Assembly: GCF_947090785.1 (NCBI RefSeq)
Contig: NZ_OX352320.1
Location: forward strand, 1,178,001 to 1,242,000
Direction of reading: 5' to 3'
DNA: 64,000 bases
From: Rheinheimera sp. MM224
GTDB taxonomy: Bacteria; Pseudomonadota; Gammaproteobacteria; Enterobacterales; Alteromonadaceae
A model generated the notes under the pieces. It had not been told where the DNA came from, made no database searches, and saw nothing but the letters and a program-made list of their open reading frames with translations. Every line of letters starts with the position of its first letter. Positions within the stretch are counted from its first letter, which is position 1. Position numbers and translations under genes: made by a program. Below, one piece after another: positions 1 through 64,000 of the stretch.

Positions 1-565
1 AATCCAATACCGGCTTAATGCCTTGCTGATGCAACTGCTGCATCAAATCAGCTAATTGCTGCATTGAACCAAGCTGAGGCATAGTGCTGCGATAATCAGA
101 TACGGCATAACCACCGTCGCTGTTAGGCTCCGGTGCTTTAAATAGCGGCATCAGATGCAGGTAGTTAATGCCACTTTGCTTTAAATAGGGGATACGTTGC
201 GCAAGGCCCTGAAAGTCTTTGGCAAATAAATCGACATAACAAGCTGCACCCAATGCGGCTGAGTCTTTATGCCAATTTTGTGGCTCTGCATCTTCCTTGC
301 GTAAATAGGCTGGACGCTGTGCGGCACTTTTGGCCAGCAGTTTTAACAGCTGCTCCAAATGGTAATAGCAGTCGTAGTGATCTGCATATAGACTCAGATA
401 AAGCTCAAGTAAAGCTGGCAGTTGTTGCTCCAGCCTGTTTTTCAGCTCTGGCCAGCAGTCTTTTGCCGTTGCTTTTAGAGATAGGCTTAATCGTTTAAGT
501 GTCTTTTGACTTTCAAAGTGCAACAGCTCTGGGTTCTCCAGTAACTGCGCTGTGGTTTTTTGCAT
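1..565 (-). CDS. amylosucrase-like GH13 enzyme, N-terminal part (cut by window edge)
   Basis: This reading frame runs from an ATG at 565 off the left edge, so only about 188 N-terminal residues are present. The translation contains DLFAKDFQGLAQRIPYLK and YLHLMPLFKAPEPNSDGGYA, which match the start of the GH13 barrel in amylosucrases after their helical N-terminal domain. Amylosucrase splits sucrose, building alpha-1,4-glucan and releasing fructose. The catalytic residues lie beyond the window. It diverges from a fructokinase at 761, which would use the released fructose. A sucrose phosphorylase-like or other GH13 relative cannot be fully excluded. The identification rests on motif recall, not alignment. 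Confidence 0.8.
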   Translation of the reverse strand, partial: MQKTTAQLLENPELLHFESQKTLKRLSLSLKATAKDCWPELKNRLEQQLPALLELYLSLYADHYDCYYHLEQLLKLLAKSAAQRPAYLRKEDAEPQNWHKDSAALGAACYVDLFAKDFQGLAQRIPYLKQSGINYLHLMPLFKAPEPNSDGGYAVSDYRSTMPQLGSMQQLADLMQQLHQQGIKPVLD

Positions 566-703
566 ATGAACTGTTCCGCGGACTACAGTGTAATGTGCTT
601 AATAGAACTTCATTTTCCGCATTTTGGCAAGACTTTTAGCGGCAAAATGTTTAAATTCAGTGTTGAATATTTACACTGCTGCTTTAAATGGATAAAGTTA
701 AAC

Positions 704-715
704 TGAAACGTTTTA
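704..715. promoter_or_regulatory. Cra/LacI-family-like operator in divergent promoter
   Basis: TGAAACGTTTTA differs at one position from the symmetrical TGAAACGTTTCA recognised by Cra/FruR-type LacI-family regulators. It sits between the divergent amylosucrase and fructokinase genes, about 45 bp before the fructokinase start, where a sugar-responsive repressor would act on one or both. No regulator gene is visible in the window, so the link is inference. Confidence 0.45.
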
Positions 716-760
716 GATTGTGATGCCATTTTAGAGTGTCACTTAAAAGGAAGAAAGCAA

Positions 761-1711
761 ATGAAGCCGACTGTGGTGTGTTGTTTTGGTGAAGTACTGA
801 TCGATTTTTTGCAGGACAAAGCCCAGCCTGGCTTGTTTCATCGTTTTGCTGGTGGTGCTCCTGCCAATGTGGCTGTAGCTGTTGCCAGATTGGGCGGACA
901 CAGCAAATTTATTGGTATGTTGGGTAAAGACATGTTCGGTGATTTTTTGCTGCAGGAACTGCAAAGTTATGGCGTGGATTGCAGCGCAGTGCGTCAGACT
1001 CTGGACGCTAAAACCGCCCTTGCTTTTGTCGCTTTAAATGAGCAGGGCGATCGCAGTTTTTCTTTTTACCGACCGCCTGCCGCAGATTTACTTTATAAAG
1101 TCGAGCATTGCCCTGCAGAGCTTTGGCAACAAAACGGCATTTTGCATTTATGTTCCAACAGCCTGACCGAACCTGATATTGCTCAAACCAGTTTTGCTTT
1201 AGTGAGATTGGCGCAGCAGCATGGCTGGTTGGTGTCGGTTGACGCTAATTTGCGTCATAACTTGTGGAGTGAAGGCAAAGCCAGCAGAGACTTGGTGATC
1301 CAGTTGCTGGAAATGGCCGACTTAGTGAAATTAAGTGAAGACGAGCTGGAGTATCTTGCGGATGGTCAAAGCACAGAGAGCTGGTTGCAGCATATCCTGG
1401 CTTTTCGCCCGGCTTGGCTGGTGGTTACCGCAGGTGCGCATGAAGTACAAAGTTACAGCAAAATAGATTCGTTTTCTGTGCCAGTTTCCTCAGTTCCAGT
1501 GTTGGATACGACGGCAGCAGGCGATGCTTTTGTTGGCGCCTGGCTAAATCAGGTTGCTATGAAACTGACTCAGGGGCTGAACTTCGCTGATTTGCTCAAC
1601 CACAAAGAGCTGCGGCTGCAGATGATTGAAAAAGCTATTAAGGCTGGCTCGTTAACCTGTCAGAAATATGGTGCTTTTGCTGCTTTACCTACAGCACAAG
1701 AGTGGGACTAG
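761..1711 (+). CDS. fructokinase, PfkB-family sugar kinase
   Basis: The protein has 316 residues, normal for PfkB-family (ribokinase-like) kinases. It has an N-terminal strand FGEVLIDFL, the glycine-rich substrate segment GGAPANVAVAVARLGG (about residues 31-46), and the C-terminal signature DTTAAGDAFVGAW (about 249-261) carrying the catalytic Asp and anion hole. The ATG at 761 follows AAAGGAAGA at a good distance. The likely reaction is ATP-dependent phosphorylation of fructose to fructose 6-phosphate in the cytoplasm. The substrate is inferred from the divergent amylosucrase neighbour. Another sugar is possible, since PfkB specificity is hard to read from sequence. Confidence 0.85.
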   Translation: MKPTVVCCFGEVLIDFLQDKAQPGLFHRFAGGAPANVAVAVARLGGHSKFIGMLGKDMFGDFLLQELQSYGVDCSAVRQTLDAKTALAFVALNEQGDRSFSFYRPPAADLLYKVEHCPAELWQQNGILHLCSNSLTEPDIAQTSFALVRLAQQHGWLVSVDANLRHNLWSEGKASRDLVIQLLEMADLVKLSEDELEYLADGQSTESWLQHILAFRPAWLVVTAGAHEVQSYSKIDSFSVPVSSVPVLDTTAAGDAFVGAWLNQVAMKLTQGLNFADLLNHKELRLQMIEKAIKAGSLTCQKYGAFAALPTAQEWD

Positions 1712-1731
1712 TCATGTTTTCTTAGAAAAGG

Positions 1732-1759
1732 AAAAGGGCTAACTTGCGTTAGCCCTTTT
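1732..1759 (+). terminator. rho-independent terminator after fructokinase
   Basis: A perfect 12-bp stem (AAAAGGGCTAAC paired with GTTAGCCCTTTT) with a TTGC loop and a following T-rich run lies 20 bp after the fructokinase stop. It may act in both directions, because the small minus-strand gene ends at 1764. Confidence 0.85.
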
Positions 1760-1763
1760 TTAT

Positions 1764-1964
1764 TTATACCGAGATGTCAATATTCTGACCCAGGTTGCCG
1801 ACAGAAACCGGACTTGGCGACTGCAATGCCGGAGACGAAGTTACAGCGCTTTCCAGCAACTGCATCGTTTGTCTCCCTTCCTGTTTTTGCTGGGATTTTG
1901 CCAGACTGGCACCCAGTAGTTCATAGCTCTGGCTAACTGCAGCTGAGCCTACGGATTGTGTCAT
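1764..1964 (-). CDS. small putative motility protein (YjfB-like)
   Basis: This is a 66-residue protein starting MTQSVGSAAVSQ. I chose the ATG at 1964 over the in-frame ATG at 1976, because GGGAG lies 5 bp upstream of the inner one. The sequence is an amphipathic, Gln/Ser-rich helix followed by a Ser/Pro-rich stretch and the ending GNLGQNIDISV. That ending resembles the tail of YjfB-family putative motility proteins. The family is poorly characterised and its role is unknown. Assignment is by pattern recall only; it may simply be a small hypothetical protein. Confidence 0.55.
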   Translation of the reverse strand: MTQSVGSAAVSQSYELLGASLAKSQQKQEGRQTMQLLESAVTSSPALQSPSPVSVGNLGQNIDISV

Positions 1965-2049
1965 AGTCACTCCCATGCCATATTTCCATACATCATATCG
2001 GCAAAAGGATCGCAGACTTTAGAATTATTTTCAGGATCTGGAATAAAAT

Positions 2050-2077
2050 GAAGCCGCTCGTTGCAGCGAGCGGCTTC
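2050..2077 (-). terminator. strong hairpin, probable terminator of the DUF2726 gene
   Basis: GAAGCCGCTCG and CGAGCGGCTTC pair perfectly over 11 bp with a 6-nt loop. Read on the minus strand the stem is followed by CATTTTATTC, a weak T-tract. It lies about 90 bp downstream of the minus-strand gene ending at 2166. Confidence 0.55.
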
Positions 2078-2165
2078 GGTCTTAAGGCGAGCGGAGTGAC
2101 TTATGTTCCAAATGCCTGAAGTTGTTGAACTCTTTTTAACAGTTCGTATTTTAGCAGTGGTTCTG

Positions 2166-2807
2166 CTAGTGGATCATGGCCGTTGACTGAGAACGAATGC
2201 CACGCTCCGGAATAATCGAAGGTAAAGTATTGGCCTGAACCACTGGTTCTAAAGGGCGTATCGGCCGCGTTGGGCTTTTCTTCACTGTTCCTTTTAACAA
2301 AGGTTCAGGTTTTAAACCACTTTGACCAATTTTAGCAGCTAAACCTTGCTGAATATCCGCTATGGTATAGCCGGTTTTGATTTTCATCCGAACGTAAGGA
2401 ATACCTGCTGCTTCAAAAGCTCCGCTGACAAACCAGTCAGGCACAGCTTTGTGACCTGCCTTACTGTTGTTGTTCACCAGATCAACCACAGCAACAATGC
2501 TCATATCTGCCGGATCACACAGAACAAAATCCAGATACTTAGCATTCAGTTTGACTGAAGCTGCGATACGGGACTTGGCATCAACATTGTTTTTTAATTC
2601 AAGAATATCGGCCATTTTCACTCTGTTCATTACTTTGTACTTTCCTTTCACCGCTTGTTCCAGCATGTTCAGGTAAGAACGTTCGACCTGAGTAAAAAGA
2701 CTGCTTTTCTTACTAAATGGAAAAGGATTGCCATGGCTCATAAAACGGCTGACTAAAAAAGCTGCAACCACAACCAACACGGCTAATACTAAAATTAAAA
2801 CTTCCAT
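2166..2807 (-). CDS. membrane-anchored DUF2726 protein
   Basis: The protein has 213 residues, with one N-terminal membrane helix (about residues 2-22) followed by a soluble domain of the DUF2726 type (about 38-160). That domain includes LDFVLCDPADMSIVAVVDL, reminiscent of a nuclease-like fold in which strand-borne acidic residues matter. The C-terminal 50 residues are basic and Pro-rich, probably disordered. GGAGG lies 6 bp before the ATG. It is a single-gene unit running away from aceB. The function of DUF2726 is not established, so a nucleic-acid role is only inference. Confidence 0.75.
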   Translation of the reverse strand: MEVLILVLAVLVVVAAFLVSRFMSHGNPFPFSKKSSLFTQVERSYLNMLEQAVKGKYKVMNRVKMADILELKNNVDAKSRIAASVKLNAKYLDFVLCDPADMSIVAVVDLVNNNSKAGHKAVPDWFVSGAFEAAGIPYVRMKIKTGYTIADIQQGLAAKIGQSGLKPEPLLKGTVKKSPTRPIRPLEPVVQANTLPSIIPERGIRSQSTAMIH

Positions 2808-3028
2808 TAATGACCTCCGACAAACTTTTGACTCTGCAGCTCTAATTAGGGTGGCTGCATAGAGGGTAAAGCATAAGATGTGCCAACAAGTTAGATTAAA
2901 TGCTCTAATTTGTATAAGTTTGCTGAATGTCTGCCATATAGCCTATTGATGGCTGAAATGGTGGGGATCGGGCTGGGTTCGGCTTATAGTGAAAAGAACT
3001 CCTATTGCTACAGACAAGGATCACCAGA

Positions 3029-4633
3029 ATGACAAGCAGCAACACTGCAGGATTAGAGATCAAAGGCCGCCTGCCGGCTGAATTTCAGAACATCTTAACA
3101 CCGGAAGCCTGCCGTCTGGTCGTTGAACTGACGCGAGAGTTTCGGGCCCCTTTAAAGCAATTACTGCAGCAACGTAGCGTCGAACAGGCACGTTATGACG
3201 CAGGAGCTTTACCGGACTTTCGTGCTGACACTGCTGATATTCGTGCTGCCAACTGGAAAGTAGCAGCTATTCCAGCTGACTTGCAGGACAGAAGAGTAGA
3301 GATCACAGGTCCTGTGGATCGCAAAATGATCATCAACGCTTTAAATGCTGATGTAAAAGTCTTTATGGCCGACTTTGAAGACTCGCAGGCGCCAAGCTGG
3401 GGTGGTGTGATTGAAGGGCAGATTAACTTACGGGATGCCAATTTAGGCACCATCAGCTACAGCGACCCACAGTCTGGTAAGCAATATGCGCTGCGGGACA
3501 AACAGGCGTTATTGATAGCCCGTGTTCGTGGTTTGCACCTGTGGGAAAAACATTTAGAAGTGGATGGCGAGGCTGTACCAGGTTCACTGGTTGATTTTGC
3601 TTTGTATTTTTTCCATAACTATCAAACCCGTTTAGCTAATGGCTCTGGGATCTATTATTACCTACCGAAGTTGCAGAGCTATAAAGAAGCCGCCTGGTGG
3701 GATGCGGTATTCCGTTTTACTCAAACTAAATTTAATCAGGCTGTGGGCACTATTCGCGCTACTGTACTGATTGAAACCTTGCCTGCTGTGTTTGAAATGG
3801 ACGAAATTCTGCATGCGTTGCGTGAGCATATAGTGGCGTTGAACTGTGGTCGTTGGGATTATATTTTCAGCTATATCAAAACCTTAAAGAATCATGCTGA
3901 CCGCGTGTTACCAGACCGTCAGGTGGTGACTATGGACCAGCCGTTTTTATCTGCCTATTCAAAACTGCTGATCAAAACCTGCCATAAACGTGGCGCTTTG
4001 GCTATGGGCGGTATGGCAGCTTTTATCCCTGCAAAAGATCCTGTTGCGAACCAGGCTATTTTAACCAAAGTAACGGCAGATAAAGAGCGTGAAGCCAGCA
4101 ATGGCCACGACGGCACCTGGGTGGCGCATCCTGGTTTAGCTGCAACAGCTAATGAAGTGTTTAATAAATACCTGACGGATGGCAAAACCAATCAGCTGCA
4201 TATCAGCCGCTCTGAAGATGCACCTGTCACTGCCGCAGATTTATTGGCACCGAGTAGCGGCGAGCGCACTGAAGCAGGTATGCGCATCAATATCCGCGTG
4301 GCTTTGCAGTACATTGCCGCCTGGATCAGCGGCAAAGGTTGTGTGCCTATTTATGGCCTGATGGAAGATGCGGCGACGGCGGAGATTTGTCGTACTTCTA
4401 TTTGGCAGTGGATTAAACACGGCAAAACTTTGAACAATGGCCAGTTGGTCACCAAAGACTTGTTTGCTCAAATGCTGCTGCAAGAAGCTGTGGTGGTGCG
4501 TGAAGAAGTAGGGGAAGAGTTGTGGCAACAACAGCAGTTTGAGCTGGCTCAGGCACTGCTGCTGCAAATTACCACAGCTGATCAATTGGTGGATTTTTTG
4601 ACGTTGCCAGCTTATGAGTTGTTAACGGCTTAA
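3029..4633 (+). CDS. aceB: malate synthase A
   Basis: The protein has 534 residues, matching the A-type malate synthases (E. coli AceB is similar in length). It condenses glyoxylate with acetyl-CoA to malate in the glyoxylate shunt. Recognisable segments are FMADFEDSQAPSWGG (about 110-124), GTIRATVLIETLPAVFEM with the catalytic Arg and Glu (about 240-257), and GRWDYIFSYIK. The ATG at 3029 is preferred to an upstream TTG at 3005, because AAGGA stands 8 bp before it and the protein then starts in the usual place. It is separated from aceA by a LysR gene on the opposite strand, so the two shunt genes are not one operon. Confidence 0.96.
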   Translation: MTSSNTAGLEIKGRLPAEFQNILTPEACRLVVELTREFRAPLKQLLQQRSVEQARYDAGALPDFRADTADIRAANWKVAAIPADLQDRRVEITGPVDRKMIINALNADVKVFMADFEDSQAPSWGGVIEGQINLRDANLGTISYSDPQSGKQYALRDKQALLIARVRGLHLWEKHLEVDGEAVPGSLVDFALYFFHNYQTRLANGSGIYYYLPKLQSYKEAAWWDAVFRFTQTKFNQAVGTIRATVLIETLPAVFEMDEILHALREHIVALNCGRWDYIFSYIKTLKNHADRVLPDRQVVTMDQPFLSAYSKLLIKTCHKRGALAMGGMAAFIPAKDPVANQAILTKVTADKEREASNGHDGTWVAHPGLAATANEVFNKYLTDGKTNQLHISRSEDAPVTAADLLAPSSGERTEAGMRINIRVALQYIAAWISGKGCVPIYGLMEDAATAEICRTSIWQWIKHGKTLNNGQLVTKDLFAQMLLQEAVVVREEVGEELWQQQQFELAQALLLQITTADQLVDFLTLPAYELLTA

Positions 4634-4637
4634 TTGA

Positions 4638-4696
4638 TTAATTCGGGTCAGAGTAAAATTAAACTTGGGGTTTAATTTTACTCTGACCCGAATTAA
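4638..4696. repeat. perfect 27-bp inverted repeat, REP/MITE-like, possible bidirectional terminator
   Basis: The arms 4638-4664 and 4670-4696 are exact reverse complements (27 bp) around a 5-nt TTGGG loop. The core GGGTCAGAGTAAAATTA resembles palindromic repeats I recall scattered in gammaproteobacterial intergenic regions. The left arm begins 4 bp after the aceB stop, and the right arm includes the stop codon of the convergent LysR gene (4693-4695). The stem could stop transcription from both sides. No second copy was noticed in this window. Confidence 0.85.
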
Positions 4697-5634
4697 AGAT
4701 GCAGCTCATCCGCCACTTCTGTAATTAAGCGCCTTAGCCAGATATGGCTGGCATCCTGATGCAATAAAGGACTCCAGATCATTTTCAGCTCTATAGACGG
4801 GATAGGAAAGGGCGGATCCAGTACTTTCATCGTCGCGTCATTCTGATACAAAAGCGCAGCCCGCAAAGGCAAGGTCGCAATCAAATCCGTTTCCACCGCT
4901 AAATGCATAGCCACATGATAGTTACGGGTAAAGACGCTGATGGTGCGCTGTTTGCCGAACTTCGCCAGCGCTTCATCCACCCAACCCAGTTTTTGTACAT
5001 CGGCCGGATCCATACCCACACCTACACCAAAACCGGTTTTACTGACCCAGATATGCTGGGCTTTTAGGTAAGTATCTAAATTAAAGTTGCCGAGGATAGG
5101 GTTTAAGCTATTGACCAGACAGGCAAAACTGTCGCGCCAAATGGTCTTCTGATGAAACGATTGCGGCAGTTGGTCAAAGCGGTTAATCGCCATATCCACT
5201 TTGCCGTTTTCAACATCATGAAAGGTCACGTCAGACGGCGTCATAATATCGAGCGAGGTACCTGGCGCCTGAGCACGCAGCTTTTTAAGAAGTGCGGGAA
5301 TAAGAGTAGAGGCCGCATAATCGCTGGCCATAATACGAAATACCCTATGACTGTGCTCTGGCTCAAAATCTTTATTCGGCTGCAAGGTTTCTTCCAGCGT
5401 CAGTAAAATGCCCCGCACCACAGGCGCTAATTCCTTCGCTCGTTCTGTTGGCACCATACCGTCAGAAGTGCGAACCAGAATAGGGTCGTTTAGTAAATCC
5501 CGCAGCCGTTTTAAGCCATTACTCATGGCTGGCTGAGTGATGTTGAGTTGATTAGCGGCACGGGTGACGTTTTTTTCCCGTAACAACACATCCAGATACA
5601 CCAACAAATTCAGGTCGATTTTACTGATATTCAT
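4693..5634 (-). CDS. LysR-family transcriptional regulator
   Basis: The protein has 313 residues. It has an N-terminal winged helix-turn-helix (about 5-64, with LREKNVTRAANQLNITQPAM) and a C-terminal periplasmic-binding-like effector domain (about 90-310). The start at 5634 gives the typical MNISKIDLNLL beginning; an ATG 14 codons upstream would add an unusual extension. It lies between aceB and aceA and is divergent from aceA, so regulation of the glyoxylate genes or of itself is plausible but unproven. The effector domain is of the NodD/LeuO-like type by overall look. Its stop codon lies inside the right arm of the palindrome at 4638-4696. Confidence 0.88.
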   Translation of the reverse strand: MNISKIDLNLLVYLDVLLREKNVTRAANQLNITQPAMSNGLKRLRDLLNDPILVRTSDGMVPTERAKELAPVVRGILLTLEETLQPNKDFEPEHSHRVFRIMASDYAASTLIPALLKKLRAQAPGTSLDIMTPSDVTFHDVENGKVDMAINRFDQLPQSFHQKTIWRDSFACLVNSLNPILGNFNLDTYLKAQHIWVSKTGFGVGVGMDPADVQKLGWVDEALAKFGKQRTISVFTRNYHVAMHLAVETDLIATLPLRAALLYQNDATMKVLDPPFPIPSIELKMIWSPLLHQDASHIWLRRLITEVADELHL

Positions 5635-5870
5635 CTGCTTCCACTTCTTATGGCTAATGAGGTGCCGATTAAGCACTGATTGGATGCTTTATATATTCAC
5701 ACAATGAATGATGAGAATCAAAAAAATCAGCTACATGAATCCTTGTTTTGAAACCTATAGTGGATGTCAACAGAGGCAGTTACCAAATGTCGGGCTGTTT
5801 ACAGAATTCATAAGAACTGACCGGGACTTTCTAACCGGACAAACAAAATACAACATCAAGAGGATGCATC

Positions 5871-7469
5871 ATGTCAGCTTATCAACAGACCATTAAACAA
5901 CTGGAACAAAGCTGCAAAGCACAAGGAACAGGCTGGGCCGCTATTAATGCTGAGTCTGCTGCCCGTATGCAGTTACAAAACCGCTTTAAAACAGGTTTAG
6001 AGATTGCGCAGTACACTGCAGATATTATGCGTGCAGATATGGCTGCTTATGATGCAGACAGCGCTCAGTACACTCAGTCTTTAGGCTGCTGGCATGGTTT
6101 TATCGGCCAACAAAAACTGATCGCCATTAAGAAACATTTTGGCAGCACTAAACGAAAATACCTGTATTTGTCCGGTTGGATGATTGCAGCTCTGCGTTCA
6201 GAGTTTGGCCCTCAGCCTGATCAATCCATGCATGAAAAAACTGCAGTGCCTGCGTTAATCGAAGAGTTATATACCTTCTTAAAGCAAGCCGATGCCCGTG
6301 AATTAGGTGGTTTATTCCGTGAGCTGGACGATGCGCGTGAGAAAGACGATCAAGCCAAAGCCGCCGAAGTGCTGAATAAAATCGACAACTTCGAAACCCA
6401 TGTAGTGCCTATTATTGCCGACATTGATGCGGGTTTTGGTAATGCGGAAGCCACTTACTTACTGGCGAAAAAGATGATTGAAGCCGGTGCCTGCGCTATT
6501 CAGATTGAAAACCAGGTGTCGGACGAAAAACAATGTGGTCACCAGGACGGTAAAGTCACAGTGCCACATGCGGATTTCCTGGCAAAAATTAATGCGGTTC
6601 GTTACGCCTTTTTAGAATTAGGCATCGAAAACGGCATTATCGTGGCCCGTACTGATTCCTTAGGTGCTGGTTTGACTAAACAAATTGCTGTTACCAACGA
6701 AGCTGGTGATTTAGGCGATTTATACAACAGCTTTTTAGATGGTGATTACATTCAAAGCGCCTCTGATATTCAAAACGGCGATGTGGTGGTCAAAGCTAAC
6801 GGCAAGTTGTTAAAACCAAAACGCCTGCAAAGTGGTTTGTTCCAGTTTAAACAAGGCAGCGGTGTCGATCGTGTAGTGCTGGATTGCATTACCTCTTTGC
6901 AACACGGTGCGGATTTACTGTGGATTGAGACCGAAAAACCTCATGTCGGCCAAATCGCTGAAATGGTGAATCGTATTCGTGAAGTAGTGCCTAATGCCAA
7001 GCTGGTCTACAACAACAGCCCGTCTTTCAACTGGACGCTGAATTTCCGTCAGCAGGTATTTGATGCATGGAAAACAGCGGGTAAAGATGTATCTGCTTAC
7101 GACAGAGCAAAACTGATGAGTGCGGATTACGACACCACAGAATTGGCGCTGGAAGCAGACAGCCGTATCCAGACCTTCCAGGCTGACGGTGCCCGTGAAG
7201 CAGGTATTTTCCACCACCTGATCACTTTGCCTACTTACCATACAGCTGCGTTGTCGACCGATAATCTGGCGAAAGAGTACTTTGGTGCTGCTGGTATGTT
7301 GGGTTATGTGGCTGGTGTGCAACGCAAAGAAATTCGCCAGGGCATTGCCTGTGTTAAACACCAGAATATGTCTGGTTCTGACATTGGTGATGATCATAAA
7401 GAGTACTTCTCTGGAGAAGCTGCGCTGAAGGCTTCAGGGAAAGACAACACGATGAATCAGTTCTCCTAA
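5871..7469 (+). CDS. aceA: isocitrate lyase (long form)
   Basis: The protein has 532 residues, about 100 longer than E. coli AceA. It fits the long isocitrate lyase class found in pseudomonads and marine gammaproteobacteria. The catalytic cysteine loop reads KQCGH (about residues 222-226), instead of the KKCGH usual in the short class. IIADIDAGFGNAEATY carries the metal-binding acidic residues. The enzyme cleaves isocitrate to succinate and glyoxylate, feeding AceB. AGAGG lies 8 bp before the ATG. The 236-bp gap to the divergent LysR gene must hold its promoter. Confidence 0.96.
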   Translation: MSAYQQTIKQLEQSCKAQGTGWAAINAESAARMQLQNRFKTGLEIAQYTADIMRADMAAYDADSAQYTQSLGCWHGFIGQQKLIAIKKHFGSTKRKYLYLSGWMIAALRSEFGPQPDQSMHEKTAVPALIEELYTFLKQADARELGGLFRELDDAREKDDQAKAAEVLNKIDNFETHVVPIIADIDAGFGNAEATYLLAKKMIEAGACAIQIENQVSDEKQCGHQDGKVTVPHADFLAKINAVRYAFLELGIENGIIVARTDSLGAGLTKQIAVTNEAGDLGDLYNSFLDGDYIQSASDIQNGDVVVKANGKLLKPKRLQSGLFQFKQGSGVDRVVLDCITSLQHGADLLWIETEKPHVGQIAEMVNRIREVVPNAKLVYNNSPSFNWTLNFRQQVFDAWKTAGKDVSAYDRAKLMSADYDTTELALEADSRIQTFQADGAREAGIFHHLITLPTYHTAALSTDNLAKEYFGAAGMLGYVAGVQRKEIRQGIACVKHQNMSGSDIGDDHKEYFSGEAALKASGKDNTMNQFS

Positions 7470-7566
7470 CTCTGGTGCATGGCCGACTATACCCATAGAA
7501 CTGACAGGGCTAAGGGTATATTCCCTTCGAAATTGTTGATTTACGTGGTCGGGTTACACTGACATT

Positions 7567-7590
7567 GGCAGCCGCAAGGCTGCCTTTTTT
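7567..7590 (+). terminator. rho-independent terminator after aceA
   Basis: GGCAGCC and GGCTGCC form a 7-bp GC-rich stem with a GCAA tetraloop, followed directly by six T residues. It lies about 100 bp after the aceA stop. Confidence 0.9.
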
Positions 7591-7714
7591 GTTTTACAGA
7601 GTGCCAGTAGGGAGTTTGAGCGCAACACCTTGATCTCATTTCTTTATTCTGGCAATTTTATCGACTGGTGCCGGAGAGGCCATCAGCAATTTTAATGATT
7701 CAGGGAGAATTCTA

Positions 7715-7948
7715 ATGTTGAGTGCAATACAAAACGCAAAACGTAACGACTTAAAAAGCACATTAAAGTTCGTATTTATTGCTTTGCCTGCTGTAGGAGT
7801 GATGTGTGGGGCCGCTTTAGGCGTTGGTTTAGGAATGACCTTCCACGCAGGCATATCCCAGTCACCGCTTTTTATTCCTCTGATTGTAAGTGGCCTGGGA
7901 TTGATGGCTTTAGCCTGGCACTACGCCAAAAAAATCGACCAGCTCTGA
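7715..7948 (+). CDS. small membrane protein with two predicted helices
   Basis: This is a 77-residue protein with two hydrophobic segments (about residues 17-40 and 50-67), a basic N-terminus and the ending HYAKKIDQL. GGGAGA lies just upstream of the ATG, and a terminator follows 30 bp after the stop, so it looks like a real single-gene unit. I do not recognise the family and assign no function. Confidence 0.65.
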   Translation: MLSAIQNAKRNDLKSTLKFVFIALPAVGVMCGAALGVGLGMTFHAGISQSPLFIPLIVSGLGLMALAWHYAKKIDQL

Positions 7949-7977
7949 AATACTTTTTATAGTTTCTCCAGCCAATA

Positions 7978-8016
7978 AAAAAGCCGCTTGATCTTAATGA
8001 AGAACAGCGGCTTTTT
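7978..8016. terminator. bidirectional terminator between convergent genes
   Basis: AAAAAGCCGCT pairs with AGCGGCTTTTT (11 bp) around a 17-nt loop, giving T-tracts in both directions. It sits between the plus-strand small membrane protein gene and the minus-strand oxidoreductase gene that ends at 8034. Confidence 0.85.
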
Positions 8017-8033
8017 GCATTGATTTCAAACTA

Positions 8034-11000
8034 TTACAAAGACTGTAAGAAAGTTTTCACTGCAGTACGTTGTTCAGCCGTCAGGTTTTCATACAGGCTG
8101 CGGCTTTGAGTGGCTTCACCACCGTGCCATAAAATAGCTTCATCCAAAGTACGGGCGCGGCCATCGTGCAGATAACGCACTTTATCTTCGCCACCCTGCA
8201 CATACTTCAGGCTACCTAAACCCCATAAAGGCGCGGTACGCCACATAGAGCCAGACGCTTTGCCTTGTGGCAGATTGTCCGCTAAACCAGCGCCCATATC
8301 GTGCAGTAATAAATCGCTGTACGGTTGGATTTTCTGGTTACGCAGCTCAGCCAATGGGTGAGTTTTGCCTGTAGTAAAGCTGGCGGTGTGACAAGCTACA
8401 CATTGGCTTTGCACAAACAGCTGTTTACCTTGAGCGATCAGCGCAGGGTCTATTTCGTGCTCAGGCGATATGCGGCTACCATCAGGGAAACCACTGCGTA
8501 AACTACGTTGTGCCGGTACACCTAATAAACCCAGATATTGAGTTAAATGTTGTAACTCGCCTTCAGAGATATGAGTAGTGCCTGACGGTTGCTGACAATC
8601 GGCAGCACCTTTTTGGCAAGAACGTTGTGGATACACAGGTGAAGTGACGCCTATATCCTGAACTAAAGCTTCTGCCGCCTGATGACGGGCACTGACTTTA
8701 TTTGCTTTCCAGCCAAAACGACCCAGCTGAGTTGCACCTGTTTCAGGGTTTTGCACCCAATGTGCTACACCTTTAACGCCATCACCGTTGGCGTCATTGA
8801 TGTCGACATTGGCCAGAATTGCCTGTTCAGGAATAGCTTCCAACAAGCCCATACCTATCACTTGTGGTGCCTGACGAACTGAATACAGCTCTGGCACCGG
8901 GCCTTTGAACTCATACAGAGGTTTTTGCAGTTCTACAGCAGTACCATCAGGCAGAGTTTTCACTTCAGTCTGATAAGAGGCTACTGACACTGAATAATCA
9001 TCGGCATTAGCTGCTCTGGCTTTGGCCTGAATGGTTAAACCGTACAGTGGGTCTGCCACTACTTTTTCATCCGCCAGCATACCGGTAAATACGGAGTAGG
9101 TATCGAGTTTAGCGCCAGCTTTTAATGCCAGACTACGGCCATTGTTCTGGTGACAGCCAATACAACGTTCATTGTTATAACGTGGGCCTAACTGATTTTG
9201 GTGTTCAGCAAATACCGGGTTTTGCGTGGGTGATTCTGAGTGAATACCTGAAGCAAAAGAGGTATGGAATAAACGACGACCTTTAGAAAATCTTAAGGTG
9301 TTGCCTATACCAATGTTGTTTGCCATTTGCTGGAACATACGGAAAGGCTCTTCCGAGTAGTTGTAAGACACGCTGGTCTCGCCGCCAAGCAGAGTATTAT
9401 TTGGCAGAGGTTCTGAATCCAGGTTTGGCGCTATACCGTACCAGGGTCTCATACCTACACCAACAATATAAAGCTGTTCAAAGGAGTAATAACGCTCACC
9501 ACCACCGTCGATCACCGGTGTTAATAAACGTGGAGCTGGTGCCAGCTCAATTTTGTCACCAATTTTCAGCGGGCTATGAGGGCTTGTACGCCAGTTTGAA
9601 TTAAAGCTCATCATGCATTCACGTTTACCGGAATGACATAAAGGTTGGCCACCCTCATTCGGGTTATTAAAGCCATAGTTCAGCGACCAGCCAAAATCTT
9701 TTACATTCGGGTTTTCGATATTACGGAATAAGCTGAAGGTGGTGCCGCGGAAACTGCCTTCATTGACATGCAACCAGACTTCGATGCTGTTGCCGCCAGC
9801 TGGAATAGTGTCCCGTATTTCTAAACCAAAAGTACGGTTCTGGAAATAAAAAGGTGGGAAGGTCAGGTAACGACCTGGTCCGGTATCGGGTGCATCCCAG
9901 GCTTCACCGCGTTCACGGGCATGACGTTCTGTCGGGCGTGCACCCATTAAGGTCACTAGCGTACCGTCTGCTTCTTTATACTGAATTTGCTCAACCACTT
10001 TCGTATTTTCAGGGAAAAGTGGCAATGCGCCTTCAGGTAAAGGAACTGGGTCCGGGCCAGGCTCTGTCGGGTCTGTAGGCTCAGTTGGGTCTGTAGGATC
10101 AGTAGGTTCCGTTGGATCAGTCGGGTCGGTAGGATCTGTTGGTTCAGTTGGCGGAACTTCACCAGCCTTACCAAAGACTTCCAGCTCCCGAATAGAGTAA
10201 CCCCAGGCATTACCTGCGCTTGGCGTTAAAGCATTGATGCGGATATAACGGTAGTCACCCGCTAAATCCATTCTGTCTGTTCTGTTGCCAAACTCATCAA
10301 TATAAGGAGTGGCTAAGGTCGTCCAGTTGCTGTTATCCACTGAGCCTTGCACTTCATAGCTTGCAGCGTTAGCTGCTTCCCAGTGGATTGCCACTTGCTC
10401 TACTTTACTGACTGAGCCTAAATCCACAGACATCCATGAAGGAGATTCCTGGTGATTCGACTCCCAGCGACTGTCGGTATTGCCATCCACTGCTTTTGCC
10501 GAGGACTGCAAATGGCTGCTGGCATAAGTCGTTTTGCCTTTCGCTATATTGCTGCTGCCAGTTGGCGGAGCGTCAGGTGATGTGGGGGCGCCTTCACCTG
10601 CAGTGCCTAAGACTTTTAGCTCCCAAATGGAAAAGCCGTAGCCGTTATTGGCACTATGTTTGGTCGCGAAGATACGCAGGTAGCGATAATCGGCATTCAG
10701 ATCAATAGTATCTGTTCTGTTGCCTTTTTTACCGCCCGTCTGCACTAACAAGGTAGTCCAGTTGCTGCTGTCGTCCGAGCCCTGAATTTCATAAATTTCT
10801 GCGTTGGCATCTTCCCAGTCAATTTGCACCTGGTCGATATGGCTGACGCTGCCTAAATCTATAACCAGCCAGCTCGGAGCTACTTTGTGCGCTGATTCCC
10901 AGCGACTGCCTGCATCTCCATCTACTGCCATTTTTGCCCGACGTAACTCAGTGCTGGCTGTGACTTTTTTATTTAAGGCTAAGTTAACAGGCTCGGCGTA

Positions 11001-11108
11001 GACTGCGCCGCCAAGCGCTAATAACAGGACGGAACTCAGAGCTTTGCTGAGGACTGAGAGCCCTGATCTAAAGTTGGGCTGTTTTCTGCGTGGAAAAGCC
11101 GGATTCAT
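8034..11108 (-). CDS. secreted di-haem oxidoreductase with two discoidin (F5/8 type C) domains
   Basis: The protein has about 1024 residues. A signal peptide (about 1-39, ending near VYA) is followed by two F5/8 type C-like domains (about 40-165 and 185-312, both with WE(S/A) and YRY(L/I)RI segments). Next come a PTD/PTE repeat linker (about 319-354) and a long di-haem oxidoreductase (DHOR, thiol oxidoreductase/putative peroxidase) domain. Two c-type haem motifs are visible: CIGCH near residue 649 and CVACH near 903. The C-terminus SMWRTAPLWGLGSLKYV and YLHDGRARTLDEAILWHGG is typical of the family. The start at 11108 is chosen because AAAGGAG lies 6 bp before it. It is probably periplasmic or exported, with the discoidin domains binding a glycan or surface. 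The substrate is unknown. Confidence 0.88.
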   Translation of the reverse strand: MNPAFPRRKQPNFRSGLSVLSKALSSVLLLALGGAVYAEPVNLALNKKVTASTELRRAKMAVDGDAGSRWESAHKVAPSWLVIDLGSVSHIDQVQIDWEDANAEIYEIQGSDDSSNWTTLLVQTGGKKGNRTDTIDLNADYRYLRIFATKHSANNGYGFSIWELKVLGTAGEGAPTSPDAPPTGSSNIAKGKTTYASSHLQSSAKAVDGNTDSRWESNHQESPSWMSVDLGSVSKVEQVAIHWEAANAASYEVQGSVDNSNWTTLATPYIDEFGNRTDRMDLAGDYRYIRINALTPSAGNAWGYSIRELEVFGKAGEVPPTEPTDPTDPTDPTEPTDPTDPTEPTDPTEPGPDPVPLPEGALPLFPENTKVVEQIQYKEADGTLVTLMGARPTERHARERGEAWDAPDTGPGRYLTFPPFYFQNRTFGLEIRDTIPAGGNSIEVWLHVNEGSFRGTTFSLFRNIENPNVKDFGWSLNYGFNNPNEGGQPLCHSGKRECMMSFNSNWRTSPHSPLKIGDKIELAPAPRLLTPVIDGGGERYYSFEQLYIVGVGMRPWYGIAPNLDSEPLPNNTLLGGETSVSYNYSEEPFRMFQQMANNIGIGNTLRFSKGRRLFHTSFASGIHSESPTQNPVFAEHQNQLGPRYNNERCIGCHQNNGRSLALKAGAKLDTYSVFTGMLADEKVVADPLYGLTIQAKARAANADDYSVSVASYQTEVKTLPDGTAVELQKPLYEFKGPVPELYSVRQAPQVIGMGLLEAIPEQAILANVDINDANGDGVKGVAHWVQNPETGATQLGRFGWKANKVSARHQAAEALVQDIGVTSPVYPQRSCQKGAADCQQPSGTTHISEGELQHLTQYLGLLGVPAQRSLRSGFPDGSRISPEHEIDPALIAQGKQLFVQSQCVACHTASFTTGKTHPLAELRNQKIQPYSDLLLHDMGAGLADNLPQGKASGSMWRTAPLWGLGSLKYVQGGEDKVRYLHDGRARTLDEAILWHGGEATQSRSLYENLTAEQRTAVKTFLQSL
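10045..10150 (-). repeat. in-frame PTD/PTE repeat linker
   Basis: Repeated GG(A/G)TC(A/T/G)GT-type DNA units encode runs of Pro-Thr-Asp and Pro-Thr-Glu in the oxidoreductase at 8034-11108. They join the second discoidin domain to the catalytic part. Such linkers are usually flexible, and their near-identical DNA units can change copy number by slippage. Confidence 0.75.
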
Positions 11109-11478
11109 GTTCATCTCCTTTAAGAGTGATCGTTTGGGTGCTGAAAAAGTCGCTAATGTACTGCTGTGACCTGTATTTTGTTGTTAAGAACTGTATTGGG
11201 TTTCAAACGGCATATTTTTAAAAAAACAATACAGTTCAAAGGTAAAGCGGCATGTATTAAACAAAACTGAATAAGTGGTGTGTTTATTTTGGGAATTTAT
11301 TTTCGGGCGGATAATAAGTGTGCACTAATGACATTTTTGTGACAGGAACTTTTGATTTTCGGGGCTAAATTTAGTCTTACTAATGTAGAAAGTTTAAGTC
11401 GGTAAAGTCGGTCTTTAAAACATCACTCATTCGAACGGATGAGTTTGCATCGATTTATTTTATCTACCGGAGGAGCCT
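11109..11478. other. 370-bp divergent intergenic region
   Basis: This region separates the minus-strand di-haem oxidoreductase from the plus-strand chemoreceptor and must hold both promoters. It is AT-rich with several A/T runs around 11215-11235. Apart from the sigma-28-like site at 11388-11414, I see no coding frame, RNA gene or clear operator. Confidence 0.6.
11388..11414 (+). promoter_or_regulatory. possible sigma-28 (FliA) promoter for the chemoreceptor
   Basis: GAAAGTTT matches the FliA -35 consensus TAAAGTTT at seven of eight positions. After exactly 11 bp comes GTCGGTCT, a weaker match to the -10 consensus GCCGATAA. The spacing is correct and the site lies 65 bp before a methyl-accepting chemotaxis gene, a usual FliA target. 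The poor -10 keeps this tentative. Confidence 0.35.
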
Positions 11479-13080
11479 ATGGCCCTGATGCTTCACTCTA
11501 TACGTCATAAAATTATTGCGGGTTATGCAGCTGTGTTGGTTGTCGCTTTGGTGTCGGCCGCTGTGCTACTGAACAATAACCAGCAGATCCGGCAGAGGGT
11601 CGATAGTTTTACCGGTACGACTTTACCTGTATTAGCTCAACTGGACTTGTTGTTGTCCAATAGCAAGGAGCTGGTGCTGGCAAGTTATTCTTTGTATGGC
11701 ACTACACTCGACAGCAGTAATTTTACCGTCAGGCAACACCAACTGGAGCAGAATTTACAGCAAGCCAACCAGCTCTTAAGTCAGCAATTACAGGTTTCTC
11801 TGGACACAGAGTTGTCCGCTTTCCACCTCGCGGTTAATGAACTAAGTGCCGTGATGGCACAACCTGAAGTCAACTGGGATTTAGCCCGTGAACGATTGAC
11901 TGATTTAACCAGACAAGCTGCTGTGTTGGCAAAACGTTTAGACGAGCTGCGAAGCGAGGTCGCTGCCGAGGCCAATGCGGGTTCTATAGCGATAGCACAG
12001 CAACTGTCGCTGAGTTTAGTGGTGATCGTCAGTTTGCTTTCTGTGCTGGTTTTGGTTGCGATTGGTGCTTTTGTGATGGCACAGCGTCAAATTGCCATCC
12101 CCATTCAGCAGCTATCCGGACAAATTACTCAACTGGCCCAACAACGTGATTTAACCGTGCAGTTTAACTCAGAGCAGCAAGGCGAAATGGGGCAAATGTC
12201 CAGCAGTTTGACCACACTGTTGCAGGTGTTCAGTGCAGGTATGCAGGATGTCCGTAGTGCGATAGGGCGCATTGGAGTTGCTGTGACAGAACTGAGCGGC
12301 AGTACAGATGTATCTGCTCATTCAGTGCAGCATTTACAGCAAGATATAGTTCGTTTAGTTGAGCTGATGCAGCAGTTAGAGCAGCAGATGCTGCAAAGTG
12401 TTGAGTATTCGGCCTCTGCGGCAACCCATGCTCAGCAAGGCGCTAAGCAATTGGCACAGGCTCAGCTTGAGGTGAAACAAAGCTCTGACAGTATTCATGC
12501 TTTAGCCAAAGATATCGAAACCACGGCTTCCATGTTGCTGACTCTGAAAGTTGCTGGCGATCAAGTCTCTACAGTGGTCAAAACTATTGCTGATATAGCA
12601 GCGCAAACTAATTTATTAGCGTTAAATGCGGCGATAGAGGCGGCAAGGGCTGGTGAGTCAGGCCGGGGTTTTGCAGTGGTGGCTGATGAAGTACGGACTC
12701 TGGCGACCCGAACTCATCAATCGACAGTCGAAATTAACAGTATGCTGGATACTATAGTGCGTTCCATTCAGTCAGCGGTTCTGACTATGGGATCGAATCA
12801 GCAGCAAGCCGCACAGTCTGTAGATTTGTCCTTGGCTTTGGTGGATACATTGCAGCAAAGCCGCGCTGTAATTTTACAATTGGCAGAGGTCAGCCAGCAG
12901 TCAGCTGCTATTGCAAGTGATGCTCAGCAGGATGTTGCTCATCTCAGAGGACAAGTTCAGCAGTTCCGGCAATTGGGCGATCAGGTACTCTCTGGCAATA
13001 CGCAAATTGGTCTGGCCGCTCAGTCTATGACTGAACTGGCTGACCAATTAAGCGTTACCGTGTCACAATTTAAACTATAA
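11479..13080 (+). CDS. methyl-accepting chemotaxis protein
   Basis: The protein has 533 residues. It has a first membrane helix (about 12-30), a periplasmic helical domain of about 140 residues rich in Gln and Leu, a second membrane helix (about 172-198), a HAMP domain (about 200-250), and a cytoplasmic coiled-coil signalling domain. The conserved hairpin tip reads [20 protein letters not shown] and continues [20 protein letters not shown] (about 370-409); it binds CheA and CheW. GGAGGAG precedes the ATG. The ligand is unknown. No che or flagellar genes are nearby, so it is an isolated receptor. Confidence 0.94.
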
Positions 13081-13097
13081 AAGCTGTGTCGCATCCG

Positions 13098-13421
13098 TTA
13101 AGGCGCAACGATATCAGAAATGGAAACTTTGCCTTTTGAACGTTGCTCATAGGGTTCCAGCATGGCGACAACTTTATCGGCATTAGCACTACGGGCGAAG
13201 TTCACTAAGGTTTTGCCATTACAAACCACTTTGTCGACAGCCCGTTGTTTCGATAAGCGGTTGGCTTTGAGAGTTTTATTCAGACTGAGGCGATCATCGT
13301 CCTGAGCATGACTGCAGGTTTCGATTAATACACTTTGGATCAGCGGGGTCATAGTGTTCTGTGCGCTGGCGGTCGCGGACAAAGTTAATACTGCTGCAGC
13401 GATGATTAGTTTTGCTTTCAT
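13098..13421 (-). CDS. secreted DUF3718 protein
   Basis: The protein has 107 residues with a cleavable signal peptide (about 1-20, ATASA followed by QN). It is followed by a DUF3718-like domain with conserved Cys in ETCSHAQDDD and VVCNGKTLVNFA. The two cysteines probably form a disulfide in the periplasm. AGAGGAT lies 6 bp before the ATG. The mRNA leader would carry a perfect hairpin (13442-13461), and two 12-bp direct repeats lie 80-112 bp upstream. These suggest regulated expression, possibly by the LytTR regulator encoded next door. No molecular function is known for DUF3718. Confidence 0.78.
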   Translation of the reverse strand: MKAKLIIAAAVLTLSATASAQNTMTPLIQSVLIETCSHAQDDDRLSLNKTLKANRLSKQRAVDKVVCNGKTLVNFARSANADKVVAMLEPYEQRSKGKVSISDIVAP

Positions 13422-13441
13422 GGTGCTATCCTCTGAGTTGG

Positions 13442-13461
13442 GTTATGGCTTTTGCCATAAC
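13442..13461. promoter_or_regulatory. perfect inverted repeat in DUF3718 leader
   Basis: GTTATGGC and GCCATAAC are separated by TTTT, about 20 bp upstream of the DUF3718 start codon. It could be an RNA hairpin near the ribosome binding site or a symmetrical operator. There is no T-tract that would make it a terminator in the direction of the gene. Confidence 0.45.
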
Positions 13462-13500
13462 TGTATTTTGGCGCTGAAAGCTTTGATTTTCCTGCCTTCT

Positions 13501-13533
13501 GTGACCAGAGGAATGACAAAAGTGACCAGAGGA
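13501..13533. promoter_or_regulatory. tandem GTGACCAGAGGA repeats, candidate LytTR operator
   Basis: GTGACCAGAGGA occurs at 13501-13512 and again at 13522-13533, a repeat period of 21 bp, two helical turns. LytTR-domain regulators typically bind two direct repeats at this spacing, as YpdB does. The pair is upstream of the DUF3718 gene and next to the LytTR gene at 13649. A related GTGACCAGTGGG occurs upstream of the kinase operon at 16596. Binding is inference. Confidence 0.5.
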
Positions 13534-13574
13534 TCGGCCTTGCTTTTTGTTACTTCTTGTATAAAAAAGATACA

Positions 13575-13612
13575 AAAAAGCCCGCCTGTTTTTGAACTAT
13601 GGCGGGCTTTTT
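13575..13612. terminator. terminator downstream of the LytTR operon
   Basis: AAAAAGCCCGCC and GGCGGGCTTTTT form a 12-bp stem around a 14-nt loop. T-tracts lie on both sides. On the minus strand it lies 37 bp after the LytTR regulator stop and ends the three-gene kinase/regulator operon. Confidence 0.88.
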
Positions 13613-13648
13613 GCTGCTAAAGAAGATTGATAAAGTTAAGTACAAAAA

Positions 13649-14380
13649 CTATTTTCCCGGAACTAATTGCGAAGACCAATCTGCTTTAAAGCGTCTTGAC
13701 GCCGCAACAGTCTGGCCATTGGAAAGCAGTAACTGATAGTCGTTGTTATGAGGTTGTACTTTATGCACATGGTGCAAATTGACGATAGTGGAGCGGTGAA
13801 CCTGAGCAAACTGAGCAGGCAGACGCTGCATCAGCTCCTTTATGGTTTCACGGATAATCAGGTTTTCACTTAAGGTGTACACACACATATAGTTACCAGC
13901 TGCTTCAATCATCAGAATATCAATATCATCAAGCAGTAAAGTCGAAGCGCCTGTTTTAAAGGTAAGTTTACTTTGGGGGGCCGCGACTGGCATATCCTGC
14001 TGTTTATCTAAAGCGGTTTTAGCGTCCAGCAAGGTTTGAGCCAGGCGCTGGCGCGATACAGGTTTGAGCAGATAATCAAAAGCAAAATGCTCATAAGCTG
14101 AAAACGCATAGTTGTCGTAGGCTGTGACCAGGATGATTAAAGGGGCAGCCATAGCAGAAGATTTATTCAGCTGTTTTAACACCTCAATACCTTTAATGCC
14201 TGGCATCTGTATATCTAAAAAAACTAAATCAACAGCAGTGTTCTGCAAGTAGGCTAATACTTCATCACCATTATCAAAGCAGGCATCGATTTGAATATTA
14301 GGGTAAGTGGCCAGCTTAGCTTTTAAATTGCTGATGGCTAAGGGTTCATCATCGGCTATCACTGTTTTAATCTGCTGCAT
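13649..14380 (-). CDS. LytTR-type response regulator
   Basis: The protein has 243 residues. An N-terminal receiver domain (about 1-120) has the acidic pair DDE at 10-12, the phospho-acceptor Asp in VFLDIQMPG (about 57), Thr in LVTAYDN and Lys in YLLKPVS. The C-terminal LytTR DNA-binding domain (about 140-240) includes RSTIVNLHHV and ASRRFK. The start codon overlaps the stop region of the upstream kinase gene by 14 bp, so expression is coupled. It is the last gene of an operon with two LytS-like kinases. Likely targets are the repeats at 13501-13533 and 16564-16607. Confidence 0.92.
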   Translation of the reverse strand: MQQIKTVIADDEPLAISNLKAKLATYPNIQIDACFDNGDEVLAYLQNTAVDLVFLDIQMPGIKGIEVLKQLNKSSAMAAPLIILVTAYDNYAFSAYEHFAFDYLLKPVSRQRLAQTLLDAKTALDKQQDMPVAAPQSKLTFKTGASTLLLDDIDILMIEAAGNYMCVYTLSENLIIRETIKELMQRLPAQFAQVHRSTIVNLHHVHKVQPHNNDYQLLLSNGQTVAASRRFKADWSSQLVPGK

Positions 14381-15452
14381 GCAGTAACTCCAGAGGTAAA
14401 GAGATTTGTCCGGTAAATTTATCTTGTTGCTGGCTGAAGCTTAAACTGGCCTTGCCATGAAACAATAAGCTCAGGCGTTCGGCCAGATTATGCAGACTGC
14501 CAAAACTAGCTTGTTGCGGCCAACCAGCCGCAAGCTGAGTTCCCGGGCCATTGTCCGATAGTTTTAGCAGTAAAGCCGAGGATTCTTGTGTCACTTCGAT
14601 GTCAATACAAGCATGACCTCTGAGTTCAGATACGGCATATTTAATGGCGTTTTCTGCCAAAGGCTGCAGTAACAATGGCGGGACTTTTTGTTGCATGGCT
14701 TCTTCGTCCAATTGCCAGTTTATTTTCAGCCGATCACCAAAACGAACCTGCTGGATAGCCAGATAAGAGGCTAAAGCGTCGAGCTCTTCTTTCAGAGGGA
14801 TTAAATGTTCAGTATGGTTTTTCAGTGAGTGTCGTAAGAAGGTGGAAAGCTGCAGGATCAGATTTTCCGCATCCATTCCTTTGTGTTGCACTATTAAGGA
14901 GTTCAACGCATTCAAAGTATTAAACATAAAGTGAGGATTGAGCTGATACCGCAGTACTTTTAAACGGGCAATACGGGCCTGACGGGCTAATTCCTGTTGT
15001 TGTCTGAACTCTGCTCTGTTCAACAAATTAGCTTTGTACACTAAAAATAACGCAAACCAGCCGGCTATCGGCAGTAGCACCAGATTAAAAGCCAAAGCAT
15101 AACGTAATGGAGAATCGGTCTCTGAGGGCATCAGCGCATAGTTCATCATCAGATATTGACGCACAGGGGTTAATACCAGCCAGAGTGGGATCAGCCACCA
15201 GGCCAGTCGTACCGCCTGTTGTTTGATGCTGATATTCAGTGCCAGCTCTTTTTGCCCCAGATAGCCGGTCACTATAAAGTTCACCAGACTAATCAGGGTA
15301 TAAATCATCAGATAAGGAAATACATCCCTGTCATCCAAAGGAACCAGCACGGCTAAATGAATAAATTTGATCAATAAATAACTCAGCCAGAATACTAAAT
15401 GCCAGTACCAGAATCTTTCTTTGTTTAGATCAAATTTGACTGCTGAAATCAT
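14367..15452 (-). CDS. LytS-type sensor histidine kinase (second of pair)
   Basis: The protein has 361 residues. Four hydrophobic segments fill the first 150 residues (no large periplasmic domain). They are followed by a His_kinase domain of the LytS/YehU type with the phospho-acceptor in RYQLNPHFMFNTLNALNSL (about 176-194). A C-terminal ATPase domain has PLAENAIKYAV (N box) and SDNGPG. Its ATG overlaps the stop of the upstream kinase (ATGA, 15449-15452), and it overlaps the regulator downstream. It resembles its upstream neighbour along its length, suggesting an old duplication. Confidence 0.92.
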   Translation of the reverse strand: MISAVKFDLNKERFWYWHLVFWLSYLLIKFIHLAVLVPLDDRDVFPYLMIYTLISLVNFIVTGYLGQKELALNISIKQQAVRLAWWLIPLWLVLTPVRQYLMMNYALMPSETDSPLRYALAFNLVLLPIAGWFALFLVYKANLLNRAEFRQQQELARQARIARLKVLRYQLNPHFMFNTLNALNSLIVQHKGMDAENLILQLSTFLRHSLKNHTEHLIPLKEELDALASYLAIQQVRFGDRLKINWQLDEEAMQQKVPPLLLQPLAENAIKYAVSELRGHACIDIEVTQESSALLLKLSDNGPGTQLAAGWPQQASFGSLHNLAERLSLLFHGKASLSFSQQQDKFTGQISLPLELLHAAD

Positions 15453-16507
15453 CCGGCGACCCCTTGCAGCGGCAACTGAATAGAGACCAGAAACCCCTGT
15501 TGCCTTGCTTGTATCACTAAACTGGCTGCGCTGCCAAAATGTTGGCTTAAGCGGTTTTGGATATTGGTTAAGCCAACGCCTGAGCTTTGCCCTAGTTGTT
15601 TAATGGCACGCTCACCTGGGCCGTCGTCTTCTACCTGTAAGCAAAGCTGGCCGTTTTGTGTTTGTCCGGCAATGGTAATAGTGGCGCCTTGCTGTTGGGT
15701 GGCCACTGCGTATTTAATGGCATTTTCGACTAGTGGTTGTAACAGCAGTGCTGGGATCAGATGTTGGCGGATGTTTTGATCTATTTTCCAGTCGACTTTT
15801 AGTTTGTTACCGAAGCGGGTTTTTTGTAATGCCAGATAAGCTTCAATAGCAGAGAGTTCATCGGCTAGTTTCACCAGACTATCCGGAGAGCTACTTAAGG
15901 AATAACGTAAAAAAGACGCCAGTTGTTCAGACATCAGTTCAGCATCATCAAAACGTTCGGCCTCGATTAAAGCACACACCGAGTTCAGCGCATTAAAGGT
16001 AAAATGCGGATTGAGCTGATGCCGCAGCGCTTGTAACTCAAGCTGTTGTATTTTCTGACTTAAACGGGCCGATTCTGCCAAACGATAATGCCGTTGCTGG
16101 TTCAGAATGTAGGCCAGATAAAGTGCGGTCCAAACAAAAAAAGCCAGAGTGTTACTATCAAGATTACTTAATAAAAAGCGCGGGTCAAATTGCTCGTTTT
16201 TCATCGGGATCAGCCAGAAGGCGTTTTCCAGTGGCACATAAATACAAGTCACCAGCAAAGCTGCGAACACCAGTTGCCAGATGGAAAAATTATGCAGACT
16301 GATTTTGTATTGAGACCAGCATAACAAAGCACCAGTCACCAGCCATGCAGCTGCATCACTGACAAAACTCATGCCCAAATAATGCAGAGCTTCAGCTTTA
16401 TGCCAGATTAAAAAATCCAGACACCAGCTCAAAGCGCTGAACATAAAAATAATGCACCAGAACAGGCTATGGTGGCGCAGCAAGGGTCTTATTTCAGCAT
16501 TAAACAC
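15449..16507 (-). CDS. LytS-type sensor histidine kinase (first of pair)
   Basis: The protein has 352 residues, with about four membrane segments in residues 14-135. The phospho-acceptor His lies in RHQLNPHFTFNALNSVCAL (about 162-180), and the ATPase N box PLVENAIKYAV and VEDDGPG follow. It is the first gene of the kinase-kinase-regulator operon and diverges from an alanine/sodium symporter gene. No strong ribosome binding site precedes the ATG at 16507; AGGA lies about 15 bp away. The paired kinases may form a heterodimer. Signal unknown. Confidence 0.92.
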   Translation of the reverse strand: MFNAEIRPLLRHHSLFWCIIFMFSALSWCLDFLIWHKAEALHYLGMSFVSDAAAWLVTGALLCWSQYKISLHNFSIWQLVFAALLVTCIYVPLENAFWLIPMKNEQFDPRFLLSNLDSNTLAFFVWTALYLAYILNQQRHYRLAESARLSQKIQQLELQALRHQLNPHFTFNALNSVCALIEAERFDDAELMSEQLASFLRYSLSSSPDSLVKLADELSAIEAYLALQKTRFGNKLKVDWKIDQNIRQHLIPALLLQPLVENAIKYAVATQQQGATITIAGQTQNGQLCLQVEDDGPGERAIKQLGQSSGVGLTNIQNRLSQHFGSAASLVIQARQQGFLVSIQLPLQGVAG

Positions 16508-16563
16508 CGGGTTATTCCTGTTGTGGTTGATGTAGCCAGTATAACCAAAGACTTACCGAAATC

Positions 16564-16607
16564 GACCAGTGCAATGGTTCACTGGACGCAAAGTTGTGAC
16601 CAGTGGG
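16564..16607. promoter_or_regulatory. GACCAGTG repeats upstream of kinase operon and symporter
   Basis: GACCAGTG at 16564-16571, its inverted near-copy CACTGGAC at 16580-16587, and GTGACCAGTGGG at 16596-16607 cluster within 44 bp. They share the GTGACCAG core with the tandem repeats at 13501-13533. The position between the kinase operon and the symporter gene would suit autoregulation and control of the transporter. Confidence 0.42.
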
Positions 16608-16799
16608 TTTCTGTTATGGTTTTATCTGTTCTGCCGCTTTAAATAGTCAATTCTGCGTTGTAAAAAACGATAGGCGGCAAGGTTAGCTTGCGGTATCTTG
16701 TATCACTTTGGCAAAGAGGCAGCGATTCTTTTTGTCGTAAATTAAATTTGACTCAGCTGGTATTGCGCTACCTGAAGCTGACTATTAGGGAACAGGTCC

Positions 16800-18290
16800 A
16801 TGAATGAAATTGTCAATGCTATTAACGGCGTTATCTGGAGCCCTGCGCTCATCATATTATGCCTTGGTGTAGGTTTATATTTTTCTATCCGCTCACGCTT
16901 TTTACAGCTGCGCCATGTACGCGAAATGACCCGCCTGATGATGGAAGGGAAAAGCTCCGCCAGCGGTGTGTCGTCTTTTCAGGCTTTAACTATGACCTTA
17001 GCGGGTCGGGTTGGCACTGGTAATATTGCCGGCGTCGCTACTGCTATTACTTTTGGTGGTCCGGGCGCTGTATTCTGGATGTGGGTTGTGGCATTTTTGG
17101 GCGCGAGTTCAGCTTTTGTCGAGTCGACTTTAGGTCAGGTTTATAAAGAGAAAATTAACGATCAATACCGTGGTGGTCCTGCCTTTTACATTGAAAAAGG
17201 TCTGGGCATGAAATGGTATGCCTGGACTTTTGCAGTGGCGACTATTTTTGCAACAGGCTTGTTATTGCCTGGTGTGCAAGCGAACTCTATCGCCGAAAGT
17301 TTAAATACGGCGCTGGGTATAGATCGTAATGTTACAGCAGCAGTGCTCGCCATTGCATTAGGCTTTATTATTTTTGGTGGTGTAAAACGTATCGCAACCT
17401 TTGCTCAGGTTGTAGTGCCTTTTATGGCGCTGGGTTACATCATTGTCGCCTGTATCATTATTTTCCTGAATATCGAGCAACTGCCATCCGTGATTAAGCT
17501 GATTTTTACCTCTGCTTTTGGTCTGGATGCGGGCTTCGGTGCCATTCTTGGTATGGCTATTATGTGGGGTGTAAAACGTGGTGTGTACTCTAATGAAGCA
17601 GGTCAGGGCACTGGTCCTCATGCGTCTTCTGCTGCTGAAGTAAGCCACCCTGCTAAACAAGGTCTGGTGCAAGGTTTCTCTGTATACATAGATACCTTGT
17701 TTGTCTGCTCTGCTACCGCCTTTATGCTGTTAATTACTGGCCAGTACAATGTACAGGCAGAAGATGGTACTGCCTTGTATACAGGTGTGCAGGGAGTGGC
17801 TGCAGGCCCTGGTTATGTGCAAACTGCAATGGAAAACGTGATGCCTGGTTTTGGCTCTTTGTTTGTTGCCATCGCTTTACTGTTTTTCGCTTTCACTACC
17901 ATAGTGGCTTATTACTACATTGCTGAAACGAACATTGCTTATATCAACCGCACAGTGCGTCGCCCTTGGCTGACCTTTTTATTAAAAGTAGGCATTATTA
18001 CCGCTACTGTATATGGCACTATTAAAACTGCTGATTTAGCCTGGGCTTTAGGTGATATTGGTGTGGGCTTAATGGCATGGCTGAACATAGTCGCCATTAT
18101 TCTGCTGCGTAATGTCGCTTTTAAATGTTTACGTGATTACGAAGCACAAAAGGCTGAAGGTAAAGATCCACAATTTGATCCTGAAGCTTTGGGTATTAAA
18201 AACGCTGATTACTGGCAAAAACGGGCTGTGGGAGTAAAACCAGAGCCGGAGAATCCGGATGATGCAGTGGTGGTCAAATCGTTAAACTAA
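16800..18290 (+). CDS. alanine/sodium symporter family (AGCS) transporter
   Basis: The protein has 496 residues with about ten to eleven hydrophobic helices. The AGCS signature lies at about residues 58-78 (GRVGTGNIAGVATAI then FGGPGAVFWMW), with GVKRGVYSNEAGQGTGPHA later. Such carriers import alanine or glycine with sodium across the inner membrane. AGGG lies near -10 of the ATG. It diverges from a LytS/LytTR system, as transporter genes regulated by such systems (for example btsT with BtsSR) often are related to them. The substrate is inferred from family only. Confidence 0.93.
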   Translation: MNEIVNAINGVIWSPALIILCLGVGLYFSIRSRFLQLRHVREMTRLMMEGKSSASGVSSFQALTMTLAGRVGTGNIAGVATAITFGGPGAVFWMWVVAFLGASSAFVESTLGQVYKEKINDQYRGGPAFYIEKGLGMKWYAWTFAVATIFATGLLLPGVQANSIAESLNTALGIDRNVTAAVLAIALGFIIFGGVKRIATFAQVVVPFMALGYIIVACIIIFLNIEQLPSVIKLIFTSAFGLDAGFGAILGMAIMWGVKRGVYSNEAGQGTGPHASSAAEVSHPAKQGLVQGFSVYIDTLFVCSATAFMLLITGQYNVQAEDGTALYTGVQGVAAGPGYVQTAMENVMPGFGSLFVAIALLFFAFTTIVAYYYIAETNIAYINRTVRRPWLTFLLKVGIITATVYGTIKTADLAWALGDIGVGLMAWLNIVAIILLRNVAFKCLRDYEAQKAEGKDPQFDPEALGIKNADYWQKRAVGVKPEPENPDDAVVVKSLN

Positions 18291-18305
18291 AACGGACGAT
18301 TTAAA

Positions 18306-18332
18306 AAAACAGCAGCTCTGGCTGCTGTTTTT
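18306..18332 (+). terminator. terminator after symporter gene
   Basis: AAAACAGCAGC and GCTGCTGTTTT pair over 11 bp with a TCTG loop and a trailing T, 15 bp after the symporter stop. It ends 20 bp before the next start codon, so the acetyltransferase may have little own promoter space or rely on read-through. Confidence 0.85.
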
Positions 18333-18351
18333 GTATTGCAGAGGGATATGT

Positions 18352-18873
18352 ATGATTACTCAAACTACGCGTTTAACAATACGTGAACTTCAGCTTAAGG
18401 ATGCTGCCTTTGCGCTGCGTTTATATAACGACCCAAGCTTCTTGCAACATATAGGAGATAAAGGGGTTCGTACTGTTGAAGATGCCGAAAAGAACCTGCA
18501 GCAGGGCGCTATTGCCAGTTATGCGCAGCATGGTTATGGCATGTGGTTGGTCGAAGATAAAAAGCGCCAGGCCATAGGTTTATGTGGCCTTATTAAGCGT
18601 GACTTTTTAGCCGAAACCGATTTAGGTTATGCTTACCTGCCTGAGTTCTTTGGCCAGGGTTATGCTTATGAAGCTGCTACTGCTGTGTTGGCTTATGCCG
18701 CAGAGCACACCGCTTTAAAAACAGTAGTCGCTATAGTGTCGCCCGCCAATCTGGCTTCAAAGGCATTATTGCAAAAACTGGGTTTTGAGCAGGATGGTCA
18801 GGTGCTGGTTCCGGATAAAAATGAGATGGTTGATTTTTATCGTATTTATTTAACGAAAAAGCCTGATCTATAA
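18352..18873 (+). CDS. GNAT-family N-acetyltransferase (RimJ/RimL type)
   Basis: The protein has 173 residues starting MITQTTRLTIREL. The ATG at 18352 is preceded by GAGGGAT; an upstream TTG would place the start inside the terminator. It has the RimJ/RimL pattern: N-terminal RLTIREL, the central strand GYGMWLVE, the acetyl-CoA loop LPEFFGQGYAYEAA (about 96-109), and the C-terminal NLASKALLQKLGFEQDG. It would acetylate an amine using acetyl-CoA in the cytoplasm. The substrate (protein N-terminus or a small molecule) is not readable from sequence. Confidence 0.88.
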   Translation: MITQTTRLTIRELQLKDAAFALRLYNDPSFLQHIGDKGVRTVEDAEKNLQQGAIASYAQHGYGMWLVEDKKRQAIGLCGLIKRDFLAETDLGYAYLPEFFGQGYAYEAATAVLAYAAEHTALKTVVAIVSPANLASKALLQKLGFEQDGQVLVPDKNEMVDFYRIYLTKKPDL

Positions 18874-18888
18874 CAGTCAGGCTTTTTC
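18855..18888. terminator. bidirectional terminator overlapping acetyltransferase 3' end
   Basis: GAAAAAGCCTGA pairs with TCAGGCTTTTTC (12 bp), with T-tracts in both directions. The left arm encodes the last residues of the acetyltransferase and its stop codon lies in the loop. The facing MFS gene ends at 18898. Confidence 0.85.
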
Positions 18889-18897
18889 GCTCTTAGC

Positions 18898-20073
18898 TCA
18901 GGCGGGCTGAGCAACCAGCTTCTGATCCAGCTTACCACTGATATGAGTCAGGCCATAAGCAAGTAACACAATTAAAGCGCCTATCCAGGGTGTGTACATC
19001 AAACCAAAGTGGCTGACGACCAAACCTCCGGCCCAGGCGCCAAAGGCGATACCTAAGTTAAAGGCGGCGATATTCAGACCACTGGCAACATCCACTGCTT
19101 TAGGTGTGTAAACCTCCGCCTGACGCACCACATAAAGCTGCAGACCAGGCACATTACCAAAAGCAACTGCACCCCATAACAATACGGTTAAAGCGGCAAA
19201 AACAGGGTGTGGTGCGGTAAAACTTAACAGTAACAACACGCCGGCCAGGCCTAAAAAAATCAGCTTCAGCGCCGCTATAGGACCTTTTTTATCGGCAAGC
19301 TTGCCACCCCAGATATTGCCCACAGCCACAGATACACCATACAACAGCATCAATAAGGCTATATGGTCAGTACTGAAACCTGACACGTCCTGCAATATGG
19401 CCGCAAGGTAAGTAAAGGCAATAAAGCTGCCGCCATAACCAAGCGCTGTTTTGGCATACACCATCAGCAGGCGGGGTTCAGTCAGCACCTGCAATTGTTC
19501 GGCAAAAGTGGCTGATTTCTGCTGTGGTAAGTTATTGGGCACCAGAATGGCCGAACCTATCATCGCAATAAAACCTAAAGCTGCAACTGCATAAAACACT
19601 GCTTGCCAGCCCAAATATTGACCTACAAAAGTACCCAGTGGTACGCCCGTCACCAAAGCCACAGTTAAACCAGTAAACATCAGGGCTATAGCACTGGCGG
19701 CTTTTTCTTTTGGCACCAGACTGGTCGCTATGGTGGAGCCTATGGAGAAAAACACGCCGTGCGCCATACCTGTCAGCACCCGGGCCAGCATCAATGAATA
19801 ATAATCCGGTGCCATGGCACCCAGTAAATTGCCAACAGTGAATAGCGCCATTAAGCCTATCAGCAAAGCTTTACGTGGCATTTTGCTGCTAAGCGCCGTC
19901 AGCACTGGCGCGCCTATAGCAACACCTAAGGCATATAAACTGACCAATAGGCCAGCAGAAGGTAAAGACACCGCCAGGTCGGCAGCAATCACAGGTAACA
20001 AGCCCACTATGACAAATTCAGTGGTGCCTATGGCAAAGGCGCTTAAGGTTAAGGCCCATAAAGCGAGTGGCAT
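18898..20073 (-). CDS. MFS transporter, AraJ/YdhP-like (DHA1) family
   Basis: The protein has 391 residues with twelve hydrophobic segments and a short cytoplasmic C-terminus. N-terminal FAIGTTEFVIVGLLP and the helix 4 segment LARVLTGMAHGVFFSIG are characteristic of the AraJ/YdhP drug:H+ antiporter-1 group, which exports sugars or small toxic compounds by proton exchange. The gene is divergent from a LysR regulator at 20183, the usual layout of an inducible efflux pump. The actual substrate is unknown. Confidence 0.9.
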   Translation of the reverse strand: MPLALWALTLSAFAIGTTEFVIVGLLPVIAADLAVSLPSAGLLVSLYALGVAIGAPVLTALSSKMPRKALLIGLMALFTVGNLLGAMAPDYYSLMLARVLTGMAHGVFFSIGSTIATSLVPKEKAASAIALMFTGLTVALVTGVPLGTFVGQYLGWQAVFYAVAALGFIAMIGSAILVPNNLPQQKSATFAEQLQVLTEPRLLMVYAKTALGYGGSFIAFTYLAAILQDVSGFSTDHIALLMLLYGVSVAVGNIWGGKLADKKGPIAALKLIFLGLAGVLLLLSFTAPHPVFAALTVLLWGAVAFGNVPGLQLYVVRQAEVYTPKAVDVASGLNIAAFNLGIAFGAWAGGLVVSHFGLMYTPWIGALIVLLAYGLTHISGKLDQKLVAQPA

Positions 20074-20182
20074 AACAGTTCTCCGTTAATGATCGGGTGA
20101 ATTAAAGTGGCGCCAGTGTGCTGGATTTTGTTATTGTGAAAAATAGCGGTAATGGCAAATATCTATTGCTTTGGAGGCAATA

Positions 20183-21070
20183 ATGGCAGGACATACTGAA
20201 CAGTTAGATACTTTTGTCACAGTAGTGAAAACCGGTAGTTTTACAGCTGCTGCCGATCAGCTCGGCCAAGCCACATCTGTCATCAGCCGCAGAGTAAAGC
20301 AGCTGGAACAGCGCCTTGGCGTGGCGTTATTGGTGCGCACAACCCGTAGTTTGCGACTGACTTCTGAGGGGGAATGGTACTATCAGCAGGCCAGCAGTAT
20401 TTTGCGCCAGCTAGCCCAGGCTGATCATTTTTTAATGGATCGTAGCCACAAACCAGCAGGCAAATTACGTATAGATTCAGCAACCCCTTTTATTTTGCAT
20501 CAACTGGTACCTCTGGTGTCTGAGTTTCTGGCGCTTTATCCGGAAATAGAACTGACTTTAGATTCGTCCGAGTCTTTTATTAATCTGATTGAGAAGCGGG
20601 TCGATGTCGCGATACGTTTTGGTGAACTGACAGATTCCAGTTTAAAGGCGCGTAAATTAGGGGCAGGTTTTCGTCGTTTGTTAGCAAGCCCTGACTATCT
20701 GGCCAGTTTTGGCACGCCTGACACTTTGGCTGATTTAGCACAGCATCGCTGCATTGCTTTTAGTTCAGCAGATAATTTAAACCGCTGGCCCATTCGGGAT
20801 CATGACGGCGAGCTTTATAAAATCACACCTTATCTCTCAGCCGATAGCGGCGAAACTGTCCGTCAACTGGCTTTACATGGCAATGGTATTGCTTGTTTAT
20901 CAGGTTTTATGACGCAGGAAGATATCAGAGCAGGGCGCTTAGTGCCTGTGCTTGAGCATTTACGTGAACAGGTATTGATGCCTGTCTATGCTGTCTATTA
21001 CAGCGAGGTGGAAGCTAATCCCAGAGTACGTTGTTTTATTGACTTTTTAACTCAGAAGCTGGTGTTGTAG
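20183..21070 (+). CDS. LysR-family regulator, divergent from MFS gene
   Basis: The protein has 295 residues. The ATG at 20183 is preceded by GGAGG at 5 bp, so the upstream TTG at 20171 is rejected. The winged helix (about 5-62) reads VVKTGSFTAAADQLGQ, and the rest is the LysR substrate-binding domain of the CrgA-like subgroup by look. It likely controls the divergent MFS gene and itself from the 109-bp gap between them. The 3' end overlaps the convergent small gene at 21036 by 35 bp. Confidence 0.9.
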   Translation: MAGHTEQLDTFVTVVKTGSFTAAADQLGQATSVISRRVKQLEQRLGVALLVRTTRSLRLTSEGEWYYQQASSILRQLAQADHFLMDRSHKPAGKLRIDSATPFILHQLVPLVSEFLALYPEIELTLDSSESFINLIEKRVDVAIRFGELTDSSLKARKLGAGFRRLLASPDYLASFGTPDTLADLAQHRCIAFSSADNLNRWPIRDHDGELYKITPYLSADSGETVRQLALHGNGIACLSGFMTQEDIRAGRLVPVLEHLREQVLMPVYAVYYSEVEANPRVRCFIDFLTQKLVL

Positions 21071-21284
21071 CTTGTTGTTGCGCTGATTTTTGCTGTTTCA
21101 AATAGTCTTGATAGCTGCGACCCTGGCGCTCCAGACATTGAGCTTTGACTTGTGCAGGAAGCTGGTTGCACTGCGAGCGATGATCCCGCTGCATTTTGTC
21201 ATACCACCATTCATCTGAGCCTCGTTGGCTGTAGGCGCAGGCACTTTGCAACAGCAGTAGCAGCCCGACTATGGCAAAACGCAT
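21036..21284 (-). CDS. small exported protein, possible lipoprotein
   Basis: This 82-residue protein starts with a hydrophobic signal sequence (FAIVGLLLLLQSAC). The Cys could be lipidated, but Gln at -3 is a poor lipobox, so a plain signal peptide is also possible. The rest is hydrophilic, with DEWWYDKMQRDHRSQC and a second Cys pair member at about 50, ending in a Gln/Ala/Ser-rich tail. GGGAG lies 9 bp before the ATG. The family is not recognised. It overlaps the convergent LysR gene by 35 bp. Confidence 0.6.
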   Translation of the reverse strand: MRFAIVGLLLLLQSACAYSQRGSDEWWYDKMQRDHRSQCNQLPAQVKAQCLERQGRSYQDYLKQQKSAQQQATTPASELKSQ

Positions 21285-21449
21285 AACAATAGTCTCCCGG
21301 AAAATAAGTTGATAAAAGTATGCATCGGCTGAGAACGGATTACCAGAGCTTTGTCCCAGCGTCTTATGGCACTGTCTGTCATTAAAAGTTCATCAAAAAA
21401 AGTAAAACGCCAGCGCCACAAACTTTTATTCTGTTGAAAATTCAATTTA

Positions 21450-22475
21450 TTGGCTCTGATTGTGCAAAGCAAAAGACACCGCTCTCTTTTACCAGAACTG
21501 ATCCGGCTCGAGGCTTTGATTGATCGCCTACCCACAACGGTTAAAGCGACGGAGCTGGCTCGCTTTACATCAGGCTTGCACTCCTACCCAAGTTACTTAA
21601 TTGAATTAGCCGCTTTTGATGCAAGCAAGCCTACGCTGCTGTTAACTGGAGGCGTGCATGGGCTTGAGCGTATAGGCTCTGCAGTCTTGATTGCTTTTCT
21701 GGAAAGCCTGTTACAACGGCTGGAATGGGACCACGGTTTGCAGCATCAGTTAAGCCAGCTGAATGTTTTAATGCTGCCTATGATCAATCCTGTGGGTATG
21801 GCCAATCACAGGCGCAGTAATGGCAATGGCGTGGATTTAATGCGTAATGCTCCTGTCAATTGCGAAGATAAAGCGGCATTTTTAGTAGGCGGGCATCAGT
21901 ATTCAGCGCGTTTGCCCTGGTACAGAGGCAACCCGCTGCAACCTGAAGCTGAAAGTCAGGCGCTATTTGGCCTGGTCAGGCAAAAGCTGTTTCAAAGCCC
22001 TTTTAGTCTGGTGCTGGATTGCCACTCTGGTTTTGGTCAGGTGGACCGTCTCTGGTTTCCTTATGCTAAAAGTCGTAAACCTCTGCCGCATTTAGCTGAA
22101 CTGTACCGGCTGCGCCAACTGTTGTTTGATAGCTACCCGCATCAGGCGTACGAGTTTGAGCCTCAGTCGCTGCATTATTTATGTCACGGCGATTTATGGG
22201 ATTATTTATATGACGAGTCGTTGCAGCACGACACTTTATTTTTACCTTTGACTTTAGAAATGGGCTCCTGGAACTGGGTACGGAAAAATCCATTTCAGTT
22301 ATTGTCCAGCTTAGGTTTGTTTCATCCGGTAAAACCGCATAGGGTAAAGCGGGTCTTGCGCACTCATTTAACCTTGTTTCATTTTCTGATTGCGGCTACA
22401 GCGTCACATAAAAAATGGCGGCAGATGATGCACCCACGCATGCTCAGGCAGGAGGCAATGGAACTATGGTACTAA
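21450..22475 (+). CDS. M14-family zinc carboxypeptidase-like protein
   Basis: The protein has up to 341 residues. The M14 zinc site is complete: HGLE in GGVHGLERIG (about 69-78), the second zinc His in DCHSGFG (about 191-197), and the substrate region NHRRSNGNGVDLMRN. A Glu in LTLEMGSW (about 269) suits the catalytic base. It probably hydrolyses a C-terminal or amide-linked residue in the cytoplasm, as no signal peptide is seen. The start is uncertain: a stop lies 15 bp upstream, and the candidates are TTG at 21450 and GTG at 21462, without a clear Shine-Dalgarno. The gene overlaps the next one by 10 bp. Confidence 0.82.
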   Translation: MALIVQSKRHRSLLPELIRLEALIDRLPTTVKATELARFTSGLHSYPSYLIELAAFDASKPTLLLTGGVHGLERIGSAVLIAFLESLLQRLEWDHGLQHQLSQLNVLMLPMINPVGMANHRRSNGNGVDLMRNAPVNCEDKAAFLVGGHQYSARLPWYRGNPLQPEAESQALFGLVRQKLFQSPFSLVLDCHSGFGQVDRLWFPYAKSRKPLPHLAELYRLRQLLFDSYPHQAYEFEPQSLHYLCHGDLWDYLYDESLQHDTLFLPLTLEMGSWNWVRKNPFQLLSSLGLFHPVKPHRVKRVLRTHLTLFHFLIAATASHKKWRQMMHPRMLRQEAMELWY

Positions 22476-23251
22476 GTTCAGAGAAACCCCCTGTAGTGCT
22501 GATCCGCGGTTTATTGCGCGAGAGCAGGCATTGGCTTCATTTTCCTGCTTTGCTGAGTGAAAAATTGCAGCGCCCTGTATTTACTCTGGATTTACCAGGC
22601 TGCGGAGCTTTGTATAAAGAAAAATCTGCAGCCTCAGTGCCTGCTTTACGCCACCAGCTGCAACAACAATGGGCAGAACGTTATCCACAATATCAGGGCA
22701 AAGCTGTGCACTTAGTCGCTATTTCTATGGGCGGTATGCTGGCGCTGGATTGGGCTCGTGCAGCACCAGAACAAGTGAACTCTGTGGTGCTTATCAACAG
22801 CAGCAGTGCAGGGATAAACCCATTCTGGCAGCGATTACGGCCCAGTAACTATCTGAAAGTAGTACTGTGTTTATTAGCTGGGCCATTACAGCGGGAAGAA
22901 CTGATCTGGCAAATGACGGTAAATTCGCCACTACAGCCGGATGTTTTAAAGCAATGGCAGCAATGGGCCATTGAAAACCCGGTCAGCCGAATCAATGCAT
23001 TGCGCCAGCTTTGGGCGGCTAGCCGATTCCGTGTTCAGCAGCAGCCTGTTTGCCCTGTGTTTGTTGTCTCTGGTTTGGCAGATCAACTGGTTTCGCCGCT
23101 CTGCAGTGAGGCTTTAGCTAATCAGCTGAATGCAGCTTTACTGACGCATGCAGATGCAGGGCATGACTTGCCATTAGAAGCTGGGCCCTGGCTTGCAACA
23201 GTTATAGATCAAAACTTAAATGAGGCTTACCAGCAATATAGTTGCGCCTGA
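22466..23251 (+). CDS. alpha/beta-fold hydrolase
   Basis: The protein has 261 residues from the ATG at 22466. GGAGG lies 10 bp upstream inside the end of the peptidase gene, so the pair is coupled. The nucleophile elbow is AISMGGMLAL (Ser about 97), the oxyanion region is LIRGLLRES, and the His is in DAGHDLPLEAG near the C-terminus, with Asp in SGLADQLV. The fold is clear, the substrate is not; MhpC- or BioH-like esterases are possible relatives. The last 50 bp overlap the convergent DTW gene. Confidence 0.85.
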   Translation: MVLSSEKPPVVLIRGLLRESRHWLHFPALLSEKLQRPVFTLDLPGCGALYKEKSAASVPALRHQLQQQWAERYPQYQGKAVHLVAISMGGMLALDWARAAPEQVNSVVLINSSSAGINPFWQRLRPSNYLKVVLCLLAGPLQREELIWQMTVNSPLQPDVLKQWQQWAIENPVSRINALRQLWAASRFRVQQQPVCPVFVVSGLADQLVSPLCSEALANQLNAALLTHADAGHDLPLEAGPWLATVIDQNLNEAYQQYSCA

Positions 23252-23879
23252 AGATGGTGAAATAAGCCGCCAAATCACTGCTTGCCTGATGATCGCCAGC
23301 AAGTTCCAGCACAGCAATACCTACTTCTGCAGTACAAAGCTGATGATCATGAGCCGCTTCGCGCAGTTGATACAAAGAGCTTTGTTCTGGCTGAATACCC
23401 AGCACAGGAAAAGCATCTAAATAGGGGCTTTTGCTGAACATCTTTTTCGCTTCGCGCCAGGTGCCATCCAGCATGACAAAAAGTGGAATTTTATCGCCTG
23501 TATCAATGGTATCAATACAACGCTCTGGTGCCGCATATTGTTGAGGAAACACCACTATAGGGGCGTATTTAGGGTTTTGTAGCAAAGCTAAAAGTTGTGG
23601 ATCCGGCTGAGTTCTGTCCCAGACAAAGGCAAAATTTTCCGGTGCCACATCGGCAATTAATCGCCCTGTATTGGTCGGCTTATAAGCTTCACCTTTGTAC
23701 ATCACAAAACAAAAGGCACTACGGCTTGACGCTTGTGGTTTGGCGGCACAAATACAGTCAGGCACAGGCAATAAACACAAAGGGCAGCGGATCACACGGC
23801 TACCGCGGGCATTAAAGACCCGGACGGTTTTTTTAAGTTCGCGCTCACGCAGCGCCATCACTGAATTGATATGAGACAC
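23202..23879 (-). CDS. DTW-domain tRNA-uridine aminocarboxypropyltransferase-like protein
   Basis: The protein has 225 residues, starting at a GTG (23879) with AAGGAT 7 bp upstream. A Cys cluster CPLCLLPVPDCIC (about 38-50) and the signature LDGTWREAKKM (about 140-150) identify the DTW family (TapT/YfiP, Tsr3-related). These transfer the aminocarboxypropyl group of S-adenosylmethionine to a uridine in tRNA. E. coli TapT makes acp3U47; which position is modified here is inference. It overlaps the convergent hydrolase gene and lies 28 bp downstream of aceK on the same strand, perhaps cotranscribed. Confidence 0.87.
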   Translation of the reverse strand: MSHINSVMALRERELKKTVRVFNARGSRVIRCPLCLLPVPDCICAAKPQASSRSAFCFVMYKGEAYKPTNTGRLIADVAPENFAFVWDRTQPDPQLLALLQNPKYAPIVVFPQQYAAPERCIDTIDTGDKIPLFVMLDGTWREAKKMFSKSPYLDAFPVLGIQPEQSSLYQLREAAHDHQLCTAEVGIAVLELAGDHQASSDLAAYFTIFRRNYIAGKPHLSFDL

Positions 23880-23907
23880 AAAGCTTATCCTTGATTGCCG
23901 CCAGACA

Positions 23908-25689
23908 CTATGCCTGCTCAGGCGGCGGCATTGTACTTAAGCTTGGGCTGCTTTGATACTCTGTTGCATACAATGAGATAAAACGCTGGCTTTGTGGATA
24001 CGGAAATACATCTTCTACTATGCCATCGCGAATGCGTTGTTGTTTTTGCTGCCAGTAGCCAGCGTCCATCAATTCAGGATGACTTTGGATAAGCATCTGC
24101 CGGATATCGTTTTGCGCCGTCACATAAGTGGTAATTTGCTCTGGAAACACGTCGCCAGGGCCGACTGAATACCAGGGCTCGTTACTTAACATATCGTCGT
24201 AGTTGTCGGTTTTTGGAATAAAACGGAAATTCACATCCAGCAGGTACTGTACTTCGTCGTAGTCATAAAAAATTACCCGGCCGTGGCGGGTCACACCGAA
24301 GTTTTTCAGCAGCATATCGCCAGGGAAAATATTGGCAGCAATCATATCTTTAAGCGCCTGACCGTAATCGGCCATCATCTTCACTTTTTGCTCGAAACTG
24401 GCCTGCTCTAAATACAGGTTCAGCGGCAACATGCGTCGTTCGATATATAAGTGTTTGATAATGACCCTATCGTCTTCTATCTGCATAGAGCCAGCTATGC
24501 TTTGCTGTAATTCCTCCAGCAATTCAGGGCTGAATCTGCTGCGCGGTAAAGCCACATCTGAGTACTCCATGGTATCCGCCATACGGCCAACCCTGTCGTG
24601 TTTTTTCACCAGCAAATAGCGGGCTTTTACCGTGTCGCGGCCAAACTCTTTGGTGGGCGCAAACTTATCGCGGATCACCTTAAACACATAAGGAAAAGAG
24701 GGCAGGGTAAACACCATCATCACCATGCCGCGTATACCAGGTGCTGCGACAAACTGATCGCTGGATTTATCCAGATGAGTGAGCAGCTCACGGTAAAACT
24801 CAGTTTTTCCTTGTTTATGCAGGCCTACTGACGAATACAATTCGGCCAGGGTTTTGTGGGGCAACAGCTCTTTTAGAAAATGCACCAAAGCCGAAGGTAC
24901 TGTCATTTCCACCATAAAATAAGCGCGGGAAAAACCAAAAATAATGGTCATTTGTTGTGGGTCGGTGATTAGCGTATCGACATAAATGCCCTGATTTTCA
25001 TCATGCAACAGCGGAATAATAAAAGGCTGCTGACCGTCAGGCGTGACCACTCGCCCGACTATGTAAGCCGCTTTATTGCGGAAAAACAGCGACTTTAAAA
25101 TATCAAAACGCACCAGATGCACCGGAAAATGACCATGGCTGGACTGGCCGATAAAAGTGCGTACCAAAAGACGAATATCCCGCTCTAAATCAACAAAAGG
25201 TGCCTGCAAATGAAAACTGGCCACAATAGCTCTGATGCTTTGTTTTAAACCATATTGGGCCGGAAAATAGCTTTCATACACCGAAGCTATAGGCGCAGGT
25301 AAACGTTGTTTGCTTAAGGTGGATTCGACAAAAATATTCTGATTATGAAAATACTTACGCTCGTACAAACGGCAAAACACAGAATTGTAAAAGGTTTCAG
25401 CCAGCTCAGCCTGAGGGTGAAATAACAAATACTGCTGGTACTGCTGCTTGACCTGTTGCCACAGGCATTCATTTAATTCTGCTCCTGTCAGCTTTTGTTG
25501 CAGCAAGGCCAGAGTTTCATTGACCCGCAAATCGTAATAAGAAATACGCTCCGAGCTGATACGTTGCAACTCCAGCCAGTTTTTTTGCGCAAAACCTTGC
25601 TGTGCTAATGCGGTGATTTTTTGAAACAAGCCAAAATGGCGGCGAAAGCCTTTTAAAATAAGATCAGCTATTTCTGTAGCTTGCAGCAT
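23908..25689 (-). CDS. aceK: isocitrate dehydrogenase kinase/phosphatase
   Basis: The protein has 593 residues, close to E. coli AceK (578). The ATP-binding segment GIRGMVMMVFTLPSFPYVFK (about 318-337) is followed by VIRDKFAPTKE and then the kinase-like lobe with YDYDEVQYL. AceK phosphorylates and inactivates NADP-isocitrate dehydrogenase during growth on acetate, and reverses this, steering flux into the glyoxylate shunt. Here it is about 16 kb from aceA and aceB rather than in one operon. The isocitrate dehydrogenase gene in this window (62141) looks NAD-type, so its true target is probably encoded elsewhere. Confidence 0.96.
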   Translation of the reverse strand: MLQATEIADLILKGFRRHFGLFQKITALAQQGFAQKNWLELQRISSERISYYDLRVNETLALLQQKLTGAELNECLWQQVKQQYQQYLLFHPQAELAETFYNSVFCRLYERKYFHNQNIFVESTLSKQRLPAPIASVYESYFPAQYGLKQSIRAIVASFHLQAPFVDLERDIRLLVRTFIGQSSHGHFPVHLVRFDILKSLFFRNKAAYIVGRVVTPDGQQPFIIPLLHDENQGIYVDTLITDPQQMTIIFGFSRAYFMVEMTVPSALVHFLKELLPHKTLAELYSSVGLHKQGKTEFYRELLTHLDKSSDQFVAAPGIRGMVMMVFTLPSFPYVFKVIRDKFAPTKEFGRDTVKARYLLVKKHDRVGRMADTMEYSDVALPRSRFSPELLEELQQSIAGSMQIEDDRVIIKHLYIERRMLPLNLYLEQASFEQKVKMMADYGQALKDMIAANIFPGDMLLKNFGVTRHGRVIFYDYDEVQYLLDVNFRFIPKTDNYDDMLSNEPWYSVGPGDVFPEQITTYVTAQNDIRQMLIQSHPELMDAGYWQQKQQRIRDGIVEDVFPYPQSQRFISLYATEYQSSPSLSTMPPPEQA

Positions 25690-25870
25690 AACAATAGACT
25701 CTGAAGTACCTTCCTTCAGAAATAACTGAAATCCGACCAGATATCAATTGTTGGTTGAGGTGTTGTTGAATGGATTGTGCTTGGTACGTAGTTTTGAGGC
25801 TTGGTATTTGATTGATTCGGTGTTAGTGATAAGACTTAAGTCGAAAGTCTTTCATACATCTATGCGTGAG

Positions 25871-26386
25871 TCACAGAGCTCCGTATTTCCACTCATCCTT
25901 ATCAGGATCATAAGATAGCTTGTTAATTTCAATAATTTCAGAAGGAAGAATATCTCGTTTTAGATAATGTTCGGTGTTTCCTAGATTGACAAGTTCAGGA
26001 TCATTCTTTGGCACGCTACATACGATCTCTAAAGGCTCGCCGATAGATTTTAAGAAAACTTCAGCTTCTTCATTACTATCAGCACACATGCTTATTACTT
26101 CTCCACCATACATACTAACTAAAGGTCTTATTCCTCCACAGTTTTCATTAGGTCTTTTAGACACAAACCATATGGACTGATTACTATCGACAACGAAATT
26201 GGAATCGCATGTTTCTGATTTCCATATTGAGTTGAAGTATTCCAAAAGGCTACTTGATAGCTCACTACTAAATTCATCAATGAATTTATCTCTTACTTCA
26301 TCTTTGTTTCTGGCTATTAGGCCTTTTTTTTCTATGCTTTCTCGATTTGCTCGGGTGTAGTGATATAGGTGTACTTTTTCATTCAT
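25871..26386 (-). CDS. AT-rich orphan gene, possible ADP-ribosyltransferase-like fold
   Basis: This 171-residue protein comes from a visibly AT-rich gene with AT-rich flanks (25690-25870 and 26387-26583), unlike its neighbours. That suggests horizontal transfer. The N-terminus LYHYTRANRESIEKKGLI resembles the opening of DarT-like and other ART-fold proteins (H-Y-T then I..GL). A later DILPSEIIEI resembles the ending of such domains. There is no antitoxin-like partner gene visible beside it. I do not claim activity; catalytic residues could not be placed with confidence. No clear Shine-Dalgarno is seen. Confidence 0.6.
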   Translation of the reverse strand: MNEKVHLYHYTRANRESIEKKGLIARNKDEVRDKFIDEFSSELSSSLLEYFNSIWKSETCDSNFVVDSNQSIWFVSKRPNENCGGIRPLVSMYGGEVISMCADSNEEAEVFLKSIGEPLEIVCSVPKNDPELVNLGNTEHYLKRDILPSEIIEINKLSYDPDKDEWKYGAL

Positions 26387-26583
26387 TAAACATACTCACA
26401 AAATTAGATTTCTCGTAGATACTATTTAGACACCTGTAACATTAGAACTGTTAGCTATTTTCTATGTTTTTTCGTTAAACTAATTGAAACTAAATCAGTA
26501 AATTGTTTGGGGTAAGGCCTGTTCTCAGAGGCATCCTCGCTTCAAATAATGACTTGAAGTCAGCTTTGATACCTAACCAAATC

Positions 26584-27495
26584 TCACTCCCCATCAACCT
26601 TAAAATCTTGCGGCTGAAACCAGTATCTGCTGTTTGTCACTGGAGTATCAGGGCTTAACAGCGGGTTTTTAATGCTGATCCAAGGATCTGAGCTGTGATG
26701 CTGCAGAGGAAATACATGGCGGGTCAGTTCTTGTTGCTGCATATGTGCAAGCAATTCGCCGTCATCAATCATTTGCTCCAGCCCTTGTTCAATCCAAAGC
26801 GCCAAAGCTTCATTTTCTTTGCGGGTAAAAAAGTACACGGCAAAAGGATAATGCAGCATCAGCTTGTTATAGCGCACCAATTCCGGATACAAGGCCTGGC
26901 GTTTTTCCAGCTCGATCACACCTTCATGTAAACCTCGCGGAAAATAATCACAACGTCCGGCGAGCAATTGCTTAAAGATATTTTCGTACACCGGAGCTTC
27001 TTCAACCTTTAAGCCAGAGCTACGCATAATTTCAACATCTGGCCAGAATGCGCCCTGACAGGCGGTTAGCTGTTGTAACTGCTGCAGGCTGCGGATGGAG
27101 TTAAATTTTGCGATCGAGTCTTTGCGCAAAATAAACTTACGAAACCCCATCAGGCCACGTTCCAGCGGAATACGAATAGCGCGGAATTCCTGCTCTTTGT
27201 CCAGGTCTGTACCTACCCAGAATACATCCAGCGATTCGCCTTTGGCTAACTCGCGCAAGGCTCTGCCTTGTTCCATCGCAAAAGTGGGTTTGAGTTCTGG
27301 TATGGTGCGCCCTGCGGCTGCTTTGGTCAGAGCCTTTTTTAACAAGCTGGTGTAGTACTGGTGATTGATATCAAATTCAGATCGGGGTTTGGTGACGAGT
27401 AACTGAGCCGGAGTTTCGCTGGCGGCCTGAGCGATAAAACACGCGACAAAACACAGCAGGAGTAGGCAAGCCGACACCAGAACGGACCACTTCAT
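26584..27495 (-). CDS. periplasmic solute-binding-like protein (type 2 PBP fold)
   Basis: The protein has 303 residues with a signal peptide (about 1-24, ending IAQAA). It is followed by a SBP_bac_3-like fold with LERGLMGFRKFILRK, IRSLQQLQQLTACQG and FPRGLHEGVIELE. No ABC permease or ATPase gene is adjacent, so it may be an orphan sensor-type binding protein rather than a transport component. The ATG at 27495 is favoured over the GTG at 27501, because GAGGA then lies at a proper distance. Just upstream are four 13-bp repeats, each carrying a GAGGA-like motif. The ligand is unknown. Confidence 0.75.
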   Translation of the reverse strand: MKWSVLVSACLLLLCFVACFIAQAASETPAQLLVTKPRSEFDINHQYYTSLLKKALTKAAAGRTIPELKPTFAMEQGRALRELAKGESLDVFWVGTDLDKEQEFRAIRIPLERGLMGFRKFILRKDSIAKFNSIRSLQQLQQLTACQGAFWPDVEIMRSSGLKVEEAPVYENIFKQLLAGRCDYFPRGLHEGVIELEKRQALYPELVRYNKLMLHYPFAVYFFTRKENEALALWIEQGLEQMIDDGELLAHMQQQELTRHVFPLQHHSSDPWISIKNPLLSPDTPVTNSRYWFQPQDFKVDGE

Positions 27496-27499
27496 AACC

Positions 27500-27551
27500 A
27501 CTCCTCAAAAGAACTCCTCAAAGCCACTCGTCAAAACAGCCCCTCAGAACA
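27500..27551 (-). repeat. four 13-bp tandem repeats carrying Shine-Dalgarno-like motifs
   Basis: On the plus strand the units ACTCCTCAAAA, ACTCCTCAAAG, ACTCGTCAAAA and GCCCCTCAGAA start at 27500, 27513, 27526 and 27539, an exact 13-bp period. Read on the minus strand each gives TTTTGAGGAGT or a variant. They lie in the leader of the periplasmic binding protein gene, and the last copy supplies its ribosome binding site. Confidence 0.7.
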
Positions 27552-27753
27552 ACAACCTGCTTAGTCTAAATGCCCTGCAGTAAAAGGCATAGGTTTAACT
27601 CCGGCTTTTATGGCAGCAGCTTTACTTCTTTATCGGCAAAGACGAATGAGCAACAAAGATTAATTGTTAATAACTTGGATATTATTCTTTAAAGCTTTCA
27701 GAAATCCGGTAAGCTATACGGTAAATTTGATAATTCATTCTTAAGGATAAGTT

Positions 27754-28692
27754 ATGGTCGAAACGAATTTAATTGTCACTGCAGCTCTGGTATTGGCTGT
27801 GCTGATACTGATTGGCAAAACTGTGGTGATACTGCCACAAAATATGGCCTATATCATTGAGCGCCTTGGTAAATATTACACCACTCAAACGGCTGGTCTG
27901 CAGTTTATTATTCCTTTTATCGACCGTATTGCGTACAAGGTGTCGCTCAAAGAAAGTGCCATTGATATCCCAAGCCAGTCGGCCATTACCAAAGATAATA
28001 TCAGCCTGACGATAGATGGCGTGTTGTATATCAAAGTGATGGAACCTTACAAAGCGTCTTATGGCATTGATAACTATGTGTATGCGGTGATCCAGCTGGC
28101 GCAAACATCGATGCGTTCTGAAATTGGTAAGCTGGATTTAGACAAAACCTTTGAAGAACGTGACAGCCTGAACGTAAAAATTATTCACGCCATTAATCAG
28201 GCCTCCGCAGCCTGGGGTGTGCAGGTGATGCGTTATGAAATTAAAGATATTAACCCGCCAGCTTCGGTATTAGATGCGATGGAAAAACAGATGCGTGCCG
28301 AGCGGGAAAAACGCGCTTCTATTCTGGATTCAGAGGGTAAACGTCAGGCTGCCATCAATATAGCGGAAGGTGATAAACAAGCCACAGTATTAGCGGCTGA
28401 AGCCGAACGCGAGCAACAGGTTCTTAAAGCTGAAGGTGAAGCCCGTTCTATCGAGCTGGTTGCAGAGGCTAAAGCCAAGGCGTTAACCATGATAGGTCAG
28501 GCAGCAGCGACTCCTGAAGGCCAGGCTGCTGTATTACTGGATCTGGCAACTGAAGCTATTGCTGCGAAAAAAGCCATAGCCCGTGAATCGACAGTGGTGC
28601 TGATGGATAACGATAAATCTTCTGCCGGAAACACAGTAGCTGAAGCTTTGGGCGTAGTGGCTGCTATTCAAAAATCAGGAACTTTATCCTAA
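27754..28692 (+). CDS. SPFH/stomatin-like membrane protein (QmcA/YbbK type)
   Basis: The protein has 312 residues with one N-terminal membrane helix (about 7-27) and a Band 7/SPFH domain (VVILPQNMAYIIERLGKYYT, about 25-44, through MRYEIKDINPP). A long Ala/Glu-rich coiled coil (about 185-250) drives oligomerisation. It would form large rings in the inner membrane, working in membrane organisation and often with FtsH-type proteolysis. AAGGATAAG precedes the ATG. The next gene, 9 bp on, encodes an NfeD-family protein, the typical partner. Confidence 0.93.
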   Translation: MVETNLIVTAALVLAVLILIGKTVVILPQNMAYIIERLGKYYTTQTAGLQFIIPFIDRIAYKVSLKESAIDIPSQSAITKDNISLTIDGVLYIKVMEPYKASYGIDNYVYAVIQLAQTSMRSEIGKLDLDKTFEERDSLNVKIIHAINQASAAWGVQVMRYEIKDINPPASVLDAMEKQMRAEREKRASILDSEGKRQAAINIAEGDKQATVLAAEAEREQQVLKAEGEARSIELVAEAKAKALTMIGQAAATPEGQAAVLLDLATEAIAAKKAIARESTVVLMDNDKSSAGNTVAEALGVVAAIQKSGTLS

Positions 28693-28701
28693 GGAGACTT
28701 C

Positions 28702-29175
28702 ATGGAGCTGAATTTGCTGTCAGGCTTATTATTGCTGGCTTTGTTATGTCTGGCTTTGCTGCCTTTTGCTATTCCTGGTGTACTGGAAGTACTACTGGCC
28801 TTAGCTATTGGTGCATTTGTCAGCGCAGCGTTGATCTGGTTTGGCTGGTTACCGCAAGACACCAGTCTGGTGCTGTTAAGTTTGGCCATGCTAACGGCTT
28901 TGTCGGCCGTCTTATTATGGAAACCTCTGCGTAAGTTGCAAAAAACCGGAGTACGTTTACAGGAAGACAGCGCTATTTCTGATTTTGTCGGTACTGAGCT
29001 GTTGCTGACAGAACAAGCCAACAAAGACAGTGACAGTCATATTCAGTTTTGTGGTCTGGAATGGCGGGTACGTTTAGACCCAGCAGACATGGCAACAAGA
29101 GTAGAAGCAGGGCAATCTGTATTAATTAGCTCTGCTACCGTTGGTTGTTTGCTGGTAAAAAGTAAAACAGCCTGA
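28702..29175 (+). CDS. NfeD-family membrane protein
   Basis: The protein has 157 residues with three hydrophobic helices in the first 75 residues. A C-terminal soluble OB-fold-like domain (about 92-155) includes FVGTELLLTEQ and GLEWRVRL. AAGGAGA lies just before the ATG, and it follows the stomatin-like gene by 9 bp. NfeD proteins act with SPFH proteins in membrane quality control. This is the short form without the serine protease domain. The two genes form a clear operon. Confidence 0.88.
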   Translation: MELNLLSGLLLLALLCLALLPFAIPGVLEVLLALAIGAFVSAALIWFGWLPQDTSLVLLSLAMLTALSAVLLWKPLRKLQKTGVRLQEDSAISDFVGTELLLTEQANKDSDSHIQFCGLEWRVRLDPADMATRVEAGQSVLISSATVGCLLVKSKTA

Positions 29176-29195
29176 TCCCTGCGGCTCAGGCTTTT
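29169..29195. terminator. terminator between nfeD-like gene and EAL gene
   Basis: AGCCTGA and TCAGGCT form a 7-bp stem around a 10-nt loop, followed by TTT on the plus side. It lies at the very end of the NfeD-family gene and directly next to the stop of the convergent EAL gene. The stem is short, so strength is uncertain. Confidence 0.55.
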
Positions 29196-31738
29196 CAGCT
29201 TAATCTGAAGCCCTGTTGTTCAAAATCAGCCAGCCATTGGCTAAACCTGTCAAAAGGCATAGGTTTGGCCAGCAAATACCCCTGCACCGCATCTGCGCCT
29301 AAACGCCGGGCAAATTCCAGCTCTTTGATGGTTTCTACCCCTTCAATCACTGTATACAGCTGCAAAGATTTACCCAGCATCACGGCATACCTTAATACTG
29401 TATCGTCATTGAGCCGCACCGCCTGACAGAGTAAATCCCGGTCTATTTTAAGTTCGCCCAAAGGCAAGCCCTGCAAGCGGGCTAAAGAGGATTGCCCTAC
29501 ACCAAAATCATCCAGAGAAATACGAATATTGGAGCGCTCCAGCAATTTAAGCGCTTGTTCTGAATCTTTGACCAGATCGACAAAAGCAGTTTCTGTCAGC
29601 TCCAGTTGTAGTGGCACTGTGGAATAACTGGTGCTTTTTACCGCCTCTATCACACGAGATATCAGCGCAGCATTACGCAAATCCAGTGGCGATATATTCA
29701 TAGATAACCGCAAGTTAGCCCCGGTATCTGCGAGTTGTTTTTGCAGGATCAGAGTTTTATCCAGCACCCATTCTGTCACCTGACTAATCATGCCGGTTTG
29801 TTCGGCCAGAGGAATAAAATCAACGGGTGAAATTTGACCCATTTTGGGGTGATACCAGCGGATCAACAGCTCAGCTGCATGGATTTTTTGTTGTTTCATA
29901 TCCAGTATCGGCTGTACATAAAGCTCTAACAAATCATCTTGCAGCGCAATATTCAGCTCGGACAATAAGTGAATATGCTCAAGGTTCTGTTCCAGATACA
30001 AAGGCTCGTACGGCAGATAATCACCCGCTCTGTCGGCATGTTCTATCGCAGCAAGCGCTAAATCCAGTGCATCAGAGGCTTGGGCGCAGTCCAGCGGATA
30101 ATGCACAGAGCTATAGACAGTGCCTAAATCCAGTTGCAGATTGTCGACTTTGAGTAAGGCGTCGAGCTGATGACGCAGTTGCTCAAACTGCGAGCGAAAA
30201 TCAGTAGGTGCAATGAGCACTGCATAACTGTCGCGCTCCAGCGCAAACAAGGCGGGGTAGTGCGCTTCGGTCTGGCGTTGTTGTTCACCCCAACGTTTCA
30301 GTAATTTACTAAAACCTATGATGGTGTGGTTGGCCTCTTCTACTCCTAAGGCCCGCTCTATTTGGCGAAAGCGCTGATGTACTATCATCACCAGATAAAA
30401 ATCACTGTCCCGTTGCTCGTCCAGTTGTTCAAGTCGGTTCAGCAGAGCTCTTTTATTAGGTAAACCAGAAATATGTTCTGTTAATGCCTGCTGCAGCGCT
30501 TTTTGCTGCATGCTTTGAATATGTTGTTGTTGATCAAGAATTTGCTGCTGAAAGGCAATTTTTTTGTTTTTTTCCAGATGCAGGTTTTGCAGCATCGCAA
30601 AAACAAAAAACAATGCAGATAAGGCATTACCTATTTCCATCGCTGAATTGGTCAGCATCACAGCAGGTAAATAGCCTTTGCTGCGCAAAATCATCACAGC
30701 TATACCCGTCAGCATCGTCAACAGCGCCAATGAAAAAAACAACGCATTGATATGGCGTTTATGCAGCAGCCAGAAGCTGGCAAGTAGCATCAGGCTTCCT
30801 GTCAAAGCTGTCAGCTCGACACCAATTTTTTTAAGCCAATAAGCACCAAGCCATGGGCTCGCCAGCAACAACAACAGAGCAAAAATACGGATCAGTTGGA
30901 AGGGCCACATTAGCCAGTTGGGGGTGTCGGTGTTTCGAAAAAAAGACAACATAAAACAAGATGCAAAAAAACTACCAAATACAGCGCCGTATTCAATCAC
31001 CAGATTGTACTCGGGTGATTCTGGCCAGACATAAGCAAACAATAAACCGTTGATTTCCAGCTGGATTAACACGACAGTTAAAAACATGCCGGAAAAAGCT
31101 AAAAAATAACCATGACGGTAAATCAGATAAAGCCCTACCGACAGTGCTATCAGACATAAAAAAATACCGCTGAACAAACTATGGATAAAGACGGCAAGGT
31201 GTTCTTGTTGCTCCATTTCCAGTGTGCTGCTTCGTTGCAGCGGCAGCATATTGGCTCCCTGATTTGTGACTTTGGCAAAAAGCCATAAATCTTGCGTGCT
31301 GGCTGGTATAAGGATCACAAAGTTCAGCGTAGGCAAAGGCCGCAGCTTATAGAGTTGTTGATCGCCAAGCTGGTAGCTTTGCTGCAGGTTTAATTGTGGA
31401 TCCAACACATAAAGTTCCAGCCTGTCTAAAAAGGGCGCTTGCACCGACAAGGCTGTTTCTGAGTTGCTTGCCGTCAGTCGGGTTTTATACCAGTAGGCGC
31501 TTTGCTGATAACCCAGGCTGGCGGTAGATCGTGGTAATAATTGCCACTGGTCTGCAGGTTGAAACTGTAACTGCTGTAACTCAACCGTTTGTTCAGTCAC
31601 AGGGAAATAATATATTTCGTTAATTGGCTTGAGTGTCTGTTGTGGCACCAGATGAAACAGCACCAATGCAAAGAGCATAAGTGCGCATAAGATCATAAAA
31701 AATAAAGTTTTGAACAAAGGGTTTTGGCGGAGGGTCAT
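29195..31738 (-). CDS. 7TM-DISM sensor with degenerate GGDEF and EAL domains
   Basis: The protein has 847 residues. After an N-terminal membrane helix comes a periplasmic 7TMR-DISMED2-like domain (about 40-170), seven membrane helices (about 180-385), a coiled coil, a GGDEF-like domain lacking the GGDEF motif (about 420-580), and an EAL domain (about 590-840). The EAL motif reads ELL but keeps the Glu. NISPLDLRN, LELTETAF, DDFGVGQSS, LKID, EGVET and VQGYLLAKPM keep the other catalytic positions. It is therefore probably an active c-di-GMP phosphodiesterase controlled by a periplasmic ligand. The gene stands alone. Confidence 0.9.
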   Translation of the reverse strand: MTLRQNPLFKTLFFMILCALMLFALVLFHLVPQQTLKPINEIYYFPVTEQTVELQQLQFQPADQWQLLPRSTASLGYQQSAYWYKTRLTASNSETALSVQAPFLDRLELYVLDPQLNLQQSYQLGDQQLYKLRPLPTLNFVILIPASTQDLWLFAKVTNQGANMLPLQRSSTLEMEQQEHLAVFIHSLFSGIFLCLIALSVGLYLIYRHGYFLAFSGMFLTVVLIQLEINGLLFAYVWPESPEYNLVIEYGAVFGSFFASCFMLSFFRNTDTPNWLMWPFQLIRIFALLLLLASPWLGAYWLKKIGVELTALTGSLMLLASFWLLHKRHINALFFSLALLTMLTGIAVMILRSKGYLPAVMLTNSAMEIGNALSALFFVFAMLQNLHLEKNKKIAFQQQILDQQQHIQSMQQKALQQALTEHISGLPNKRALLNRLEQLDEQRDSDFYLVMIVHQRFRQIERALGVEEANHTIIGFSKLLKRWGEQQRQTEAHYPALFALERDSYAVLIAPTDFRSQFEQLRHQLDALLKVDNLQLDLGTVYSSVHYPLDCAQASDALDLALAAIEHADRAGDYLPYEPLYLEQNLEHIHLLSELNIALQDDLLELYVQPILDMKQQKIHAAELLIRWYHPKMGQISPVDFIPLAEQTGMISQVTEWVLDKTLILQKQLADTGANLRLSMNISPLDLRNAALISRVIEAVKSTSYSTVPLQLELTETAFVDLVKDSEQALKLLERSNIRISLDDFGVGQSSLARLQGLPLGELKIDRDLLCQAVRLNDDTVLRYAVMLGKSLQLYTVIEGVETIKELEFARRLGADAVQGYLLAKPMPFDRFSQWLADFEQQGFRLS

Positions 31739-32018
31739 AACAGCTCAAACAGAAGGCATCTGAATTAACCTTAGCTGGCTACATCTCAGATGCAACGAGT
31801 AAATTGATAAATTTAATCAAATTTCCGTATGCATAGAGTCTGTTCGAATTTATTGAATAGCCTCATCAATTTTTATTGCTTTTTATTTGAGCAACAGGCG
31901 CAGATACTTGCAGTCTGAATTGAGCTGTACACCGAATTAAAAACGCAACCAGACCCTGAGCCACTTTTGTCGTATTCAGTGGGTTTAACAAGGCAAGTTT
32001 CATTGAAGAGGACTTTTT

Positions 32019-33080
32019 ATGCGAACTCACACTACGATTAAAGCTTTAGGCGTTGCCACACTGATAGGTGCTCTGGTGTTGTCCTTGAGTGGCTGTTCGC
32101 ATAAACAAGCGTTAAGTTCAGTCGTCTGGCAGCAGCAATTAAACTTACCTTCCGTGCAGCATTCAACGGAAGTGGCACAAAGCTTATCCGTGACTATTGA
32201 TGAAGTCAGTTTTGACTGGGTGGACCAAAGCAGAGGCCGTGTAGTGCCGGCTTTGTTGTTTAAACCTGCTCATCAGCAAAAAGCCAAAGCTCTAATAGTG
32301 TTCTCTCATGGTTTGGGTGGTTCTAAAGAGCGTTACGCTTATTTGGGGCAATACTGGGCTAGTCAGGGCTACGCCAGCTTGCATGTACAGCATGACGGCA
32401 GCGATCGCAAAGTATGGGGTGGCAACAGACTGTTATTACCTTTCCGTTTGATGGACGCTGCAGATGAAACCGAAGCCTTAGCCAGAGTGCAGGATGTGAA
32501 GTTTGCGTTGGACCAAATTTTAGCCTCACGATACGCAGCAGATTTTGATAACCAGAATATTATGATGGCTGGTCATTCTTATGGTGCCAACACTTCCATG
32601 TTGTTAAGCGGCGCTGTAGTTGAACAGAACGGTAGCTTAATCAGCCTGAAAGATGATCGGATTAAAGCGGCAATCTTAATTTCGGCGCCACCATTTTATA
32701 ACGACCAGCCTTTAGATCAGGTGCTGGCACAAGTCACTATCCCAACTTTGCATATCACTACGACTGAAGATGAAATTAAGGTGCCAGGTTATTATTCATC
32801 TCCTTCTGACAGATTTGAGCTGTATTACGCTATGGCAAGCAGTTACAAAGTGTTGGCGGTGTTTAGCTCAGGCAGCCACAATATATTTTCAGGCTGGCGC
32901 CGCAGCACAGATACAGCGCCACAACAGCAAGTGATTAAAGCTGCTACTCAGGCTTTATCCAGCGCCTTTATAGAACAAGTGACCACAGGCGATGGCCGCG
33001 CTATGAGCCAATGGGCCCGCGAGCATCAACCTGTGTTATCAGACTTTATCCGCTCAGATTTAGTGGCTGTATTGAATTAA
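32019..33080 (+). CDS. alpha/beta-hydrolase lipoprotein
   Basis: The protein has 353 residues with a lipoprotein signal (LVLSLSGC, Cys about 26). It is followed by an alpha/beta-hydrolase fold of the PAF-acetylhydrolase or dienelactone hydrolase type. Motifs are FSHGLGGSKERYAYL (oxyanion region, about 94-108), the nucleophile elbow AGHSYGANTSM (Ser about 188), and GSHNIFSGW with the catalytic His (about 288). It would act on an ester at the periplasmic face of the membrane. AGAGGA lies 8 bp before the ATG. Its stop lies 4 bp from that of the convergent cupin gene. Confidence 0.85.
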   Translation: MRTHTTIKALGVATLIGALVLSLSGCSHKQALSSVVWQQQLNLPSVQHSTEVAQSLSVTIDEVSFDWVDQSRGRVVPALLFKPAHQQKAKALIVFSHGLGGSKERYAYLGQYWASQGYASLHVQHDGSDRKVWGGNRLLLPFRLMDAADETEALARVQDVKFALDQILASRYAADFDNQNIMMAGHSYGANTSMLLSGAVVEQNGSLISLKDDRIKAAILISAPPFYNDQPLDQVLAQVTIPTLHITTTEDEIKVPGYYSSPSDRFELYYAMASSYKVLAVFSSGSHNIFSGWRRSTDTAPQQQVIKAATQALSSAFIEQVTTGDGRAMSQWAREHQPVLSDFIRSDLVAVLN

Positions 33081-33084
33081 GTGT

Positions 33085-33786
33085 TTAACCTTGGGTGCTG
33101 AGTTGATCCCCCAATAATTCAGCGCCCAAATGCCCCACTTTGACATAAATCAGTGCGCCTTCATTACCGGTAAAAGGCTGGTGTTTACTCCAGCGTGGGC
33201 TACGTAACCAACTGCCTTTTGGGTAACTACCAAATTCGTCCTGAAACACACCTTCGAGTACATAAATTTCTTCACCACCAGCATGCATATGAGGTTGGAA
33301 TCTGGTGTTTGGTGCCCAGCGTACTAAGGCTGTGTTGATACCATCAAACTGATGCAAAGGTAAAACTTGTAGGCCAGGCACTAAACCAGGCTGCCAGTGC
33401 TGTTGTTCTGGTCGGATACAAAGCTGCTCTGTGTCACCTTTGCTGAATTGCCATAGTTTGACCAGTAATAAGCACCCCTCTTTTGAAAAAGGTGCGTGTG
33501 AAGTACCAGGTGGGTTACGTAAGTAAGTTCCAACTGGGTAGTCGCCATATTCATCAGAAAAAGTACCTTCAAGCACCAGAATTTCTTCACCACCACCATG
33601 TTGATGATTGGCAAACTGACTGCCGGCTAAATAACGCACTATGCTGGTGGCTTTGGCGACTTCTGCGCCTATTCTGTCCAAAGGCCTTCTGTGAATATCT
33701 TTGGCTGGAGATTCATACCAGAGCGCTTGCTCTGGGGTTTGCACTATGCGCTGGCTTAAATCCGTATTGATTTCGGCGCTCATATG
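33085..33786 (-). CDS. bicupin protein of the ChrR-like cupin family
   Basis: The protein has about 233 residues, with two cupin_7 domains (about 45-130 and 150-230). Each has a metal site pattern: HQHGGGEEILVLEG plus SHAPF in the first, and PHMHAGGEEIYVLEG plus KHQPF in the second. The domains resemble the C-terminal cupin of ChrR, but the ChrR anti-sigma zinc domain is absent and no ECF sigma gene is nearby. I chose MSAEINTDLSQRIV as the start because the family begins about here; an ATG at 33807 is also possible. A metal-dependent enzyme or stress sensor is plausible. Confidence 0.82.
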   Translation of the reverse strand, partial: HMSAEINTDLSQRIVQTPEQALWYESPAKDIHRRPLDRIGAEVAKATSIVRYLAGSQFANHQHGGGEEILVLEGTFSDEYGDYPVGTYLRNPPGTSHAPFSKEGCLLLVKLWQFSKGDTEQLCIRPEQQHWQPGLVPGLQVLPLHQFDGINTALVRWAPNTRFQPHMHAGGEEIYVLEGVFQDEFGSYPKGSWLRSPRWSKHQPFTGNEGALIYVKVGHLGAELLGDQLSTQG

Positions 33787-33817
33787 AGTCCAGGCTAATA
33801 AAGTCATGGTGTTGATT

Positions 33818-33848
33818 TATCTCTTGTATTGACTATCTCTTGTATTGA
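33818..33848. repeat. 15-bp tandem direct repeat
   Basis: TATCTCTTGTATTGA occurs at 33818-33832 and 33834-33848, separated by one base. It covers the end of the TIGR03643 gene (33833 is its last base) and the upstream region of the cupin gene. On the minus strand it duplicates an AAGAGAT sequence that could pair with 16S rRNA. Confidence 0.7.
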
Positions 33849-34108
33849 GTGGGGCAGTAGCCACGGTTAATTTCAGGCGATCTTAGCTTTAAATGTTTAG
33901 TGGTGCGGCCTGTAGTACGTTTACGCCATAACTCAAAGCTGCTGCGTTTTAGCTCTTTACGCATCAGTTCAATCAGCTGGTGCTGGTTTAAGCCATACAA
34001 ATTTTCGATGGCTTCAAAAGGTGTTCTGTCTTCCCATGCCATTTCAATAATGCGGGATAAGTCTTCAGGGCTATATTCATGGTTAGGGTCTGTGCTACAA
34101 GTGCTCAC
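33833..34108 (-). CDS. TIGR03643-family protein
   Basis: The protein has about 91 residues from a GTG at 34108. The core EMAWEDRTPFEAIENLYGL, then LMRKELKRSSFELWRKRTTG, is diagnostic of TIGR03643, a small conserved basic protein of unknown function with a helix-turn-helix-like look. The alternative start GTG at 34192 overlaps the stop of the DUF2804 gene and adds a hydrophobic 28-residue extension not usual for the family, so I prefer the shorter form. The last codons lie in a tandem duplication (33818-33848). Confidence 0.75.
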   Translation of the reverse strand: MSTCSTDPNHEYSPEDLSRIIEMAWEDRTPFEAIENLYGLNQHQLIELMRKELKRSSFELWRKRTTGRTTKHLKLRSPEINRGYCPTQYKR

Positions 34109-34185
34109 GCTGTTTTTACTTCGTCTGTTGGCTAGTACTGTTTTTACGTGAGTTGTGGTTATGCAGACCAATACAAAGCCATAAA

Positions 34186-35229
34186 TTACCACTTGGCATA
34201 ATGATCTTCAGCCAAGCCTTTGACCGCATTTAGTTTTAGTTTGCTGCCATTTTGAAGCACTACAAAGCCCGTATAAATCCCAACATACTGGCGGAAATTG
34301 CTGGCCAGTAAGCCAATGTTGACCTTTTCCTGACGGCAATATAAAGGCGTAAATTCAAGCTGCACTTCGCCGCAAAGACTACTGACTTGCCATGGTTTTT
34401 TTTCGTCTTTGCGATCAAAGACAAAAGTGGCTGGGCTTAAATGCTGAATTTGGCCATTAAACCAGAGCGCATTTTCGCAAAGCCCGGTTTCATTGACACC
34501 AGCTGCTATATTCAGACCAAATGCCTGGTCTTCGACCACGGCGTTGATACTGGCCCAGCGCCAACTGGTTTGGCGGCGCATAAAACCTGCTGAGAAATCA
34601 TAACCCGCTAAAGCCTGAGTTAAATCTAAGGCTTTGCCCTGAAGTTCAAGTGTGCCTGACACAGCCAAGGCATTGGATTTTTCGGTGTAAGTCCATCCGT
34701 TGTAACCTGTAGGCGCACATAAAGCTAAAGGCATTTGGCTAGCTTTTTCTATGGTTAAACTGGCCTTTAACTCTTTGGTATCAATGCTTAATTGCCAGTG
34801 TGTTGCGCTGGTTTTTATCTCGACTTTATAGGCAGCAAAGCCTTGCTTCGCTTCACCTGCTGATGGTGAATCACTCATCCGGCAGCCTAAAGCGCCTGGC
34901 AATAACACACCTTTGCTGATGGCTAGGTTTGAGTCAAAACGATACAAATAGGCAAAACCTGAATTGGCATAACGAATATCGGCAATAGCCACGGCCAATA
35001 ACCAGTCAGAGCCTGTGACACAAATAAACTGAAACTGTTTGTACTGAAAATAGCGGGCGAGGGGGTTGGCCTTTTTATCCATCAAATTCTGATAAACAAA
35101 ATCCCGTAGATTAAAGTCCGGAATTGAGCCGTCAAATAAGCCAAAGACTGGTTGGCCATTGCTTTGGATCAGTTGTTGCGGTGTGGCTGCAAGCTGAGGT
35201 AAGTAGTTGTTCATAGTGCTTTTCTGCAT
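34186..35229 (-). CDS. DUF2804 protein
   Basis: The protein has 347 residues with no signal peptide or membrane helices. It matches DUF2804 along its length, with WRWASINAVVEDQAFGLNIAAG-type strands near residues 225-245 and TGFVVLQNGSKLKL near the end. The fold is probably beta-rich and lipocalin-like, similar in look to hydroxyneurosporene-synthase-like proteins, but no reaction is established. The ATG at 35229 is preceded by AAGGTG at 6 bp; a GTG two codons upstream is less likely. It is followed closely by the TIGR03643 gene. Confidence 0.85.
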   Translation of the reverse strand: MQKSTMNNYLPQLAATPQQLIQSNGQPVFGLFDGSIPDFNLRDFVYQNLMDKKANPLARYFQYKQFQFICVTGSDWLLAVAIADIRYANSGFAYLYRFDSNLAISKGVLLPGALGCRMSDSPSAGEAKQGFAAYKVEIKTSATHWQLSIDTKELKASLTIEKASQMPLALCAPTGYNGWTYTEKSNALAVSGTLELQGKALDLTQALAGYDFSAGFMRRQTSWRWASINAVVEDQAFGLNIAAGVNETGLCENALWFNGQIQHLSPATFVFDRKDEKKPWQVSSLCGEVQLEFTPLYCRQEKVNIGLLASNFRQYVGIYTGFVVLQNGSKLKLNAVKGLAEDHYAKW

Positions 35230-35457
35230 TGTCACACCTTTTTATTTATTACTTTATTTTGCCAGAAGTAACAGCGAGTACCGTAAGTTGTTTATTGATC
35301 TTTACCATGAAAGGTCGCATGTGTCAGTCAGGAAGTTGAAGTCTACTTTGGGGATTAATGTCTGGAGACTAATTCTTTGTTTCTAACTGTTTATCTGACT
35401 GACTGAGCGGGAGTACTGAGCAAGGATGTTCGCAGTATTCGATAACAAATTGATAAA

Positions 35458-35484
35458 AGCTGACCTTGTATAAAGAGATCAGCT
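35458..35484 (-). terminator. possible terminator of the lipoprotein operon
   Basis: AGCTGA and TCAGCT form a 6-bp stem extended by weak internal pairs. On the minus strand it is followed by TTTTATC, 20 bp after the DUF799 stop. The stem is short and the loop long, so this is tentative. Confidence 0.45.
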
Positions 35485-35503
35485 CAAATCAATTTAATAG
35501 TAA

Positions 35504-36184
35504 TTATTGTGCTGCTTTGGCTGATAAAGCGGTATTTACCGACTGATCTGCCCCATCCTGTTTATGACGAGAATGGTATTTCCCTACAGGTAATGTATTA
35601 ATCACTGAAGCATTTACCATTCGTGCTACAGGCACATAATCAGTAGTAGCGGTATTAATAGCGGTGCTTATAATGTCCGCAAGCAAATTGCCACTGTTAC
35701 CCGAAGTATTAATGACAACGACGTTCTGATAATTCCATAACGACTCACCAGAAGATGTAGAAACTAAATCGAATTCAGCACCTACTGTTACATTGCCACC
35801 AGTTACAAAGTAGTTGGTATCCCACTGATTAATAGTGACAAAGAGCACAGCATCAGCCCCAAACATTTGTTTAAACTTATCTGGATTTACATCCCGGAGT
35901 TGAGCACCATCTACGATCCCTTCCTGCTGAAGCAGCATAGCAGACAACGGGATTGGCAGAACGTAGTAACCAGCCTCAGCTAATGGCTGGGCAATAGTAG
36001 TTGAGTACAGATCCGGTGCGTCTGCAGCTGTTGATTTATTAACCGCTGGCACAACCAAAACCGACAGTGGCGCAGCATCATACATCTTAGGGAAAGCTTC
36101 TTGCTTGCTAACAATTTTTTGTGTAGCACAACCAGATAACAGTAATGCAGCTAACACAAGAATACTTTTAAATGGAGTTTTCAT
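35504..36184 (-). CDS. DUF799/GNA1162-family lipoprotein
   Basis: The protein has 226 residues with a lipoprotein signal (LAALLLSGC, Cys about 19). The mature part matches the GNA1162/DUF799 family: PLSVLVVPAVNKSTAADAPD, IAQPLAEAGYYVLPIPLS, and GADAVLFVTINQWDTNYFV. This fold resembles a periplasmic trans-envelope component. It is the last gene of an operon (4-bp gap) starting with a CsgG-like pore protein, as in many gammaproteobacteria where CsgG, DUF4810 and DUF799 lipoproteins travel together. Likely an outer-membrane lipoprotein complex; the cargo is unknown. Confidence 0.85.
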   Translation of the reverse strand: MKTPFKSILVLAALLLSGCATQKIVSKQEAFPKMYDAAPLSVLVVPAVNKSTAADAPDLYSTTIAQPLAEAGYYVLPIPLSAMLLQQEGIVDGAQLRDVNPDKFKQMFGADAVLFVTINQWDTNYFVTGGNVTVGAEFDLVSTSSGESLWNYQNVVVINTSGNSGNLLADIISTAINTATTDYVPVARMVNASVINTLPVGKYHSRHKQDGADQSVNTALSAKAAQ

Positions 36185-36188
36185 TCCT

Positions 36189-36551
36189 TTAGCCTGCCTT
36201 ATTCATTTTATTCAACATTGCGTCAATCAATTGCGCCGACTCTGGAAACAGAGCTTTTTCTTGCTGTAAGTAAGCCTGAGCTTCAACGACGTTATTCACC
36301 TGAAGTTCTAATGTTGCCAGCTCAGCGTAGATGCCAGGAGGTATCTTTTTGTTTTCTTTGGCAGCATTCTCGATGATAGCTAACAGTGCTTGCTTATGCT
36401 TTTCGCGAGTCACATCAGAAGGTTCGTGCTTGTGGTTATAAGCGGTTTCTGAATAGTCACCCCAATGATAAATTGATTTATTAGTGCTGGCACACGCGGA
36501 CATACCGATTACGCAAACCAAAATTAGTGCTTTTTGGATACCACTTTTCAT
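36189..36551 (-). CDS. DUF4810 lipoprotein
   Basis: The protein has 120 residues with a lipoprotein signal (VIGMSAC, Cys about 20). The DUF4810 core follows: YHWGDYSETAYNHKHEPSD (about 28-46) and a helical C-terminus with GIYAELATLELQ, similar to a TPR hairpin. Its ATG overlaps the previous stop by 4 bp (36548-36551), and the next gene starts 4 bp after its stop. The family has no known biochemical role beyond its constant pairing with CsgG-like and DUF799 proteins. Confidence 0.85.
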   Translation of the reverse strand: MKSGIQKALILVCVIGMSACASTNKSIYHWGDYSETAYNHKHEPSDVTREKHKQALLAIIENAAKENKKIPPGIYAELATLELQVNNVVEAQAYLQQEKALFPESAQLIDAMLNKMNKAG

Positions 36552-36865
36552 GGAACTCTTACCTCAAATACATTGCCATTTGTGACATAAATTTTTCTTT
36601 TCACCAGAACCTGTTGGCCCCGACTTATTTCTACCTGATGGCTACCAACGCTTAAATCAAACTTTGCTACTGTTTCACCATCCAGTTTAAAAGTATCAGC
36701 ATTATCCAGTTGAACTGTTGTGGTATTATCAAGAACCAGAGTAGTTCCCTGAAGGTTGCCACTCAGTTGTAAGTAGGCTTTATCATCTACTTGTTTAATC
36801 TCAGAAAAACTTGTGCTACACGCAGACAGCAAAAGAGAAAAAACCAAACAAATCATATATTTCAT
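36548..36865 (-). CDS. uncharacterised small lipoprotein in CsgG-like operon
   Basis: The protein has 105 residues with a lipoprotein signal (FSLLLSAC, Cys about 16). The mature part is mostly beta-type: LQLSGNLQGTTLVLDN, TVQLDNADTFKLDG, and a C-terminal segment like a PEGA-type or immunoglobulin-like strand pair (VGSHQVEISRGQQVLVKRKI). I do not recognise a family. It sits between the CsgG-like and DUF4810 genes with a 4-bp gap and a 4-bp overlap, so it is surely part of the operon. Confidence 0.75.
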   Translation of the reverse strand: MKYMICLVFSLLLSACSTSFSEIKQVDDKAYLQLSGNLQGTTLVLDNTTTVQLDNADTFKLDGETVAKFDLSVGSHQVEISRGQQVLVKRKIYVTNGNVFEVRVP

Positions 36866-36869
36866 TTAA

Positions 36870-37826
36870 TTACACCTTCCCTTCTTCACGCACAACAACT
36901 TTGCTGATGCTTTGATCGTTGATTGAGCCTGAAACCAGTTCGCACACCGACAATTCATCGCTACCCTGGCCAACAAAACCTGTGACACGTAAAGTCGCCA
37001 CTTTTTGCCCCGGTAAATTTATCAGCATTCCTGTTTGTGGATTTTTTACTTGCTGCCCTGGACTGACCACATCAAAAGTATCATTCACTTTGATGCCTTG
37101 GGCTGATCCGCCAGTCATCAAAAATTGGCTACCTTGTTTACTTATCAAATAAGCTTGCCACGGAGAATCCAGTAAATTTTCGGAGATATTGCTCACCAGC
37201 TTTGAAATGGCGGCAGATAAAGCCTTGTCATTGATTGAAGTATCATAAGCTGCGCGCTCACCAACACCCATCACTGAGTTAGCTTCTACCCGTGCTTCAC
37301 CAGTAGCTTCCTCTGAATACATGATCTGCCCGGTTTTTGTGTTAATTAACCGGACATTTACTGTAGCCGTAGCTGTCTGTATTTTATTGCGGCTAAAAAC
37401 ACCAACTTCGCTGTTTGTTGAGCGGCCAAATTCGGAGACTGAACCGACAATTAAAAAATCAGAACCGGCAGTTTGGATCTGCTCCCCTTTGAAGGTGTTT
37501 TCACTTATTACTTTGTCTAAATCTGCACGCTCAAGCATGATGAACTTGTTTGTTTCAGTCAGACGTGCTGCAAGAATATCTGAGGCTTGTTTCCCTAATC
37601 GATCACCATTCTGATCCAACAAAAAGGCGTTGCCTCTTTTGGTCTCATCAGAAAAACGAGCTATTGCTACTACTCGCTTCAACGAGAGTTCAGGAGCTTG
37701 GCTAAGCACCGGACTAATAGCAGGTGTTGCTGTGGACAATGCATTGACAGAACCACGCGTCGACGAAGTACAGGCTGTTAGAACAGCCAGACTAAGCAGC
37801 GCGACAGGAAGTACAATTTTTTTCAT
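36870..37826 (-). CDS. CsgG/HfaB-family outer-membrane lipoprotein
   Basis: The protein has 318 residues with a lipoprotein signal (AVLTACTSS, Cys about 19). The CsgG-like domain (about 50-215) includes RVVAIARFSDETKRG, ILAARLTETNKFIMLERADL and DFLIVGSVSEFG. The C-terminal 100 residues form an SH3-like extension (GIKVNDTFDVVSPG). CsgG-type proteins form ring pores in the outer membrane. There are no curli subunit genes here, so it is not a curli exporter in the usual sense. The second of two adjacent ATGs is chosen, with GAGG 5 bp before it. First gene of a four-lipoprotein operon. Confidence 0.87.
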   Translation of the reverse strand: MKKIVLPVALLSLAVLTACTSSTRGSVNALSTATPAISPVLSQAPELSLKRVVAIARFSDETKRGNAFLLDQNGDRLGKQASDILAARLTETNKFIMLERADLDKVISENTFKGEQIQTAGSDFLIVGSVSEFGRSTNSEVGVFSRNKIQTATATVNVRLINTKTGQIMYSEEATGEARVEANSVMGVGERAAYDTSINDKALSAAISKLVSNISENLLDSPWQAYLISKQGSQFLMTGGSAQGIKVNDTFDVVSPGQQVKNPQTGMLINLPGQKVATLRVTGFVGQGSDELSVCELVSGSINDQSISKVVVREEGKV

Positions 37827-38057
37827 CATTTCCTCATGAATTGTTATAAATTTTTGAAAGGCTAAAGAGATTCAATATGGCAAGGATAGATAACAGCGCA
37901 AAAGGCAGGACAAAGAATGATTTAATCCATTAAATCGCAGAAGTTATAACTAAACTTGAGTTATACAAAAATCAGTACCTGAGAGTACTGAGTTGACTGT
38001 AACCAAAACTATAATTAATTAAAAGACATAGATAAAAATATAACAGCGTAAAACAAA

Positions 38058-38085
38058 AAGGGCATCAGTATTACCTGACGCCCTT
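38058..38085 (-). terminator. terminator of the gltBD operon
   Basis: AAGGGCATCAG and CTGACGCCCTT form an 11-bp stem with one mismatch and a 6-nt loop. On the minus strand it is followed by TTTGTTTTACGC. It lies about 120 bp after the gltD stop. Confidence 0.75.
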
Positions 38086-38164
38086 GTAATCAAAATGCTC
38101 TCAAAACCCTTAGCCAAAGTAATTGAGCGACACTCTTTGGCTTTTATTCGAACGCGATGCGGGC

Positions 38165-38181
38165 GGGGACAAGCCCCGCAC
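38165..38181. repeat. REP-like GC-rich palindrome
   Basis: GCGGGG and CCCCGC flank ACAAG. On the minus strand the context reads TGCGGGGCTTGTCCCCGCCC preceded by GTAGGG, a pattern I recall as a dispersed intergenic repeat in gammaproteobacteria. It lies in the gltD 3' region before the terminator and may protect the mRNA end. Only one copy is seen here. Confidence 0.5.
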
Positions 38182-38206
38182 CCTACAGCAAGTACGAAGG
38201 CCTAAA

Positions 38207-44097
<5,891 letters not shown>

Positions 44098-44130
44098 GAC
44101 TCTTCCTCCAACCTGTCCTGTAAAAAATAA

Positions 44131-44258
44131 ATATACCCTTAGCTTCTGAAGCTGTGGCCTGGGTAACTGCGCTCTGTCGCCCGAATTACATAGCAGTACT
44201 ATGTTGGTAAGAGCTCTATTACTCGTTAGCTAGCATTAACTTCAATAACTTCTGGGTA
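44131..44258. repeat. palindromic intergenic element, copy A
   Basis: About 128 bp starting ATATACCC and ending GGGTA, with an inner perfect inverted repeat ACATAG-CAGTA-CTATGT (44188-44204) at its centre. It has the same layout and length as copy B at 45560-45688, though diverged. Together they flank folE2. A/B similarity was judged by eye. Confidence 0.6.
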
Positions 44259-44540
44259 AAAATGTTAAATTTATGAATTATTATTCTTATATTTGGCGTT
44301 TTTATCTCTGAAAGAAAACAACAGCTCTGGTTTCAGTCAGTTAGGTGGTCCGCATAGTTGTTTTTATGGCGTTTAGACGTCTATCCATAAATAGACAATT
44401 AGATATACCCAGATCGGACGGAAATTGCAAGACCAGTCTGGCGCATTTAGCTGACTATTTTGCCGAAGGCTGTTATAAGGCGGTTTTGTAATAAAATTAC
44501 ATAATTAGGGCTTTTTTGCTGGTTTTTGTGCGGGGAGTAT

Positions 44541-44571
44541 AAAAAAAAGGCCACTGATGTGACCTTTTTTT
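44541..44571 (-). terminator. terminator after folE2
   Basis: AAAAAAGGCCAC and GTGACCTTTTTT form a 12-bp stem with one mismatch and a TGAT loop, with T/A tracts on both sides. It lies 30 bp past the folE2 stop on the minus strand. Confidence 0.8.
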
Positions 44572-44600
44572 GTAATTTAAACGATATTTTTATGCGAAAC

Positions 44601-45527
44601 TTATGCGTGATAACCGTTTGAAACACCTTTGACTGTTACTGCGACTGCATCGTGTGCATGCAAGGACTCATAGTGGTTCACCCGTAGCCAAAAATCGTCA
44701 AATTCAGTCAATTGGTTTAATGCGTGTTTTAAACGACGTGCTGCATCTTCACAGAACATCAGGTTCTGACCGTTTAAGCGGGCAAACTCCTGCTCGTCTG
44801 CACGTTTGACTGCTGCCTGTACCGGAGTTTGCAGAGCATCTTCAATCGCATCAATTAACGCAATCACAGGGAAATCTGTGACTTGATGGTTCAGCTGTAC
44901 TTTTATTTCAGCAACAGAGCGCTGGCTGTGCGGTGTAGCCACTATACCCTGAGTTGTACCTAACCAGTCTTTGACTTGTTCAGCATTCACTTGAGCGTGA
45001 CCGGCAAATTTAGCCACAAAAGCTTCCTGAATAAGCTGACGGGCTAAAGCTGCTGAACAAGGACAAGTTGAAGAGTAAGGCACATCGACCTTCATCTCTA
45101 CACCTAACTTGCCATCTTTCAGCTGGCCTGTGATAGTCACAGGGTAAGCTTTCCAACCTTGTTTTTCTGTGATCAGCGCTTTACGGCGTAAGTGCAGTTC
45201 AAAATCAAACTTCACAAAAGCATGAGTACTTAAGTCTTCATGGCTGCTGATAAATTCGTGCAGCAGTTCGCTTAAAGTTGCAAAACTTAAGCTGGATTCA
45301 GTCGACAGTTGATCCAACAACAAATAAAGCCGTGACATATGAATGCCTTTGGCTTTTGGATCTTTTAAGTTCACAAAAGCTTCAACTTTGGCGCTGACCT
45401 GGCGTGGTGCTTCGCCTGCAACACTAAACATCAGTGGCAGTTCAATATTGCTCATGCCAACCCATTCCAACACACCTTCGGTGGTGGCGGATGAATGGTT
45501 AGCTACATCTGGCATAGTGGTCGGCAT
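44601..45527 (-). CDS. folE2: GTP cyclohydrolase FolE2 (type IB)
   Basis: The protein has 308 residues starting [14 protein letters not shown] lies 6 bp before the ATG at 45527, and upstream ATGs are rejected. FolE2 converts GTP to dihydroneopterin triphosphate, the first step of folate synthesis, without the strict zinc dependence of FolE. The conserved active-site Cys lies in [12 protein letters not shown] (about 152-163), with [14 protein letters not shown] and [15 protein letters not shown] also typical. It is a single gene flanked on both sides by related palindromic elements. No Zur site is evident. Confidence 0.95.
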
Positions 45528-45559
45528 GAATACTCCAATGTCCATCAAATGCGAGCTCC

Positions 45560-45688
45560 CTATACCCGTCGTTCTTGAAGCCGCAGCTTTGTTGACTTCA
45601 CGCTCTCGCCCCAGTCACATAGGACAACTATGCTCCTGGGGTCTCACTCGCTTGTCGTCGCGCTGCAACATCAATTACTAGGGTATAG
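45560..45688. repeat. palindromic intergenic element, copy B
   Basis: 129 bp delimited by CTATACCC (45560-45567) and GGGTATAG (45681-45688), an exact terminal inverted repeat. Inner arms CCCCAG-TCACATAG and CTATG-CTC-CTGGGG pair around GACAA at the centre, so the element could form a long imperfect cruciform. Similar elements are, as I recall, common in Alteromonadales genomes. It lies 32 bp upstream of the folE2 start. Confidence 0.75.
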
Positions 45689-45800
45689 ATAAAAAGCTTC
45701 GCTGAAAATTTGGCGCACTTTATACCATATTTTGCCGCGTGGGCCGGTATAAAATCTGTGCAATATAAGCTGATTTTTTTCGAACAGCTTAAACGAAAAA

Positions 45801-45835
45801 AGCGAATACCCGACTAAATTCGTCGGATATTCGCT
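45801..45835 (-). terminator. terminator of the iadA-like operon
   Basis: AGCGAATACCCGAC and GTCGGATATTCGCT form a 14-bp stem with one mismatch and a 7-nt loop. On the minus strand TTTTTTCG follows. It lies 44 bp after the stop of the peptidase gene. Confidence 0.85.
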
Positions 45836-45879
45836 AAATTGGGATGGTGCAGCAGAAATTCAACTCTTTGTTTTTAAAG

Positions 45880-47061
45880 TTAAGGCTCAAATGTACCTTT
45901 AACTATGGCTTGGCCGTTTTGAACTAATTGGCGGCCTTTGGCAAACACATCACGGATAGTTAAATCACTTTTATGCAAAAGCACTAAATCGGCATCTAAA
46001 CCTGCTGCAATATGGCCTTTGTGTTTCAGCCCTAAGACTGCTGCAGGAGCTGCGGTAATAGCGGTTATAGCATCAGTTAAAGCGACCTGATGCTCAAGCA
46101 CGGCCTGGCGAGCCACCTGATATAAGCTTTGTACTTTACCAACCTCAAGCCCAATCAGCTCTCCATCGTTGTTATACAGAGGCAAACTGGCATTGCCATC
46201 TGAGCTTAAGGTTAAGTTCATAGCTGATACTCCGGCTTGCAAAGCCCGGGCTAAAGCCTGCGCTGCTGCCACTTCGCCATGCTGCAGATCATAAGCTGTG
46301 GTGCTGGTGGTAAAGTCAATCACACCGCCAGCTTTTGCAAACTCAATACCAGCCTGAAACAGCGCCTCATTGCGGTTTATATGAGTAGGGTAGAACTGGG
46401 ATAATTTCAGTTCTGTGCCTGCAACTGCTTGCCACAGCGGCTGTAATAACGACTCGCCGCTACCTACATGCACACTGACTGCACCAGCTTTACCCGACAA
46501 AATGCCGCCGACTTTAGCTGCAGCCGCTACTTTACGTATTTCTTCAATGGTCGGCTGAGAGGATCGGAAATCACTGATAGCAATTTCGCCAACACCTATA
46601 AACTTGTCGATAAGGATCAGGTCATCCGTGATACTGCCCATTAAAGTACGGCATGGAATTTCGTAAGAGCCTGTATGGCAATAGGTAGTGATGCCTTCAG
46701 CTTCCAGGGCATGAGCCTTAGCCAGCAGATTGGTTAAGGTCCGGGTCGTAGCGTCTGTGCCTAATACACCAATAGCTGTAGTGACTCCGCCTAAAGTAGC
46801 GTTGGTTAATTGCATTTCAGGAGTGCGGCTGGCAAAACCACCTTCGCCACCCCCCCCAATAAAATGCACTAACGAATCAACAAAACCCGGTACTAAATAG
46901 CAGTCGCTGGCGTCTATGACTTCGACAGGTAAATTTGAATTACCAGTTTCTAAATCAATACCTAAAGCTGCGATTTGATGGCCGGCAACTAATACATCCA
47001 TTACACCTGAATCTTGTGGGCTTATGATATGGGCATTTTTAAATAGCTTTATTGCGCTCAT
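45880..47061 (-). CDS. isoaspartyl dipeptidase-like amidohydrolase (IadA family), altered metal site
   Basis: The protein has 393 residues, matching E. coli IadA closely in size and landmarks: IGGGGEGGF, RTPEMQL, SVHVGSG, PTHINRN and SSDGN. IadA cleaves beta-aspartyl dipeptides with two zinc ions. Here the usual HxH at the end of strand 1 (DQHVH) reads DSLVH, so residue 64 is Leu and only His66 remains. The carboxylated-Lys position is Glu (GVGEIAISD, Glu159), which occurs in relatives, and DHRS reads DFRS (Phe165). The protein may have changed activity or be inactive. It is cotranscribed with the YfcC-type transporter upstream (22-bp gap). Confidence 0.85.
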   Translation of the reverse strand: MSAIKLFKNAHIISPQDSGVMDVLVAGHQIAALGIDLETGNSNLPVEVIDASDCYLVPGFVDSLVHFIGGGGEGGFASRTPEMQLTNATLGGVTTAIGVLGTDATTRTLTNLLAKAHALEAEGITTYCHTGSYEIPCRTLMGSITDDLILIDKFIGVGEIAISDFRSSQPTIEEIRKVAAAAKVGGILSGKAGAVSVHVGSGESLLQPLWQAVAGTELKLSQFYPTHINRNEALFQAGIEFAKAGGVIDFTTSTTAYDLQHGEVAAAQALARALQAGVSAMNLTLSSDGNASLPLYNNDGELIGLEVGKVQSLYQVARQAVLEHQVALTDAITAITAAPAAVLGLKHKGHIAAGLDADLVLLHKSDLTIRDVFAKGRQLVQNGQAIVKGTFEP

Positions 47062-47083
47062 TGATAGTCCTTAGTTGTAATTC

Positions 47084-48565
47084 TTATTGGTAGCCAATAG
47101 CGACAGCGATTAAAATTGCGAGGCTTGCCAGAATAAAAAGCCAGAGCTGCAAACGCCAGGCAAACTTTGCCCATAACATCCAGTCGACTCTCACCACTCC
47201 CAAACAGCCAATTAAAGATGCAGAGGTAGGCACTATGCAGTTGGTTAAACCATCTCCCAATTGAAAAGCTAAAACGGCAATTTGACGGGATACCCCAACT
47301 AAATCGGCCAAAGGCGCAACCAAAGGCATAGTTAAAGCGGCCTGGCCTGAACCTGAAGTGACAAAGAAGTTAAACACCGACTGGAAAATCAACATAAACC
47401 AGGCTGACATATAGCTGGATACGCCATCAAAGCTGCTACCAGCATAATGCAACAGGGTGTTGAGTATTGAAGGTTCTGTTGCGTCGTCGCCGCCTAATAA
47501 CAACACTATGCCTTTGGCCATACCTACAATCATGGCGGCTGGTAATAACTCAGCTGCACCTTGTTTAAAGGCATCAGCCGATTCATTCACCGTGATACGT
47601 TTTCCGGCTATAGCCAAAATCGCAGTGGCTATACCTAAAGCAAAAAACTGAGTGGCAATTTCCGGAATATAGTAGCCTCGCGCTACCACACCCCAAATGA
47701 CCCAAATAATACCTGCCACAAAAAGCAATAAGATGGCGGCGTCCAATTTGCCAAAATGACTGCTTTGTTGTTCCTGCTGCTGTGCACGAAGTTTTTGATC
47801 TGACTCAAAACTGACGGAAAGCTCTGGATTCTTTTTAATTTTGGCGGCGTAACGCATAGTGAAGATAATGCCAAATAAGGTGAACAGCAGCCAAAGCACA
47901 ATACGGTAATCTGCGCCTGACATCAGAGGTAAACCTGCAATTCCCTGAGCTATAGCCACACTAAAAGGGTTCATCCAGGAGGTGGCAAAACCAATCTGAG
48001 TGGCAATGTAAGTGACCAGCACAGTGGTTATAGCGTCGTAGCCTAAAGCCAGCATTAAAGGCAGTAGCACTATACAAAAGGCGATGGCCTCTTCACCCAT
48101 TCCAAAGACGGCTCCACCTAAAGAAAACAGCAGGAACATCAGAGGGATAAATAAAAAGTCTATGTCTTTGGTTTTGGTTATTAATGCCAGTATGCCGTTA
48201 TTGACGGCACCGGTTTTCATAATGATGCCAAAGGCACCACCAGTCAGCAGAATAAAGGCAATTACACCAATAGCTGCACCCATTTTATCGCCTGAAACCA
48301 TACCTTCGAAGGCGTAGTTTAAAAAGCCAACCTGGCCGCCTTCACCAAACAAGGGCACTGCTTTATTTTGTTCCGTCGCGAGCTGAAAGCTGTTTGGATC
48401 AATACGGGCTTTAACCGTTTCACCTGCGGCATTGACAGTTTCCGGCAGCATCTGAAAATAACCGGCCGGAATAAGATGAGATGCAATAGCTGCAGCTATC
48501 ATCACAAAAAAAAGTATGACAAAGGCGTCCGGCATGCTGACCGGTTTTTTAGTTGTAACTTGCAT
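47084..48565 (-). CDS. YfcC-family (DcuC-superfamily) membrane transporter
   Basis: The protein has 493 residues with about twelve to thirteen hydrophobic helices and a cytoplasmic loop near 245-275 rich in Lys/Gln. Typical segments are GGAFGIIMKTGAVNNGI, FGMGEEAIAFCIVLLPL and VFNFFVTSGSGQAALTMPL, with the DcuC-type ending PTSASLIGCLG. YfcC-like carriers are thought to move small peptides, amino acids or dicarboxylates. The linked IadA-like dipeptidase suggests import of beta-aspartyl peptides, an inference. AGGT lies 9 bp before the ATG. The upstream gap holds an interleaved inverted repeat structure. Confidence 0.87.
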   Translation of the reverse strand: MQVTTKKPVSMPDAFVILFFVMIAAAIASHLIPAGYFQMLPETVNAAGETVKARIDPNSFQLATEQNKAVPLFGEGGQVGFLNYAFEGMVSGDKMGAAIGVIAFILLTGGAFGIIMKTGAVNNGILALITKTKDIDFLFIPLMFLLFSLGGAVFGMGEEAIAFCIVLLPLMLALGYDAITTVLVTYIATQIGFATSWMNPFSVAIAQGIAGLPLMSGADYRIVLWLLFTLFGIIFTMRYAAKIKKNPELSVSFESDQKLRAQQQEQQSSHFGKLDAAILLLFVAGIIWVIWGVVARGYYIPEIATQFFALGIATAILAIAGKRITVNESADAFKQGAAELLPAAMIVGMAKGIVLLLGGDDATEPSILNTLLHYAGSSFDGVSSYMSAWFMLIFQSVFNFFVTSGSGQAALTMPLVAPLADLVGVSRQIAVLAFQLGDGLTNCIVPTSASLIGCLGVVRVDWMLWAKFAWRLQLWLFILASLAILIAVAIGYQ

Positions 48566-48998
48566 GAGATGTACCTGTTGAGTTGAAATAACAGCGCCGA
48601 CTGAGACAAAAAGCTGATTTATAACATCAGTTTATAGCTATAAAGACGGCATGAATAACCAAAACCAGTAATAAACTGGTGGTTTGGCTACTCGTTAAAC
48701 CACTCCGAAAGGTAGTAAGGCGAGTAGTAATATGTAGTGAGCGATAACGCATTTTTCAGCATATTACAGGCAGACTTTGAAACTCTAAGAACGGTTAGAA
48801 TTAACCAGTTCCAACAGAGCTGTCAATCAAAGTTGTATTAGATGGTATCGGTCTGGTTGAAAAATGAGCTTTTTTAGCTGTATTCAGTTGTTTCAGCTTG
48901 TCCCTTACGAAAATTTTCAGGACAAGCGCCAAGTTGATCTGGCAGACTTAATCCCTCAGTTTACTGTTTTTGCGGGCAGTTTCTTTAGCAGGCATTTA
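48566..48998. other. 433-bp divergent region between transporter and arcB
   Basis: It carries promoters for both genes and the interleaved inverted repeats at 48664-48727. An in-frame ATG at 48864 would extend arcB by 45 codons, but it lacks a ribosome binding site and the extension does not fit ArcB. No other frame is supported. Confidence 0.6.
48664..48727. promoter_or_regulatory. interleaved inverted repeats (possible pseudoknot or operator cluster)
   Basis: Hairpin ACCAGT/ACTGGT (48664-48669, 48675-48680). GTGGTTT (48679-48685) pairs with AAACCAC (48697-48703), and CTACTCG (48688-48694) pairs with CGAGTAG (48721-48727), each 7 bp perfect. The order 1-2-1'-2' is that of a pseudoknot. It could be an RNA leader of either divergent gene or a set of protein-binding palindromes. 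Confidence 0.5.
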
Positions 48999-51284
48999 AT
49001 GCAACAAAACGTTCATCCTTTCGTCAGACGTCTGGCGGGTTTTTTAAAGCAATGGGGCTGGTTACAGTGTTTTTGCCTGTGTTTTATTTTATTGCAGGCC
49101 TTAACTGGAGTTATCACTGGTTTATACAGCTTGTTGCTGCACGATATGGTGCTTTGGTCCATGGTGCTGGGCGCTTTGCTGTTTTCCGCCTCTATGACAC
49201 CAGCTTTTTTACTCTGTAGCTTTTATTTAGTTCGCCATCTGGATGAAGCGCTGTTTTATTTGCAGGATTCGATACGGCAGGAAAAGCTGTTGAATCAGAA
49301 TATGCAGGAAACTATTCGTCAGCTGAACTTCGAAATTGAAGAGCGGAAAAAGGCTTTCCAGGCCAAGCGCCGCGCTGTTGATGAATTGCGTCGTGAAATT
49401 ACTGAACGCCGTAAAACCCAGCAAGAGCTGGAAGAACAAAGTTTATTAATCCGCTCTATAGTCGACAGCTCCCCTGACTTATTCTACTACCGTGATGAAA
49501 CTGGTCGTTTTGTCAGTTGCAATAAGATGTTTGAAGTCATTATGGGCAAATCGGCGAAGGAGCTGATAGGCCATTATCCGGCTGAACTCTACGATGCTGA
49601 ATCTACGCCTATTGCTATTTTGACCGATCAGGAGATTTCAGCCAGCAGAGTAGAGCTGACCTTAGATGTGGATTATCAAACACCAGATGGCCGCATGTTA
49701 TGGTTTGAAATGCGCAAAGTGCCATTTTTTGATAAACAAGGTCGCTACATTGGCTTACTTGGTTTTGGCCGGGATATTACCTCACGTAAACTTGCTGAGC
49801 AGGCACTGGAAAAAGCCTATCAGGATAAAGGTAAGTTTATCGCCACTTTAAGTCATGAACTGCGTACACCGTTAAACGGTATTGTAGGTTTAACAAGGCG
49901 TCTGTTGGAAAGTCCTTTGTCGACTGAGCAACGCAGCTGGAGCAATACTATCTTCAGCAGCGCCGAGACCTTAGGTAATATTTTTAACGATATTATCGAC
50001 TTAGATAAAATTGATCGACAGGACTTAGACATTGTTTATCAGTCGGTACAACTCTGCGATTTTGTGCACGATATCTGTAATTTTGCCCACTTAATCTGTC
50101 AGCAAAAAGGTTTGACCTTTATTGAGCCTGAAGCAGTACCAAGTCAGCTTTATGTTCGTCTGGACCCGACACGGGTGCGCCAGGTATTATGGAACTTAAT
50201 TAATAATGCGGTGAAATTCACTGCCCGTGGTTCAGTGCAACTTGGCGTTTCCATAAGCACTGATAATCCGGCAGAGCTTTGTTTTAGTGTGACTGATACA
50301 GGTATAGGTATTGTCGAGGCGGAGCAGCAACGCATTTTTGATATGTACTATAAATCCAGTGATGGCAGGCGTTTAAGCATAGTGGGGTCTGGTATAGGTT
50401 TATCTGTGTCCCGGGCTTTAGTTGAAGCTATGTCGGGCCATATCAAGCTTGAAAGTTCAGTAGGTAAGGGCAGTACTTTTATCATGTCACTGCCTGCAGA
50501 GCTCACATCAGCTCCTGCTGCATTGCCACAAGCCCAGTATCCGGCTTTAACTATCTTGTTGGTTGAAGACGTGCCGCTAAATGCTGAGATAGCGATAAAC
50601 TTATTGGAGCAACGTGGTCATCAGGTGATTTTGGCAGAAACAGGTGAAGACGCTTTAGCTTTGCTGGAAACTGAAGATGATATAGATCTGGTGCTTTTAG
50701 ATATGCAATTGCCGGATATGTCCGGCGATCAGGTCGCACGTTTTATCCGTGCTGAACCTTCTTTGGCCAGATTACCTGTGGTGGTATTAAGTGCCAACGT
50801 ACGTAAAGCCGAGCAGCAGCTAAAAGATGTGCGGGTCGATGGTGCTTTAGCAAAACCTATCAATACCAATAAGTTGGATCAGATTTTACATCAGCTGTTT
50901 GGTGCTCCTGCTCCGAAAGAAATCACCGCCGAAAAAGCTCTTGATCAGCAAATTCTTGATCAGCAAACCCTGGATGATTATCTGCAATCTTTAGGTAAAA
51001 CCACCATGTTACGCAGCGTGCAGTTGTTTGTGCAGTTACTGCCAGGTTATATCAATAAGATGGTGGAAACTGCAGTACAGCAGGACGTCATTGAATTTCA
51101 GGAAGCTGCACACAAACTAAAAGGTGCAGCTGCTTCTGTTGGCTTGTTGTGGGTGCAACATCAGGCAAAGTTAATGGAACAGGCGACTGAATTGCAAGGC
51201 GTGGAAAAGCAGCTGATCAATTTCCATATAACAATAGAGCGGCACTTGGCTACTCTGCAAGAATATATTGAAGCTTGGGCTTGA
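48999..51284 (+). CDS. arcB: aerobic respiration control hybrid sensor kinase ArcB
   Basis: The protein has 761 residues (E. coli ArcB 778), starting at an ATG with AGCAGG 6 bp upstream. The usual order is two membrane helices (about 20-85), a coiled coil, a PAS domain (about 160-275), HisKA with SHELRTPLNGIVGL (His about 285), HATPase, a receiver with Asp in LLLDMQLPD (about 567), and an HPt with EAAHKLKGAAA (His about 703). In the PAS, FVSCNKMFE keeps the Cys equivalent to E. coli Cys180, but the position of Cys241 is Trp (GRMLWFEMRK). It phosphorylates ArcA, encoded convergently just downstream, under reduced quinone conditions. Confidence 0.92.
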   Translation: MQQNVHPFVRRLAGFLKQWGWLQCFCLCFILLQALTGVITGLYSLLLHDMVLWSMVLGALLFSASMTPAFLLCSFYLVRHLDEALFYLQDSIRQEKLLNQNMQETIRQLNFEIEERKKAFQAKRRAVDELRREITERRKTQQELEEQSLLIRSIVDSSPDLFYYRDETGRFVSCNKMFEVIMGKSAKELIGHYPAELYDAESTPIAILTDQEISASRVELTLDVDYQTPDGRMLWFEMRKVPFFDKQGRYIGLLGFGRDITSRKLAEQALEKAYQDKGKFIATLSHELRTPLNGIVGLTRRLLESPLSTEQRSWSNTIFSSAETLGNIFNDIIDLDKIDRQDLDIVYQSVQLCDFVHDICNFAHLICQQKGLTFIEPEAVPSQLYVRLDPTRVRQVLWNLINNAVKFTARGSVQLGVSISTDNPAELCFSVTDTGIGIVEAEQQRIFDMYYKSSDGRRLSIVGSGIGLSVSRALVEAMSGHIKLESSVGKGSTFIMSLPAELTSAPAALPQAQYPALTILLVEDVPLNAEIAINLLEQRGHQVILAETGEDALALLETEDDIDLVLLDMQLPDMSGDQVARFIRAEPSLARLPVVVLSANVRKAEQQLKDVRVDGALAKPINTNKLDQILHQLFGAPAPKEITAEKALDQQILDQQTLDDYLQSLGKTTMLRSVQLFVQLLPGYINKMVETAVQQDVIEFQEAAHKLKGAAASVGLLWVQHQAKLMEQATELQGVEKQLINFHITIERHLATLQEYIEAWA

Positions 51285-51341
51285 GCTGTTTTCCCTGAAG
51301 CTGACTGCGCCATTTGATTTACATCTTACTTAGATAAAAGA

Positions 51342-51371
51342 AGGGCGGGTACAAGACCCGCCCTCAGATTT
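51342..51371. terminator. bidirectional terminator between arcB and arcA
   Basis: AGGGCGGGT and ACCCGCCCT form a 9-bp GC-rich stem with loop ACAAG, followed by CAGATTTTTTT on the plus side. On the minus side CTTTTATC follows. It serves both convergent genes. Confidence 0.88.
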
Positions 51372-51385
51372 TTTTGGTATCGGAA

Positions 51386-52093
51386 TTATTTTTCCAGTTT
51401 ACCAACGAAGCGGTAACCTTCACCGTGGATGGTGCTGATCAGCTCCGGGCTATCTACGTCAGATTCAAAATGCTTACGGATACGGCGAATGGTTACATCC
51501 ACAGTTCTGTCATTTGCTCTGAGTTCACGGCCTGTCATATGGCGGATCAGTTGTTCGCGGGTGAAAATTTTACCCGGGCTGTCCAGCATTAAACGTAAGG
51601 CACGGTATTCACCTTTAGGTAAACGGCGTGACACGCCCTCTGGAGAGGTCAGGTTACGGCTGTTCTCATCCAATACCCAACCATTAAATTTCACTACACT
51701 TTTATGCTCTTCCACTACAGGTTGAGACACAGTGCGGTTTAACAGGTTGCGGGCACGAATAGTCAGTTCACGTGGGTTAAAAGGTTTAGTCAGGTAATCG
51801 TCAGCGCCAATTTCCAGACCTAAAATGCGATCGACTTCACTGTCACGTCCGGTCAGAAAAATCAGACCCACGTTTTCTTTCTGGCGTAATTCACGGGCCA
51901 GGATCAGACCGTTTTTACCAGGCAGATTGATATCCATAACAATCAGATTGACTTTGTGTTCAGCCAGTTTCTGGTTCATTTCTTCGCCATTCACTGCTTC
52001 AACCACATCATAGCCTTCGCCTTCAAACAGGCTGACCAGATTCAGTCGTGTTACTTCTTCATCTTCAACAATCAGAATAACAGGGGTCTGCAT
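51386..52093 (-). CDS. arcA: two-component response regulator ArcA
   Basis: The protein has 235 residues (E. coli ArcA 238), starting [16 protein letters not shown]. The receiver phospho-acceptor Asp is in [20 protein letters not shown] (about 54), the Lys in [11 protein letters not shown], and the C-terminal winged helix includes [20 protein letters not shown]. ArcA represses respiratory and TCA genes under low oxygen; in this window aceB, aceA and the IDH gene are reasonable targets. The upstream gap holds two TTGTTAACAA palindromes. Convergent with arcB, sharing a terminator. Confidence 0.97.
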
Positions 52094-52197
52094 TATGCTT
52101 AAACCTTATGTGAACGTAATTAAGTATTTGATTTGTATATTTTTAGAAAGAGAGTGACCCATGGTCAATGTCTGCACAATTATATAGACCACAGATT

Positions 52198-52223
52198 TTG
52201 TTAACAAGTGGATTTGTTAACAA
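52198..52223. promoter_or_regulatory. paired TTGTTAACAA palindromes upstream of arcA
   Basis: TTGTTAACAA occurs at 52198-52207 and 52214-52223, a 16-bp period, about 105-130 bp before the arcA start. TGTTAA is the core of ArcA recognition elements, but the known ArcA spacing between direct repeats is 11 bp, so autoregulation is only one possibility. Confidence 0.4.
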
Positions 52224-52279
52224 TTAGTGTTACCTAATGTAAGTTGTTGAAAAACATCCTGTTGTTCAGATTTTTTATC

Positions 52280-53893
52280 TTATTTAGGAATTACAGGGAA
52301 GTCGATTTGAATGTCTATGCCATGATCCAAAGAACTTTCCAGCTGAATTTTGCCGTTTAAAGCTTGTGTCACTAAGTTATAGACTAAGTGCATACCCAGG
52401 CCGCTGCCACCTTCGCCTCTTTTTGTAGTGACAAAGGGATCAAAGATGCGCTTCTTAATATTCTCAGGTACGCCGGCGCCGTTGTCCTGGTAATGCAAGT
52501 AACAACGACTGTTGGCCAGAGTTACGCTTATCGTCATGGTGCCTTGTTCCATATGTTCAAAGGCATGAATAAGGCTGTTCATAATAAGGTTTATCAAAAT
52601 CTGACTGATTGGGCCTGGTTTACTTTCCAGTTCCAGATGTTCATCGCAGTGCAGCACGACCTGATGTTGAGTTTTCTTCAGGTTTGGACGCAGTGATAAC
52701 AGTACTTCGTTTAACAGCTGATGCATATTGAAGTATCTTCTGTTGTCGTTGGACTGATCGACAGCCACTTGCTTAAAGCTACGGATAAGGTTGGCGGCGC
52801 GTTCAAGATTACGGTAAATAATGCCCAGATTTTCTGCGCTGTCGCTAAGGAATTTTGCCAGTTGATTCGAAGTTAACTTCTTATCATCAAAAGCTTTTTG
52901 TATTTCTGCCAGCTTATCCTGCATCAAAGTTGAAGCTGTAACACCAAGGCCTATAGGTGTATTTACTTCATGAGCTACACCGGCCACCATCTGGCCTAAA
53001 CTGGCCATTTTTTCAGTTTCAACAATCTGATTCTGGTACTGGTGTAAGGTAGATAAGGTGTTCAGTAAATCCTGATTTGAGGTTTTCAGAGCCAGTGTTC
53101 TGTCATTGATTTTTTGCTCCAAATCCTGGTTTAGCTGGCGTATTTCACTTTCAGCACTACGCAGTTTAGTGATCTGCTGCTCAGTTCTGTCGAGCATAGT
53201 GTTCACTGCGCGGCCCAGATTATGGAATTCCGTGATTTCCATAGCTGGCACACGAATTTGGTAGTCTTTTTCTTTTGATACTTTTTGCACCAGAGTCAGC
53301 AGGCTATACAAGGGCTGGGTAAAACGTCGCTGTAATCTGTTGGCGATAATAAAAGCACCAATTAAAGAGCAGAGTGCAATTAAAATATCGAACAATACCC
53401 GGTTTTGTACATAACGGCTTAATTCTTCCAGACTGGCTCGAATATAGACATAACCTAATAATTTACCGTCAGATTCTATTTTTTTTGTCAGCTCCATCAC
53501 CCCATCGCCTATGGTGGCGTTTTGGTACTGTTCTACTTTATTAAACTGAGTAGGATAGGGGCCAACATCTCTTCTGTTGTAACTGGCGAAAAAGCTCAGC
53601 TCACCTTTCTCTTGTAGTTTATAAATATGAATGTTGTGCAGGCGTGATTCTGCAGCAAAAGATGCCAGGCGTCTGTCTTCTATTTCTGAATCATCAATTT
53701 CGATGGAACCTACAGCGTTAAAAGCAATAATGGCGGCATAAGAGTGCAGTTGTTCTGACAGGTTTTTCTTTTCAGCTTTAATATCCTGCAAGGTGGCAAT
53801 GGTTAAAGAAATACAAAGTGTGATGCTACAAATCAGCATGACAACCCATATCAGTGCACCTTTGATTGAACTCGCTTTTAAAGCTGGACCCAT
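52280..53893 (-). CDS. orphan sensor histidine kinase
   Basis: The protein has about 537 residues. Membrane helix 1 (about 12-35), a periplasmic sensor of about 120 residues (possibly CHASE8-like), helix 2 (about 165-185), HAMP, a coiled coil, HisKA with GVAHEVNTPIG (His about 310), and HATPase with NLIMNSLIHAF and GGSGLGMHL follow in order. The start MGPALK at 53893 has GGAAG 5 bp upstream; an ATG at 53908 is also possible. It lies 186 bp upstream of arcA on the same strand but has its own likely partner elsewhere. The signal is unknown. Confidence 0.88.
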   Translation of the reverse strand: MGPALKASSIKGALIWVVMLICSITLCISLTIATLQDIKAEKKNLSEQLHSYAAIIAFNAVGSIEIDDSEIEDRRLASFAAESRLHNIHIYKLQEKGELSFFASYNRRDVGPYPTQFNKVEQYQNATIGDGVMELTKKIESDGKLLGYVYIRASLEELSRYVQNRVLFDILIALCSLIGAFIIANRLQRRFTQPLYSLLTLVQKVSKEKDYQIRVPAMEITEFHNLGRAVNTMLDRTEQQITKLRSAESEIRQLNQDLEQKINDRTLALKTSNQDLLNTLSTLHQYQNQIVETEKMASLGQMVAGVAHEVNTPIGLGVTASTLMQDKLAEIQKAFDDKKLTSNQLAKFLSDSAENLGIIYRNLERAANLIRSFKQVAVDQSNDNRRYFNMHQLLNEVLLSLRPNLKKTQHQVVLHCDEHLELESKPGPISQILINLIMNSLIHAFEHMEQGTMTISVTLANSRCYLHYQDNGAGVPENIKKRIFDPFVTTKRGEGGSGLGMHLVYNLVTQALNGKIQLESSLDHGIDIQIDFPVIPK

Positions 53894-54035
53894 TAATCCT
53901 TCCGTCATCAGTCAATCTGTTATCGAAGCTATAATATTGAAGTTACACGCATTTGCAAACTTTCACCAGTTAGCACACTGACAAAAAAATAAAACGGGTT
54001 TATAGTGGATGCACTTGTGGCGACGAGGACAAACC

Positions 54036-54431
54036 ATGGACTTATGGGATAACTACAAAACGAGTGTTTTTTTGTGCCATCAACCTCTTGGCGATCAAAT
54101 TAACTTTGCAATTATTAGCGCGCAAAACCCCTGTGGCCATGTTCAAACCCCCTCCAGAAACTTACTACTAGATAATCACTTTGCTAACACCCTCGACAGC
54201 ATGAATGTGCCTTACCGTAAAATTGTTGGTTGTTCCCCTGATTTGAGTTTTCAGGAAAAAAGCTGGGCTGTGCTTTGCGATAAAACCAAAGCTATTAAGC
54301 TGGCCATTATGTTTGAGCAACATGCGATTTATTGGGTAGAGCAGGGCAAGTTGTTTCTTGTACCAGCGCTGTTGCAGCAAGATGAAGAGTATTTGGGTGA
54401 GTTTAACCCGCGCCAGATTGTATTGGGCTAG
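54036..54431 (+). CDS. DUF3293 protein
   Basis: The protein has 131 residues from MDLWDNYKTSV, preceded by GAGGA at 6 bp. Matches the DUF3293 pattern: FAIISAQNPCG (about 28-38), RKIVGCSPD and SWAVLCDKTKAIKLAIMFEQ (about 77-96), ending FNPRQIVLG. It is soluble and small, with no known function. It stands alone between two minus-strand units and has no signal peptide. Confidence 0.8.
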   Translation: MDLWDNYKTSVFLCHQPLGDQINFAIISAQNPCGHVQTPSRNLLLDNHFANTLDSMNVPYRKIVGCSPDLSFQEKSWAVLCDKTKAIKLAIMFEQHAIYWVEQGKLFLVPALLQQDEEYLGEFNPRQIVLG

Positions 54432-54447
54432 TTGAATAAAAGCAGAG

Positions 54448-54741
54448 CTAGTCTTTCAGCACTTGCAGTATGGGTTCTATTTTCTGACCTAAAGCATATT
54501 CCAGCTTCAGGCGTTTCAGCTTTTGTTTGTGGGCTTCATCTTCGTCTGAGGGCACTGTTAAAAACTCTTTGAAATCAGCAACGCAGATACACAACATGGC
54601 AGGTTTTGCCATGTTCTCCAGCTGACCAAGTCTGTAAATCTGATGAGGACAGGCCTGGGTTCTTTCCGGCGACTGAATACAGTCAGCCACAGTTGAAGCA
54701 CTGAAGGTTAATCCAGCCAGCACAACCAAAACCAGTCTCAT
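54448..54741 (-). CDS. small exported protein with Cys, unrecognised family
   Basis: The protein has 97 residues. The signal peptide (about 1-18, ending STVA) is followed by D-C-I-Q and other Cys in TQACPH and MLCICVAD, four in the mature part, so disulfides are likely. The rest is a charged helix. AAAGGAT lies 6 bp before the ATG, 12 bp after the rsmC stop, so it is probably cotranscribed with trmB-rsmC. I do not recognise the family. Confidence 0.65.
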   Translation of the reverse strand: MRLVLVVLAGLTFSASTVADCIQSPERTQACPHQIYRLGQLENMAKPAMLCICVADFKEFLTVPSDEDEAHKQKLKRLKLEYALGQKIEPILQVLKD

Positions 54742-54753
54742 CAGCAGATCCTT

Positions 54754-55782
54754 TTATTTGCGGTCTTTTTTACAATAATAAACCACAAAACCGTCACGAC
54801 GACCAAGCTCTTTTACCTGACCAAAAATTTCAGTCAATTGAGCCACATAAGGTAAATGCACATTAGCCACTAAAGTTAAAGTACCACCTGGTTTTAACTC
54901 ATTAAAAGCATCGCGGAAAAACTGCTCACTGATATGGTAGTCCGTTTTTAAACCTGTGTGGAAAGGCGGATTGCTGACAATATGGTCATAAGCCGCGCTA
55001 CGGGACGGAATGCCATCTGCAGCTATGGTTTCACCAGGCAGTTTATTCGCCTTTAAAGTGGCAGCTGTAGAGCTGACAGCTAAAGTGCTGATGTCAGAGG
55101 CTGTTAATTTGATTTCCGGATGTCTTTTTACTAAAAAGGCACCGATAAAACCTGCACCACAAGCAAAATCCAACACTTTACCTTGCTGAATATGGCCTAA
55201 ATGCTCCAACAGTAAGTTCGTGCCTAAATCCAATTTGCCATGATTAAACACGCCAGGCAAAGAGCAAAGCTTTAAGCTAATACCGGATTTTTCGATACTA
55301 AACTGATGAAACTCTGCGGTTTTTAACTCGCTTTGTAACAGACCATCCAGTTCAAACCATAAGCAATGTTTGGCATTGTCATGTTTAAAGGCTTTTAACC
55401 CCAGCTTTTCAGCCTGATTACCTAAGCTTTTAATGCCACCTTTGTTATCGCCAACCAGATAAACTTCGGTTTTGTCGTTCAGTACTGTTTTGATCTGGGC
55501 TAAAGAGCTTTGCAGCTGATCTTTGCTTTTAGGGTAAAACAGCACCACTCGGTCTACTGTTAAATCCGCTGGCAAAGCATCACCCAAATAACATGGGCTT
55601 TTGCTTTGCTGCTGCCAGTTATTAGCAACAGCTATGTTTGAGGTTAAACAAAACAGCTCCAGCTCTGGCGCTTTTTGTTTTAATTCAGCCGCCAGACGGT
55701 CGGCCATAGGTTCTACCAGCAGCACTTTGCCTGATAAAAAATCAATATTACGCAGCAGCAGCTGACTGGTATTGTCCAACAT
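54754..55782 (-). CDS. rsmC: 16S rRNA (guanine1207-N2)-methyltransferase RsmC
   Basis: The protein has 342 residues (E. coli RsmC 343) from the ATG at 55782, one base after the trmB stop. The N-terminal half is a degenerate methyltransferase fold. The C-terminal half has the SAM site VLDFACGAGFIGAFLVK (about 198-214) and the N2-guanine motif VSNPPFHTG (about 264-272). It methylates G1207 of 16S rRNA in the assembled 30S subunit. The near-overlap with trmB suggests translational coupling. Confidence 0.94.
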   Translation of the reverse strand: MLDNTSQLLLRNIDFLSGKVLLVEPMADRLAAELKQKAPELELFCLTSNIAVANNWQQQSKSPCYLGDALPADLTVDRVVLFYPKSKDQLQSSLAQIKTVLNDKTEVYLVGDNKGGIKSLGNQAEKLGLKAFKHDNAKHCLWFELDGLLQSELKTAEFHQFSIEKSGISLKLCSLPGVFNHGKLDLGTNLLLEHLGHIQQGKVLDFACGAGFIGAFLVKRHPEIKLTASDISTLAVSSTAATLKANKLPGETIAADGIPSRSAAYDHIVSNPPFHTGLKTDYHISEQFFRDAFNELKPGGTLTLVANVHLPYVAQLTEIFGQVKELGRRDGFVVYYCKKDRK

Positions 55783-55783
55783 A

Positions 55784-56518
55784 TTAATCAACCTTCTTAA
55801 ACATCAGATCCCAAACGCCATGGCCTAAATTAACACCACGGTTTTCGAATTTAGTCAGAGGTCTATGCTCAGGGCGTGGCACATAGTCATTGGTTTCTGA
55901 CAGGTTGCTGTAACCTTCGGCAACTTTCATCACTTCCAGCATATGTTCAGCGTAGTTTTCCCAGTCAGTTGCCATATGAAATACACCACCGATTTTTAAC
56001 TTGCGGCGTAATAACTGGGCAAACTCAGCCTGAACAATACGTCTTTTATGGTGACGTTTTTTATGCCATGGATCAGGGAAAAACAGTTGCACTGTGCTTA
56101 GGCTGTTGTCGGCAATAGAGTCGTTTAAAATTTCGATGGCATCGTGTTCAAACACACGCAGGTTTTTTACGCCTTCAGTTTCGGCTTCACCTAAACAAGC
56201 ACCTACACCTGGTTTATGTACTTCGATACCAATAAAGTCTTTATCCGGTGCAGCTTTAGCCATTTGCACCAAAGATTTGCCCATGCCAAAACCAATTTCC
56301 AGCACTAAGTCGGCTTCACGGCCAAAGACTGCTTTCATATCGTAAGGCGTGGCCTGATGCTCAAGACCCATAGTGGGCCAGAATAAATCTAAACTGCGCT
56401 GCTGGCCTTTGGTCAGACGACCTTCCCTTAAAACAAAGCTACGGATACGGCGCAGGTATTTGTTTTCCTGAAGCTCATCGTCCTGTGGCTCTGTGTTTGG
56501 TTGTTCCGGGTGGGTCAT
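55784..56518 (-). CDS. trmB: tRNA (guanine46-N7)-methyltransferase TrmB
   Basis: The protein has 244 residues starting [12 protein letters not shown] lies 6 bp before the ATG at 56518, so the ATG 13 codons upstream is rejected. The SAM-binding motif is [17 protein letters not shown] (about 71-87). [16 protein letters not shown] (about 149-164) is the TrmB signature with the catalytic Asp. It makes m7G46 in the tRNA variable loop. It is followed at once by rsmC, so two RNA methyltransferases share a transcript. Diverges from mutY. Confidence 0.96.
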
Positions 56519-56683
56519 CTTGGTCTCCAAAAAATGTGATGCAGCCTGCTGCTGCATTAAGTGCTATCGAATGCGGCGCGTATTATCCTTGTTCTGCTGC
56601 TAATGCTCAACCGCTAATCTTGATTCAACAAAAACAGCAAAAATGCTAGGCTATACATCGTTTTGAATTATTGAACCTGAGTA

Positions 56684-57718
56684 GTGATAGCAGTGCTGAC
56701 TTCTGAGTATTTAACTTGCCCTGATCTTTTTGCCGATACTGTGGTCGACTGGCAAAAAACCGATGGCCGTAATGCCTTGCCATGGCAACAAGACCCAAGC
56801 CCATACAGAGTGATGGTCAGCGAACTGATGTTGCAGCAAACTCAGGTTACTACAGTGATCCCTTATTTTCAGCGCTGGATGCAAAAGCTGCCTGATATTC
56901 ATGCCTTAGCAGCCGCAGATACCGACACTGTAATGGCGTTATGGCAGGGCTTAGGCTATTACGCCAGAGCCCGTAATCTACATAAAGCCGCTAAATACAT
57001 AGTGTTTGATTTAGGTGAGTTTCCTTTTGAATTAAATAACTTATTAACCATTCCTGGTATTGGTCTTTATACAGCAGGTGCTATCCGCTCTTTTGCTTAT
57101 GATGCTTATGGCCCCATAGTGGATGGTAATGTAAGGCGTTTATTCTGCCGTTTATTTGGTATCGAAGGTGTGCCAACCACTTCTGCAGTGGATAAAAAGT
57201 TGTGGGCTTTGGCCGATTTATTAACACCAAAACAAAACAACAGACGTTTTGCGCAAGCCTTGTTGGACTTAGGCGCTACAGTTTGCAAACCCAAGCAGGC
57301 GGATTGTTTAAGTTGCCCGCTTCAAACTCAGTGTGTGGCTTTTAATACAGGCCGTGTGGCCGAGTTACCAACTGCTAAACCTAAAAAAACCACCCCAACC
57401 AAAGCAGGACATTTTTTGTGGATAGAGCAAGGCGATAAGCTGTTGCTGCAAAAAAGACCAGACTCCGGTATCTGGGCTGATTTATGGTCTTTACCCCAGG
57501 TAGACGAAACGGCTGAAGTTTTGTCGCAAGCCAAACTACAGGGCCAATTTCAACATGTGTTTTCGCATTACAAGTTAGATGCTTCGGTCTGGCATCCGGT
57601 GTCAGGTGTATCCGAGCCTGCAGGCAGCAGTTGGTATAACAAAGAGCAAGTGATGGAGATTGGTTTACCTGCCCCTATTCGTAGCTGGATTGAAAAGAAC
57701 TGGCTGAATAAAAGCTAA
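56684..57718 (+). CDS. mutY: A/G-specific adenine DNA glycosylase MutY
   Basis: The protein has 344 residues, starting at a GTG (56684; a second GTG at 56693 is possible). Catalytic Glu is in SELMLQQTQV (about 47), the helix-hairpin-helix TIPGIGLYTAGA (about 125-136), and the catalytic Asp in PIVDGNVRR (about 146). The iron-sulfur ligands are in CKPKQADCLSCPLQTQC (C-x6-C-x2-C-x5-C). A C-terminal NUDIX-like domain recognises 8-oxoguanine (LLQKRPDSGIWADLWSLP). It removes adenine paired with 8-oxoguanine. Followed by yggX 62 bp on, the common pairing. Confidence 0.96.
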   Translation: MIAVLTSEYLTCPDLFADTVVDWQKTDGRNALPWQQDPSPYRVMVSELMLQQTQVTTVIPYFQRWMQKLPDIHALAAADTDTVMALWQGLGYYARARNLHKAAKYIVFDLGEFPFELNNLLTIPGIGLYTAGAIRSFAYDAYGPIVDGNVRRLFCRLFGIEGVPTTSAVDKKLWALADLLTPKQNNRRFAQALLDLGATVCKPKQADCLSCPLQTQCVAFNTGRVAELPTAKPKKTTPTKAGHFLWIEQGDKLLLQKRPDSGIWADLWSLPQVDETAEVLSQAKLQGQFQHVFSHYKLDASVWHPVSGVSEPAGSSWYNKEQVMEIGLPAPIRSWIEKNWLNKS

Positions 57719-57780
57719 CTGCTTGCGATGAAGTCGTTTACAATATCGGCCTTTTTAAAAGCTAAGCATTGAGGTGAATA

Positions 57781-58053
57781 ATGTCCCGTCAGGTATTTTG
57801 TGTTTATTTGCAAAAAGAAGCAGCAGGTTTAGATTTTCAGCTGTACCCGGGTGAGCTTGGCAAAAAAATCTTCGACAGCATCAGCAAAGAAGCCTGGGCT
57901 TTATGGCAGTCGAAACAAATTATGCTGATCAATGAAAAAAAGCTGAATATGATGAATCTGGAACACCGCAAATTGCTGGAAGAACAGATGCAGCAATTTT
58001 TATTTGAAGGCAAAGAAGTTCAGATCGAAGGTTACGTTCCTAAAGCCAAATAA
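57781..58053 (+). CDS. yggX: probable Fe(2+)-trafficking protein YggX
   Basis: The protein has 90 residues, matching Ygg[20 protein letters not shown] (Cys7 conserved), [30 protein letters not shown] and the ending [14 protein letters not shown]. YggX helps protect iron-sulfur proteins from oxidation, including MutY-like enzymes. A GAGG lies near the ATG. It is in the usual mutY-yggX order and a terminator follows. Confidence 0.95.
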
Positions 58054-58068
58054 ATCCAGCAAATCTCT

Positions 58069-58098
58069 AAGGCGTGGCTGGTTTAAAGTCACGCCTTT
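58069..58098 (+). terminator. terminator after yggX
   Basis: AAGGCGTG and CACGCCTT form an 8-bp stem with a 13-nt loop, followed by TCTTTATAAT. It lies 16 bp past the yggX stop. Confidence 0.7.
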
Positions 58099-58151
58099 CT
58101 TTATAATTCGCATTAGAAAAATTAATTCTATTTTACCTAAGGCTGCAGGCT

Positions 58152-59084
58152 ATGGCTCGGCGCTTACCCCCTCTTAATGCGTTAAAGGCTTTTGAAACTG
58201 CGGCCCGTCATCTTAGTTTTACTAAAGCGGCTGAAGAGATGTTTGTTACTCAGGCTGCTATTAGTCATCAGATCAAAGCACTGGAAGACCATTTAGGTTT
58301 AAAGCTGTTTATGCGGAAAAACCGCTCTTTGCTGTTAACCGAAGAAGGCCAGAGTTTCTTTTTAGATATTAAAGAGATTTTCCTGCAGCTGCACGAAGCC
58401 ACAGAGAAGTTATTAGCCCGTGGTGCCAAAGGCTCCTTAACCGTGAGTTTGCAGCCGAGCTTTGCTATTCAGTGGCTGGTACCGCGTTTAAGTTTATTTA
58501 GTGAAGAGCATTCCGATATAGACGTGCGGATTAAAGCGGTCGACTCAGATGAAGGCTCGTTAACAGACGATGTAGACGTGGCAATTTATTATGGCCGCGG
58601 CAGCTGGCGGAATTTGCATGCCGACAAACTGCATACTGAATATTTACTGCCGGTTTGTTCGCCTTTGTTATTAAACGGCAGCAAGCCATTAAAAGATGTA
58701 GCAGATTTACGCCATCATACCTTGTTGCACGATGGTTCGCGTCAGGCTTGGAAGGACTGGTTTGTCAGTCAGGGGTTTAAGAACTTTAACGTCAATCAGG
58801 GGCCGATTTTTTCACATACAGCTATGGTATTGCAGGCCGCTATTCATGGTCAGGGCGTGGCTTTAGCGCATAACGTTATGGCAAGGCCAGATATTAACTC
58901 AGGCCGGTTAATAGTGCCGTTTCACCATGTATTGTTGAGTAAAGACTCGCATTATCTGGTATGCCGTGAAAACCAGACTGAGCTTGGTAAAATTGTCGCG
59001 TTCAGGCAGTGGATGGCGAAACAGGTTGAGCTTGATCAGCAGGATTTTGCTGAACAACATTTTAATAATTCGACACCGGATTAA
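58152..59084 (+). CDS. gcvA: GcvA-type LysR regulator of the glycine cleavage system
   Basis: The protein has 310 residues, with the GcvA N-terminus MARRLPPLNALKAFETAARH (helix-turn-helix about 5-63) and SLQPSFAIQWLVPRL at the start of the effector domain. The gene order gcvA, (hydrolase), DUF423/ygdD, rlmM follows the E. coli gcvA-ygdD-rlmM neighbourhood, which supports the name. In E. coli GcvA activates gcvTHP when glycine is present. No gcvB or gcvTHP is seen here. Confidence 0.87.
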   Translation: MARRLPPLNALKAFETAARHLSFTKAAEEMFVTQAAISHQIKALEDHLGLKLFMRKNRSLLLTEEGQSFFLDIKEIFLQLHEATEKLLARGAKGSLTVSLQPSFAIQWLVPRLSLFSEEHSDIDVRIKAVDSDEGSLTDDVDVAIYYGRGSWRNLHADKLHTEYLLPVCSPLLLNGSKPLKDVADLRHHTLLHDGSRQAWKDWFVSQGFKNFNVNQGPIFSHTAMVLQAAIHGQGVALAHNVMARPDINSGRLIVPFHHVLLSKDSHYLVCRENQTELGKIVAFRQWMAKQVELDQQDFAEQHFNNSTPD

Positions 59085-59087
59085 TTG

Positions 59088-59717
59088 ATGCCAGAGCAGT
59101 TAGCCTTATGCCCAAAGCCTGTCGCCAGATTGCTGTTATCTCATGGCGCCGGAGCGCCGGTGCAATCAGAGTTTTGTAAGCTTTTGGCAGAGCTACTGGC
59201 TAAGCAGAATATTGAAGTCTGGGGTTTTAACTTTGCTTATATGCAAAAGACCTTAGCGGGCAAAAGGCAGCTACCAGCTAAAATGCCGGTATTAATGGCT
59301 GAAGTGCTGGAGCAGGTAAGCCAAATGCCAACAGATTTACCTTTGGTTATTGCTGGTAAGTCGATGGGGGGCCGGGTTGCCACTATGCTTGCTGCATCAC
59401 ATCTGTTACCTGCGCAAGTGAAAGGGGTGATAGCTTTTGGTTATCCTTTTCATCCGCCGAAAAAAGATAACTGGCGTACCGAACATTTTGTCGATTTAAA
59501 AAGATCTGTTTTAGTGCTGCAAGGGGAAAGAGATCCTTTTGGTAGCACTGAAGAGCTGGCAGGAAAAAGCTGGCCGTCAATAGATCTAAAGTGGTTACAA
59601 AGTGGCGATCATGATTTTATGCCATTACAAAAATCAGGTTTGAGCCAACAGCAGCTTATTGAACAGGCTGCTTATCTGAGTCGGAGTTTTATTAATGAAT
59701 TTATTCTGGAAAATTAA
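59088..59717 (+). CDS. KANL3/Tex30-type alpha/beta-hydrolase
   Basis: The protein has 209 residues from ATG at 59088 (TTG at 59085 is rejected), 3 bp after gcvA. It matches small hydrolases of the KANL3/Tex30 family: LLLSHGAGAP (oxyanion, about 16-25), the nucleophile elbow IAGKSMGGRVA (Ser about 92), LQGERDPFG (Asp) and GDHDFMP (His). The substrate is unknown. In E. coli there is no such gene between gcvA and ygdD. The last 23 bp overlap the DUF423 gene. Confidence 0.85.
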   Translation: MPEQLALCPKPVARLLLSHGAGAPVQSEFCKLLAELLAKQNIEVWGFNFAYMQKTLAGKRQLPAKMPVLMAEVLEQVSQMPTDLPLVIAGKSMGGRVATMLAASHLLPAQVKGVIAFGYPFHPPKKDNWRTEHFVDLKRSVLVLQGERDPFGSTEELAGKSWPSIDLKWLQSGDHDFMPLQKSGLSQQQLIEQAAYLSRSFINEFILEN

Positions 59718-60081
59718 CAGCAGCTTAGCGGCATTTTATGGCGCAGTGACTGTAGGTTCAGCCGCTGCTTTAATGCATTTATGGCGTGGCACTATAGCTA
59801 CAGAACAACTGGCTGTGCTGTTAAGCGCAGGTTTTATTTTAGCTTTTCATACCGTGGCTTTATTGGCCTTATCAGCCTTTGACAAGCTGCAACAACAAAG
59901 CCCATGGTTAAGCCGCATTTGCGCTTGCGCCATGCAAATAGGGCTTTGGTTATTTGTTTATACTCTGGTAGCTGGTGTATTTATGCTGCCTTTACATTTT
60001 TCAGCTCTGGCGCCTTTAGGTGGTCAGTTGCTTATTTTAAGCTGGCTGGCTTTGGCCATCAGCCCTTGGATCAGGAAATAA
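59695..60081 (+). CDS. DUF423 membrane protein (YgdD-like)
   Basis: The protein has 128 residues with four hydrophobic helices (about 8-28, 38-60, 72-100, 106-124), as in the small DUF423/YgdD family of unknown function. It overlaps the hydrolase gene by 23 bp and is followed after 2 bp by the first of two mini-ORFs. It is part of the gcvA-to-rlmM transcript. Confidence 0.82.
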   Translation: MNLFWKINSSLAAFYGAVTVGSAAALMHLWRGTIATEQLAVLLSAGFILAFHTVALLALSAFDKLQQQSPWLSRICACAMQIGLWLFVYTLVAGVFMLPLHFSALAPLGGQLLILSWLALAISPWIRK

Positions 60082-60083
60082 CG

Positions 60084-60161
60084 ATGAAAAATTGGCAGGA
60101 TAGACAATTTTCACAGCCGCAGGCTGCCCGTCAGGGTGCGGCACATGGAGGTGCCGTATGA
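60084..60161 (+). CDS. 25-residue peptide, first tandem copy
   Basis: ATG at 60084 is preceded by AGGAAATAACG, so AGGA lies 7 bp before it and the DUF423 stop 2 bp before. The frame encodes 25 residues, MKNWQDRQF-S-QPQAARQG then AAHGGAV, ending at TGA 60159-60161. Its last four bases ATGA overlap the second copy's start codon at 60158. The unit carries GGAGGTG that serves the second copy. Too small for gene callers; coding is supported by coupling and by the conserved frame of the copies, not by similarity. Confidence 0.6.
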   Translation: MKNWQDRQFSQPQAARQGAAHGGAV

Positions 60162-60231
60162 AAAATTGGCAGGATAGACAATTTCCACAGCCGCAGGCTG
60201 CCCGTCAGGGTGCTGCACATGGAGGTGCAGC
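60084..60231 (+). repeat. two tandem 74-bp units, each a mini-ORF with its own Shine-Dalgarno
   Basis: Unit 1 is 60084-60157 and unit 2 is 60158-60231. They differ at only about five positions (TTTTCA/TTTCCA, GCG/GCT, and the last four bases). 74 is not a multiple of 3, so the two copies and rlmM lie in three different frames and each must be translated separately. Confidence 0.95.
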
Positions 60232-60235
60232 ATGA
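60158..60235 (+). CDS. 25-residue peptide, second tandem copy, coupled to rlmM
   Basis: ATG at 60158 lies in ATGA with the first copy's stop; GGAGGTGCCGT supplies the ribosome binding site (GGAGG 6 bp before the ATG). It encodes MKNWQDRQF-P-QPQAARQG then AAHGGAA and ends at TGA 60233-60235, which overlaps the rlmM ATG at 60232 by the same ATGA. Its GGAGGTG serves rlmM. The pair keeps the frame through substitutions, one of which changes Ser to Pro and one of which is silent, suggesting constraint or recent origin. Confidence 0.6.
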   Translation: MKNWQDRQFPQPQAARQGAAHGGAA

Positions 60236-61302
60236 AGCAACTTTTGCTGTACTGCCGTTCAGGTTTTGAGAAAGAATGTGCTGGCGAAATTCAGGATAAA
60301 GCGGGCCAGCAAGAGGTATTTGGTTTTTGCAAACTGACCAAAGACTCAGCTTTTGTCATTTTTGAAGCTTACGACAGCGACGCTTTAGCTACTTTTTACC
60401 GTGACTATGATTTCACGAATTTAATTTTCGCCCGCCAGTGGTTTTTGCTGGTGGACGATTTGTTGCAGTTGGACCCGGCTGACCGTATTACTACAGTTGT
60501 AGAATCGGCTTTAGCTGCTGAATTATCTGCTTTTGGCGAGATTAGGGTGGAATACCCTGAAACCAACGACGGCAAAACTTTATCTACTTTAGCCCGTAAA
60601 CTGACAGTGCCGCTGCGCCAGTCATTACGTAAAGCTGGTGTATTGCTACAAAAAGAAAACTCCCGTGCTGCTGTGCTGCATTTGTTTATGCAAAGTGGCA
60701 GCAGTGCTTATTTAGGTATTTCTTACCCTGAAAATAACAGCCCGCTGGAAAACGGCATTATGCGGCTGAAGTTTCCATCAGAAGCACCAAGTCGCAGTAC
60801 ATTAAAGCTGGAAGAAGCTTTTATTCAGTTTATTCCGAAGGATGAATGGGAAACCCGTTTAACTTCAGGCATGAGAGCTGTTGACTTAGGCGCTTGTCCC
60901 GGCGGCTGGACTTATCAGCTGGTGAAACGCAGCATGATGGTCACCGCCATAGACAACGGCATGATGGCACAATCCTTAATGGATACAGGCCAGGTAAAAC
61001 ATTATCAGGTCGACGGTTTTAAATTCAGCCCTGATAAAAAGAATGTGTACTGGCTGGTCTGCGACATGATTGAAAAACCGCAACGTGTTGGCAAACTGGT
61101 GTGTGACTGGCTGATTAATGAGTGGTGTCAGGAAAGTATTTTTAACCTGAAGTTACCTATGAAAAAGCGCTACGAAACCGTGGTTGAAGTACTGGATATG
61201 ATGCAGCATAACCTCAACGAAGCAGGACTGGACGTCGAAATTCAGGCCAAGCACTTGTACCACGACCGCGAGGAAGTAACGGTACATGTGCGTAAGGTTT
61301 AA
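60232..61302 (+). CDS. rlmM: 23S rRNA (cytidine2498-2'-O)-methyltransferase RlmM
   Basis: The protein has 356 residues (E. coli RlmM 366). The N-terminal THUMP-type domain is followed by a Rossmann methyltransferase with the SAM site MRAVDLGACPGGWTYQLVKR (about 216-235) and the catalytic tetrad Lys-Asp-Lys-Glu in VCDMI and NLKLPMKKRYE. It methylates C2498 of 23S rRNA. The start overlaps the second 25-residue peptide (ATGA), so it is translationally coupled to two short frames, an unusual leader. Ends the gcvA-rlmM transcript. Confidence 0.95.
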   Translation: MKQLLLYCRSGFEKECAGEIQDKAGQQEVFGFCKLTKDSAFVIFEAYDSDALATFYRDYDFTNLIFARQWFLLVDDLLQLDPADRITTVVESALAAELSAFGEIRVEYPETNDGKTLSTLARKLTVPLRQSLRKAGVLLQKENSRAAVLHLFMQSGSSAYLGISYPENNSPLENGIMRLKFPSEAPSRSTLKLEEAFIQFIPKDEWETRLTSGMRAVDLGACPGGWTYQLVKRSMMVTAIDNGMMAQSLMDTGQVKHYQVDGFKFSPDKKNVYWLVCDMIEKPQRVGKLVCDWLINEWCQESIFNLKLPMKKRYETVVEVLDMMQHNLNEAGLDVEIQAKHLYHDREEVTVHVRKV

Positions 61303-61326
61303 AGCAGCTATTTGAAAGCCAAACAA

Positions 61327-61353
61327 TGAGGGCAGGTACAAAGCCTGCCCTCA
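61327..61353. terminator. terminator between rlmM and GST gene
   Basis: TGAGGGCAGG and CCTGCCCTCA form a perfect 10-bp stem with loop TACAAAG, followed by ATCATTT on the plus side and TTGTTTGG on the minus side. It separates two convergent genes. Confidence 0.85.
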
Positions 61354-61371
61354 ATCATTTCTGACAACCCA

Positions 61372-62016
61372 TCAAACATAAGGCTTAACTAAGCCATCAT
61401 AATCCATCACTTTTTGCACTGCAGGGCGGGCTAATACCTTTTGTACCCAGAGCGCTATAAAAGGGTAGTCGCGGGCTTTTTTATCGTCGAAGTGACGGGT
61501 CCAGCGGCATAACATCATGGCGTAAATATCTATCAGTGAAAACTCTTCACCTAAAAACCATGGGCTGCAGTGGCTGGCTAAATGTTTGTCCATCTGCTCC
61601 AGCAAGCCTTGGGCTTTTTGCTGAGCATGACGTTTTACATCTGCCTGATTTTGCTCACCACTTACCCAGCGATCCGGATAAAAATAGACGCTTAAAGTGC
61701 TTTGTAAGGTGGCGGATAACCAAATCAGCCATTTGTAAGCTTCTGCACGTTGAAGAGTGCCGTGGGCTGGGAATAAGTTTTTTTCTGGGTAGCTGTCGAC
61801 CAGATGCAGGCAAATAGCAGCAGTTTCAAAAATGACCTGGCCTTGATCGACTAGGGTTGGAATAGTGCCATTAGGGTTGAGTGCCAAGTATTCAGCTTTT
61901 TTATGTGAGCCTGCAGCTGTATCTGTTAATACCAGCTCATAAGGGATGGCCAGTTCTTCCAACAGAATATGGGGTGCCATGCTGGCGGTGCTTGGTGAAT
62001 AGTACAACTGATACAT
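61372..62016 (-). CDS. glutathione S-transferase family protein
   Basis: The protein has 214 residues with an N-terminal thioredoxin-like GST domain (about 1-78) and a helical C-terminal domain. YQLYYSPSTASMAPHILLEE carries the Ser/Thr/Tyr region at the active site. NPNGTIPTLVDQGQVIFETAA holds the cis-Pro and the Glu-Thr/Ser that bind glutathione. The overall look is beta-class/GstB. GGGGAG lies 8 bp before the ATG. The substrate is unknown, probably an electrophile. Confidence 0.92.
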   Translation of the reverse strand: MYQLYYSPSTASMAPHILLEELAIPYELVLTDTAAGSHKKAEYLALNPNGTIPTLVDQGQVIFETAAICLHLVDSYPEKNLFPAHGTLQRAEAYKWLIWLSATLQSTLSVYFYPDRWVSGEQNQADVKRHAQQKAQGLLEQMDKHLASHCSPWFLGEEFSLIDIYAMMLCRWTRHFDDKKARDYPFIALWVQKVLARPAVQKVMDYDGLVKPYV

Positions 62017-62110
62017 CGATATAACTCCCCGAAGTTAAAAATGTTTAATCACAAAGTTTAAGCTGATTAGTCTGCGCTGTTTTCTAAACTGAATCAGTCG
62101 CAGATATAAA

Positions 62111-62132
62111 AAAACCGCCCTGAGGCGGTTTT
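62111..62132 (-). terminator. terminator after isocitrate dehydrogenase gene
   Basis: AAAACCGCC and GGCGGTTTT form a 9-bp stem with loop CTGA. On the minus strand a run of T residues (TTTTTTTATATC) follows. It ends 9 bp before the stop of the IDH gene. Confidence 0.88.
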
Positions 62133-62140
62133 CAACGTGC

Positions 62141-63148
62141 TTACAGACGTTCCAGCATGGCAGCTGTAAAGTCTGTGGTGCCGTGGCTGCCACCTAAATC
62201 GCGGGTGGTGCGGTCACCTGATGCAATCACATCAGTTAAAGCAGCCAGAATTTTTTCTGCTTTATCTTTCATGCCCAAATATTCCAGCATCTGGATAGAA
62301 GCTAAAATTACAGAACTTGGGTTAGCCAGGTTTTTGCCGGCTATGTCCGGCGCGCTGCCGTGCACTGCTTCAAAAATAGCGCAATCAGTGCCGATATTCG
62401 CACCTGGTGCCATACCTAAACCACCCACTAAACCAGCACATAAGTCAGATAAAATATCGCCAAACAGGTTGGTGGTCACAATCACATCAAACTGTTGTGG
62501 GTTCATCACCAGCTGCATACAAGCGTTATCAACGATCATCTCGCTGGCCTGAATATCAGGGTAACGTAAAGCCACTTCGCGGGCAGTTTTTAAGAACAGG
62601 CCAGAAGTTGATTTCAGAATGTTAGCTTTGTGAACGATAGTCACTTTTTTGCGGTTTTCGCGACGTGCCAGCTCAAAGGCGAACTCAACAATACGTTCAG
62701 AACCTTCACGGGTCACTATGCTCATTGCTTCTGCCAGCTCGCCTTCGTTTTTCACGATTTGGCCAGCACCAGAGTACATACCTTCAGTGTTTTCACGTAC
62801 TGTAATGATATCGATATTTTCGTAACGGGCTTTAGTGCCTTTAAACGAAATGACCGGACGTACGTTAGAGTACAGGTTGAATTTTTTACGTAAGGTCACG
62901 TTAATTGAAGTGAAACCTTCGCCTACAGGCGTAGTTAACGGGCCTTTTAAGGTGATTTTGTTACGGGCAATAGCGTCCAGCGTGGTCTGTGGCAGCAATT
63001 CACCAGTAGTTTCTAAAGCAGTTAAGCCAGCTTCAACATATTCATAGTTAAAGTTACAACCTACTTTATCCAGAACCTGGATAGCGGCTTCTACTATGCT
63101 TGGACCTATGCCATCACCTTTGATGACCGTAATAGTTTGTGAACTCAT
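62141..63148 (-). CDS. NAD-dependent isocitrate dehydrogenase
   Basis: The protein has 335 residues starting MSSQTITVIKGDGIGPSIVE; AAGGA lies 5 bp before the ATG at 63148. The isopropylmalate/isocitrate dehydrogenase fold is clear: LTTPVGEGFTSINVTLRKKF (substrate loop, about 71-90) with SxN at 81-83, NLFGDILSDL, and HGSAPDIAGKN (about 264-273). Asp268-Ile269 is the NAD type; NADP enzymes such as E. coli Icd have Lys-Tyr there. It oxidises isocitrate to 2-oxoglutarate, competing with AceA. A separate NADP enzyme probably exists as the AceK target. Isopropylmalate or homoisocitrate dehydrogenase is unlikely given the loop. Confidence 0.9.
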   Translation of the reverse strand: MSSQTITVIKGDGIGPSIVEAAIQVLDKVGCNFNYEYVEAGLTALETTGELLPQTTLDAIARNKITLKGPLTTPVGEGFTSINVTLRKKFNLYSNVRPVISFKGTKARYENIDIITVRENTEGMYSGAGQIVKNEGELAEAMSIVTREGSERIVEFAFELARRENRKKVTIVHKANILKSTSGLFLKTAREVALRYPDIQASEMIVDNACMQLVMNPQQFDVIVTTNLFGDILSDLCAGLVGGLGMAPGANIGTDCAIFEAVHGSAPDIAGKNLANPSSVILASIQMLEYLGMKDKAEKILAALTDVIASGDRTTRDLGGSHGTTDFTAAMLERL

Positions 63149-63281
63149 AACGTTCCTTAAATCTTGCATGGACTGATTGTAATAAACACAAAGCTGAATT
63201 TGATCTTCTTATAAAAGCTGTGGCAGCAGAGTGTGCTGAAAAACGGCGAAAATATACCAGTTTTGGTGTTTATTTTCCAGT

Positions 63282-64000
63282 TTATGCCGACATCTGCGAC
63301 AAATCTGTGACTTCCTGCGGCATAACTTTAGAAAATGGAGAAATAAAACTACAACTGGCAATAAGTTGAGTGACAGGTTGGGTCTGTTCAACCAATAGAT
63401 CCTGCCAATCAGACGCTGAACAAAGTTGTGCTGCAAGTTGAGGTTCTACAAATTTATAGCTGTGAGCCAGCCTGTCGTTATCGTTGCTATCTGAAAATAC
63501 CGAAGCGGTCAGATCAAAAGCAAAAGCCAATACAAAAGCCATAGGGTGGGAATGGCTTGAGGTAGGTAAAGCTCTGTAATGCAGGCAGGCGTCCTGCCAA
63601 CTTTGATTAAACTGCAGATGCTTCAGGGTTTTTAACGCCAGTTGTTGATAGTGCTCACTTTGCCATAACTGCTGTTTTAACCATTGACTGATAAGGCTGA
63701 CGGCCTGAGTTGGATGAGACAAAGCCAAAAAGCGCAAATCGGTTTGTTGCCATAAAGGCCAACACAAACACCAGGCCAGCAGTTCTGCTTGTTGTGGAGT
63801 TAAGGCATAAAATTTTATCGGTTGTGTCAGCAAAAACAAAGCTTTGGCTAAAACCCGTCTGAATTCCAGCAACCAGTTATGCAGGGGCTGATGTTGTTGC
63901 TGGCAATGTTGCTCCAGCCAGGCTTGTTTTAATAAAGGCAGCAGCTGTTCCTGACCCAGCATGGCGATAGCATGCTGGGTAGACTGAATTTTTTGTTGTT
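63282..64000 (-). CDS. C-terminal part of a possible HDOD-domain protein (cut by window edge)
   Basis: The frame is open past the last ATG (63962) to the window edge, and that ATG has no ribosome binding site, so the gene most likely starts outside. The visible part has about 239 residues. The upstream in-frame text QKIQSTQHAIAMLGQEQLL fits the HDOD pattern I.S...AI..LG..QL. The rest is rich in Leu, Gln and Trp (LLAWCLCWPLWQQ) without other motifs that I can name. HDOD proteins bind signalling nucleotides or partner proteins; here the assignment is weak. Confidence 0.45.
   Translation of the reverse strand, partial: QQKIQSTQHAIAMLGQEQLLPLLKQAWLEQHCQQQHQPLHNWLLEFRRVLAKALFLLTQPIKFYALTPQQAELLAWCLCWPLWQQTDLRFLALSHPTQAVSLISQWLKQQLWQSEHYQQLALKTLKHLQFNQSWQDACLHYRALPTSSHSHPMAFVLAFAFDLTASVFSDSNDNDRLAHSYKFVEPQLAAQLCSASDWQDLLVEQTQPVTQLIASCSFISPFSKVMPQEVTDLSQMSA

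Follow-up and report, generated by a model that had tools for sequence, protein, structure and literature searches.

A dispersed 74-bp repeat that sits on start codons in Rheinheimera and may couple rlmM to upstream translation

Main finding

Two copies of a 74-bp unit lie between a DUF423-like gene and rlmM in the window, as we call the whole 64,000-nt stretch of the Rheinheimera sp. MM224 genome that was analysed. As read from sequence comparison, the unit is placed on start codons, retains its reading frame, overlaps its stop with the next start, replaces the ribosome site of the target gene and has covarying hairpins. On the same footing, the units are kin to a family scattered across the class Gammaproteobacteria. 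The explanation that we favour, and hold to be rather probable, is that of a translation-transparent dispersed repeat that would couple rlmM to upstream translation and would place the rlmM Shine-Dalgarno in a probable CsrA-type loop.

According to this explanation, each unit would be a single copy of a small, dispersed element that landed on a start codon in the direction of the gene. The ATG of the incoming unit would use the old ribosome site of the target, while the target would get the Shine-Dalgarno of the unit. A ribosome translating the mini-ORF would open the fourth hairpin of the unit (H4) and pass to rlmM, and RlmM synthesis would thus be dependent on upstream translation. Less certain is a further step, in which a CsrA dimer on two GGA loops would cover the Shine-Dalgarno and turn the chain off, much as at iraD of E. 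coli.

The array upstream of rlmM

The features of the array and its two neighbours are as follows (R3 is the loop-blind covariance model described below).

59695..60081, + strand, upstream DUF423-like gene (PF04241, 24.5 bits, marginal against the cut-off of 25)
60084..60157, + strand, 74-bp unit, copy 1 (four hairpins; the ORF begins 2 nt past the DUF423-like stop; R3 60 bits, E 8.8e-19)
60158..60231, + strand, 74-bp unit, copy 2 (ATGA overlaps with copy 1 and with rlmM; R3 E 8.8e-14, at G000:C1:1238158-1238235)
60232..61302, + strand, rlmM, 23S rRNA (cytidine(2498)-2'-O)-methyltransferase (NF008734, 544 bits)

The two units are direct 74-nt repeats with 95% identity. Tandem Repeats Finder reported the array with 2.1 copies and a score of 278, the top of eight rows for the window. 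An 18-bp tandem repeat GTCGGGTCTGTAGGATCA, in about four copies, was seen at 10063-10151 of the window.

Each unit carries an ORF of 25 codons. ORF 1 (60084-60161) has the product MKNWQDRQFSQPQAARQGAAHGGAV and ORF 2 (60158-60235) the product MKNWQDRQFPQPQAARQGAAHGGAA, both followed by a stop. Peptide 1 starts 2 nt after the end of the DUF423-like gene (60081), while the joints between peptide 1 and peptide 2 and between peptide 2 and rlmM are ATGA overlaps. In both units GGAGGTG stands ahead of the next start. The starts at 59695, 60084, 60158 and 60232 fall in phases 1, 0, 2 and 1; three phases are therefore in use. The layout of translational coupling, namely a stop-start overlap with the Shine-Dalgarno located within the upstream frame, is present. 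The repeat and ORF analyses agree with the first-pass annotation, which had described, at 60084-60235, two near-identical 74-bp units, two 25-residue peptides, and a chain of coupled frames in three phases with GGAGGTG serving each next start; its naming of rlmM was confirmed by the NF008734 match.

The 3' end of the DUF423-like gene bears AGGAAATAAC. This is the rlmM ribosome site of relatives with zero copies of the unit, and here it precedes peptide 1. A promoter scan of 59695-60235 gave no promoter-like site. Peptide 1 had no family in Pfam and NCBIfam, and the 152-bp array had no DNA match in plasmid and phage collections.

Occurrence in related genomes

We considered a close clade of 12 genomes, including this one (G000), with RlmM proteins 93.5-97.5% identical to the RlmM of G000. 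Units were present upstream of rlmM in six of the 12 genomes, in one to four copies: two copies in G000, three in G001, two in G005, four in G009, one in G015 and three in G020. The rlmM genes of G002, G003, G006, G012, G014 and G018 had zero copies. The remaining 10 genomes of the genus showed no unit in the 260 bases upstream of rlmM.

When the 152-bp array was used as a query against the 22 genomes of the genus, matches were found in 11. Among the matches listed, we observed five loci, all in the clade only, one being rlmM itself and the others being the following.

ynbE, after ydbH: locus found in 11 genomes (without G014), none empty
gspM, after gspL: units in 8 of 12 genomes, 4 empty
DUF6691 gene, after a Sulf_transp gene: one unit in 4 of the 10 genomes where the locus was found (without G009 and G015), 6 empty
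amidohydrolase gene: matches in 3 of 12 genomes, these being two units, six units and one truncated unit

Empty sites exist among sister genomes at three of the five loci. The search for unit loci also returned a 42-base match in G019.

The first-pass annotation had presented the array as a device specific to rlmM, a relay whose copy number or peptide would set the output of RlmM. Copy numbers of 0 to 4 before rlmM and the overlapping frames would suit such a relay. Against it stand the presence of the same unit at four unrelated genes and its absence before rlmM in half of the clade (6/12) and in all 10 genomes of the genus outside the clade, as well as a peptide without sign of purifying selection (see below); we judge the relay to be very improbable. 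The count of copies upstream of rlmM in relatives, which the annotation had proposed, upheld a varying copy number and did not uphold a tie to rlmM, which six clade genomes keep without units. Copy number may still affect how much RlmM is made, and the differing numbers of units at rlmM (0 to 4) and at the amidohydrolase gene (as many as 6) are natural experiments.

The same annotation had named a chance tandem duplication as the alternative, considered here as a local duplication of the rlmM leader sequence. Arrays do grow and shrink locally. Still, this alternative is refuted by zero-copy relatives that are without the sequence, by copies at other loci and by a structured relative in other genera; the element is dispersed and structured, and we give chance duplication practically no weight. 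Slippage itself appears to have a share in the arrays. The copies of the unit at rlmM were 95.5% alike within arrays (14 pairs), compared to 94.3% between genomes (91 pairs). Since the likeness within arrays is hardly above that between genomes, recent slippage accounts for only part of the copy number. The clearest case of slippage is G009, with three identical copies of the unit.

Placement on start codons

All the junctions that were read had the same structure. The unit is co-directional with the gene, it begins at the position that the gene's own ATG has in empty sites, and the ATG of the gene follows it. For example, at gspM an empty site reads ...GAAAGC^ATGAGCCAAA, and a filled site reads ...GAAAGC-unit-ATGAGCCAAA (the distant G019 and G008 were left out of the gspM junctions, as their anchor was unaligned).

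Because the ATG of the unit takes the start position of the target, the old ribosome site of the target now serves the unit. The unit, in turn, ends with a strong Shine-Dalgarno and then the ATGA of the target, so that its stop and the next start overlap, which leaves the host gene readable. With start, stop and ribosome site all self-supplied, units can therefore stack head to tail without gene breakage. This would show how a dispersed repeat can occupy a start codon harmlessly.

The exchange of ribosome sites was visible in pairing energies. The pairing of the rlmM site with the anti-Shine-Dalgarno had an energy of -4.3 kcal/mol in all six zero-copy genomes of the clade, compared to -10.6 to -10.8 kcal/mol in all six unit-bearing ones. 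In the window, the value was -10.6 kcal/mol for the Shine-Dalgarno of peptide 2 as well as for that of rlmM. The region of the rlmM Shine-Dalgarno was predicted to be less open in the six genomes with units (0.30-0.54) than in the six genomes without them (0.43-0.67), with overlapping ranges.

Reading frame, peptide and protein fusions

The units counted here are the 34 full-length ones among 46 distinct matches. The 12 left out were L151 (with a 3-nt deletion), seven truncated or decayed copies of the clade and four sequences from other genera. With three extra full-length units (at ynbE of G001 and at gspM of G000 and G001), the set grows to 37.

All 34 distinct full-length units had open frames of equal length, and the frame was open in all 37 when the three extra units were added. 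The ATG at position 1 was present in 33 of the 34. The exception is the unit at the DUF6691 gene of G012, whose codon 1 is ATA, with an ATG one codon earlier, in frame.

Substitutions were counted as distinct changes from the consensus, with the units treated as a star, and the expectations were computed with transitions and transversions each matched in number to those observed. The 34 units had 37 nonsynonymous, 14 synonymous and 0 stop changes, compared to 35.6, 12.2 and 3.2 expected; for the 37 units the numbers were 42, 15 and 0, compared to 39.7, 13.7 and 3.6. On these counts the peptide looks to drift near-neutrally, and the openness of the frame seems to be retained, the stop deficit (0 vs 3.2) being weak, small-number evidence. 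The suggestion of the earlier annotation that the peptide could be a sensor of translation was not sustained, given changes near the neutral ratio and no support for purifying selection.

A truncated unit was fused in frame to YnbE in seven of 11 genomes (G002, G003, G005, G006, G009, G015 and G020); in G005 the fused unit is the second of two. In G014 the amidohydrolase likewise had a truncated unit joined to it in frame. We counted ATG codons in frame at YnbE, from the preceding stop to the lipoprotein cysteine. The ATG of the unit was the sole one in G006, G009 and G020, while G002 and G015 had two adjacent ATGs, and G003 and G005 had a second, later one. YnbE of outgroups was found in three of 10 genomes searched and had, as judged by eye, no such N-terminal extension. 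Given the in-frame fusions of truncated units, the ATG of the unit very probably functions as a start codon, and the unit itself is probably translated. A repeat of this kind may both rewire the translation of unrelated genes and donate new N-termini to proteins, the latter seen at YnbE and the amidohydrolase.

The loci of the fusions are L235, L237, L238, L239, L240, L248 and L265 for ynbE and L232 for the amidohydrolase gene; the new N-termini stand on exported proteins. At gspM of G005 and G018 the last unit is without its 3' part, yet it reads MKNWQDRQFSQPQAANTHGVV followed by a stop and overlaps the next ATG.

Hairpins and predicted fold

The consensus of the unit makes four hairpins, H1 to H4. 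In the window they were located as follows.

60088..60111, + strand, H1 of copy 1 (stem AAAATTG / CAATTTT; loop GCAGGATAGA with GGA)
60114..60136, + strand, H2 and H3 of copy 1 (H2 CAGCC-GCA-GGCTG; H3 CCC-GTCA-GGG)
60137..60158, + strand, H4 of copy 1 (8-bp stem, hexaloop ATGGAG; the Shine-Dalgarno of peptide 2 lies within ACANGGANGU)
60211..60232, + strand, H4 of copy 2 (GCTGCAC-ATGGAG-GTGCAGC; bears the rlmM Shine-Dalgarno)

In the alignment of 34 units, 93.9% of 782 cells were paired, and two-sided changes were seen in eight of 23 pairs. Four of the five measures of covariation were matched by 0 of 500 shuffles and the fifth (further pair types) by 52 of 500, to be read with the warning of the tool that relatedness among units can surpass such shuffles. 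The controls with slid partners gave 0-3 pairs with two-sided changes.

The predicted minimum free energy folds of single units included H4 in 30, H1 in 27 and H2 in 24 of the 34 units, with all three present in 22. For the two-unit array, the predicted fold had z = -2.98, with one of 200 shuffles equally stable. In this predicted fold the H2 arms of both copies pair mutually instead of forming H2 within each copy.

The loop-adjacent pairs of H4 (A-U and C-G) were invariant in the 34 units, GGA was present in the H1 loop of 34 of 34 distinct units, and the complete ACANGGANGU was present in 30 of 34, both window copies included. The H4 of four of the 34 distinct units had lost GGA and kept GAGG, and therefore only the Shine-Dalgarno was preserved there. 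As the Shine-Dalgarno is inside the H4 loop, the GGA of the units may persist for the ribosome alone.

A wider family in Gammaproteobacteria

Searches were made with three covariance models. R1 was built from the units and R2 from 70 matches of R1. R3, built from ten sequences whose H1 and H4 loops had been set to N, is a loop-blind model, used against a circular reading of the loops. All three models were shortly calibrated, so their E-values are rough.

R1 had matches in 18 of 22 genomes of the genus (E 0.01) and, at E 0.001, in 21 of the 197 searched across the order. At E 1e-4, R2 reached 109 of the 274 genomes searched in the class, and this genome had 17 of its matches. R3 had matches in 149 of 369 Gammaproteobacteria genomes and in 117 of 272 genera. 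In the class-wide search with R3, the window copies were found at E 6.4e-17 and 8.8e-14. When R3 was run on the 64-kb window, the next match after copy 1 was at E 0.49, which is a small specificity check (copy 2, sharing 4 nt with copy 1, is not in the result for the window).

The loops were read in 70 of the 149 genomes at one place each, taken among the rows with better scores; three of these places were also masked seeds. We observed GGA in 60 of the 70 H1 loops and in 60 of the 70 H4 loops, compared to means of 27.3 and 19.4 and maxima of 39 and 31 for 1000 sets of shuffled loops. The H4 loop had CANGGANG in 48 of 70. For the 95 distinct matches in the same loci, GGA was present in H1 in 77 and in H4 in 76, and CANGGANG in 59.

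The stems varied along with this. Among 64 diverged R1 matches there were 26 distinct H1 and 38 distinct H4 5' stems. The base after the H4 GGA, which is G in the units, was T in 46, C in 9, G in 4 and A in 4 of 63 diverged matches, with A, GG and A retained. The aligned matches indicate that the loops of H1 and H4 hold on to GGA as stems change and that common descent contributes to this; since the members of the family share descent, conservation of the loops is no independent proof of binding.

These data bear on a neutral or selfish repeat without regulation, of which the survivors would be those start-codon insertions that leave the host gene translatable, and whose hairpins would serve mobility or stability and not CsrA. 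Such a repeat would agree with an erratic presence among sister species, with a peptide sequence that looks neutral, with empty sites at three loci and with the common occurrence of decayed and fused copies. We nevertheless consider it rather unlikely: across the class-wide family the masked loops contain GGA far more often than shuffled loops do, while the stems are variable, and within the 34 units the AC/GU pairs of H4 are invariant and ACANGGANGU is kept in 30.

In this genome the diverged copies L211-L217 are unlike the units and are not open frames at start codons. At G009:C57:160530-161055 (L218) three diverged members of the family, with equal scores, follow each other at a spacing of 226 bp.

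CsrA as a candidate ligand

The genome has csrA, with one PF02599 match at 89.6 bits. In the review PMC7652899, the SELEX consensus of CsrA is RUACARGGAUGU, where AC and GU pair and the loops mostly have six bases, and the RsmE loop is ANGGAN. CsrA target hairpins and the unit have GGA loops in common, and H4 of the unit fits ACANGGANGU. ANGGA in a hairpin loop that overlaps a Shine-Dalgarno was found in 30 of the 34 distinct units, the two window copies among them. A difference lies in the stem, which in H4 has eight pairs, compared to at most four contiguous pairs in most CsrA SELEX ligands (PMC7652899). Taking these points together, we see about even chances that CsrA would bridge H1 and H4 and cover the Shine-Dalgarno.

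The antagonist RNAs of the CsrB/RsmX type likewise have GGA in hairpin loops, but the unit sits inside a chain of genes. A comparison of the window unit with the Csr/Rsm families of Rfam (CsrB, RsmX, RsmY and RsmZ) gave no match up to E 10. PMC9788540 and PMC11882849, considered as candidates for a prior account of the element, treat in the passages concerned Csr antagonist RNAs that were found one by one.

A closer parallel is iraD of E. coli, where CsrA represses the 27-codon ORF27, whose stop overlaps the iraD start (PMC5574718). The likeness consists of a short ORF with a stop-start overlap and of a gene's Shine-Dalgarno in RNA structure, with CsrA sites in the iraD leader (PMC5574718). 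On the other hand, ORF27 belongs to one gene, with CsrA sites at the ORF's own start and binding established by experiment, while the unit is a dispersed repeat with a candidate site on the gene's Shine-Dalgarno, proposed from sequence.

A broader reading may be offered tentatively, though we lean against it. It would make the element a portable CsrA docking module, with two GGA hairpins and two more hairpins in between, spread over the class. In many genomes copies are located next to tRNA genes, within tRNA remnants and in intergenic stretches, and transcripts of these might serve as CsrA sponges. In one Rheinheimera clade it would have become a start-codon-inserting translatable unit that at once gives any gene it reaches both coupling and CsrA control, with the dose set by copy number. 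Should the loops bind CsrA, a repeat would be carrying the operator of a global regulator about, and a structured element that is common in Gammaproteobacteria, unnamed in the Rfam scans and in the literature searched, would gain a testable function.

Comparison with known elements

REP/RAYT, ERIC and similar elements are short, hairpin-forming dispersed palindromes with many copies per genome. The unit differs from them in its open frame and stop-start overlaps, and no transposase link was found in this genome. A REP-like element mobilised through its hairpins by RAYT or by a Y1 transposase of the IS200/IS605 type would agree with hairpins, dispersal and precise junctions, and the genome does have four Y1_Tnp matches. 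However, the 1.5-kb flanks of these four matches in this genome contained no R1 match up to E 1, and we take such a mover to be improbable. Rickettsia palindromic elements are palindromic repeats that join protein-coding frames and lie inside genes. In contrast, the unit is a separate overlapping ORF on start codons, and gene fusion is seen in truncated copies.

For the window unit, the candidates for an Rfam identity were sub-threshold matches only. The same was true of the element at L139, which scored 22.4 bits for sX7 (threshold 55), 21.6 bits for FsrA (threshold 80) and 19.8 bits for rsmX (threshold 56). TwoAYGGAY, considered as a candidate because of an AYGGAY-like loop, appeared in none of the Rfam listings. 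At 20 loci of the order, no Rfam family lay over the R1 match at gathering score. In the open PMC literature, as covered by titles and abstract openings and with most subscription papers lying outside, we saw no name for this unit, for a start-codon-inserting repeat or for a dispersed repeat with CsrA sites.

The tyrT repeats of E. coli (RtT RNA) look like distant relatives of the element, as judged from model matches and alignments. The stretch 60060-60260 of the window had no match to RtT (RF00391) up to E 10. Conversely, R3 found all four RtT copies in the tyrT stretch of E. coli K-12 (L353, 1211-1995) at E 9.2e-10 to 2.5e-6 and 20-30 bits, while R2, which is not loop-blind, gave them only 12-19 bits (E 0.0018 to 0.049). 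The RtT copies of E. coli share a core of GCCGCAGGC and CCCGAAGGG with the element and, in the alignments seen, lie between GGTTCGA and AATCC, as does the element at L139. Unlike the units, they have no GGA at the H1 and H4 loop places in the three alignments shown. RtT also differs in setting: it lies in a tRNA operon beside a partial tRNA copy, while the window units lie at a start codon between two protein genes, although some other members of the family do lie in tRNA remnants. At L189 an RtT match coincides with a second R3 place.

Of 40 family loci, each 390 to 685 bases long, 15 contained a tRNA gene according to ARAGORN (raw count). At L137-L140, near position 1500, the element was seen by eye in the T-loop of a partial tRNA copy (GTTCGA, element, ATCC), close to intact tRNA genes. 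At L192, L194 and L203 (1501-1900), in three genomes of genus g66, at least two family members stand in a row just downstream of tmRNA genes. In E. coli, one of the RtT copies is overlapped by tpr, a 90-nt gene.
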